This document shows, piece after piece, positions 1 to 41,370 of a stretch of 41,370 nucleotides of DNA (the first letter of the stretch is position 1; each line of letters opens with the position of its first letter). The DNA is from Acidobacteriota bacterium (GTDB lineage: Bacteria; Acidobacteriota; Terriglobia; Acidiferrales; UBA7541). The DNA lies in the NCBI GenBank assembly GCA_003167215.1, contig PMTV01000030.1:1-41370 (forward strand), written 5' to 3'. The position numbers and the translations under genes are program-made. The notes beneath the pieces are model-generated. The model did no database searches, had not been told where the DNA came from, and saw only the letters and a program-made list of their open reading frames with translations.

Positions 1-1010
1 TCGAGCGCGAGATTCACTTTTCCCGAGGAGCCGCGATATTTGTACCGCCGCACCTCTTCGAGGAAATCTCCCGGCAGCTCGCGCTCTTCGATAAATTTCA
101 GGAAAGTGAGATTCGGATCCACGCTGGAAGAAATCACGTCCGCGTATATTTCTTCCCCGCCTTCGAGCACCACGCCTTGTGCCACGCCGTTCTTGATCAA
201 AATGCGATTCACCGCTGCTTCCGTGCGAATTTCCACTCCCGCTTCTTTCGCCGCACCCGCGATTGCATTGGAAATTCCGCCCGTGCCGCCGCGGCTGAAT
301 CCCCAGGAGCGAAAAGCGCCGTCGATTTCTCCCATGTAGTGGTGCAGCAAAACGTAAGCAGTGCCCGGCGAGCGAATCCCTAGAAAAGTTCCAATGATGC
401 CCGACGCCGACATCGTGGCCTTCAGCACGTCGGTCTCGAACCACTGATCGAGAAAATCCGCCGCGCTCATGGTCATAAGCTGGACCAGGTTGTATTTGTC
501 TTCCGCCGCCAGCGACTGGAAACGCTTGCCTAAAAATGCCAGTTTTTTCAAATCGCGTGGATCGAGTGAACTGGGATCCGGCGGAATCATGCCGAGTATC
601 GGCTTTACGAACCGGCACATGGCCACCATGGACTTCCCAAATTCTTCGTAAGCTTCGGCGTCCAGCTTTGAGTGGCGCTCGAGCTCGCGCCGCGTTCTCC
701 CGTGATCGTTCTCGCGCCAGAGATAATCGCCGTTCTGCATCGGCGTGATGGTCCCGTCCAGCGGAAGTATTTCCAGGCCGTGACGCGGCAAATCCAGATC
801 GCGAATAATTTCCGGCCGCAGCAGCGAAACCACATAGGAGAAAACGGAGAACTTAAACCCGGGAATAATTTCTTCGGTGACGGCCGCCCCGCCTAGTACG
901 TACCTGCGCTCAAGCACCAGCACTTTCTTGCCCGCTTTCGCGAGGTACGCCGCGTTCACCAGGCCGTTGTGCCCGCCGCCGATTACGATGACGTCGTATC
1001 TTTTCGCCAT
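1..1010 (-). CDS. FAD/NAD(P)-dependent oxidoreductase, phytoene-desaturase/PYROXD2-like (3' end beyond the window)
   Basis: The frame opens at ATG 1010 on the minus strand and stays open to the window edge, giving about 336 residues; the C-terminus is missing. The N-terminus (MAKRYDVIVIGGGHNGLVNA) is a classic FAD dinucleotide-binding GxGxxG-type fingerprint. It is followed by an ERR(x)3GGAA segment typical of the phytoene dehydrogenase/amine oxidase superfamily. Later text such as the RYKYRGSSGKVNLAL region near residues 320-335 matches the PYROXD2-like branch. Members are flavoproteins of mostly unknown substrate, so no specific reaction is claimed. It is transcribed divergently from the GcvT-like gene, with about 270 bases between them. 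A carotenoid role is possible but unsupported, because no other carotenoid gene lies nearby. Confidence 0.85.
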   Translation of the reverse strand, partial: MAKRYDVIVIGGGHNGLVNAAYLAKAGKKVLVLERRYVLGGAAVTEEIIPGFKFSVFSYVVSLLRPEIIRDLDLPRHGLEILPLDGTITPMQNGDYLWRENDHGRTRRELERHSKLDAEAYEEFGKSMVAMCRFVKPILGMIPPDPSSLDPRDLKKLAFLGKRFQSLAAEDKYNLVQLMTMSAADFLDQWFETDVLKATMSASGIIGTFLGIRSPGTAYVLLHHYMGEIDGAFRSWGFSRGGTGGISNAIAGAAKEAGVEIRTEAAVNRILIKNGVAQGVVLEGGEEIYADVISSSVDPNLTFLKFIEERELPGDFLEEVRRYKYRGSSGKVNLAL

Positions 1011-1185
1011 GAGGGTTTTGCGATGAACTTTGCGCTGTATTGCTCGCAGCAGAAGCCGTTGCATTCTACAAGCGCCGCCGCAGACTCACAACAGAGAAGA
1101 GCGCACCATGACTGTGAGTCAAGCCGAGACGGCCGACAACGCGACAATAAATATCTCCGCCCCGCGCAAGTTTGTTTACTTCGCC

Positions 1186-1215
1186 TTGCGATAGCTGCGA
1201 CGCGCGCACTATAAT
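1186..1215 (+). promoter_or_regulatory. Predicted sigma70 promoter of the GcvT-like gene
   Basis: A -35 box TTGCGA (1186-1191) and a perfect -10 box TATAAT (1210-1215) are separated by 18 bases. Transcription would start near 1222 and give a 5' UTR of about 60 bases before the proposed TTG start at 1284. The promoter lies in the divergent gap between the FAD oxidoreductase and the GcvT-like gene. This is pattern matching only. Confidence 0.5.
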
Positions 1216-1283
1216 CACGGGCCGAGTTATGCGGCCTTTTGCGGCCATCTGGAAAACCATTTTGTAGGAATACCGGAGCAACC

Positions 1284-2483
1284 TTGCCGATCGGAACAGC
1301 CGTTCACGACAGAACTTCAAAACTTTGCGAGAGCATGAATTATCGCGAATGGTCGGGCTATTACGCCGTGAGCGTTTACGAAATGCACCACGATCATGAG
1401 TACAACGCGATTCGCAACGCCACCGCGATGATCGACGTCTCCCCGCTTTACAAATATCTTTTGACCGGCAAGGACACCACGAAGCTGGTCAACCGCGTGA
1501 TCACTCGCGACATCAACAAAGTCGCCGTGGGACAGGTAATTTATTGCTGTTGGTGCGATGAAGAAGGCAAAGTAATCGACGACGGCACCATCTCGCGTCT
1601 CGCGGAAAATGTTTATCGCTGGACCGCGGCCGATCCGAGCATGCGCTGGTTCCATCAAAACGCGCTCGGGCTCGATGTCACCATTGAAGATATTTCCAAT
1701 AAGGTTGCGGCACTGGCCGTGCAAGGCCCCACGTCCGGCCGGCTATTGATGAAAGCCGCCGAAGCCGACATTGCGAATTTGAAATATTTTCGCTTCACTC
1801 ACGGGAAAATCGCCGGCGTGCCAGTGGACATTTCTCGCACCGGATACACCGGCGACCTGGGTTACGAAATCTGGATCCCGTGGAACGACGCGCCGAAAGT
1901 GTGGGACGCGCTGATGGAAAACGGCCGGCAGTTCGATCTGCATCCCGCCGGAATGCTGGCTCTGGATGTGGCACGAATCGAAGCCGGGCTGATTCTCATC
2001 GAAGTGGATTATTTCAGCAGCAAGCGCGCGCTGATCGAATCGCAGAAATATTCTCCCTACGAAATCGGCCTGGGCCGCTTGGTGGATTTGAAAAAAGAGC
2101 ATTTCATCGGCCGCCAGGCGCTGGAAGAGGAAAACAGGCAGGGACCCAAACGGCTGTTGATGGGGCTCGAAATCAACTGGGAAGATGTGGAGCGCCTCTA
2201 CGACGCCATGGGTCTGGGCCCCCAGGTGCAAAGCACGGCGTCGCGCGTTCCCGTCCCGGTGTACCGCGGCGGATTACAAGTCGGCAAAGCGACTTCGACC
2301 ACTTGGTCGCCGACGCTGAAAAAAATGATCGCTCTTGCGAGCCTGAACCGGGAACATGCTGCTGCAGGAGTCGAGCTGCAAATGGAACTGACGGTCGAAG
2401 CCGTGCGTCACAAGGTACGAGCGACGACGCGAGAGTTGCCTTTCTTCAATCCGCCACGAAAAATGGCCACACCGGTCGTTTGA
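1284..2483 (+). CDS. GcvT-like aminomethyltransferase family protein
   Basis: This is a folate-dependent aminomethyltransferase/demethylase-type protein of about 399 residues. The sequence shows the GcvT fold: EYNAIRNATAMIDVSPL near the N-terminus, an ISRTGYTGDLGYEI motif mid-protein, a GMLALDVARIEAG stretch, and a C-terminal barrel with the LGRLVDLKK and FIGRQALEEE segments. The usual start could be read as GTG-like 1239 or ATG 1335. I prefer TTG 1284 because GGAG sits 6 bases upstream and because the conserved HDRTSKL segment before ATG 1335 belongs to the family. No glycine-cleavage P, H or L protein lies nearby, so it may be a stand-alone paralogue (sarcosine, dimethylglycine or DMSP-type demethylases share this fold) rather than true GcvT. 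It is followed 22 bases later by the S9A peptidase, probably in one transcript. Confidence 0.8.
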   Translation: MPIGTAVHDRTSKLCESMNYREWSGYYAVSVYEMHHDHEYNAIRNATAMIDVSPLYKYLLTGKDTTKLVNRVITRDINKVAVGQVIYCCWCDEEGKVIDDGTISRLAENVYRWTAADPSMRWFHQNALGLDVTIEDISNKVAALAVQGPTSGRLLMKAAEADIANLKYFRFTHGKIAGVPVDISRTGYTGDLGYEIWIPWNDAPKVWDALMENGRQFDLHPAGMLALDVARIEAGLILIEVDYFSSKRALIESQKYSPYEIGLGRLVDLKKEHFIGRQALEEENRQGPKRLLMGLEINWEDVERLYDAMGLGPQVQSTASRVPVPVYRGGLQVGKATSTTWSPTLKKMIALASLNREHAAAGVELQMELTVEAVRHKVRATTRELPFFNPPRKMATPVV

Positions 2484-2505
2484 GACTTGCCAACGGAGGC
2501 ACAAT

Positions 2506-4680
2506 TTGGAGACAAGCTTTTCGGAACGCGCCCCGACCAGACTGACGTCACGTATTTTCTTCCCATCTTTTCAATTCAAAACTCAGCTGACGCATCTCCT
2601 GCTGCTCGCGATCGCAATTCTCGCGGCGAGCGCTGCGCCCGCCATGGCTCAAGACAATAAGATGAAGTGCCCGCCGCCGACCCGTGTGGAAGAAGTGAAA
2701 GAAACAATTCACGGCGTCGTGGTGAGCGATCCCTACCGCTGGCTGGAAGACCAGAACAGCCCCGAAACACGCGCGTGGATCGATACGCAGAATGCTTGCA
2801 CGCAAAGCCTGCTGAAAACGCTGCCGGGAAGCGATGCGATTGCCAAGCGCCTGGGCGAATTGATCAAAGTGGATACGATTCGCCTGCCCAGCGAACGCGG
2901 CGGCCGCTATTTTTATTCCAAGCGCGCCGCAGGCCAGGATTTGTTTGTCCTTTATATGCGGCGAGGAACCGGGCCGGAAGAGATGCTGATGGACCCGGCT
3001 TCGCTGAGCGCCGACCACACCACCAGCGTGAATTTCGAAGGCTTGTCGGATGACGGAAAACTCGTCGCCTACGGCGTGCGCAAGGGCGGCGAAGATGAAG
3101 TGTCGATTCATTTCATCGATACGGACACGCGCAAGGACATTTCCGATTCCCTCCCCCGCGCGCGTTACATTTCCGGCGCATCGTTCAAAACCGATAAAAG
3201 TGGATTTTACTATTCGAAGCTTACTGACGACGGCCCACGCGCCTACTACCACGCCATGGGAACCGACGCGGAACAAGACAAAAAGATTTTCGGCGATGGA
3301 TTCGCCTCGGACAAGATTCTTGTGGTGGGCGTGTCCGAAGACGGGCGCTACCTTCTATTGACCGTCCTGTATGGCTCTGCGTGCGAAAAATCTGAGATTT
3401 ATTTTCAGGATCTCGCGCGAGGCGGACCCATCACTCCCATCGTCAAAACCATTGACTCCTGCTTCCAAGGAGAAATCGCGGGCGACACGCTGTACCTGCA
3501 AACGAACTGGAAGGCCCCGAAGTGGCGCCTACTGTCCGTTCCGCTTGCCAGCCCGGCGCAGGAGAATTGGAAGGAAACTATTCCCGAGAACGATTCGCGA
3601 CTGGAAAGTTTTCGCTTGGTGGGCGGAAAAATCATCGCCCAGTATTCTCGCAACGCAGCTTCGGAACTGAAAGTTTTTGAAGCGGACGGAAAGGCCGCGG
3701 GAGAAATTGGGCTGCCGGCGCTGGGCGATGTGAATGGAATCACAGGCAGGTGGCGGAGTCCCGAAGCGTTTTTGTCCTTCCAATCCTTCGCCATCCCATC
3801 GACGATTTATCTCTTCAACGTTTCGCAACGTGCGCTCGCCGTGTGGGCCAAGCCGGCGGTGCCGCTCGACGCGAGCCAGTTCGAGGTGAAGCAGATTTGG
3901 TACGAGTCGAAAGACAAAACGCGCGTGCCCATGTTCCTTTTCTACAAGAAGGGACTGAAGCTCGACGGATCGAATCCTGCGCTGATGACCGCCTACGGCG
4001 GCTTTGATGTCAGCGAGACCCCTGCGTTCCGCGACGACGCGGTGGTGTGGGCCGAGCACGGCGGCGTGTTCGCCATGCCCGCTCTGCGTGGCGGAGGAGA
4101 ATTCGGCGAGGACTGGCATCACGCGGGCATGCTGGAGAAAAAGCAAAACGTCTTCGACGATTTCTTCGCGGCCGCGGAATGGTTGGTTGCAAATCGCTAC
4201 ACGCAGCCGCAACGGCTGGCGATCATCGGGCGCAGCAATGGCGGCTTGCTGATGGGCGCGGCCATGACCCAGCGGCCGGATTTGTTCGGCGCGATCGTAT
4301 GCGGCTATCCGCTGCTCGACATGGTGCGCTATCAGAAATTTTTGGTGGCGCGATTCTGGGTTACCGAATACGGATCGTCCGATAACCCGCAACAGTTCCC
4401 CTTCATTTACGCCTATTCCCCTTACCATCACGTGGTGAAAGGCACAAAATACCCCGCCGTGCTGTTTCTAACCGGCGACAGCGACACGCGCGTGGCTCCC
4501 TTGCACGCGCGAAAAATGACCGCGGAAATGCAAGCTGCGCAGGGCGGAGACAAGCCGATTGTGCTGATGTACGACACGAAGTTGGGTCACAGTGAGGGCC
4601 GCCCGGTAAGCAAGATCATCGAGGAAGACACCGATGTGCTGCAATTTTTGTTCGCTGAAGTCGGTATAAAAAATTTCTGA
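2506..4680 (+). CDS. Prolyl oligopeptidase family serine peptidase (S9A), exported
   Basis: This 724-residue peptidase should cleave after proline in short peptides. Start TTG 2506 is chosen because a perfect GGAGG (2495-2499) sits 6 bases upstream. An N-terminal hydrophobic segment ending in AMAQ near residue 48 looks like a signal peptide, so a periplasmic location is expected. The mature N-terminus has the typical DPYRWLED motif, then a seven-bladed propeller region of about 350 residues. The C-terminal alpha/beta hydrolase carries the nucleophile in GRSNGG (Ser577), the Asp in GDSDTRV (around 658-660) and His695 in LGHSEGRP, so the catalytic triad appears complete. It is the first of three exported peptidases in a row, with a 22-base gap to the GcvT-like gene and 72 bases to the M61 gene. 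The pairing with a GcvT-like gene is probably incidental. Confidence 0.93.
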   Translation: METSFSERAPTRLTSRIFFPSFQFKTQLTHLLLLAIAILAASAAPAMAQDNKMKCPPPTRVEEVKETIHGVVVSDPYRWLEDQNSPETRAWIDTQNACTQSLLKTLPGSDAIAKRLGELIKVDTIRLPSERGGRYFYSKRAAGQDLFVLYMRRGTGPEEMLMDPASLSADHTTSVNFEGLSDDGKLVAYGVRKGGEDEVSIHFIDTDTRKDISDSLPRARYISGASFKTDKSGFYYSKLTDDGPRAYYHAMGTDAEQDKKIFGDGFASDKILVVGVSEDGRYLLLTVLYGSACEKSEIYFQDLARGGPITPIVKTIDSCFQGEIAGDTLYLQTNWKAPKWRLLSVPLASPAQENWKETIPENDSRLESFRLVGGKIIAQYSRNAASELKVFEADGKAAGEIGLPALGDVNGITGRWRSPEAFLSFQSFAIPSTIYLFNVSQRALAVWAKPAVPLDASQFEVKQIWYESKDKTRVPMFLFYKKGLKLDGSNPALMTAYGGFDVSETPAFRDDAVVWAEHGGVFAMPALRGGGEFGEDWHHAGMLEKKQNVFDDFFAAAEWLVANRYTQPQRLAIIGRSNGGLLMGAAMTQRPDLFGAIVCGYPLLDMVRYQKFLVARFWVTEYGSSDNPQQFPFIYAYSPYHHVVKGTKYPAVLFLTGDSDTRVAPLHARKMTAEMQAAQGGDKPIVLMYDTKLGHSEGRPVSKIIEEDTDVLQFLFAEVGIKNF

Positions 4681-4752
4681 GTGAATTCCCGCTTTAAACA
4701 GCACGCACGTGCATTTCGCCAAATTGGGGATAAGAAACAAACAGGGGGAATT

Positions 4753-6681
4753 ATGCGGAGAATGACGCGGAGAATGATGTGGATGGCGGGAATCGCGTTG
4801 GCTGCAGTGATGTCGCTTGCGAGCGCGAGGGTGCAAGCCCAGACGACGGGTCCCATTCGTTTGATCGTGGATGCTTCGCAAGCGCCGCAAAAGATTTTGC
4901 ACGTGAAGATGGAAATTCCAGTTTCCGCCGGCGCTCTCACGCTTTATTACCCGGAATGGATTCCGGGCGAGCACATGCCCGATGGCCCCATCATCGAAGT
5001 TGCTGGGATGAAATTCAACGGTGGGGGCAAAACAATCCCCTGGCGCCGCGACCTGGTGGAAATGTTCTCGTTGCATTTGGATATTCCGCAGGGAGTGACC
5101 ACATTAAACGCGGATTTTGATTTTCTGCTTTCGGCTCCCGCGGGCGGATTTTCCGCAGGCGCGTCGGCGACAAATTCTTTGAATATTCTGAGCTGGAATC
5201 AGGTTTTGCTTTATCCCAAAGGCTTCAACATCCATGACATATTGTTTGCGCCAAGTTTGAAGCTTCCGGCCGGGTGGAAGTACGGGACAGCTCTCCCCGG
5301 CGCGAAACAGAATGGAGACACAATCGATTTCTCGCCTGTGCCCCTGAACATGCTCGTGGACTCGCCAGTACTCGCAGGCCGCTATTTCCGCGAAATCCAG
5401 CTGACGCCAGGACAAAATCCTCCGCACTACATCGACATCGCGGCGGACAGCGAAGCGGCGCTGGCGATGACACCCGAAACCGAGATGCACTTGCACCAGC
5501 TTGTTGCTGAGGCAGGCGCCCTTTTCGGTTCGCGCCATTATCGCGACTATCATTTTTTGCTGACGCTCAGCGACGACGTCGCTCACTTCGGTCTGGAGCA
5601 TCACGAATCAAGCGACGACCGCACCGCGGAGCGCAGCCTGATCGACGAAACGGAGCTCCTCGCATTCGCCGGGCTGCTTCCGCACGAATACGCGCATTCC
5701 TGGAATGGAAAATATCGCCGCCCCGAAGGACTCGTGACTCCGGATTATCAAGTGCCGATGAAAGACGATCTGCTCTGGGTCTATGAGGGGCTGACCGAAT
5801 ATGTTGGCAGCTTCGTTCTTACCGCGCGAAGCGGCTTGCTGACGCAGGAACAGTCGATGGAGGAGCTCGGTGAGCTCGTGGCCACTTATGAAAATCGTCC
5901 GGGACGCGACTGGCGGCCGCTTCAGGACACCGCCGATGCCGCACCCTTTCTCTACAACGCAACCGATGACTGGTCGAACTGGAGGCGCGGAACCGATTTC
6001 TACGAGGAAGGCGAACTGCTCTGGCTCGATGTGGACGAAACCCTGCGCAGCCTGACGAAAGATAAGAAATCGATGAACGATTTTTGCCTCGTCTTTCACG
6101 GCGGACCCGGGGGCGCGCCCGCTCTGAAGCCCTACACCTTTGAAGATGTAGTGTCCACCTTGAACGGCTTGGCGCCGTACGACTGGGCGGGATTTCTTCG
6201 CTCGCGACTGGATGGAACTTCCACGAAAACTCCGCTCGAAGCTATCGAAAACGGCGGCTGGAAATTGGTGTACAACGAGCAGCCGAACGGAGCGGAGACA
6301 GTGGAAGGCATTCTAGCGAAGCGGCTGAATTTGACTTTCACCATCGGGATGGTCGTATCCGACGACGGAATCGTTGACGACGTAACCCACGGAGGTCTCG
6401 CGTACAACGCCGGAATCGGCCCCGGCATGAAAATCATTGCGGCCGCGGGAAAGCAGTATTCTCCGGACGAAATGAAGCAGGCAATAGAGGTTTCGAAATC
6501 GTCCACCACACCAATACAGCTCATCGTGGCGAACGGCGCGCAATTTCAGACTCGTTCCATTGATTATCACGGCGGAGCGCGCTTCCCTCACCTCGAACGC
6601 GACAAAAGCAAGCCGGACTACCTGGGCGAAATTCTAAAGCCGATGACGCCGTCGGCCACGACGACGGAAGCCGCGCAGTAA
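4753..6681 (+). CDS. M61 family metallopeptidase with C-terminal PDZ domain, exported
   Basis: About 642 residues. The frame is open from GTG 4681, but ATG 4753 is preferred. It has an AGGGGGAA Shine-Dalgarno 2-9 bases upstream and puts a signal peptide (MRRMTRRMMWMAGIALAA...VQAQ) at the N-terminus. The family (glycyl aminopeptidase type) binds one zinc. The HEYAHSWNGK motif (His311, Glu312, His315) and the downstream YEGLTEY (Glu345 as the likely third ligand) are intact. Residues of roughly 525-595 form a PDZ-like domain (FTIGMVVSDDGIVDDV...GIGPGMKI), as in other M61 enzymes. It lies between the two S9 peptidases on the same strand, which suggests a shared role in breaking down peptides in the periplasm; the pathway is inferred. 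Confidence 0.92.
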   Translation: MRRMTRRMMWMAGIALAAVMSLASARVQAQTTGPIRLIVDASQAPQKILHVKMEIPVSAGALTLYYPEWIPGEHMPDGPIIEVAGMKFNGGGKTIPWRRDLVEMFSLHLDIPQGVTTLNADFDFLLSAPAGGFSAGASATNSLNILSWNQVLLYPKGFNIHDILFAPSLKLPAGWKYGTALPGAKQNGDTIDFSPVPLNMLVDSPVLAGRYFREIQLTPGQNPPHYIDIAADSEAALAMTPETEMHLHQLVAEAGALFGSRHYRDYHFLLTLSDDVAHFGLEHHESSDDRTAERSLIDETELLAFAGLLPHEYAHSWNGKYRRPEGLVTPDYQVPMKDDLLWVYEGLTEYVGSFVLTARSGLLTQEQSMEELGELVATYENRPGRDWRPLQDTADAAPFLYNATDDWSNWRRGTDFYEEGELLWLDVDETLRSLTKDKKSMNDFCLVFHGGPGGAPALKPYTFEDVVSTLNGLAPYDWAGFLRSRLDGTSTKTPLEAIENGGWKLVYNEQPNGAETVEGILAKRLNLTFTIGMVVSDDGIVDDVTHGGLAYNAGIGPGMKIIAAAGKQYSPDEMKQAIEVSKSSTTPIQLIVANGAQFQTRSIDYHGGARFPHLERDKSKPDYLGEILKPMTPSATTTEAAQ

Positions 6682-6772
6682 CAGATTCCCTTTGCGCGCA
6701 ATAAGCGCCCAAGCCGGCATTTTCCGCGCTAAGGAGATACATCCGGCGCGTGCGGAACAGAATCATACTTTT

Positions 6773-7000
6773 ATGAAAATTCACCCATTCGTGTTGATAG
6801 GAGCCCTGCTGATTGCGTGCGGTATTGCGGCGTTGATCCATCCTAATCTCAGCATGCCCTCAAAAAAGCATGAAGTTCAGATCGGCACGGAGAAAGTGAT
6901 CATGGAAACTACCCGAATTATCCAACTCCCAAAAGTTTTCGGCGTGCTTCTGATGATAGCGGGCGGCTCTTTGATTTTCCTCAGCACGCGAAAGTCTTGA
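6773..7000 (+). CDS. Small two-helix membrane protein (DUF3185-like pattern)
   Basis: A 75-residue protein with two hydrophobic segments (about residues 5-22 and 52-70) and a polar loop between them. The loop has the pattern VQIGTEKVIMETTRIIQLP followed by a second helix (KVFGVLLMIAGG). That arrangement (a short 'xxIGP...T...IPLPP(I/V)xGG' loop between two helices) is common in small bacterial inner-membrane proteins of unknown function. The frame is open from TTG 6692, but ATG 6773 starts right at the first helix and is preferred, although its Shine-Dalgarno is weak. It sits between the M61 and S9C peptidase genes on the same strand, so cotranscription is possible. Function unknown. Confidence 0.7.
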   Translation: MKIHPFVLIGALLIACGIAALIHPNLSMPSKKHEVQIGTEKVIMETTRIIQLPKVFGVLLMIAGGSLIFLSTRKS

Positions 7001-7056
7001 CGTCCGTTTTGCGAACACGTCCATGCTTTAACCGGGCCCCTGAGCTACTTGAAACG

Positions 7057-7073
7057 CGATTCCGTAAGAATCG
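7057..7073. repeat. Inverted repeat upstream of the S9C peptidase
   Basis: CGATTC (7057-7062) and GAATCG (7068-7073) are perfect 6-base arms around CGTAA, 25 bases before the proposed GTG start at 7099. It could be an operator or a small hairpin in the leader. No U-run follows, so a terminator is unlikely. Confidence 0.3.
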
Positions 7074-7098
7074 ATAACATGTGAGCCGGGAGGAAATA

Positions 7099-9180
7099 GT
7101 GAAAATGAGAGCGCGCGCGATCGGCCAAGCCATGGCCGCCTGGGCAGCTGTTGCGGCTATGGCTGTGACAGCGCCGGTTTCGCTGAAGGCGCAGGAACAA
7201 CGCAAGCGCGCCATCACGTTTCAGGACCTGATCTCCATGCATCGCCTCAGCGAGCCGCAGATTTCTCCCGACGGCAAATGGATCGCCTACGCCGTGTCAA
7301 CGCCGGACCTCGAAGCCAACAAGAGCGTGCGAAACATCTGGATTGTGTCCGCCTCCGGAGGCCAGCCCAGGCAATTGACGCGCGGAGGGACCGATGCGCG
7401 GCCGCGCTGGTCGCCCGACGGCAAAAAGCTCGCATTTCTTTCCGCCCGCGTGGAAAACATTCCGCAAGTTTATTGGATGAACCTCCAGGGCGGCGAAGCG
7501 AACCGGGTCACTTCCCTTTCCACCGGTGCGGACAATGAGCTGTGGTCACCCGACGGCAAAACAATTGCGTTCGTTTCCGCCGTCTATCCCGATTGCAAAG
7601 ATGACGCCTGTAACGTGCGGCGCGACACCGAAAAACAAAAAAGCAAAGTGAAAGCCCGTATTTACGAAAAACTTCTGTACCGGCATTGGACCGCCTGGTC
7701 GGACGGAAAACGAAGTCATCTTTTCGTCGTTTCCGCCGGCGGAGGAGCTCCGCGTGACTTAACTCCCGGCGCCGACTACGACGTGCCTCCTTTCAACCTG
7801 GGCGGGCCGGAACCGATTGCGTTCTCGCCCGACAGCCAGGAGCTTTGTTTCACAGCGAATACCGATAAGGACGAAGCGCTCAGCACGAATGGCGATCTTT
7901 TCACCGTGCCGGCTTCCGGCGAGGGCGGGCTCAGGCGAATCACCACGAATCCTGGCGACGATTGGGGACCGGTCTATTCACCCAACGGGATGTGGATCGC
8001 CTATCGCGCGCAAATGCAGCCGGGCGAAGAATCCGACCGCTGGCGGCTCATGCTTTACGGGCGCCAGAGCGGCAAGCAAAGCAATTTGACTGAAAATTTC
8101 GACAGCAGTGTGGAAGCGTATGCGTTCGCTCCCGACAGCAAGACGATTTATTTCAACGCGGAAGAAAAAGCGGAAATGCCGATCTATTCGATCGCAGCCG
8201 CACCGGGAAGTTCGCCGAAAGTAATTGTAAGCGGTAACTCCAACGACGATTTCGATATCAGCGCAGACGGACGAACGCTCGTATTTGCGCGCACAAGCTT
8301 GACCATGCCTCCTGAAATTTTTGCGGCGAATTCGGACGGCAGCAATGTTCGCCGGCTCACGCATCAAAATGCGGCGCTGCTCGCGCAACTGGATCTATCC
8401 AAGCCGGAGATGTTTTGGTTCGAGGGTGCGGAAAAGACCCAAGTGGAAGGAATCGTTATCCGCCCGCCCCATTTTGATGCGTCGAAAAAGTATCCGGCGC
8501 TGCTGCTGATTCATGGCGGGCCGCAAGGTGCATGGACCGACGCCTGGGGCTATCGCTGGAATCAGCAAGTGATGGCCGCGCCCGGATACGTCGTACTCGC
8601 TATCAACCCTCGCGGCTCCACTGGTTACGGCCAGAAATTCACCGCGGAGATCAGCCGCGATTGGGGCGGAAAAGCCTACGAAGATTTAATGAAAGGTTTG
8701 GACGCGGCCATTGCGAAATACCCCTTCATTGACGGTTCGCGAGTGGGCGCGGCTGGCGGTTCTTACGGCGGATACATGATCGACTGGATTGCGACGCACA
8801 CCGGCCGTTTCAAATGCCTGATCAGCCATGCCGGCCCCTACGACGCGGTCAGCATGGGCGCCACGGAAGAACTCTGGTTCAACGAATGGGAGTTTGGCGG
8901 CACGCCCTGGGCGAACCCTGAGGATTACAAAAAATGGTCGCCCAGCGAATTTGCCGCCGCGCTCGGAAAATACAAGACGCCCACCCTGGTGGTCGGCGGC
9001 GAACTCGATTTTCGCGTGCCCTATACTCAGGACCTCGAATTCTTTACCGCGCTTCAAAGGCAGGGCGTGCCTTCGAAACTTTTGATTTTCCCAGACGAAG
9101 GACACTGGGTCTTGAAGCCCCAAAACAGCGAGCTGTGGTACAAGACCTTCCTCGCTTGGCTCGCCGAGTATCTAGAATAG
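7099..9180 (+). CDS. S9 family (S9C/DPP-IV-like) serine peptidase, exported
   Basis: A 693-residue acylaminoacyl/dipeptidyl-peptidase-type enzyme. Three in-frame starts lie close together (GTG 7081, GTG 7099, ATG 7105). GTG 7099 is preferred because GGGAGG (7088-7093) is spaced 5 bases from it. A signal peptide follows (ending near LKAQEQ). The N-terminal half has TolB/WD40-like propeller repeats with recurring 'SPDGK' motifs (for example ISPDGKWIAYA, WSPDGKKLAF, WSPDGKTIAF). The C-terminal hydrolase has Ser555 in GGSYGGYM, Asp637 in GELDFRV and His669 in DEGHWVLKP, so the triad is intact. The enzyme should release dipeptides or blocked residues from oligopeptides in the periplasm. It ends the peptidase run; a weak CGCGA/TCGCG hairpin follows around 9184-9202. 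Confidence 0.93.
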   Translation: MKMRARAIGQAMAAWAAVAAMAVTAPVSLKAQEQRKRAITFQDLISMHRLSEPQISPDGKWIAYAVSTPDLEANKSVRNIWIVSASGGQPRQLTRGGTDARPRWSPDGKKLAFLSARVENIPQVYWMNLQGGEANRVTSLSTGADNELWSPDGKTIAFVSAVYPDCKDDACNVRRDTEKQKSKVKARIYEKLLYRHWTAWSDGKRSHLFVVSAGGGAPRDLTPGADYDVPPFNLGGPEPIAFSPDSQELCFTANTDKDEALSTNGDLFTVPASGEGGLRRITTNPGDDWGPVYSPNGMWIAYRAQMQPGEESDRWRLMLYGRQSGKQSNLTENFDSSVEAYAFAPDSKTIYFNAEEKAEMPIYSIAAAPGSSPKVIVSGNSNDDFDISADGRTLVFARTSLTMPPEIFAANSDGSNVRRLTHQNAALLAQLDLSKPEMFWFEGAEKTQVEGIVIRPPHFDASKKYPALLLIHGGPQGAWTDAWGYRWNQQVMAAPGYVVLAINPRGSTGYGQKFTAEISRDWGGKAYEDLMKGLDAAIAKYPFIDGSRVGAAGGSYGGYMIDWIATHTGRFKCLISHAGPYDAVSMGATEELWFNEWEFGGTPWANPEDYKKWSPSEFAAALGKYKTPTLVVGGELDFRVPYTQDLEFFTALQRQGVPSKLLIFPDEGHWVLKPQNSELWYKTFLAWLAEYLE

Positions 9181-9319
9181 CCGGCGCGAACTTTCGTCGC
9201 GTTTCCCCGCCGCTGCATCTGAAATTGTCCTCATCCACCTTTCCGTAGTTAACCGGATTGACCCGCAGTCGAGCGGAGTGCCAGTTTCATGGCACCTCTA
9301 AACCTCTCGGAGGGCTTGG

Positions 9320-10036
9320 GTGCGGGCACTAAGTCTGCAATCGTTCTGCTTCTCGCTAGCGCTCCTCGCGCTTGCTCTGTTGTCTCCATCGCAATCGACT
9401 GCCGAAACCCTTAAGGTCACTGGTTCTCCTGCTGGAGCAAACGTCGAGATCGATGGCGTGCTGATGGGGAAGACTCCTTACAAAGTAAATTACCCCGGCG
9501 GCTACTTTCACAAGCCTCACACCGTATTTGCGGCGCGGCTCGGGCATCCGCTCGTTGTTCGGATCTACAAGGAAGGATACGCGGCACAGGAAACCACCAT
9601 CACCGACGGTCCGTTTGAATGGGTTGACTTGAAAGGACACAACCGCGGGCGATACTGGCTGGTGAAAGCGGACGAGGTTCAGGCAACGCTTAAACCCGTT
9701 TCGAAGGAATCCGGCGGAGAAGCCGGCCCGCTTCCTGCAGCAAAACAAAATTCAGCGAACGAATCACGGGCTGAGAAGGCTCCTAGTGCCCGCGCGTTTT
9801 CCTCCGCGCCCGCCGGCTCGGAATCCGGCGTTCTGACTCTCTCGTGCGATACAGACGGAGCGGAAATCTACATTGATGGAAAATTTGTCGGTGACACACC
9901 ATCAACAATTTCGCTTGTAAGCGGCACGCACCAGATAGCCATCAAGGCTAAAGGCAAAAAGGATTGGAAACGCGAAATCGAGGTGATGAAAGGCAGCCAG
10001 GTGACATTGCATCCGGTTCTCGACCCGTTGCCTTGA
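9320..10036 (+). CDS. Exported PEGA-domain protein with two PEGA repeats
   Basis: A 238-residue protein starting at GTG 9320, with a CGGAGGG Shine-Dalgarno just upstream. The N-terminus is a signal peptide (a long Leu/Ala core, then TAE near residue 29). Two PEGA-like beta domains are visible: one near residues 30-120 (VTGSPAGANVEIDGVLMGKTPY) and one near residues 170-238 (LSCDTDGAEIYIDGKFVGDTPS). A Ser/Ala/Glu-rich linker separates them. PEGA domains are found on surface and S-layer-type proteins and often bind or decorate the envelope; no enzyme motif is seen. The gene runs convergently into murJ, with one base between the two stop codons and no obvious terminator. Confidence 0.85.
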   Translation: MRALSLQSFCFSLALLALALLSPSQSTAETLKVTGSPAGANVEIDGVLMGKTPYKVNYPGGYFHKPHTVFAARLGHPLVVRIYKEGYAAQETTITDGPFEWVDLKGHNRGRYWLVKADEVQATLKPVSKESGGEAGPLPAAKQNSANESRAEKAPSARAFSSAPAGSESGVLTLSCDTDGAEIYIDGKFVGDTPSTISLVSGTHQIAIKAKGKKDWKREIEVMKGSQVTLHPVLDPLP

Positions 10037-10037
10037 A

Positions 10038-11708
10038 TCAGCGCTGCAATCCGGTAAAAGCCCAGGCTTTTCGCAGATAGTGATCCAGCTCCGGCACGCG
10101 CAAAATCTTCAGCAAAATCACCAGCAATAAAATCCCTGCAGCCGTCACCGTCACCAGCAAAGCGAGCGCCCCCCAGATCTTCTGCCAGGGCATTAGGGTT
10201 TCAAGATAAAGCGTGAGCCGGTAACAGGCGGTCCCGGCGATCAGCGAAGCCGCCGTCATCTTCAAGAAGAAAATGACTAGACTCCCCTCCTCCGCGTTTT
10301 TTGTGCGGCGGTTCAGCAGGATGAAAAGAACCACAGTGTAAGCGATGATGCCGAGCGAGCTGGCAAAAGCCAAACCACGATATTGCATGTGATGCGCGAG
10401 CCACCAGTAAACCGGAATGTTGAGTGCGGTCATCAGCGTGCCGACTATCGCCGGTGTGATGGTGTCGCGCGTGGCGTAAAAACCTCGAGCGAGAATGTAC
10501 TGCGCGCCCCAGGCGAACATTCCAATCGAAAAGTACGCGAGTGTCTGGCCCGTGGCGAAAAGATCCGCTCCATGCATGCGCGTATGCGAAAACACCAGAT
10601 TCACGATCGGCACGCTCTGGGCGATAGTCAGTGCCGAGATCGGAAGCAGCAGGAATATCAACCCCTTGAAAGTCGTATTCAGAACTCGATTCAGCTCCTC
10701 GAATTTCTTCTCCGAATATAATTGGGCCAGAAATGGGAACGATGCCACTCCCACTCCCTGTCCGACGAGCCCGAGCGGCACTCGCATTAAATTTTTCCCG
10801 TATGTCAGCCAGGTAATCGATGCTGCCTGAAGATACGATCCAAAATAGCGAATGATCCAATCATCCGCGAAGGAAACGGAAACAGCGAGCATGATGGGAA
10901 CGGATAGCTTCAGAAAGAGCCAGAAGCCGGGATGTTTGACGTCGAAACTCGGCGAAAAACTCGCGCCGGCCCGATAAGCGCCATATATCTGAAGAAGAAA
11001 ATTCCCCGTCAGGGCGCCCGCAAGCACGCCGACTGCGAATCCGGTGATACCGATAACCGGGGCGAGCAAAATACCGCCGAGTATGATTCCGATGTTGTAA
11101 ATCAAAGGTGCCAGCGAAGGTATGACGAATTGCCCTTTCGCGTATTGCACCGCGCTCAAAATGCTTCCCTCGTAGAAACAAATCTGAGCGGGCAGCATCA
11201 GGCGTGTAAGAAAAACGACGCGCGCGCGTTCGGGCGGGCTGAAGCCGGGAGCGATCCAATTCACGATGTGCGGAGCAAAAATCTCGCCTGCCAGAACGAG
11301 TCCAACCAGAACAAAACCCATCACCGTGATCACGGTGGAAAAAACTCGCCAGCCTTCTTCTTCCCGCTTCTCCGCCGCGTACTTCGCAAAGACAGGAATG
11401 AATGTGACGCTCAGGGAACCGCCGGCAATCAAATAATTCAGAAAATCCGGCAGCGTGAACGCAGCGTTGTACGCATCCGTCACTGCGTTCGAGCCCATCT
11501 GGTGCGCCAGCGTCCAATCGCGAAAAAATCCCAGAATGCGGCTGAGCAGGACGCTAGCCATCACGATGGCCGTCGCGGCAGCGATGCGGCGGTGCATTGT
11601 TCCGGAGTCGGAAGCGGTCGTCACGACGCCATGGTAATTGGTTTGAAGCGCCCGGACTAGGGCGTTGAAGCGGAGTGTTTCCGATGCCGAAAGCTTCGCC
11701 GGGGCCAT
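10038..11708 (-). CDS. murJ: Lipid II flippase MurJ
   Basis: A polytopic inner-membrane protein of the MOP superfamily that moves lipid II across the membrane for peptidoglycan synthesis. The N-terminal MurJ signature is present (SVLLSRILGFFRDWTLAHQM, then DAYNAAFTLPDFLNYLIAGG), with about 14 hydrophobic segments to the C-terminus. The frame from ATG 11708 gives 556 residues. An internal ATG at 11597 would give 519, closer to E. coli MurJ, so the first 37 residues may be untranslated; neither start has a strong Shine-Dalgarno. The gene follows the Old Yellow Enzyme gene by 47 bases on the same strand and may be read from its transcript. Its stop is one base from that of the convergent PEGA gene. 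Confidence 0.95.
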   Translation of the reverse strand: MAPAKLSASETLRFNALVRALQTNYHGVVTTASDSGTMHRRIAAATAIVMASVLLSRILGFFRDWTLAHQMGSNAVTDAYNAAFTLPDFLNYLIAGGSLSVTFIPVFAKYAAEKREEEGWRVFSTVITVMGFVLVGLVLAGEIFAPHIVNWIAPGFSPPERARVVFLTRLMLPAQICFYEGSILSAVQYAKGQFVIPSLAPLIYNIGIILGGILLAPVIGITGFAVGVLAGALTGNFLLQIYGAYRAGASFSPSFDVKHPGFWLFLKLSVPIMLAVSVSFADDWIIRYFGSYLQAASITWLTYGKNLMRVPLGLVGQGVGVASFPFLAQLYSEKKFEELNRVLNTTFKGLIFLLLPISALTIAQSVPIVNLVFSHTRMHGADLFATGQTLAYFSIGMFAWGAQYILARGFYATRDTITPAIVGTLMTALNIPVYWWLAHHMQYRGLAFASSLGIIAYTVVLFILLNRRTKNAEEGSLVIFFLKMTAASLIAGTACYRLTLYLETLMPWQKIWGALALLVTVTAAGILLLVILLKILRVPELDHYLRKAWAFTGLQR

Positions 11709-11755
11709 GCGAAATTCCGCGGCCTAGGTCGGCCAGAGCGTTCGCCGGAACGCGG

Positions 11756-12892
11756 CTACTTCAGATTTGCGTCGTGCCCGGCTAATGCGTCCATCCCCTC
11801 GGGAGGACGAATCGGCTCGCGAGTTGGCGTCCCGTCCGGCGCCGCGCGCAGGTATTGCACCGGCCACGGAACCGCGAATCCCAGATCGCGAGCGGTTTGA
11901 AGCGGCCAATAAGGCTGCCGCAGAAATTCGCGGGCCAGCAGCACGATGTCCGCGTTTTCTTCCCGCAGAATTGTGTCCGCTTGATTCGCGGACGTGATCA
12001 GCCCGACCGCGCCGGTCATGATCTTGGTTTCGTAACGAATTTCCCGCGCGAACGGAACCTGGTATCCCGCCTTGATGGGAATTTTTGCTCCCGGCGCGAT
12101 GCCGCCAGAGGAACAGTCAATCAAGTCGACGCCGAGCGGCCCAATTTTTTTGGCCAGCTCGACGGATTGATCTACATCCCAGCCTCCCTCAATCCAATCC
12201 GTAGCCGAAATTCGAACATACAGCGGGTAGCCCGCGGGCCAGATGCCGCGAACCGCAGTAACGACTTCGCACAGCAGCCGGCAGCGGTTTTCCAGAGAGC
12301 CACCGTAGGAATCTGTGCGCTTGTTTGAAATCGGCGAAAGGAATTCGTGAAGCAGGTAGCCATGCGCGGAATGGATTTCGATTACCTGAAAACCCGCTTC
12401 GAGCGCGCGGCGAGCCGCATTCGCGAAAGATTTCACCACGCCCCGAATTCCGTTTTCGTCCAGTGCAGTGGGATTCGGATAGGTCTCGGAAAAAGGCACG
12501 GCGCTTGGCGCCACGGGCTTCCAACCGCCCTTCGATTCCGGAATCGCTCCATTGCCTTCCGACGGACGCAGCGTGCTGCCTTTGCGTCCCGCGTGCGCCA
12601 GTTGGATTCCAGGAATGCTTCCTTGTTCGCGAAGAAATCGGGTGATTCGTGAGAGCTGCTCGATGTGATCGTCCTTATAAATTCCCAAGTCCTGCGGGCT
12701 GATGCGCCCTTCGGCCGACACCGCCGTCGCTTCCGTGAACACGAGCGACGCGCCACCCACAGCCCGGCTCCCCAGATGCACCAGATGCCAATCGGTAGCA
12801 AAGCCGTCTTCGCTCGAATACTGGCACATGGGAGAAACAACAATGCGATTTCGCAGAGTCAGCTCGCGGATTCTTAGCTCGTCAAATAGCAT
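11756..12892 (-). CDS. namA: NADH:flavin oxidoreductase, YqjM/NamA-type Old Yellow Enzyme
   Basis: A 378-residue FMN enzyme that reduces activated alkenes with NADPH. It has the YqjM-class fingerprint: Cys23 and Tyr25 in SPMCQYSSEDG, His174 and His177 in EIHSAHGYL, QLAHAGRKGS around residue 100, and the SNKRTDSYGGSLENR segment. The C-terminal VLLAREFLRQPYWPL segment is also typical. The start ATG 12892 has a GAGGAG Shine-Dalgarno a few bases upstream. It sits between the 78-residue hypothetical gene and murJ on the same strand. Biological substrates of this class are usually unknown; detoxification of electrophiles is a reasonable inference. Confidence 0.93.
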   Translation of the reverse strand: MLFDELRIRELTLRNRIVVSPMCQYSSEDGFATDWHLVHLGSRAVGGASLVFTEATAVSAEGRISPQDLGIYKDDHIEQLSRITRFLREQGSIPGIQLAHAGRKGSTLRPSEGNGAIPESKGGWKPVAPSAVPFSETYPNPTALDENGIRGVVKSFANAARRALEAGFQVIEIHSAHGYLLHEFLSPISNKRTDSYGGSLENRCRLLCEVVTAVRGIWPAGYPLYVRISATDWIEGGWDVDQSVELAKKIGPLGVDLIDCSSGGIAPGAKIPIKAGYQVPFAREIRYETKIMTGAVGLITSANQADTILREENADIVLLAREFLRQPYWPLQTARDLGFAVPWPVQYLRAAPDGTPTREPIRPPEGMDALAGHDANLK

Positions 12893-12945
12893 GGATCTCC
12901 TCTTTCGGACTTTGGGATCGAACTAGCGGCCTGTGGCGGTGTCGC

Positions 12946-13182
12946 TCAATCATTGCGGCGATGAGTTTTCATGTGCTTACGATCGGCCACCGGGTCCAGC
13001 AGGCGGAAAATGTGCACCCCCGCATCTGAATCGAATCGATAAGCCAAAGTCGCGTCCGCCGCTTCTTGGTCTTGCGCTAATTCGAGTTCCGGGTTGTCAA
13101 CAATGATGTCGCCCTTGTTGTTGATTCGCAGCTCCGTTCCAACTTGCAGAGCTATTTTTGTTTCATTTTTCTCTGATTTCAT
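12946..13182 (-). CDS. Hypothetical protein, 78 residues
   Basis: I do not recognise this family. The start ATG 13182 is chosen over the longer ATG 13233 because AAGGA sits about 8 bases upstream. The protein is acidic and hydrophilic in its middle (IIVDNPELELAQDQEAADA) and has no signal peptide or membrane segment. The C-terminus is basic (RKHMKTHRRND). It lies in a run of four or five minus-strand genes between the 59-residue SFPASD protein and namA. A cytosolic accessory protein seems likely; nothing firmer can be said. Confidence 0.6.
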   Translation of the reverse strand: MKSEKNETKIALQVGTELRINNKGDIIVDNPELELAQDQEAADATLAYRFDSDAGVHIFRLLDPVADRKHMKTHRRND

Positions 13183-13283
13183 TTTTTCTTCCTTGGACGG
13201 CAAATAGTCGCGCAGCCTCGTGATTCTCGGCAAGCTGGTCGTCGTAAGGTTGGATGAAAAAACGCGGAGAAAGTTGCCGGTTA

Positions 13284-13463
13284 TTATTTCGACGATCCGC
13301 CGGCGCTCTTTTCTTTTTTCTTATCTTTCTTTTCGGGTTTGGGATCCCACGCCGGAGCATCACTGGCGGGAAAAGACTCGCGGGAAGCCTCGTCAACCGG
13401 ATCGGCTGGATCGACCGGATTCGCCTCCGGACGTTTTGAATCCGGCGCCTTATTCTTGTCCAT
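13284..13463 (-). CDS. Small conserved protein with SFPASD motif, 59 residues
   Basis: This short gene runs from ATG 13463 to tandem TAA stops (13284-13286 and the next codon), with AAGGA about 7 bases upstream of the start. The protein contains VDEASRESFPASDAPAW in its middle, and a nearly identical motif ('DEAS.ESFPASD.P.W') recurs in small hypothetical proteins of many soil and plant-associated bacteria. The N-terminal part is Pro/Asp-rich and the C-terminal third is Lys-rich (KPEKKDKKKEK), so the whole protein is probably disordered and charged. It has no membrane segment and no known role. It lies 30 bases downstream of the outer-membrane barrel gene and 101 bases upstream of the 78-residue gene. 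Confidence 0.78.
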   Translation of the reverse strand: MDKNKAPDSKRPEANPVDPADPVDEASRESFPASDAPAWDPKPEKKDKKKEKSAGGSSK

Positions 13464-13493
13464 TTGCGATTCCTTGCTGCGAAATTCGCGAAA

Positions 13494-14189
13494 CTAGAAC
13501 TTAAATACCACACCCACCGAAACTTTCGGGCTGTATTGGTAGGTGCTGAAGTAACGTGTCCCCACCATGTCGGCTTCGACGCGGTATGACAGCCGCCCAC
13601 GATGTGCAGCTAGGTCCACGCCACCGCCAACTTCAAAAGCGGGCGCGTGGTCGGCGCCAAATGCCGTTTGCGGCGTGAAGTGAGAGTATCCGCCCATTAC
13701 GTGTCCCCATACTTCCAGCCCTCGCGGAGCCGACCATCTGAACCGTGGTCCTCCTGCCCCTAGCAAAAACCATCCGCCGGTGTTGTATTGGTTTAAGTGC
13801 GTGGCGTTTAACTCGCCATCTAATCCGATCCAATCTTTAAGGTAGTACACCATGCTGTACATAAAGCCATTCGAATTTTTCGCAATTGCAGGAACTTCAT
13901 AAAAGCGCAGGTACTCATAGCCCACGTAAGCCTGCCAACGATAGGTCTCATAAACGCTCTGGACGTACTGCGGCGGATCCGCCTCCACGTTGGTCAGCGC
14001 CGGCGGTGTGGCTATAATTAAACCCTCAGGCGCCGGAAGAGCGGGAAAGTTGAAGGAGTTCTCGGCTGGCGTCAAAAGAGATACTTGCGAAAAGGGCTCG
14101 GCCGGTGCCGTATTTGCAGCATTTATTTGTGCGCCTGCATTCATCGCAATAAAAAGGATGGACCCTATTAGAAAACCAGCGTTTCGCAT
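13494..14189 (-). CDS. Predicted outer-membrane beta-barrel protein, 231 residues
   Basis: The start ATG 14189 has an AGGGGG Shine-Dalgarno. A signal peptide is visible at the N-terminus (MRNAGFLIGSILFIAMNAGA). A Pro-rich stretch to about residue 75 is followed by alternating polar/aromatic beta strands (for example YRWQAYVGYEYLRFYEV, GLEVWGHVMGGYSHF and RLSYRVEADMVGTRYF). The protein ends in VSVGVVFKF, a typical C-terminal barrel strand with terminal Phe for BAM recognition. It resembles OmpA-type or small porin-like barrels, but no plug or periplasmic domain is present. It is the first gene of the minus-strand run that continues to murJ. Confidence 0.72.
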   Translation of the reverse strand: MRNAGFLIGSILFIAMNAGAQINAANTAPAEPFSQVSLLTPAENSFNFPALPAPEGLIIATPPALTNVEADPPQYVQSVYETYRWQAYVGYEYLRFYEVPAIAKNSNGFMYSMVYYLKDWIGLDGELNATHLNQYNTGGWFLLGAGGPRFRWSAPRGLEVWGHVMGGYSHFTPQTAFGADHAPAFEVGGGVDLAAHRGRLSYRVEADMVGTRYFSTYQYSPKVSVGVVFKF

Positions 14190-14500
14190 CGCCTAACCCC
14201 CTCAGTCTTCCCAAGACTTCGACCCTGCACTTACAATTTGACCGAGAATGGGTAGCCATGTCTAGCCTAAATTCAGCAAGCGTGCGCACCTCCAAACGAT
14301 ACGTACAGGCTGTCTGGAGCAGTCGTTGATCCGCGTGCTGCCGACTTCGAACCTCGGCCGTGCTCTCGCCGCACTCTGATCGCAACAACGCGAATTCTCC
14401 CGGGATTGGCACGCCTGCCATCAATGGTAGTGTAAGCTATGCAAAAATAAAGTTAGACTCACTCTTCGCTTCTGAAGCGGCATAAGTTGGAGAACGTAAG
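14190..14500. other. Divergent intergenic region, no gene recognised
   Basis: This 311-base gap separates the outer-membrane protein (-) from the YeiH-type gene (+), so it should hold both promoters. I see no convincing -10/-35 pair, hairpin or repeat. The AT-rich segment around 14435-14455 is the likeliest promoter area for the plus-strand gene. The antisense frames here carry no recognisable protein. Confidence 0.5.
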
Positions 14501-15424
14501 CTGAATACCAAGACGCTCTTTTTCGTTGGATTCATTCTGTGCGCCAGCGGCGTTATTTCTCCAGCGCTGGCTCTCGCGCTCGGTTTGCTCTACGGATTGT
14601 GTTTCATCCATCCTTACCAGGCCGATAGCCGCAACCTTTCCAGATTCCTGTTACAGGCCTCCGTTGTTGGCCTGGGCTTTGGCATGAACTTGCACGAAGT
14701 GTTGCGCGTTGGCCGTAGCGGCTTCCTCTATACCGCCGCCAGCATCTCCTTTGCGCTAATTTTCGGGCTTCTGCTCGGCCGCCTCTTGCGCGTGAACAAA
14801 ACCGCATCGATCCTGATCTCCACCGGCACGGCTATCTGCGGAGGCAGCGCCATTGCCGCTGTCGCTCCCATTATCGAGGCCAGCGATGAAGAGATGGCGA
14901 TTTCGCTCGGAACCATTTTTATTTTGAATTCCATCGCGCTCCTGATCTTTCCTCCGCTCGGCTGGTTCCTGCACTTGACGCAAACGCAATTTGGATTGTG
15001 GGCCGCCCTGGCCATTCATGATACGAGCTCGGTCGTAGGCGCTGCGGCGCGATACGGCCCAGTCGCGCTGGTAGTCGGCACCACCGTGAAACTCACGCGC
15101 GCGCTATGGATTGTGCCGGTTGCCATCGGCGCAGCCGCTCTGAAACGTTCGAAGAGCCACATTCGCTGGCCTTGGTTCATTCTGTTTTTTTGCTTTGCGG
15201 CCGTGGCCAACACGTACATTCCTGCCTTTGCAAATTTTTGGCATGTGTTGAGCAATTTAGGAAGGTTGGGCCTCACCGCGACACTCTATCTGATAGGAAC
15301 CGGAATCTCGCGCGCCACTTTGCGCCAGGTCGGAGTGCGTCCTTTATTACAGGGCGTAATTCTATGGATTCTGGTCGGCGTCACATCCCTGTGGCTGATT
15401 AGCGCAGGATGGATTTCGTTGTGA
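14501..15424 (+). CDS. YeiH/UPF0324-type putative sulfate exporter family membrane protein, apparent CTG start
   Basis: A polytopic inner-membrane protein of the PF03601 (YeiH) type, about 307 residues. Conserved family stretches are LLQASVVGLGFGMNL, STGTAICGGSAIAAVAPII, LGTIFILNSIALLIFPP and AIHDTSSVVGAAARYG. The only ATG/GTG/TTG start in frame is TTG 14585, which would cut into the first transmembrane helix. CTG 14501 gives an N-terminus (LNTKTLFFVGFILCASG...) that aligns with the usual 'MNTKK...' start of relatives. GGAG (14489-14492) sits 8 bases upstream, and the frame is closed by TAA at 14483. A rare CTG start is therefore the best reading; a sequencing error of ATG is the alternative. 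Transport of sulfate or related anions is suggested for the family but not proven. Confidence 0.82.
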   Translation: MNTKTLFFVGFILCASGVISPALALALGLLYGLCFIHPYQADSRNLSRFLLQASVVGLGFGMNLHEVLRVGRSGFLYTAASISFALIFGLLLGRLLRVNKTASILISTGTAICGGSAIAAVAPIIEASDEEMAISLGTIFILNSIALLIFPPLGWFLHLTQTQFGLWAALAIHDTSSVVGAAARYGPVALVVGTTVKLTRALWIVPVAIGAAALKRSKSHIRWPWFILFFCFAAVANTYIPAFANFWHVLSNLGRLGLTATLYLIGTGISRATLRQVGVRPLLQGVILWILVGVTSLWLISAGWISL

Positions 15425-15436
15425 CGCGACGCTTGC

Positions 15437-15451
15437 CACACCAACGGTGTG
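15437..15451. terminator. Small hairpin between two convergent genes
   Basis: CACACC (15437-15442) and GGTGTG (15446-15451) pair perfectly around AAC, just after the stop of the YeiH-type gene. There is no U-run, so only a weak or factor-assisted terminator is possible. Confidence 0.25.
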
Positions 15452-15514
15452 ATGTGTGGATGCGATAGAATTTTCTTTATCGGCTATCCGTTCTTCCCGC
15501 TCAAGCGAAATCAG

Positions 15515-15733
15515 CTAACTCTTCTTTTCCTTCTGCTGTTTGCTATACATCGCGGATTGTTCGTTGGCTTCCTGCGAGTACTGCCAGGCTTTTGCGGCGT
15601 GTTCCATGGCCTGTCTGGAGTGCTCGTGTCCGGAAAGGTGCTCCCCTTTGCCGTGTTGCGCTGCCGCAGCTCGGTGCGCATGCGCGGCCATCTCGTGAAA
15701 CTCAGCTGCTCTTTGATGCGAATCATAGGTCAT
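15515..15733 (-). CDS. Small His/Ala-rich helical protein, 72 residues
   Basis: The start ATG 15733 has a GAGGGG Shine-Dalgarno about 8 bases upstream; the frame is open further to 15823 but that extension has no such support. The protein repeats short His/Ala units (HQRAAEFHEMAAHAHRAAAAQH, then HEHSRQAMEHAAKAWQYS) that would form one or two long amphipathic helices with His on one face. The C-terminus is Lys-rich (KQQKEKKS). Similar small 'HxxAAxxHxxAA' proteins occur widely in Proteobacteria and Acidobacteria, sometimes near stress genes, but no function is established. Metal binding by the His residues is possible. It diverges from the flavin reductase-like gene and converges with the YeiH-type gene. 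Confidence 0.7.
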   Translation of the reverse strand: MTYDSHQRAAEFHEMAAHAHRAAAAQHGKGEHLSGHEHSRQAMEHAAKAWQYSQEANEQSAMYSKQQKEKKS

Positions 15734-15910
15734 GTTTATCCCCTCGTACTTCCTCTTCAACGTTAGCGCGTCACGCGCACTCTGTCCATCCAACTCAGCA
15801 TGCTTAAGAGATAGGTTCCGCAACCTGAACCAACCAGGGGTTAACGTTCCTTCGTGTAAAATGCCCTAGCGATGACGTAGGACGACATCTCTGAGTGAGA
15901 GCGAGCTTGC

Positions 15911-16534
15911 ATGCCAGAACCCAAATTCCGCACGATTGAACCGAAGATACTCTATTTTGGAACGCCGGTAGCATTGATTAGTTCGCTGAACGAAGACGGC
16001 ACCACTAATCTTGCGCCGATGTCTTCATTCTGGGCACTGGGTTGGACCCTTCTGCTGGGCTTACTGGACGAGACCAAGACAGCGGAAAACTTGGCACGAC
16101 ATCCCGAATGCGTGGTCAATCTCCCTGAGCCGAACATGTGGCGAGAAGTCGAAAAGCTAGTCCCGCTCACCGGCAAGAATCCTGTTCCACAGATTAAGTC
16201 CAAGCAGTTCCGCTTCGAGAAAGACAAGTTCGGAGTAGCTGGATTAACACAGATTCCGAGTGAGATTGTGCAGCCGGCGCGGGCCGAGCAATGCCCCGTT
16301 CACATGGAAGCCCGCGTCACTAAACTTCACCGCATGGGCGGCGAAAAATTGCAGCAACTCGGTGGGGGTTTGGCGGCCGAGGTGGAAATAGTCCGTGTGC
16401 ATGTCGCTGCCGATCTGGTTGTTGGTGACAGCTACATTGACCCGTCAAAGTGGTCCCCGCTAATTTACAATTTTCGGTACTATTTCTGCTTGGCGGACAA
16501 AGAACTGGGAAAGACTTTCCGCGCCGAAAAATAA
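15911..16534 (+). CDS. Flavin reductase-like FMN-binding family protein
   Basis: A 207-residue cytosolic protein with the split-barrel flavin reductase pattern: YFGTPVALISSLNEDGTTNLAPMSSFWALG near the N-terminus, an ENLARHPECVVNLP segment, and a C-terminal AAEVEIVRVHVAADLV strand. Members bind FMN and reduce flavins or act as small flavoproteins. The start ATG 15911 has only a weak purine-rich leader. It is followed 57 bases later by the PaaI-type thioesterase on the same strand, so the two may share a transcript. Substrate not predictable. Confidence 0.85.
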   Translation: MPEPKFRTIEPKILYFGTPVALISSLNEDGTTNLAPMSSFWALGWTLLLGLLDETKTAENLARHPECVVNLPEPNMWREVEKLVPLTGKNPVPQIKSKQFRFEKDKFGVAGLTQIPSEIVQPARAEQCPVHMEARVTKLHRMGGEKLQQLGGGLAAEVEIVRVHVAADLVVGDSYIDPSKWSPLIYNFRYYFCLADKELGKTFRAEK

Positions 16535-16591
16535 TGCGGATTCGGCATCCACTTCTTCACCGGTACATCTAAAAAGCGGAGCTACCCACAC

Positions 16592-17095
16592 ATGACGACC
16601 CACGACCATGACTTGTCCAAGCGCCCGGAAGCTGCCGGCATGAACGGCAAGGAACTGCTTCAGGCAATGATCGACGGGCGCCTGCCGGGGCCGGCGATTG
16701 GGAAGACTCTGTCGTTCCGCCTCGTGGAGGTCGGCGATGGCTTTGCCGTGTTCGAAGGCGAACCCGGCCCGCACGTGCTTAGTCCGACCGGCACGGTTCA
16801 CGGCGGTTGGGCGCTCACGCTGATCGATAGCGCAACCGGATGCGCTGCCCACACGTTGCTGCCGGCAGGCTCTCGCTACGCCACCGTCGAGACCAAGGGA
16901 AACCTCTCACGCCCAATCACTCTCGACACTGGCCGCGTCCGCGCCGAAGGCCGCGTCGTGTCCCAGGGCCGCCAAATCATTTCCGCCGAAGCCAGACTGC
17001 TCTCGCAGGATGGCCGCATCCTGGCGCACGGTACTTCGACCATCATGGTGCTGTCCCCTAGGGACGGAACGTCTTCTCCCACTACCCAGCGATAA
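16592..17095 (+). CDS. PaaI-family hotdog-fold thioesterase
   Basis: A 167-residue protein with a hotdog domain from about residue 45. The key TGTVHGGWALTLIDSATGCAA segment carries the HGG motif of PaaI-type acyl-CoA thioesterases, followed by YATVETKGNLSRPI and GRVRAEGRVVSQGRQIISAEARL strands. Such enzymes hydrolyse aryl- or short-chain acyl-CoA thioesters. GGAG lies about 10 bases before ATG 16592. It is downstream of the flavin reductase-like gene and ends 10 bases from the stop of the convergent exporter. The substrate is not predictable from context. Confidence 0.87.
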   Translation: MTTHDHDLSKRPEAAGMNGKELLQAMIDGRLPGPAIGKTLSFRLVEVGDGFAVFEGEPGPHVLSPTGTVHGGWALTLIDSATGCAAHTLLPAGSRYATVETKGNLSRPITLDTGRVRAEGRVVSQGRQIISAEARLLSQDGRILAHGTSTIMVLSPRDGTSSPTTQR

Positions 17096-17105
17096 AACAT
17101 TCGCT

Positions 17106-18440
17106 TCAGCGGCCCAAGCTATCTTGAATTACAGCATTCACCGGCCCCGGCAAGATTCCAAGGTTCACGTAGATCGGCCGAATTAATTTTCTTATCGATT
17201 TCAGCCGCGTGGCGAACCAGATTGCGCCCAAGATGCAGCACGCCCCGCTCAACATCACCGTGCGCGGAGCACCCACCGCGTGCGCCATGGCCCCCGCAAG
17301 CAAACTGCCAAACGGAGCCATGCCCACAAACGCCACGGTGTAAAAGCTCATCACGCGTCCGCGCTTGTCCTCATCAACAATCGTTTGGATGATTGTGTTG
17401 CTGGCGGCCATTTGCTGCATCATTCCAAAGCCACAGAACAGCATCATCAAGAGCGACAGCCAGATGTTTTGCGACAGGCCAAAAAAGATCAGACTCACTC
17501 CAAACAGCGCCGTCGAAATATAAATCATCCGCCCCAAGCCCACCACGCTCTTACGTACTGCAAGCGATATCGCCGAAGCCAGAGCGCCGATGCCTAACGC
17601 TCCCATCAGGAAGCCCAGCGTGTGCGGGCCACCCTTCAAAATCTTCGAAGCAAAAATGGGCATCAACACCGTGAACGGCCAGCCCATCAAACTCACCGTG
17701 GCAAACAAAGTTAGAATCGTTCGAATCGGCGCAAAGCCCGCAACGTAGTCCCAGCCTTCTCGCAGCTGCACCAGCATCGAAGTCGCCACACGCTTTATTG
17801 CCGCCGGCTTCAACCGCATTGCGAACAACGACGCGATCACCGCAAGATAACTGATCCCGTCGATCAGGAAGCAGGAGCCCTCCCCGGAGACTGCAATTAC
17901 CATCCCCGCCAGCGAAGGCCCCACCAGCCGCGCCATGTTCACCATCGACGAGTTCAACGCAATCGCATTGCCCAGATCCTGTCGATCTTCCACCATCTCC
18001 ACCAGGAATGCCTGCCTCCCCGGCATGTCGAACGCATTGATCATTCCCTGGAACGCGCTGAGCCAGATAATCTCGTGAATGGTGATGTGTTTCGTCAGAG
18101 TCAGAAACGCCAGCGCGAAGGATTGCAGCATCGCCAGCGCCTGCGTCACGATCAAAACATGCTGCCGGTTCAGCCGGTCCACCCACACTCCCGCAAATGG
18201 CGCCAGCAAGAATGTCGGTATTTGCCCGGAAAATCCCACGATGCCCAGCAGAAACGCCGAGCCGGTCAGCCGGTACACCAGCCAACTGGTCGCCAGCCGC
18301 GTCATCCAAGTTCCGATCAGCGAGATGCTCTGCCCGCCGAAAAACAACCGGAAATTCCGGTGCCGCAGCGCGCGCCACGCATGCGAGATCCCGCCGGCCG
18401 GGTCGCTCACAGCAGCAGCCGAATTGGAGTCCCCGTTCAA
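17106..18440 (-). CDS. MFS exporter of the EntS (enterobactin exporter)/MFS_3 type
   Basis: A 444-residue inner-membrane transporter with about 12 helices. The N-terminal AWRALRHRNFRLFFGGQ followed by WMTRLATSWLVYRLTGSAFLLG is the hallmark of the MFS_3 family. GVWVDRLNRQHVLI is the loop 2-3 motif. Members export siderophores, macrolides or other hydrophobic compounds. The start is TTG 18440, since no ATG is in frame near the N-terminus. Its Shine-Dalgarno is poor (GGTGA directly upstream), so GTG 18410 is an alternative. No siderophore or antibiotic gene is nearby, so the cargo is unknown. It diverges from the desaturase gene. Confidence 0.9.
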   Translation of the reverse strand: MNGDSNSAAAVSDPAGGISHAWRALRHRNFRLFFGGQSISLIGTWMTRLATSWLVYRLTGSAFLLGIVGFSGQIPTFLLAPFAGVWVDRLNRQHVLIVTQALAMLQSFALAFLTLTKHITIHEIIWLSAFQGMINAFDMPGRQAFLVEMVEDRQDLGNAIALNSSMVNMARLVGPSLAGMVIAVSGEGSCFLIDGISYLAVIASLFAMRLKPAAIKRVATSMLVQLREGWDYVAGFAPIRTILTLFATVSLMGWPFTVLMPIFASKILKGGPHTLGFLMGALGIGALASAISLAVRKSVVGLGRMIYISTALFGVSLIFFGLSQNIWLSLLMMLFCGFGMMQQMAASNTIIQTIVDEDKRGRVMSFYTVAFVGMAPFGSLLAGAMAHAVGAPRTVMLSGACCILGAIWFATRLKSIRKLIRPIYVNLGILPGPVNAVIQDSLGR

Positions 18441-18744
18441 TTCACCAGGCTCGAACTCCTGATTGTACGATTAATTTAAGGAGCAGGCGTCTCTTGCCGA
18501 TATCACTCTTAGGCATTCACCATTAGAGATAAACCAGGTGAGATGGAACCCGATCGTGGGCCAATTAAGCAGTGAACAATATAAAGTCTTTCGTTATGAT
18601 ATTCTTTTTAGTGGAGCCATCGCCAAGCCATCTGGGGGTCGAATATGACCTCCTCCGCCGCCGTGGTCGATCTCATTCTAACTTCCACAAAACGTGCACC
18701 GCTGGATCTGTGAACCGCTGTTTTCGGATATTTGAAAGGGAACG
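18441..18744. other. Divergent intergenic region, no gene recognised
   Basis: This 304-base gap separates the EntS-like exporter (-) from the desaturase (+). A TACAAT hexamer reading toward the exporter near 18465-18470 could be a -10 box, but no matching -35 is seen. GAAAGGGA just before 18745 is the desaturase Shine-Dalgarno. No repeat or structured element was found. Confidence 0.45.
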
Positions 18745-19809
18745 ATGCGATCGGTTGCTGGCGACGAATTTCGCGACTTACTTACTCTTGTTCGGCAGAG
18801 CGGACTATTGGCCAAGCAGCCCGCATATTACGGCCGAAAGATGCTTCTCAACCTGGTTTTGCTCGTTAGCGCTTTCCTGCTGATAAGAAGGTTTCAAAAT
18901 CCGTGGGCGGAACTTCTCAATGCCGCTTTCCTGGCTTTTGTCTTCGCTCAACTCGGTTTTATCGTTCACGATGCAGGCCATCAGGAAATTTTCAGCGCGC
19001 CCGCTGGCAATGAGGTCCTTGGCCTCATTCATTCAAATCTCTTGCTCGGTTTCAGCTACAGTTGGTGGCTCCACAAGCACCATCATCATCATTGCTCCCC
19101 AAATCACGTTACCGCCGATCCCGATGTCGATATACCTCTGTTCGCATTTACCAAGGACCAGGCAGCTACAAAGCGCGGGTTCGCGCGGCTCACGGTGAAA
19201 TACCAGCACTTCTGTTTCTTCCCTTTGTCTTTGTTCGAAGCATTTGTGCTGAAAGTTGATAGTGTTAAATTCCTATTGCGCCACAAGGTCGCGCACCCCC
19301 TCATTGAAGTGAGTTTTCTCATTCTGCACGCCTGCTGGTTTCTGGGCCTGCTCTATTTTCTTCTCGGTTGGCCACATGCCATCCTGTTCTTCGTGGCGCA
19401 ACAGATGTTCCTGGGACTGTATTTGACTCTGATATTCGCCCCTAATCATCAGGGCATGCCCCTGCTGCAAGGCGCCTCGGCGGTGAACTTTTTGCGTGAG
19501 CAAGTGCTCACCAGCCGGAACATTAAGAAGCATCCGGGAATCGATTACTGCACCGGAGGCCTCACTTGCCAGATCGAACACCACCTGTTCCCGACTATGC
19601 CTACAAACAAACTTCGACAGGTTCAAAAAATAGTTAAGTCCTACTGCATGTCGCACGGCGTTCCCTACCATGAGACTTCATTGTTCCAGTCCTATCGCGA
19701 GGTCTATCAGGATTTGCGCAAAAACAGTTTCATTGTGAGCAGACGTTCCGATGGCAACACAATCACAAATCGAACGGACCTCGATTCAAGGATCGCTCCT
19801 CGCTTCTGA
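18745..19809 (+). CDS. Fatty acid desaturase, front-end (QIEHH) type
   Basis: A 354-residue di-iron membrane desaturase. Three histidine boxes are present: HDAGH (His75-His79), HKHHHHH (from His110) and QIEHH (276-280). The Gln in place of the first His of box three is typical of front-end (delta-5/delta-6-like) desaturases and related acyl-CoA/phospholipid enzymes. Four or more hydrophobic segments surround the boxes. No cytochrome b5 domain is fused, so an external electron donor is needed. The start ATG 18745 has AAAGGGA upstream. It probably introduces double bonds into membrane lipids, for example in response to cold; the regiospecificity is not predictable. Confidence 0.92.
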   Translation: MRSVAGDEFRDLLTLVRQSGLLAKQPAYYGRKMLLNLVLLVSAFLLIRRFQNPWAELLNAAFLAFVFAQLGFIVHDAGHQEIFSAPAGNEVLGLIHSNLLLGFSYSWWLHKHHHHHCSPNHVTADPDVDIPLFAFTKDQAATKRGFARLTVKYQHFCFFPLSLFEAFVLKVDSVKFLLRHKVAHPLIEVSFLILHACWFLGLLYFLLGWPHAILFFVAQQMFLGLYLTLIFAPNHQGMPLLQGASAVNFLREQVLTSRNIKKHPGIDYCTGGLTCQIEHHLFPTMPTNKLRQVQKIVKSYCMSHGVPYHETSLFQSYREVYQDLRKNSFIVSRRSDGNTITNRTDLDSRIAPRF

Positions 19810-20029
19810 AATAGCACAAAAAGCTAACCTGTTTTTCTTGACCTGCATTTCGCGAAATGTTATTAGCCTGCCAAGCTTAAGACCCGAAGGAATTAACCAC
19901 ATCATTAGTTGCCGCGGATGTGACCCCGCCGCGCGGCTAGAGCGGTCGTCTGTGCGCGTTTTTGTGGAATTGCGCCCCGGGGTCTAAAGCTCTTGGAGAA
20001 GAGGGACTGCGGGCGGCCTAGGAGGACCA

Positions 20030-20767
20030 ATGAAAAGAGTGAGTTTGGTGCACGTCTTGGTTTTATTGGCAGTTGCGTTGTTCAGTGGTACAGCTTTCGC
20101 CCAAACTGACCCAGGTGTTCGCACTGGAGCGATTAACGGCCAGACGGGCGCCACGAAGACAAATCCGCTCCCGCCCGCTTCCGTCACCGCTGAAAGCCCG
20201 GCGGGAATCTTGGAGTTTTTCCAAGACGGTCTCACCCGCTTTCAGGAAGTCGAAGTAGTCAGCGGCGGCGCAAACAATGGTCTGGGACCGCGCTTCAACT
20301 TTAACCAATGCTCCGGCTGTCACTCGCAGCCTTCCATCGGCGGCTCAAGCCCCAGCGCCAACATATACCCCGACGTCGGTCCCAATCCCGAGAGCCAAGT
20401 GATTACCCAAGGCATTGCGAACGGCAGAGACAATACGCTTCCGTCGTTCATTACCGCCACTGGACCAAGCCGCGAAGCCCGCTTCCCGTTCTTCTTTAAC
20501 TCAAACGGCAGCGTGAATACCAATTCCCCGAATGGCGGTGTCGAAGACCTGTTCACCGTCTCCGGCCGTTCAGACGCCGGAAGCTGCAACATTCCGCAGC
20601 CCAGTTTTGCTTCCGCTCAGCAGGAGAACGACATCATCTTCCGCATTCCCACTCCGATCTTTGGAGCAGGCTTGGTTGAAAACATTGACGACTCAACCCT
20701 GCTGGCCATTCAAACGGCGAACGCCAACACGATCTTCACCTCTGTAGGTTCCTCTTTCACTTTATAG
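20030..20767 (+). pseudogene. Di-heme oxidoreductase (DHOR/DUF1111 type), 3'-truncated
   Basis: A well-formed 5' end: AGGAGG just upstream of ATG 20030 and a clear signal peptide (ending TAFAQ near residue 25). The N-terminal heme-binding motif CSGCH (Cys94-His98) sits in FNFNQCSGCHSQPSIGG, typical of di-heme 'thiol oxidoreductase'/peroxidase-like proteins. The IPTPIFGAGLVENIDDSTLL segment (about 205-225) is also conserved in this family. The homology ends at about residue 234. Eleven unrelated codons follow, then TAG at 20765, whereas the family normally has a second heme motif and some 450-600 residues. From about 20730 the DNA belongs to the facing minus-strand gene. This is therefore a remnant, most likely created by a deletion or an assembly join. 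Confidence 0.8.
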
Positions 20768-21228
20768 TCCGGCTTTAGATTGTCCTTCGTGTATTTGATC
20801 AATTCCTTTGCATTGGCGGCCGGCACCAGTGCAAAAAACAAGTCCTGAGCCGCTACCAAAATCGACCCTTTAATGGGCCCCTTCCCCGTTTCCGTGGGCC
20901 TGAGTTGAGCCAAGACGTAATAACCGGAATCGGATGGCGGCGGGCCTTTATACTTCTCGTACCAGTCGGAGGAGAGCGGATACGAAAGGCCAAAGTATTG
21001 GTTCGCATAAATGTTGTGGGCCACGCTCCCGCCTTCCGGCAGCGGAGTGGCCGAATCACTGGAACTCGACCACGCCCCCTTTACAAGAATCACTCCGGAA
21101 GGAACCTTTTGCGGCGCCGGGCTCTGCGCATGAGGCGTAACCCCCGGCGAATTCGGAGCCTCGGACTGTGCCGACAGCGATGGGGATAAGCCAATAAGAA
21201 GTACAAGACTAAAGAATTTTGAATTCAA
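20710..21228 (-). pseudogene. Conserved acidobacterial exported protein, 3'-truncated
   Basis: The proposed start is TTG 21228, preceded by a strong GGAGGG at 5 bases and followed by a signal peptide (MNSKFFSLVLLIGLSPSLSAQ). The upstream extension to 21480 lacks these features. The body (for example HNIYANQYFGLSYPLSSDWY and PPPSDSGYYVLAQLRP) matches an acidobacterial exported family that I recall only as uncharacterised. In relatives the TEVKI segment is followed by another 50-70 residues. Here it is followed by VLAFAV and a stop that lie in the facing di-heme gene. The last codons from about 20733 down to 20710 are antisense to that gene. The protein is therefore probably truncated, though it may still be expressed. 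Function unknown. Confidence 0.65.
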
Positions 21229-21339
21229 CAGCTCCCTCCGTCGAAGAGAACCAAGAACCGCTGCTATCTTATCAAGAAGTACAGCCGCAAAAGTACCCTT
21301 GCTCAAAAAACAAACGGATATTTTCGCCCGACGGTTATT

Positions 21340-21376
21340 CCGGCAGGTGTTTTGCCCGCCTCCTGCCGGCCGGCAG
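21340..21376. repeat. Nested palindromes upstream of the GT39-like gene
   Basis: CTGCCGGCCGGCAG (21363-21376) is a perfect 14-base palindrome. Its left half also pairs with CCGGCAGG (21340-21347) across a 14-base loop. The element sits in the divergent gap between the truncated exported-protein gene and the GT39-like gene. It resembles the short GC-rich palindromes that recur between genes in many soil bacteria; the copy number cannot be judged here. Confidence 0.45.
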
Positions 21377-21451
21377 AAAATGAAGTAGAATCGCGTTCGT
21401 TTGGGAATTGCCGGCGTACAACGGGAATGCCGCGCGCACGCCAGGAGAATC

Positions 21452-22756
21452 GTGGAGAGCGCAACGACGAAGAGACACATTTGGCAATCGCTGCCGGCGA
21501 TTACGCTGGTAGCTCTGGCTGTGCGGATTGTCGCTATCCATTTCCTCTATACCGACACGTGGAACAACTTCAGAGAGCATCTGTTGTTCGGTTTTGAAGT
21601 TGGGCGTATTGCGCGTTCCATCGCAGCGGGACACGGCTATGGCAATCCCATGTATTTCGAAACCGGGCCCACCGCTTGGATGACGCCCGTATATCCCTAC
21701 TTGCTCGCTGCGGTCTTCAAATTATTCGGGATTTACAGTCGGAACTCGGCGTTCGTGATCCTGGGCCTCAGCTCCTTATTCTCAGCGCTGATTTGCATCC
21801 CCGTTTTCTTCATTGCCCAGCGCAGTTTTGGACGCGGCGTTGCGATCGTTGCGTGCTGGATGTGGGCGCTGTGGCCCTACTCCATTTACATTGCCAGCGC
21901 CTTCGTTTGGGAAACCTGCCTGAGCGCTCTGCTGCTCGCGATTCTTTTTCTCTGGACGCTCAAGCTGAAAGGGCAGGCGGGCGGATGGAGCTGGCTTGGC
22001 TTCGGTTTGCTGTGGGGCTTCTCGGCGCTAACGAACGCATCGCTCCTCGCCGTCTTCCCTTTTTTTGCCGGCTGGGCGCTCTATCCTTTGTGGCGAAATC
22101 GGCGAGGATGGCTCAAGCCCGCCGTGCTCGTGGCATTCGGTCTGTTTATCGCCCTTCTGCCCTGGCAGGTGCGCAATTACCGCACGTTTCACCGGCCCAT
22201 TCCGCTGCGCGATAATTTCTGGCTCGAAGTTTGGGTCGGCAATAACGGTCACACCGAAAGTTGGGTCGATATCATGGCTCATCCTTCCATAAACGATAAA
22301 GAACTCGCTGAATTCGTGCGCCTCGGAGAAATTTCCTACATGCAGGAAAAGCGGTGCGAGGCGCTCGATTATATTGCCCGGCATCCTGCGCAGTATTTTG
22401 TAATGTGCTGGCGAAGATTTGGTTATATGTGGACTGCATTCTGGAATCTTGACCCCGAAAATCTGGACATTGAATTCCACAACCCCGCCAACGTTTACCT
22501 CACGGTATCCTTGACCGTGGTGATGCTTATCGGCCTTTGGCAAGCTCTTCGGAACGCTCGCAAGGCGGCCCTTCCGTTCGTGTTGCTCCTGCTATTTTAT
22601 CCCTTGGTGTTTTACGTCACGCATCCGGAGATGCGTTACCGGCACATCATTGAACCCGAGATGCTCATCCTGGCGGCATTGGGCCTGAAGTTTATGCTTT
22701 CGGAGTTATTGAGAAATTTTCCAGGGCTCGCGCGCTTGGTTCGCAGACCGGTGTAA
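21452..22756 (+). CDS. Glycosyltransferase family 39-like membrane protein
   Basis: About 434 residues with some 10-12 hydrophobic segments, of the GT-C fold seen in ArnT/PMT-type transferases that use polyprenyl-phosphate sugars. Recognisable parts are an acidic residue in the first periplasmic loop (LYTDTWNN, Asp35), AAGHGYGNPM and TAWMTPVYPYLLAAVFKLFG, and a late HPEMRYRHIIEPEMLILAA segment. The frame is open from 21401, but GTG 21452 is preferred because AGGAG lies 4 bases upstream and the first helix starts soon after. It may glycosylate lipids or exported proteins; the acceptor is unknown. It converges with the ADOP permease gene, 56 bases apart. Confidence 0.82.
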   Translation: MESATTKRHIWQSLPAITLVALAVRIVAIHFLYTDTWNNFREHLLFGFEVGRIARSIAAGHGYGNPMYFETGPTAWMTPVYPYLLAAVFKLFGIYSRNSAFVILGLSSLFSALICIPVFFIAQRSFGRGVAIVACWMWALWPYSIYIASAFVWETCLSALLLAILFLWTLKLKGQAGGWSWLGFGLLWGFSALTNASLLAVFPFFAGWALYPLWRNRRGWLKPAVLVAFGLFIALLPWQVRNYRTFHRPIPLRDNFWLEVWVGNNGHTESWVDIMAHPSINDKELAEFVRLGEISYMQEKRCEALDYIARHPAQYFVMCWRRFGYMWTAFWNLDPENLDIEFHNPANVYLTVSLTVVMLIGLWQALRNARKAALPFVLLLLFYPLVFYVTHPEMRYRHIIEPEMLILAALGLKFMLSELLRNFPGLARLVRRPV

Positions 22757-22812
22757 GAATCCGGGAAAAAGAAGCACTGATTTCAACAAAGCGAGCGATG
22801 CTTTGCCGCTCC

Positions 22813-25287
22813 TCATTCATAGCGCAGCGCAACCAGCGGATCGACTTTCGCCGCTCTTCTCGCGGGAAAATAGCAGGCCGCCACCGCCACCACGGCAAGC
22901 CCCAGGACCACGCTCGCTAACGTAATAGGGTCGATCGGCCTGACCCCGAACAGCTCGGTTTCCAGGTAGCGCGCGGTCGCAACCGACCCGCCAATTCCCA
23001 GCGCCAAGCCAATTCCCGCCAGCCGCATCCCATCGCGCACCATTAGCCTCAAAACGTCGCCAGGCTCGGCGCCCAACGCCATTCGAACGCCGATTTCGTG
23101 CGTGCGTTGCGCCACGCTGTAAGCCATCACACCGTAAATCCCCAAACCCGCCAGGCCCGTAGCCACCGCTGCAAAGATGCCGAGAAGAACCATGCTCAGC
23201 CGCCGTTGCACCACGGATGCGTCGATCAAATCATCCATCGTGCGAACTTCCGTCACCGGTTGATTCGGATCGGCGCTCTCCACGCTTTGCCGCACGGCCG
23301 AGGCCATCGCTGTGGGATCACCCTGGGTGCGCACCACCAGATGCATGATCCGTGAAGGATTCTGGTCCAGTAACAAATATAATTGTCCGCCCTTTGGCTC
23401 GCTCCACGGCCCGTCGCGAACGTCGCTTGCGACTCCCACGATCGTCAGCCAGGCACTGCTCGGCTCGGGCTCCCACGGACCCCTCGTTGCCGGAAATTCC
23501 AGGCGTATCTGTTGGCCAACCGGCTCCTGATCTGGCCAGTACCGATGAGCAAGCACCTCGTTGACGATGGCCACCCCTTCCGTACTCGGTCCATCGGAAG
23601 CCGCGAAATCGCGTCCCGCCTTCAATGCCACTCCCATAGTCCGCAGATATCGCCAGTCCACAACGCGATATTGCGAAGTGAATCGCTGGCCGGATGGAGG
23701 CGTCGCGCGTCCCTGAATATCGAAATCGCAGTTGCCGTTCCAGCCGCTTAGAGGCGGAAAATTTACCGCGCTTGCCGATTTCACCCCGGGAAGCGCATTC
23801 ACTCGTTCGATCGCTTGCTGATAATAGTTCACCACTTGGCGGCCGGAGGAAACGTGCGTCTCGCGCAGCCATACTTGCATCGTCAGCACGTTCGTGGGAT
23901 TGAATCCGAGATTCTCCGACATCAACAGGAAAAAACTACGAATCAGAAGGCCCGCTCCGGTCAGCAGCATCACCGAAAGCGCAACCTCGGAGACAACCAG
24001 CGCCGAGCGCATCCAGTTGCTGCGTCGCCCCTCCGTCGAGCCCCGGCCTCCCTCCTTGAGCGATTCGTACAACTCGGAACGCCACGTCTGAATCGCGGGC
24101 GCCAGTCCAAGAAGGATCCCCGTCAGCGCGGAGATACCCACCGTGAAGTACAAAACCGCAGCATTAATTCCGATCGAGTCCGCGCGCGGAATTTCGCCCC
24201 TGCTGCTCCCTCCCGTCACCGGCAGAAAGGCGCGCAACAGGTGCAGCCCTCCATAGGCCACCAGAACGCCCAGTGCTCCTCCGATCAACGCCAGCACAAC
24301 GCTTTCCGTCATCAGCTGACGCAGCACGCGATTGCGATTGGCCCCCAGCGCGGTGCGCAGCGCGATTTCGCGCTCTCGCGTGGCCCCGCGCGCCAGCGTC
24401 AGATTCGCCACGTTGGCACACGAAATCAACAGCACGAATGCAACCGCCGCAAACAGGATCATCAGCATCGGCTTCAAGCCGCTCACTATATCGTCATGGA
24501 ATCCGACCACCACGATGCCGTTCTTTTGATCGATGGCCGGATATTCTTTCTTAAGCTGCGACTGGATCGTTTCCATCTCGGCCTGCGCTCGCGCTGTCGC
24601 CACGCCGTCTCGCAGCCTGCCGAACACGACCACCTCATGTACTTCGCGATCGAGCTGCGCGCGATTAAATCCGAACGGTACCCACACGTCAAACTGCTGG
24701 CTGGTTCCAAAAAGACTGAATTCGCGTGGAAGCACTCCGATGATGGTGTATGGCTCGTCGTCGAGAGTAATGCTTCTTCCCAGAATGCTCGGGTCCCCGC
24801 CGTAGCGCCGCTGCCACAATCCGTAACCGAGCATTACCACTCGCTCGTGGCCTGGCCGTTCCTCATCCGCCAGGAAATCACGCCCTAGGACCGGCGTCAC
24901 TCGAAACAAGCGGAAAAAATTCGCGCTCACTTGCGCGCCCCAGCTTTGCTCCGGTTCGCCATTCCCCGTCACGGTAAAAAACAATTCACGCCAGGCGGCT
25001 AGCTCCTCGAACGAACGGTTCCGGTCGCGCCAGTCGAGAAATTCCGCCTGCGATGCGGTTCCGCGACGCACGTTGCGGTTTTCGTCGGTTTCCCAAACCC
25101 AGTCGATCCGCTGCGAATCCGGAAAAGGCAGCGGACGCAGTATCACCGTATTAATGACGCTGAAAATCGCGGTGTTCGCCCCGATCCCGATCGCCAGTGT
25201 CAGCACCGCTATTAAGGCGAAGCCAGGGCTCCGCCTCAGCGTTCTCCAGGCAAAACGCAAATCCTGCCAAAGTACTTCCACCCTCAA
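22813..25287 (-). CDS. ABC transporter permease of the ADOP (acidobacterial duplicated orphan permease) type
   Basis: An 824-residue MacB/FtsX-type permease with a duplicated layout. Helix 1 and a periplasmic MacB-core domain ([27 protein letters not shown], about residues 20-250) come first, then a first FtsX domain of three helices (about 275-410). A second helix plus core domain and a second FtsX domain (about 700-820, [22 protein letters not shown]) follow. No ATPase gene lies next to it, hence 'orphan'; the partner must be elsewhere. These proteins are strongly expanded in Acidobacteria and are thought to act in efflux or envelope transport. The start TTG 25287 follows GAGGTGCG; GTG 25281 is an alternative. 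It diverges from the polysaccharide deacetylase gene. Confidence 0.93.
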
Positions 25288-25438
25288 CGCACCTCGTATT
25301 GTTAATCGGAGTTCCAGGAACGGCGTAGTCTACCACCTATACCACGCCGCTTAGGTACCATTACATCAATTGACTTAGACTCCGTGCCCAACAAAAACAC
25401 GCAACGATAACTCCTGCTATCGCGTGTTAATATCCGCC

Positions 25439-26452
25439 ATGCCTCGCCTTGCAAAAATTGCGGACAAAAAGACGTTGTCCATGAAGCCAGTTCTGGCATT
25501 TCTGTGCTTGATGTTGGCTTTCTCCATCGCGACGGGAATCTCGGCATCCCGCGCGGACGTTCCACCCGACCGCCAGGTCGCCCTCACCATTGACGATTTG
25601 CCCTCCGCCGCCGCGAATACCATGTCCGCCGCAGCCATTACCGAAATGACCGCTAAACTTCTCGCCGCCCTCACCCAAAATAAAATTCCCGCCGTGGGTT
25701 TTGTCAATGAGAAAGAGCTCTACTACCACTGGGGCGAGGTGGACCAACGAATCAAAGCTCTCAACATGTGGCTCGACGCCGGTTTGGAATTGGGAAACCA
25801 CACCTTCAGCCATACCTCGCTGAACCTCGCGGGACTTCAGGAATTTGAAGACTCCGTGATCCAGGGCGAGACGGTTACCCGGCTCTTGCTCGAGCAGCAC
25901 AACAAGAAGCTCCGTTATTTCCGCTATCCTTATCTGGACACTGGCCGCGATCTCCAAACCCGCCGCGAAGCCGAAGCTTTCCTCGTCGCGCGCGGCTATC
26001 GCATCGCCCCTGTTACCTTGGATGCCTGGGATTGGAATTTCGCGCCCGTTTACGAGGACGCCTTGCACCGGGGAGATACCGCGCTCCAGCAGGAAGTCGT
26101 CAGCTCCTATCTTTCCTATCACGCCGAAATGTTTGCTTATGAAGAAAAGCTCTCGAAAGACCTCATCGGCTACGAGCCCAAACAGATTCTCCTGCTTCAC
26201 GCCAATCAACTCGAAGCCGACCACATCGGTGAACTTCTGGACTTGATGCGCAAGCGCGGCTACCGCTTCATCACGCTCGAAGACGCGCTCAGCGATTCTG
26301 CCTACAGCCTGCCCGACACTTTCGTCGGTGAAGGAGGTGCCGGCTGGATCGAGCACTGGGCCATCACGCGCGGCCAGCCTCCCCAAGGCTCCCCCGTCTT
26401 CCCTCCGTCCATCGACGAGCGCGCCAAAGCCCTTCCGCATCCGCAATTTTAA
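25439..26452 (+). CDS. Exported polysaccharide deacetylase (NodB-type, CE4)
   Basis: About 337 residues. A signal peptide is visible (hydrophobic core FLCLMLAFSIATG). The NodB motifs are present: motif 1 LTIDDLP (Asp52, Asp53), motif 2 HTFSH (His121 and His125 as metal ligands), motif 3 around RYFRYPYLDTG, and a late LLLHANQL (motif 5-like His). The enzyme should remove acetyl groups from N-acetylglucosamine-containing polymers such as peptidoglycan or exopolysaccharide. ATG 25439 is used; ATG 25481 or GTG 25424 are alternatives and none has a good Shine-Dalgarno. A 395-residue frame on the opposite strand is a shadow. The gene converges with the LVIVD gene across a hairpin. Confidence 0.9.
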   Translation: MPRLAKIADKKTLSMKPVLAFLCLMLAFSIATGISASRADVPPDRQVALTIDDLPSAAANTMSAAAITEMTAKLLAALTQNKIPAVGFVNEKELYYHWGEVDQRIKALNMWLDAGLELGNHTFSHTSLNLAGLQEFEDSVIQGETVTRLLLEQHNKKLRYFRYPYLDTGRDLQTRREAEAFLVARGYRIAPVTLDAWDWNFAPVYEDALHRGDTALQQEVVSSYLSYHAEMFAYEEKLSKDLIGYEPKQILLLHANQLEADHIGELLDLMRKRGYRFITLEDALSDSAYSLPDTFVGEGGAGWIEHWAITRGQPPQGSPVFPPSIDERAKALPHPQF

Positions 26453-26484
26453 TTGCCCGTCACGAAGTTCGAACTTGTAAGGGG

Positions 26485-26527
26485 GCCGGGGCAGGCGGTG
26501 TCGAGCGTGGGTGTCACCTGCCCCGGC
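26485..26527. terminator. Strong hairpin between convergent genes
   Basis: GCCGGGGCAGG (26485-26495) and CCTGCCCCGGC (26517-26527) form a perfect 11-base stem around a 21-base loop. They lie between the stops of the deacetylase (+) and the LVIVD gene (-), and are preceded by the palindrome AAGTTCGAACTT. There is no U-run, so termination is inferred from position and stem strength; a repetitive element is the alternative. Confidence 0.5.
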
Positions 26528-26553
26528 ATCTGAAGGAGTAAAGGAAGACAACA

Positions 26554-27159
26554 TTAGCCGCCGTAGGAGCCCAGAGCTTCGGCCTTCTGCGGCTGTTTTG
26601 CTTGCATCACCCACAGTCCTTCGCCGTTCGACAAATAAATCAGACCGCGGGCATCATCGGCCACAACGCTCGTAACGTCGGCGAACGTCTGCATCTGTTG
26701 TGGATTCGCCGGGTCACTCATGTTCAGAATTGTCACCGAGCGGGGCCGCGCATTAGACGAGCTTGCCGTTGCTTCTCCGATGCGAGAAGTCACCGCCAGT
26801 GTGTCGCCAACAAGTTGGAAGTCCGCCGCTTGCGCGCCGCCTGCTCCTGCAATCTTTTCGACCTTGCGCGGGTCCGCCGGTTTTGCAACGTCAAATATGC
26901 AAACGCCTGATGACGAGCTGAGCCCAACGTAGAGATATTGCTTTCCGTCCTTCTGCACCAAAAGCATCCGGGTCGCCGTTCCACCGTCGAGCTGTAAGTG
27001 CGCGATCACGCCCAAATTCGAGACAACATCCTTCTTCGCCTTCGGCTTGGCAAAGATGGATGGCGCCGCAGCAATTCCGATCGCAAGAAACACCACCACT
27101 GCTCGCGACACTGACTTAATAACCCTACCGTGTGTTTTGTCCTGCAAGCTGCCTTTCAT
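26554..27159 (-). CDS. Exported LVIVD-repeat protein, 201 residues
   Basis: The start ATG 27159 has a perfect AGGAGG 8 bases upstream. A hydrophobic signal segment follows (VVVFLAIGIAAAPSIFA). The body contains propeller-like repeats with the pattern '(L/V)YVG...GVCIFDVAKPADPRKV' and 'SVTILNMSDPANPQQM', the LVIVD signature of bacterial surface proteins. With about three repeats it is short for a full propeller, and may oligomerise or be an incomplete blade set. No enzyme motif is visible. It diverges from the GNAT gene. Confidence 0.78.
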   Translation of the reverse strand: MKGSLQDKTHGRVIKSVSRAVVVFLAIGIAAAPSIFAKPKAKKDVVSNLGVIAHLQLDGGTATRMLLVQKDGKQYLYVGLSSSSGVCIFDVAKPADPRKVEKIAGAGGAQAADFQLVGDTLAVTSRIGEATASSSNARPRSVTILNMSDPANPQQMQTFADVTSVVADDARGLIYLSNGEGLWVMQAKQPQKAEALGSYGG

Positions 27160-27377
27160 TGGTCAATCCTCCTGACTGCTCGTGCGATTTTTGATTGCTC
27201 TCGGCAGTCACTTATCCAGACACACGAAGGACCGAAAATATTCCCGAAGATTTGCCTCATCGCAGCAATACATTACGCGAGGGCGACCGCGCTCGCCGTT
27301 CCTACCGCCGGTTTATCCCGACGACGGAAGGGCTTCCTAACTTTGACCTTGCGCCCGGAGAACAATAGACTCATCCA

Positions 27378-27947
27378 ATGTCTCGCCCCCTCCATTCTTC
27401 TGTAGAAGTACCCTTCCTCGAATCAGAGCGGCTCAAACTCCGAGGCCATGGTCTGGACGATTTCGTCCATTCCGCCGCTATGTGGGCCGACCCCGAAGTC
27501 ACTCGCTATATCGGCGGCAAGCCTCTCAGCGAAGAGGAATCTTGGGCGAGATTGCTGCGTTACGTTGGCCACTGGTCGCTGCTAGGCTTCGGTTACTGGG
27601 TGGTTGAGGAAAAGACGACCGGCAATTTTATCGGAGAGATTGGATTCGCCGACTACAAGCGCGACCTGCCATCGCTCAAAGGTCTGCCGGAAATTGGTTG
27701 GGCCTTCTCCTCCCTGGTACGGGGCAAAGGCTACGCAACCGAAGCCGTCCGCGCCGTCGTCGCCTGGGGCGACGCGCGCTTCCCCTCCGCCCAAACTGCT
27801 TGCATCATTGACCCTGAGAATCTCGCCTCCATTCGCGTCGCCGAAAAATGCGGCTATCGCCAATCCCAGCTCACAACCTACAAGTCTCGACCAACCATAA
27901 TGTTCGTGCGCGAACCGCACCCGCCTCATCCGCATCCGCAACTTTAG
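27378..27947 (+). CDS. GNAT family N-acetyltransferase, RimJ/RimL-like
   Basis: A 189-residue acetyl-CoA-dependent N-acetyltransferase. It starts with the typical LESERLKLRG strand, and the acetyl-CoA loop RGKGYATEAVRAVVAWGDAR (motif A, Q/RxxGxG/A) is intact. The PENLASIRVAEKCGY segment is the motif B region of the RimJ/RimL/YdaF branch. ATG 27378 has no clear Shine-Dalgarno. Members acetylate protein N-termini, antibiotics or amino compounds; the substrate cannot be predicted. It is followed by a 499-base region without a recognised gene. Confidence 0.88.
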   Translation: MSRPLHSSVEVPFLESERLKLRGHGLDDFVHSAAMWADPEVTRYIGGKPLSEEESWARLLRYVGHWSLLGFGYWVVEEKTTGNFIGEIGFADYKRDLPSLKGLPEIGWAFSSLVRGKGYATEAVRAVVAWGDARFPSAQTACIIDPENLASIRVAEKCGYRQSQLTTYKSRPTIMFVREPHPPHPHPQL

Positions 27948-28237
27948 CCGCCCGATCTTCGCCTCGAGCTTCACCCTCTATCCTTCTCAAAATGGCCCCA
28001 GAACACGCCGTGAGACCCTTATGCTCACAACACGCACAACCTTGAAATTCGCCGAACGACATGCTAGCGTCGCGCGTGATCAAAATAGAGCAGCTTCGGA
28101 CGTGCCACCAAGGCTCAGGACAAGTGTGCCGCCCGCTCTTGGCCTCAAGTTTCCCAGCCGTAATTAAAACTTCAATTTCGAGCTTCCTTGCTGCATTTCT
28201 ACCCGGTTCTGGCCGATATGCAGAAACGGCGCCCGAT

Positions 28238-28274
28238 GGCTTGTCCCGAGCGGGTTTCGCGAAGGGGACAGGCC
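28238..28274. repeat. REP-like hairpin
   Basis: GGCTTGTCCC (28238-28247) pairs with GGGACAGGCC (28265-28274) over ten positions, one of them a G-T wobble, around a 17-base loop with TTCGCGAA inside. It resembles the widespread 'CTTGTC...GGACAG' palindromes found between genes in many bacteria. Copy number is unknown. Confidence 0.45.
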
Positions 28275-28292
28275 CAGAAAAATTCCCCGCCC

Positions 28293-28311
28293 TGGCGAAC
28301 TTAAATCGCCA
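28293..28311. promoter_or_regulatory. Candidate operator: TGGCGA dyad
   Basis: TGGCGA (28293-28298) and TCGCCA (28306-28311) are perfect arms around a 7-base AT-rich spacer. A further TCGCCA lies at 28372-28377, and AAATCGCCAAA occurs twice 66 bases apart. They sit 70-150 bases upstream of the sugar-porter start, a suitable place for a repressor site. No regulator gene is adjacent, so this is speculative. Confidence 0.3.
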
Positions 28312-28446
28312 AACTCGTGAATTTAGAAACGCCGTAACTTACAGAAAACAAACAACGGTGAACTGCTCAAATCGCCAAAATATTGAGAAATGGTCGTCCG
28401 TGTTTTTCGCCGCTTCTTCCCGCTCGCCAGAGTCAATAAAGGACAA

Positions 28447-29859
28447 ATGCCTCCGCAAAAACTGAACTCTGACGCAACCGCCGGCCTGTCCGCCAGGCAG
28501 GCGGAAAGCACCGCGTTCGTTTACATCGCCGCTGCGTTCGCCGCGCTCGGCGGCCTCCTCTTTGGCTACGACACCGGAGTAATTTCCGGCGCGCTGATTT
28601 TCATCCAGAAGAATTTTTCTCTTTCCGTGTTTCACCAGGAACTGGTGGTGAGCGTCGTTCTGGTCGGCGCAGCCGTCGCCTCCCTCACCGGCGGCCGCCT
28701 CGCCGATCAGATCGGCCGGAGAATGAATCTGGCGCTCACCTCGGTGATTTTTATCCTGGGCGCGATTATCTGCGCCGCCGCCAGATCGGAAGTCACGCTG
28801 ATCCTGGGCCGCACCATCGTCGGCATCGGCATCGGCCTCGCCAGCGCCACCGTTCCGCTCTACATCTCGGAAGTCTCTCCCGCAAAAGCGCGCGGCTGGC
28901 AAGTCTCTCTCTTTCAACTGGCCATCACCATCGGCATCCTTGCCGCCTATCTCGTCGATTATGCTTTCGCCCAGTCCGAGCAGTGGCGCTGGATGCTCGG
29001 CCTCGCCGTAATTCCCGGCGCCATCCTCGGACTCGGAACTTTGTACTTACCGGAAACGCCGCGCTGGCTGGTTAAAAATGGTCAAGGTGAAAAAGCGCTC
29101 GGCGTATTGAGAAAAATTCGCGGCACTCAAAGTGTTGAAGAAGAATTTAGAGAAATCCAGGATGCCGCCTCGCGATCGGAAGAGCGCGGCCAATGGTCCG
29201 ACCTCTTAAAAGCTTCGATTCGCCCCGCGCTCATCGTCGGCATCGGCCTCGCCGTATTTCAGCAGGTCACCGGAATAAACACGGTAATTTACTACGCCCC
29301 CCAGATTATTCGCTCCGCGGGGATCTCTTCAGCCTCCGGAGCAATTCTGGCTACCGCCGGAATCGGCGCGGTAAACGTCATCATGACTCTTGTTTCCATG
29401 TGGCTCATCGACCGTGTCGGACGGCGGATATTGTTGCTAACCGGAATTGCGGGCATGGCCGTTACGCTCGGCATTCTCGGTTTCATCTTCCGCGAGTCAG
29501 CTTCAGCGCATGACGCCGCGTTCGGTCAACTCGCCGTGATCACACTGATGGCATACGTGGCTTTTTTCGCGATAAGCCTGGGCCCGATTTTCTGGCTTCT
29601 CATTTCTGAAATCTACCCGCTAAAAGTGCGGGGCTCGGCCGAGGGAACTGCGGCCTCTTCGAACTGGGCGGCAAACTTTGTGGTCTCGCTCACTTTCCTC
29701 ACCCTGGTGGAAAAGTTCGGTCCTACTTGGACTTTCTGGCTCTACGGTGTTCTCTCCATCGCCGCGTGGGTCTTCTCCTACAAGCTCGTGCCCGAAACCA
29801 AAGGCCGCACCCTGGAAGAAATCGAAGCCTTCTGGCACCGCGATAAATCCGACGCATGA
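28447..29859 (+). CDS. Sugar porter family MFS transporter (XylE/GlcP-like)
   Basis: About 470 residues, 12 transmembrane helices. Family signatures are GGLLFGYDTGVISGALIF in helix 1, DQIGRR in loop 2-3, PETPRWL after helix 6, QQVTGINTVIYYAPQI in helix 7 (sugar-contact residues) and PETKGRTLEEIE at the C-terminus. It should take up a hexose or pentose, usually with protons. The frame is open from ATG 28390, but ATG 28447 is preferred because AAAGGA lies just upstream and it gives the usual length. A palindrome (28484-28505) encodes part of the N-terminal tail before helix 1. The gene converges with the VWA gene, 41 bases apart. Confidence 0.92.
   Translation: MPPQKLNSDATAGLSARQAESTAFVYIAAAFAALGGLLFGYDTGVISGALIFIQKNFSLSVFHQELVVSVVLVGAAVASLTGGRLADQIGRRMNLALTSVIFILGAIICAAARSEVTLILGRTIVGIGIGLASATVPLYISEVSPAKARGWQVSLFQLAITIGILAAYLVDYAFAQSEQWRWMLGLAVIPGAILGLGTLYLPETPRWLVKNGQGEKALGVLRKIRGTQSVEEEFREIQDAASRSEERGQWSDLLKASIRPALIVGIGLAVFQQVTGINTVIYYAPQIIRSAGISSASGAILATAGIGAVNVIMTLVSMWLIDRVGRRILLLTGIAGMAVTLGILGFIFRESASAHDAAFGQLAVITLMAYVAFFAISLGPIFWLLISEIYPLKVRGSAEGTAASSNWAANFVVSLTFLTLVEKFGPTWTFWLYGVLSIAAWVFSYKLVPETKGRTLEEIEAFWHRDKSDA
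28484..28505. repeat. Palindromic element inside the transporter N-terminus
   Basis: GCCTG-TCCGC-CAGGC (28484-28498) and the overlapping TCCGCC-AGGCA-GGCGGA (28489-28505) form alternative hairpins. The bases encode the tail residues AGLSARQAE of the sugar porter, before the first helix. The sequence resembles GC-rich intergenic palindromes and may have inserted in frame. Confidence 0.4.
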
Positions 29860-29900
29860 ACGTTGTGAAAATGTACTCGGGACGCAACGCGAGCGCGCGT

Positions 29901-32219
29901 TTAGCGCGATGGCGGCTTGGGTGTTTCAACGACGGGAGCTTGGTTCGCAGGACTGGCCGTGGGATTCGGCGTGCTGGACGGCGTCGGTGGGTACTGCAAC
30001 GCCAGGTAAGCGCGGCTGAACGCGGAGTGCTGTGTTCCGGGCGCGATGACAACCGCCTGCACGGTGTAGCGTCCGCCCTGCAGCTTCGCCAGAGGCAAGC
30101 TGATACGGAACGACGCCGTGTACTTCTTCGGATCCACTTCCGAAGGCGCCAGCAAGGGGGTCGCATTCACCTGCAACCCGTTCCGAAAAAAAATCAATCC
30201 CGCTCGAAGAGAGTTTCCGTCGAACGCTTCTTTGTTTTCGGTTTTTTCCGGAAAGTAAGCCTGGAAGAAAACATAGAGCGTCTGGCTCTGCGTGAACAAC
30301 CGCGTCACGCTGGGGACGATCGTTTCCCCGTTGATTTCGAGCGGCGAGTTCGCGAGCTTGGCCCGCACTCCCTGCCCTTTGGTCTGGACCTCCGATGATT
30401 TCTGAACCGGCACAAGCTGGCTGGAAAGCAGCACCGAGCTCAACGTCATCTTGCCCGGCTGCGCCGCCGGCACCGAAAGATTTTGCTCGAACGTGCCGAT
30501 CTTCCCCGACTCATTTTCGCGCGCAACAAATTTCAGCCGATAATTTCCCGGCGCGAGCACGACGCCGCCCTGATACAGCAGATTCTTTTGATTTATTTGC
30601 TGAAACCGCTCGGGGTCGAGGTTCACTTGTGTCGTGTCGCGCAGTTGTGCAACCGCTTGGCCGGAGGGAACCGCGCGGACATCGACAGCAAAATCAAATT
30701 CGGCTTCCCGCTTTCCATGCTTTTCAGCCCAATCGAGCGCGCTCGCGGAAATCTTGGCTGCGACGGGAACGTAGGTCTGCTGCTCGCTCAGTCGAAACAT
30801 CCCAGTCTCGACCGCAACCGGGAGCTCGACGACAGGGTTGTCCGAATTCACCGCATTGGCTAGCTGCTGATCGCGATCTTCCTTTTCCAAGTGCTGGAAA
30901 TCGCGCGGCGCGTAATAGCCCTCGCGGTAACGGATGTGCGCGCCCGGCGCGCTGACCTTCACGCGAATCGCGCGCCAGCGCCCATCGCGTTTCACATCGG
31001 CGCCCAGACGGTAGCCGATCAGGTAGTATCCGGTGTTGTCCTGCTGAATCTTCGGGAACGCCTCGCTGAGATCCCCCAAATCAAAAAAGGCTTTCCCGCC
31101 CGTATCGGTGGAAAGAGTGGCGAGCGTGTCGCGCGAATCTTCGCGCTGGTCGGTCTGGTGAAACACGGAGGCGCCGGTGAACATCGAAGTCCCAGTGGCG
31201 GCGTTCGTGGTGGTATCCCCACCCGGCGGGGCTGCAAACAATCCGCGCGAGTCGATCGAATAGATCGAAACGTCAGCGCGATTTGCAGCATCGGTAGCGG
31301 CTCGCAGCTGCGTGCGGTTTTCTTCGCCGGTTTGGGTAATGCCGCCGGTGAACTCGACGAGCGCCTTTCTTCCCGGAATTCCGCCGAGAACATTCGCCAA
31401 ACCTTCCACAGCGGCGAGTTTCTGGTCGGTGTTAAAGACGTTGAATTCGGTCTCGTCAGGCGTGAAGGCCGCTCCGGTATACTCCTGAACGTCGTACTCG
31501 CCGTTTTCTGCCGCAGCGTAGAGAGGGCTGGCGAGGTCGGACGAGCTGTTGGCGGTCAATTGCGCGATGGCCTTGTTGATGGTCGCGCGATCGTTGGTGA
31601 AATTTGCGAGCACGGTGATTCTTGTGGAAAAAGCGACGACGGCGACGACGTCCGCTTTAGTCATCTGCTGCTTGACGAATTTCTGCGCTGCGTCATGCGC
31701 GCGGATCAGATCGTCGGCCTGCATGGAGGTTAGATCGAAGAAGAGAACAATCAGGCGGCGATCGCGCAGTTGGTCGCTGATCGCTTCCGCGGATGGCACG
31801 GTCGGCCCCTCATTATCGACCGGGACGACAACGGGTTTAGCGTCCTCTGCTCCCGCGGCTTCGATGCTTTCTATGTCTGCGTAAGAAAAACTGGAAATAT
31901 CCTGCCGCTTGCCGTTATCCGTGACGACGAATTGGTCCGCACGCAATCCCTTGATAGGCTTGCCGGATTTGTCTGTCACTTCGACGTCAATGCGAACCAG
32001 ATCCGATGATGTGCGGAGGACCGAAACCGAGTTTTGTTTGGAAGACTGAGGCGAACCGGGCACTGAAGCGGGCATGGGGACGGCGACAGGCGCAGACTGG
32101 TTTGTGGAAGGCTGGGCCGAGGGATTGGCAGATTGCTGCGGAGACTGTGCCAGGGCCAATCCTGCTACCAGGAACCCCACAACCAAGGGAGGCGCGATTG
32201 TGCGAGCGAATTTCCTCAT
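29901..32219 (-). CDS. Exported VWA-domain protein, TIGR03436 'VWFA-related Acidobacterial domain', long form
   Basis: A 772-residue protein with a signal peptide (VVGFLVAGLALAQ) and a Ser/Pro/Gln-rich stretch to residue 65. A short beta domain follows (VRIDVEVTDKSGKPIKGLRADQF, about 75-115), typical of this family, then the VWA domain from about 155 to 400. The metal site is degenerate: FDLTSM (Asp162) replaces DxSxS, and FTGG replaces the later SDG. The C-terminal half (about 440-740) has beta-rich segments, with a Pro-rich tail. ATG 32219 overlaps the stop of the upstream barrel gene (TGATG), so translation is probably coupled and the two products are likely to work together at the cell surface. 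Function of the family unknown. Confidence 0.88.
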   Translation of the reverse strand: MRKFARTIAPPLVVGFLVAGLALAQSPQQSANPSAQPSTNQSAPVAVPMPASVPGSPQSSKQNSVSVLRTSSDLVRIDVEVTDKSGKPIKGLRADQFVVTDNGKRQDISSFSYADIESIEAAGAEDAKPVVVPVDNEGPTVPSAEAISDQLRDRRLIVLFFDLTSMQADDLIRAHDAAQKFVKQQMTKADVVAVVAFSTRITVLANFTNDRATINKAIAQLTANSSSDLASPLYAAAENGEYDVQEYTGAAFTPDETEFNVFNTDQKLAAVEGLANVLGGIPGRKALVEFTGGITQTGEENRTQLRAATDAANRADVSIYSIDSRGLFAAPPGGDTTTNAATGTSMFTGASVFHQTDQREDSRDTLATLSTDTGGKAFFDLGDLSEAFPKIQQDNTGYYLIGYRLGADVKRDGRWRAIRVKVSAPGAHIRYREGYYAPRDFQHLEKEDRDQQLANAVNSDNPVVELPVAVETGMFRLSEQQTYVPVAAKISASALDWAEKHGKREAEFDFAVDVRAVPSGQAVAQLRDTTQVNLDPERFQQINQKNLLYQGGVVLAPGNYRLKFVARENESGKIGTFEQNLSVPAAQPGKMTLSSVLLSSQLVPVQKSSEVQTKGQGVRAKLANSPLEINGETIVPSVTRLFTQSQTLYVFFQAYFPEKTENKEAFDGNSLRAGLIFFRNGLQVNATPLLAPSEVDPKKYTASFRISLPLAKLQGGRYTVQAVVIAPGTQHSAFSRAYLALQYPPTPSSTPNPTASPANQAPVVETPKPPSR

Positions 32220-35200
32220 CAGAAGTTATACCGGATCATAACATCCATGGTGCGCATCGATCCCGCGCTGGTCACGCGGCCGAATGATGACGAGCCCAGT
32301 GTCGCAGAAAGCCCAGAAAAACTAGGCGTATTGGAAAGATTTTGGACTTCCCAGCGAACGTCCAAGTGATGCCGCTCTTGCGGGCCGAACCGAAAAGATT
32401 TCGCGAGCGACGCGTTCCAAGAGAATTTGCAGGGTCCCTCAATTGCGCCGCGGTGCTCGTCGCCATAAGTGGTGGGAGCGGGCGTGGTGAAAGCGGCGGT
32501 GTTGAAAAAATTGAGCGGTGCCCCTCCGCAAATGCCTACGTTCGGATTGCCGACCTGTTGTGCGCGGAGCGAAAAACTCGCTCCTGTTCCATTGTCGGAC
32601 GCAGTGCCGCCGAGGTAAGCCGTAACCGGCGTTCCTGTTTGCCAAGTTACGATGTTCTGAAGCCGCCAATTGCCGAGAACGTGTTCGGCCCATCCGCGGT
32701 TTCCATAGCGATGGCGCTCGCCGAAGGGCAATTCGTACACGGAGAAAAGGCGGGCTTGATGGCGGACATCAAATGATGAGAGTCCACGCTCCGCGGCAAA
32801 ATTGCCGTCTTGCTGAACTACGATCGGCGTGGTGCCGCCAATCGTGCTGGCGTTATCCAGCGATTTGGCAAAGGTGTAGAACGCCTGCACGGAAACACCC
32901 TTCGTGAATCGGTGAACCAAGCGCACTTGAAGGGCGTTGTATATCGAATTCGCGCCGGATTGATCGTAATAAAAGCTATTGGCATTTGGGATCTGGAGAG
33001 CGTTTTGCGTGTTCAGCGGGCTGGTACCCAGAGGAGCCCGATTCGGAGCGCGGAGCAGATCCAAATTTGTTCCCTTAGTGCCGGTGTAGGTCAGATCCAA
33101 AATCCAATTCTGAGTGAACGATGTCTCAGTGCCCAAGGTCCAAATCTGTGCGCTTCCGTTTTTGTAAAACTGGTTAACGCCACCCTTATTGGAGATGGTA
33201 CTGCTCCCCGGAAAACCATTTTGCAGCGTGAGAACCTGCGTGGCTGAGGTAATGAGGTTCTCCGATGTGGCGAAGGGCGGTTCATATGCGAGATATTGCT
33301 GCGCGAGAGTGTTGTAAATCGCTTCGTTGTAGAAAATCGAGTATCCGCCGCGAACGACGGTCTTGGGCTTGATCATTTTCGGCACCCAGGCGAATCCAAT
33401 CCGCGGCGCCCAATTTCCGTAATCGCCGTGGACGAGAGCCTGTGGGTAGCGGCCGTCAAACATTCCCAGCCCACCAGGCGTGACCACGTCAACTTGCGTG
33501 GCCGTGGAATTCAAATCGAGATTAGCGATCTGGTTGTTCTCTTCTACCGGGGGCGTACCGGCCTCGTAGCGCAGCCCGAAAAGAAGAGTGAGTTGCTTGT
33601 TCACTCGCCAGTCGTCCTGGGCATACGTAATAAAATCCCAACTGCGCAGATAGATGTTAGGCCCAAATTGTACGGTCGTGCTGTAAGGCAGACCCAAAAG
33701 GAAATCGGCAATCTCGTAGAAGGGCTCGGTCTGAGGACTGAGCGGTACAGGCTGGCCAGTCGAAGTCAATTGTGACGTCATCACACCGGTAAAATTAAAT
33801 AAGCCTCGCGGCTGAGGATTGGATTCGGAGTTGAGTTGGATGCGGCGTACCTCGCCCCCAAAGGTCATTGTGTGTTTCCCGTGAACCCACTTCAAACTGT
33901 CCCCCAGGCGGAACGTCTGGTTGCGAACGAGCGAGGGAACCGGATCGTTCAACCCGGAAAGGCTGGTGAAACTGATCGCGGGAATGCCGAAAGTGAGTGG
34001 ATCAGTAGAAACCCCGGTAATTCCGAGATTTCCTGCGATGTTGTTCTTGAAGGAATTATCGCTGAGTATTTGAGTGCGACTCCGGCTCCAGTTCAGCTGC
34101 GTGCTTTCCACGAGGTGCGGGCTCCAGTTGTGCGAAAGCCCCAGAGTCACGGACTGATTCAAACTTGATTGAGTGCCGGCCGTGTCCGGAAAATTGCCGA
34201 AGGTGTTCTGCCGCTGGGAATTCAGATTGTAAGCCCCGTTCAGGCTGAACTTGGAATTGATGGTGTGAATCACGTGGAGGTTCAAAATGTCGTTGTTTAT
34301 CGGCACGGTCGTTTGCAACAAAAAGTTTTGCACGCTTCCGGGCAGATTCGCCATGGGATAAAAGGCGAGGAGCCCCGCGGCAGCGGAATTTATTGTCGGA
34401 ATTTGGCAGCCGTTGCCAAGAGGAGTGCGCGGGCCGGTGAAATTCGAAAATGGATTGAATATCGTAATCCCGAGGCCGCAGAAGTCTCCGGTGCGTTCAG
34501 CCGCCGTAGGCACGGTGGAATAAGTGTCTAGTGCACTCGATTGAATCTCATGCTGGTAATTGATAAAGAAATATGTGCGGTCGCTGCCATTATAAATGTG
34601 AGGGATTTTTAGCGGGCCCCCTAAATTGCCACCAAAGCGCTCGTCGTAAAAGCTAGGCTTAGGAACCTGGTTTCCCGTAATCGAATACGGTTTGGCATCC
34701 AGCGCGGAATTCGAATAGCGGTCGTAAAAACTAAATCGAACGCGATTCACCGTTTGACGGCCCAATCTTCCTCGCCCTCCAAACATTCCTCCGCCACCGC
34801 CTCCACCGGGGCCACCGGGCCCTCCTGGACCGCCGGGACCTCCCGCGCCGCCTTGGCCGAAAAGTTGTCCACCGCCGCGACCACCAGGACTGCCGCCAGG
34901 AGTGCCGGGGACTATTCCGCCGAGGCCGGAACTTCCGGGGCCGCCGCTCATGAGGCTCTGGCCCACGGTTCCTTGCAACAAGAAAGAATCGGACGTCGCA
35001 TTTGAATTATTGCCGGCCGAAAGCGCGAGTCCTGCCTGAGACCCTTCGTTCCCGGAGGCGTTCGTTTCCGTTGCTTGCGGATTTGTTCCTTCGCCCATCA
35101 ATTCGGTCTGCTCGAAACCGCCCCCTGCCAGGCCTGCACTGATCGCATTGGTAACTCCCGCAGGCAATTGTCCTCTACCTCCGGGTCCTCTCCCCGCGCC

Positions 35201-35701
35201 TGGCGTGTTCGAACCTGAAGCATTTGCGGAATTCGCGGCGTTCTGACCACGAGCCTGCCTGTTTCCGGGCGAGCTTGGCCGATTTGAGGAAGGATTTCCG
35301 GGAGTCGCCGAGAGCTCTGCAAGGGTTGCGACGCGCAGAATGACCGGAATTGGCCCTGGAGGAACAATGGGAACTTCAACAACGAGCGATGATTGGACAA
35401 ATCCGAGCTGACTTGCCTCTATTCGATATTTCCCGTCGGCAATCTGCGGAAATTCAAACTTGCCGGTTTGGTCGGTCCAGCTCATCCACACTTTATTTGT
35501 GACGGTGTCAACCAAGCGCACCGTAGCACCCGGAACGGGTGTGCCTTCGGATGTCCGGACGATTCCAATGACTGCTGATGGCGGGTTTGCAGACTGCTGA
35601 GCCGAGCTCGCATGCGCCGACGGCAGCCAAAATAAAAAAAACACCAGTAGTTGTGCAAAAGGCAAGCTGCGACTCGAACATCCTCGAGCCTGTGACTTCA
35701 T
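32219..35701 (-). CDS. TonB-receptor-like outer-membrane barrel with carboxypeptidase-regulatory domain and Gly-rich linker
   Basis: About 1160 residues from ATG 35701 (GTG 35719 is also open). Order: signal peptide to about residue 34; a CarboxypepD_reg-like beta-sandwich (SAVIGIVRTSEGTPVPGATV, about 43-125); a low-complexity Gly/Asn/Pro linker (about 130-315) with many GGPGGPGG units; then a large barrel (FSFYDRYSNSALDAKPYS onward) ending in RTMDVMIRYNF with a terminal Phe. Within the linker only SDSFLLQGTVGQSL resembles the family; no ordinary TonB plug is evident. Such Oar-like barrels are much expanded in Acidobacteria and may import polymers or act in adhesion. The stop overlaps the start of the VWA gene by one base. 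No clear Shine-Dalgarno is seen. Confidence 0.88.
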   Translation of the reverse strand: MKSQARGCSSRSLPFAQLLVFFLFWLPSAHASSAQQSANPPSAVIGIVRTSEGTPVPGATVRLVDTVTNKVWMSWTDQTGKFEFPQIADGKYRIEASQLGFVQSSLVVEVPIVPPGPIPVILRVATLAELSATPGNPSSNRPSSPGNRQARGQNAANSANASGSNTPGAGRGPGGRGQLPAGVTNAISAGLAGGGFEQTELMGEGTNPQATETNASGNEGSQAGLALSAGNNSNATSDSFLLQGTVGQSLMSGGPGSSGLGGIVPGTPGGSPGGRGGGQLFGQGGAGGPGGPGGPGGPGGGGGGGMFGGRGRLGRQTVNRVRFSFYDRYSNSALDAKPYSITGNQVPKPSFYDERFGGNLGGPLKIPHIYNGSDRTYFFINYQHEIQSSALDTYSTVPTAAERTGDFCGLGITIFNPFSNFTGPRTPLGNGCQIPTINSAAAGLLAFYPMANLPGSVQNFLLQTTVPINNDILNLHVIHTINSKFSLNGAYNLNSQRQNTFGNFPDTAGTQSSLNQSVTLGLSHNWSPHLVESTQLNWSRSRTQILSDNSFKNNIAGNLGITGVSTDPLTFGIPAISFTSLSGLNDPVPSLVRNQTFRLGDSLKWVHGKHTMTFGGEVRRIQLNSESNPQPRGLFNFTGVMTSQLTSTGQPVPLSPQTEPFYEIADFLLGLPYSTTVQFGPNIYLRSWDFITYAQDDWRVNKQLTLLFGLRYEAGTPPVEENNQIANLDLNSTATQVDVVTPGGLGMFDGRYPQALVHGDYGNWAPRIGFAWVPKMIKPKTVVRGGYSIFYNEAIYNTLAQQYLAYEPPFATSENLITSATQVLTLQNGFPGSSTISNKGGVNQFYKNGSAQIWTLGTETSFTQNWILDLTYTGTKGTNLDLLRAPNRAPLGTSPLNTQNALQIPNANSFYYDQSGANSIYNALQVRLVHRFTKGVSVQAFYTFAKSLDNASTIGGTTPIVVQQDGNFAAERGLSSFDVRHQARLFSVYELPFGERHRYGNRGWAEHVLGNWRLQNIVTWQTGTPVTAYLGGTASDNGTGASFSLRAQQVGNPNVGICGGAPLNFFNTAAFTTPAPTTYGDEHRGAIEGPCKFSWNASLAKSFRFGPQERHHLDVRWEVQNLSNTPSFSGLSATLGSSSFGRVTSAGSMRTMDVMIRYNF

Positions 35702-36146
35702 GCGATTAGCCTGTGACACTCAGCGGTTTTATTCACTAAGAGAGTTTTCCCATGGCAGGTTTAAGAATACGCATGGCAAATTGATTTGGCAGCGAGAACT
35801 CCGGATATTGTTTCCTGTACTGGCGGCCCTGGCCGGCTCCACAATTCCGAAATTGGAGTAGTCCCGCTTTCAGTTCATGGAGCCGGCCAGACCATAGAGA
35901 ATTTACCAAACCTCACGGGTCTGATTTCCCATGCGCATAAATGATTCACTTTTCCGGGCGCGCCAGTTCCAGCAATCCCGGGCGAGCTGTACGAGTTGAT
36001 CGCTTGCGATTCCATCTCAGGCAGTCCAAAAAGATGGAACTTCGCAGCCCTGAAAACGGAATCCTTAAGCGAAAGCCACATAGTTCCAAGTGCGGCTAAC
36101 CATCCGATTGTCTGATCCAGGCCACGCAGCCGAAGGCGCTAAGTTC
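35702..36146. other. Divergent intergenic region between the barrel and the second VWA gene
   Basis: A 445-base gap that must hold the promoters of the barrel/VWA pair (-) and the short VWA gene (+). The main feature is the long palindrome at 35829-35890. A duplicated TCACAGGCT flanks the barrel start region. I see no convincing promoter hexamers and no gene; the small minus-strand frame near 35875-36081 has no family features. Confidence 0.5.
35829..35890. repeat. Long inverted repeat with nested hairpin
   Basis: CTGGCCGGCTCCA (35829-35841) and TGGAGCCGGCCAG (35878-35890) are perfect 13-base arms. The 36-base loop contains a second hairpin, CAATT-CCGA-AATTG. No U-run follows. It lies about 130 bases upstream of the barrel start and 260 upstream of the second VWA start, so it could be a control element, a structured leader or a non-autonomous repeat. 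Confidence 0.6.
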
Positions 36147-37262
36147 ATGTCCATCACGAGACGAGCACTTCGGAAAGCGTCTGGATTTCCCCACGGCCGT
36201 TTAGGGCGCAAACCACGCGTTTGGACAAAACTGTGGATTCTGTCCGCGATCGCTCTGTTGTCGCTGGGTGATGCGCCGGCGCGGAACCAGCAACAGCAAA
36301 CGCCGTCGATCTCGGTGGACGTCAAGATGGTGAGTATGCTTGCGACGGTTCGGGATAAACACGGACATCTGGTCAACAAATTAAGCAAAGATGAGTTCGT
36401 ATTGGAACAAGACGGCCATCCGCAAACGATTACCTATTTCGCGCAAGACTCCGATCTTCCGCTGACGCTGGGGCTGCTGGTGGACACGAGCATGAGCCAA
36501 AGGCGTGTGCTGGACCAGGAGCGCACCGCGAGCCACGGGTTTCTCGATCACGTACTGCGTGAAGATAAGGACAAGGCTTTTGTGATTCACTTCGATTACG
36601 AAGTCGAACTGCTCCAGGACCTCACTTCTTCTCGCCAGAAGCTGGAAGCATCTCTCGACACGCTGGGTGAGCCGGAATTTTCGCAGACTGGAGGAGGCGG
36701 TTCGAGCGGCAGCGGGCATGGATCGTACGGCAGAGGCGGAGGTGGCACGCTGCTCTACGACGCGGTGTACCTTGCGTCGAATGAAATAATGAAAAAACAG
36801 CAGGGACGCAAAGCACTCATCATCCTTTCCGATGGAGTGGACCGCGGAAGCAAAGAGACTTTGCGAGACTCCATTGAAACAGCCCAGCGCGCGGACACTC
36901 TTGTTTACTCCATTCTGTTTGCGGACAAAGAAGAATACGGCAACGGCGGAGGTTCGCACATGGGAGGCGGGGGAATGGGAGGCGGCGGGCACCGGCGATA
37001 CCCGCAGGAATCGCGCCCCGATGGGAAAAAAATTCTCGAGCAAATATCCAGGGAAACGGGCGGCCGATTTTTTGAAGTCTCCAAAAAAGAGCCCATCGAT
37101 CAGATTTACGCCGCGATTGATGAAGAACTCCGCAATCAGTACGGCCTGGGCTATGTCCCGGATAAAGCCGACGTCGCCCCGGGCTATCACAAGATTCATC
37201 TCACCGTGAAGCAGAAGGATCTGACGGTACAAACGAGGGATGGATACTACGCGGATCGTTAG
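36147..37262 (+). CDS. VWA-domain protein, TIGR03436 type, short form with Gly-rich loops
   Basis: A 371-residue protein from ATG 36147 (an open frame from 36090 lacks support). The basic N-terminus and hydrophobic segment (LWILSAIALLSLGDAPA, about 29-45) suggest export or anchoring. The short beta domain (MVSMLATVRDKHGHLVNKLSKDEF, about 61-84) is followed by a VWA domain with an intact MIDAS: Asp113-Thr-Ser-Met-Ser117, Thr201 in GTLLYDAV and Asp229 in LSDG. Two Gly-rich loops (about 180-200 and 265-281, with GSHMGGGGMGGGGH) are inserted near the metal site. The C-terminal GLGYVPDK...GYHKIHLTVK is typical of the family. It is divergent from the barrel/VWA pair. The function is unknown; a metal-dependent surface binding role is inferred. 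Confidence 0.9.
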   Translation: MSITRRALRKASGFPHGRLGRKPRVWTKLWILSAIALLSLGDAPARNQQQQTPSISVDVKMVSMLATVRDKHGHLVNKLSKDEFVLEQDGHPQTITYFAQDSDLPLTLGLLVDTSMSQRRVLDQERTASHGFLDHVLREDKDKAFVIHFDYEVELLQDLTSSRQKLEASLDTLGEPEFSQTGGGGSSGSGHGSYGRGGGGTLLYDAVYLASNEIMKKQQGRKALIILSDGVDRGSKETLRDSIETAQRADTLVYSILFADKEEYGNGGGSHMGGGGMGGGGHRRYPQESRPDGKKILEQISRETGGRFFEVSKKEPIDQIYAAIDEELRNQYGLGYVPDKADVAPGYHKIHLTVKQKDLTVQTRDGYYADR

Positions 37263-37294
37263 TTCGGAAGCGTTTCTCGAACGATCCGCAAACC

Positions 37295-38779
37295 TCAGAG
37301 CGGGTATGGGATTGGGGATCGCGTAACGGTGATCCAGCGCAGTTCGGTGAACTCTTCCAGAACGGCTGTGCCGCCGAATCGTCCCCAGCCGCTGTCTTTT
37401 ACGCCACCGAACGGCATCTGCGGTTCGTCATGAACTGTCGAGCTGTTGATGTGGCACATGCCGGTCTCAAGGCGCTCGGCGATTTTCATCGCCTTGTTGA
37501 TATCACGGCTGTAAATCGCGCTGGAGAGACCGTACTCCGTGTCGTTGGCGATCCGCAGAGCGTCTTCACTATTTTCTGCGATGACAACGGAAACAAGCGG
37601 ACCGAATGATTCCTCGAAGTAAACGCGCATGCCTTTTGCGACACCATATAAAACGGTAGGTGTGAAACAGGGGCCCGCTGCTTTTCCGCCACAGAGCAGC
37701 CGCGCACCTTTACTAAGTGCGTCAGCGATGAGAGCTTCCAAGCGATCGATTGTGGCTTTATTTATGACTGGACCGATCTGCGTATCCGGCTGAAGAGGGT
37801 CTCCAACTTTAAGAGTGACAGTCTTGGCTACCAGCCTCCGCGCGAATTCTTCGGCGATTGGCCGCTCGACCACAATCCGCTCGGTGGACATGCAGATCTG
37901 TCCCTGATTCATAAAGGCGCCGAATTTTGCGGCTGCCACTGCGGATTCGAGATCCGCATCCTCGAGAACGATCAGCGGAGCTTTGCCGCCAAGCTCCAGC
38001 ACGGTCCTCTTCAAATATTTTGCGGCCTTTTCGGCGATGATGCGCCCTACTTTCGTCGAACCCGTAAAATTAATCCTGCGCGTTTTGGGGTGGGCAATCA
38101 ATTCGTCTACAACATCTGCGGCATCCTTGGGAGCATTCGTAATAACGTTGATGACGCCTTTGGGAAATCCAGCCTGTTGCAGTATTTCTGCGATGGCGAG
38201 ATGGGTTCCCGGCGATTCCTCTGAGGCTTTAAGGACTACAGTGTTTCCATAAGCGAGCGGAAGTGCCACCGCTCGCACGCCAAGAATGAGTGGCGCGTTC
38301 CAGGGCGCAATTCCCACCACAACACCGACGGGCTGTCGCGTCGCCATGGCCACCGTGTCGGGAAGATCCGACGGAATAATTTCTCCGACTAGGCCGTAGG
38401 TTTGCGCAGCAGCTTCGCGCAGAATTCCGGCGCCCAGGATGCAATTGAATATCCCCCAGCCGAAAGTTCCGCCCGTTTCCTCCGTAATCAGCCTCGCGAT
38501 CTCCGGTTGACGGGAGTCCATCACGTCGGCTGCTTTCAAAAACAGACTGCGGCGTATTCCAGGAGGCGTTGCGCTCCAAGCGGAGAATGCCGCGGAGGCA
38601 GCCTCCACAGCGCGCGCGGCATCCTGACGCCCGGCCGCAGCCACGCGCGCAATTACCTCACCCGTGAACGGATTCCGCTTCTCGAACTTGCCGCCATCGA
38701 ACGCGTCAGTCAGTGCGCCATCGACGAACATTTGTTCGTTTCGTATGGAATTTGCCGGCACTCGTCTCTCCTGAGGCAT
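37295..38779 (-). CDS. NAD(P)-dependent aldehyde dehydrogenase, vanillin/salicylaldehyde-type
   Basis: A 494-residue ALDH superfamily enzyme that oxidises an aldehyde to a carboxylic acid. Catalytic residues are present: Asn161 in APWNAP, Lys184, Glu262 in LELGG and Cys296 in NQGQICMSTERI. The C-terminal half contains ESFGPL and PFGGVKDSGWGRFGG. The C-terminal ELRWITV...YPL end resembles aromatic aldehyde dehydrogenases of the vanillin/salicylaldehyde group (inference from memory). Start ATG 38779 has no Shine-Dalgarno; GTG 38761 has AGGAG 6 bases upstream and may be the real one. It diverges from the aromatic-acid-type MFS carrier, which would fit uptake and oxidation of an aromatic compound. 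Confidence 0.9.
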   Translation of the reverse strand: MPQERRVPANSIRNEQMFVDGALTDAFDGGKFEKRNPFTGEVIARVAAAGRQDAARAVEAASAAFSAWSATPPGIRRSLFLKAADVMDSRQPEIARLITEETGGTFGWGIFNCILGAGILREAAAQTYGLVGEIIPSDLPDTVAMATRQPVGVVVGIAPWNAPLILGVRAVALPLAYGNTVVLKASEESPGTHLAIAEILQQAGFPKGVINVITNAPKDAADVVDELIAHPKTRRINFTGSTKVGRIIAEKAAKYLKRTVLELGGKAPLIVLEDADLESAVAAAKFGAFMNQGQICMSTERIVVERPIAEEFARRLVAKTVTLKVGDPLQPDTQIGPVINKATIDRLEALIADALSKGARLLCGGKAAGPCFTPTVLYGVAKGMRVYFEESFGPLVSVVIAENSEDALRIANDTEYGLSSAIYSRDINKAMKIAERLETGMCHINSSTVHDEPQMPFGGVKDSGWGRFGGTAVLEEFTELRWITVTRSPIPYPL

Positions 38780-38827
38780 AGTTGTACCACTAATTTCATT
38801 TGAACTTTGGATTGCTCTAAATTCTTC

Positions 38828-38840
38828 CGGAAAAATTCCG
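38828..38840. promoter_or_regulatory. Candidate operator dyad CGGAA-AAA-TTCCG
   Basis: Perfect 5-base arms around AAA, overlapping the palindrome TTCCGGAA (38825-38832). It lies in the divergent gap between the aldehyde dehydrogenase and MFS genes, about 50 bases from the former. It could bind a regulator controlling both, but no regulator gene is in the window. Confidence 0.3.
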
Positions 38841-38858
38841 ATTATCGCACAGGAGGAA

Positions 38859-38891
38859 ATGTTGACGACTTACGCAGGCGAAGTTACATAG
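38859..38891 (+). CDS. Possible 10-codon leader peptide upstream of the MFS gene
   Basis: AGGAGG (38851-38856) is followed by ATG 38859 and TTG 38862 in the same frame, then a stop TAG at 38889. The peptide would be MLTTYAGEVT. The Shine-Dalgarno spacing suits TTG 38862 better than ATG. A strong ribosome site in front of so short a frame, 61 bases before the real MFS start, could mean leader-peptide control, or it could be a decayed start region. Low certainty. Confidence 0.3.
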   Translation: MLTTYAGEVT

Positions 38892-38951
38892 TAAAACTTC
38901 CACTGGAAGCTATTGCTATGCTTGCTCTCGCAAGTGCAAGGAGAAAAGCTG

Positions 38952-40166
38952 GTGCGCAATTCCCGGGGCTACCAGACCGGCCTTGTTGTTTTAGTGTTCT
39001 TCACTTGGGGCACGGTATTTCTCGACCGGATGAGTCTGGTCTACCTGGTCCCGTTCATTGCTCCCGACCTTCATCTCTCGCACGGCCAAGTTGGTCTGCT
39101 GGTATCAGCGCTCGCCCTTACCTGGGCGGCGTCCTCGTTAATTTTCGGAGCGCTTTCGGACCGCATTGGCCGGCGCCCGGTACTGATTCCAGCGGTATTT
39201 GCGTTTTCCGTTTTGTCCTGGCTTTCCGGTATTGCGCGATCTTTTGCACAGCTTTTCGTCATCCGCTCGCTGATGGGAGTAGCAGAGGGCCCCACGTGGT
39301 CCACGATCACCGCAACTGTTGAAGCGTCTTCAAAGCCCGAATCGCGTGGGCGAAATGTCGGCATCGTGGTCAGCGCGGCTGCTCTGGTGGGACTAGCTAT
39401 TGCTCCGGTGCTCACCACGCAAGTTGCTTCGAGGTACGGGTGGCGTTCCGCTTTCTTCATCGCGGGAGTTCCGGGCGTAATCCTGGGTCTGCTCCTTTGG
39501 CGCTACCTTCGAGAACCAAAACCGATCGACTCCGAAATGGCGCACCACAAGCCTTCCTTGAAGGGATATCTCTCGATCTTGCGGCTTCGAAATATATGGC
39601 TTTGCTGCATCGCAAGCGCCGGCTTCATGACCTGGCTTTACGTAATGAATGCTTTTGCGCCTCTTTACATCACCGAAGTGTCGAAACATTCGGCTACGCT
39701 GGCCGGCTTGGTGATCGGAGCCAGCGGGCTGGGAGCCTTCATCTGGGGTTGGATTTTCCCTTGGGTCTCTGACCGCATTGGACGCAAGCCCACGCTTCTG
39801 TTTGTCGCGCTTCTTTCTGCTGCGGTGCCCTTAACGTATCAAATATCGTATCTGGTAGCGCATCCTTGGCTCATGGCTACGGCCGGTTTCATTGCTAATG
39901 GAGGACAAGGAATCGCAGCGCTGACCATCGTTCTGATTCCCACGGAGAGCGCGCCCCCGCAATTTGCGGCGACTGCTATCGGATTGTCCACGCTGGTCGG
40001 TGAAGTGTGCGGCGGCACGTTGGCGCCTACCGTTGCCGGCGGTTTCGCCGAGCATTATGGTCTTGTCGCACCGCTTTGGATTGCCTCCGGCGGAGCAATC
40101 CTCGTTTTTCTCGCCGCTCTGTTCATGCACGAAACAGCGCCCGCACGACGTGGCCGACTTTCGTAG
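38952..40166 (+). CDS. MFS transporter, aromatic acid/H+ symporter-like
   Basis: About 404 residues, 12 helices. The loop 2-3 motif is GALSDRIGRRPVLI, repeated as WVSDRIGRKPTLL in the second half. VVLVFFTWGTVFLDRMSLVYLVPFIAPDL forms helix 1 with an acidic residue. This pattern fits the ACS/AAHS carriers of aromatic or other organic acids. The frame is open from TTG 38913, but GTG 38952 is preferred because AAGGAG (38938-38943) lies 8 bases upstream. It diverges from the aldehyde dehydrogenase gene, consistent with uptake of a related compound. It converges with the glycoside-hydrolase-like gene, 29 bases apart. Confidence 0.85.
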   Translation: MRNSRGYQTGLVVLVFFTWGTVFLDRMSLVYLVPFIAPDLHLSHGQVGLLVSALALTWAASSLIFGALSDRIGRRPVLIPAVFAFSVLSWLSGIARSFAQLFVIRSLMGVAEGPTWSTITATVEASSKPESRGRNVGIVVSAAALVGLAIAPVLTTQVASRYGWRSAFFIAGVPGVILGLLLWRYLREPKPIDSEMAHHKPSLKGYLSILRLRNIWLCCIASAGFMTWLYVMNAFAPLYITEVSKHSATLAGLVIGASGLGAFIWGWIFPWVSDRIGRKPTLLFVALLSAAVPLTYQISYLVAHPWLMATAGFIANGGQGIAALTIVLIPTESAPPQFAATAIGLSTLVGEVCGGTLAPTVAGGFAEHYGLVAPLWIASGGAILVFLAALFMHETAPARRGRLS

Positions 40167-40195
40167 CGCTGGCAGTTGGGCGAGGGCATTCGAGG

Positions 40196-41323
40196 TTACT
40201 TGAATAGCGAGGCTCCATAACGGAGGACCGGTTGCATGTCGTCTGCAACGACATCCGGTTCGTAAATTTCCAAGTAATTGACACGGTGACCGGCGCTGTT
40301 CGGCTCCATCCCCCTATTGATGGATTTTTTCAAGGCGAGCGCAGGATCTCCTTCCGCGCCCATGTTTCCGCTGTTGCGTTCGCAGGAGGTGCGCAACTGA
40401 AAACCCGTAATAATTCGCCCGTTGTAACTAATCACCAGAGGGACGCCGTGAGGACCGCGCTCCTTCTCCGGATTTCCGTCGAGATTGCTGTTCTGAAGTG
40501 CAAATCGGCGCCCCAAGATAGTGATTCCCTCTTCGATAATCGCTTCCTTGGTGGGCTTGCCCTCCTGCTCATCGCGTTTATGCCGGTCATTTACAATCAG
40601 ACCGAACCCCAGTGACAGCGAAACGTACTGATTTGGAAAGTCGGTCGCATACACTCGCAGTACCTTCTTCCATGCGTCTATATATTTCTCCGGGATATAA
40701 CCGACACTGCGCCACTTCTGAACATCTTCTGGCGACTTAGGCAACGTGAACTCGGCGGATACCGACGTGGGTCCGGCAGCAGCGGCTACTCTGAAAGCAG
40801 GAGATTTTCCATACCTGGCGCTCAGTTGTTTCAGGAAAGCGAACCAACGTGAAAGGTACACCTCATCCCATGGCAGCGGAAGCGGCGCTAGGGTGCCTTT
40901 ACCGGGGCCATACTGTAGCGGGAACATTTCGGTCTTCGCGCCTTCCAGAGCCCAAGCGGGAGAAAAAAAACCGGGGAAGATGAGGAGTTGAACCCATTTG
41001 TTCGATGATTCCGCAGCGGCGAAAAGTTGATCCAGCTTCGACCAATCCGGTTTTCCCTGGACCGGCTCAAGGTCGCGCCAATGGATCTGCAGGGCGACGC
41101 CACTGATGTAGGGATTTTTCAGTGCAGCCAGATCCAAACGATCCTGTTGAGGCTTGTTCTCTATGACGACAACGAGTCCTCTCGGTGATGCGTCATCCGT
41201 GGATGCCCGGGACTGCCCCGCTTCTGCCACTCCAATAGCCGCGAATAGCAGCACAGCACTCACTAAAACGAGCACAGTGTGAATAGCAGGTCTTACGGAT
41301 CTTGGGGCACGGTGTATCAACAT
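40196..41323 (-). CDS. Exported TIM-barrel glycoside-hydrolase-like protein
   Basis: A 375-residue protein with an AGGAGG Shine-Dalgarno 6-8 bases before ATG 41323 and a signal peptide (TVLVLVSAVLLFAAIGVAEAG). The body looks like a beta/alpha barrel: NPYISGVALQIHWRDLEPVQG (strand 1-2, as in clan A glycosidases), WVQLLIFPGFFSP, FRVAAAAGPTSVSAEF and LVISYNGRIITGFQLRTSC. The Glu of SAEF could be the acid/base, but no classic NEP motif or clear nucleophile is visible, so the activity is uncertain. It could be a polysaccharide-degrading enzyme or a catalytically altered relative. It converges with the MFS carrier gene; upstream the window ends 47 bases later. Confidence 0.65.
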   Translation of the reverse strand: MLIHRAPRSVRPAIHTVLVLVSAVLLFAAIGVAEAGQSRASTDDASPRGLVVVIENKPQQDRLDLAALKNPYISGVALQIHWRDLEPVQGKPDWSKLDQLFAAAESSNKWVQLLIFPGFFSPAWALEGAKTEMFPLQYGPGKGTLAPLPLPWDEVYLSRWFAFLKQLSARYGKSPAFRVAAAAGPTSVSAEFTLPKSPEDVQKWRSVGYIPEKYIDAWKKVLRVYATDFPNQYVSLSLGFGLIVNDRHKRDEQEGKPTKEAIIEEGITILGRRFALQNSNLDGNPEKERGPHGVPLVISYNGRIITGFQLRTSCERNSGNMGAEGDPALALKKSINRGMEPNSAGHRVNYLEIYEPDVVADDMQPVLRYGASLFK

Positions 41324-41370
41324 CGCTGCCTCCTCAGATCATTGGTAAGAATGGCGCGCCCGGAGGGATT

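Follow-up and report, generated by a model that had tools for sequence, protein, structure and literature searches.

The two convergent short genes at positions 20,030 to 21,228 of the window (by which we mean the whole 41,370-nucleotide stretch of Acidobacteriota DNA analyzed here) are best explained by one deletion event that took 1,393 bp out of the chromosome, very probably in the lineage leading to the window and later than its divergence from palsa_348. The surrounding genome, a soil Acidobacteria assembly derived from a metagenome, is 95.7% complete in 68 contigs, and the window is its contig C23. Our reference sister species, palsa_348 (G019; PLZZ01000243.1), belongs to the same genus and is about 95% identical to the window. 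From the convergent pair the deletion would have taken away the two inner halves, along with the hairpin terminator between the genes, and the outcome would be two pseudogene stubs, with the final codons of each antisense to the other. The features concerned, in window coordinates, are these:

19773-21361, no strand: segment with both stubs, absent from the related genome G015, which has an empty site here (window 19772/21362 corresponds to 13950/14046 of G015 contig C238)
19838-19866, plus strand: promoter-like TTGACC-17-TATTAG upstream of the di-heme oxidoreductase (DHOR) gene, assigned by eye rather than by a promoter-scan score
20020-20026, plus strand: Shine-Dalgarno-like AGGAGGA before the DHOR ATG
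20030-20729, plus strand: 5' stub of the DHOR gene (PF06537), with signal peptide, first heme motif and 233 native codons plus 1 base; the full-length G019 orthologue aligns up to 20729
20309-20323, plus strand: first heme motif CSGCH (residues 94-98), the sole one left in a motif scan
20710-20729, minus strand: six out-of-context codons (VLAFAV) and the stop of the minus-strand ORF, antisense to the DHOR stub (ORF list)
20729-20730, no strand: deletion junction, with 1,393 bp at this point in G019 (C8:11232-12624), no microhomology and no insertion
20730-20767, plus strand: twelve out-of-context codons and the stop of the plus-strand ORF, antisense to the facing gene (ORF list, G019 alignment)
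20730-21228, minus strand: 5' stub of the gene for an exported, periplasmic PsbP-like/TonB_C protein (the partner), with a likely TTG start at 21228 and 166 native codons; its C-terminal half and TonB_C are gone

The window and G019 are collinear over about 25 kb, with identity mostly 92-97%, and their alignment is gap-free on either side of 20729/20730, where zero window bases face 1,393 bp in G019. That segment holds the C-terminal half of DHOR, including the second heme motif, the hairpin terminator, and the C-terminal half of the partner gene with TonB_C. The missing sequence is likewise present in outgroups, and it is the window that lost DNA, because the outgroup relatives have full-length genes. 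In the window, the 3' ends of the plus-strand ORF (20030-20767) and the minus-strand ORF (21480-20710) run across each other, sharing positions 20710-20767. An earlier note, made from these letters alone, had placed both truncations within 20725-20735, a zone that indeed contains the exact junction, and had explained them in one step by a deletion between convergent genes; G019, in which the pair is intact with the 1,393 bp extra, displays exactly that arrangement for the immediate ancestor. The ORF list and the G019 alignment together bear out its reading that the last codons of each gene are antisense to the other. It had allowed that family members might naturally end at these residues, but the proteins of the relatives are longer, so these are true truncations rather than natural ends. 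It had proposed comparing the junction for microhomology, and none is present: the deletion ends share 0 bp when compared with G019, although the breakpoints are set against a 95%-identical sister, in which substitutions could mask 1-2 bp of microhomology. No direct or inverted repeats of at least 7 bp lie within 60 bp of both ends.

The plus-strand ORF encodes 245 amino acids, of which the last 12 are antisense, ending in QTANAN followed by TIFTSVGSSFTL and a stop; the truncation, previously put after about residue 234, falls after 233 native codons plus one base. Full-length DHOR proteins in relatives have 442-535 amino acids and two CxxCH motifs, the second about 270 residues after the first. 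One such motif is found in the stub, versus two in all nine full-length relatives. DHOR enzymes need two hemes. Against PF06537 the stub aligns to profile positions ~183-239 (E-value 6.8e-5) and at 21.9 bits falls just under the 22-bit cut-off because it is truncated; the C-terminal half of the G019 protein scores 100.2 bits. By its sequence, the stub is what remains of a DHOR gene and no working member of the family. A full-length DHOR paralogue (a 513 amino acid frame, 54% identical) is present on contig C9 of the same genome. No solved structure was found for DHOR by sequence search. An apparent frameshift in the G019 DHOR gene proved to be a 2-N assembly gap and is therefore no evidence of parallel decay in that genome.

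On the minus strand, the native sequence ends EEPTEVKI, the point after which the C-terminus had been reported lost, and continues as VLAFAV and a stop, read from the antisense of DHOR. The G019 partner orthologue has 334 amino acids, with TonB_C (PF03544) at residues 267-319 (27.1 bits versus a 24.6-bit cut-off), and complete partners in relatives have about 314-349. The window stub matches zero Pfam families, and for the N-terminal part of the partner no Pfam or NCBIfam model was matched. A structure model of the partner (33 input sequences; pLDDT 77 on average and >90 in the core) places a TonB C-terminal domain after a PsbP/Mog1-like sheet; Foldseek searches with this model returned PsbP, CyanoP, DcrB and TonB C-terminal domains, and a sequence search of solved structures gave weak matches to TonB C-terminal domains. 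In the predicted structure the cut at residue 166 coincides with the end of the central strand (156-166), and the truncation would remove three further strands, one helix and the whole TonB domain. No other full partner gene is present in the window's genome. A genome of another genus, G046, also carries a shortened partner gene (C425, L053:1817-2425, minus strand), which is missing about 95 codons after TPVSL; its break lies no more than about two codons from the position of the partner break in the window. At the join lies a copy, 68 bp long and 95.6% identical, of the second heme motif of the adjacent DHOR gene, for which either templated repair or an assembly error could account.

That a misjoined contig would look the same had been pointed out in the earlier note. 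Where unrelated contigs are concerned, synteny contradicts this: they were not joined here, because the gene order on both sides is the same in G019 (over ~25 kb) and in G015 (the desaturase and glycosyltransferase flanks). A collapse within the locus, which reads alone can exclude, is judged from the sequence to be unlikely, because the ends share no overlap for an assembler to use. We also weighed the broader possibility that the 1,393 bp were left out, and the flanks joined, by the assembler or through a chimeric read, and that the living genome keeps both genes complete. The genome is metagenome-derived and in 68 contigs, the junction is seen in one assembly only (all loci with its 22-mer belong to the window's own genome, and no other genome has it), and related assemblies have gaps or breaks near the pair, with N-runs in G019 and a contig end within the gene in G025. 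Against this, no sequence is common to both ends, the window contains no N bases, and the 1,393 bp segment is absent elsewhere in the window's genome. A graph assembler requires real junction k-mers for such a join. We consider an artefact quite unlikely. A search of the rest of the genome for misbinned or misjoined copies of the missing halves gave matches to the C9 paralogue alone, short ones at 71-83%.

A deletion that is real but confined to a fraction of the cells sampled is very unlikely: a metagenome consensus can select one among several variants, but no contig with an intact variant was binned in the genome. That the short form is ancestral, with G019 and the other relatives having gained the C-terminal halves, is vanishingly improbable, given that almost all of 49 loci, mostly from Acidobacteriota, have the genes at full length, and that the stubs terminate in each other's antisense codons.

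To place the pair in a wider setting, we scanned species genomes and recovered 49 loci with the partner gene (L074-L122). DHOR lies directly upstream of the partner on the same strand in 46 of these, usually with a gap of 65-430 bp; the remaining three comprise one locus without DHOR in the DNA examined, one divergent locus, and the convergent locus of G019. The divergent locus (L111, Terriglobia bacterium S3) has three tandem DHOR genes opposite in orientation to the partner. Because co-directional loci predominate to this degree, the convergent layout of the window and G019 is derived; the earlier description of the genes as originally convergent holds for the immediate ancestor, as seen in G019, and fails further back. 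In G019, the DHOR stop is directly followed by a hairpin of 12 base pairs and a T run, and a hairpin likewise follows the stop in all four co-directional relatives that were folded (z-scores -1.1 to -3.6). A survey of 20 genomes of the genus found the full partner only in G013, G015 and G019, and the stub in the window. Within the literature searched, no paper on DHOR/TonB pairing in Acidobacteria was found, and the two genes apparently form a conserved, undescribed pair.

The locus itself was probably acquired as an insertion, because the closer relative G015 is empty between the same flanking genes: its desaturase and glycosyltransferase genes (88% and 86% identical) are neighbors, and 95 bp (C238:13951-14045) replaces window 19773-21361. 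G015 has a co-directional pair of its own on another contig, with no more than 52-61% identity to that of the window, and the partner-gene tree sets the window and G019 apart from G015 on a separate long branch (100/100). We infer a gain in the ancestor of the window and G019 rather than a loss in G015. That common ancestor would have gained a divergent, flipped pair between the desaturase and glycosyltransferase genes, and the window lineage would subsequently have lost it; arrival in flipped orientation followed by loss is the probable order of events on the sequence evidence. The desaturase C-terminus at window 19757-19809 (ITNRTDLDSRIAPRF) differs from, and outruns, the VTNRRDI of G015, probably because the insertion replaced the last codons of the gene. 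No transposase or integrase ORF was recognized within 19773-21361. The window's flanking genes do not represent the pair's ancestral neighborhood, as none of nine flanking proteins occurs near the pair in 50 other loci.

The loss looks recent relative to the species split, because both stub reading frames are intact up to the junction, changes on the two branches are about equal, and dN/dS values for the stubs are low. No additional disabling mutations were found in either frame. Outgroup-polarized amino acid changes in DHOR number six on the window branch and five on the G019 branch, with four ambiguous, and dN/dS between window and G019 is 0.20 for the DHOR stub and 0.09 for the partner stub, the range for ten other genes being 0.04-0.13. 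No value in the set exceeds that of the DHOR stub, but this is a fast-evolving part of the gene and the value is weak evidence for decay. Relaxed selection was rejected as a clock, since the window branch has no excess of changes and dN/dS is below 1, allowing only the word 'recent'. The earlier claim of a recent loss of a heme redox protein thus stands as to its timing; the paralogous DHOR on C9 persists, so not all DHOR activity need be lost.

G019 contig C8 is also about 1.9-2.2 kb longer than the window at 15427-15546 and 26456-27341. We considered whether such length differences mark the window's genome as deletion-prone, and rejected this: for the difference near 17.1 kb, the G015 alignment runs through the window sequence unbroken, a sign that G019 gained an insertion there.

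How the ends were joined can be suggested from the gene content. The window's genome has two Ku genes and an ATP-dependent ligase ORF of 912 amino acids about 1.4 kb from one of them. A double-strand break whose ends were rejoined by Ku/LigD-type end joining would be the likeliest route, because the deletion ends show no homology and Ku and LigD-like proteins are encoded; the presence of these genes makes the route possible only.

Both stubs are almost surely non-functional. No functional product would be expected, because DHOR has lost heme 2, and the partner breaks off within its PsbP-like sheet, short of the TonB domain; transcripts from both promoters would collide. The event is ordinary pseudogenization, and a single deletion between two genes is a routine way of losing them. 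Its consequence for annotation is that two pseudogene stubs should replace two short genes, and the conserved pairing of DHOR with PsbP/TonB_C is the only part that a specialist might follow up. A more far-reaching proposal, which we regard as rather unlikely, is that the pair forms an uncharacterized Acidobacteriota module of a heme enzyme and an energy-transduction-like partner, mobile between genomes and lost again, with a fragile site near codon 166 of the partner broken independently in the window and G046.

Among known systems, the plus-strand gene belongs with the DHOR family (PF06537, di-haem oxidoreductase, putative peroxidase), whose C-terminal half is matched by the orthologues and the C9 paralogue (E-values 1e-26 to 1e-35); unlike these, the window copy retains only the first heme. 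The partner compares with proteins that join a PsbP/Mog1-like fold to a TonB C-terminal domain (PF03544); the G019 orthologue has TonB_C and the model of the partner predicts the fold, whereas the stub is without the last sheet strands and TonB_C. The junction resembles the illegitimate, blunt-ended deletions of bacterial NHEJ by Ku and LigD, a pathway that PMC5124664 describes, in that unrelated ends are joined without homology in a genome with Ku and LigD-like genes; it differs in that the pathway is here a presumed one.
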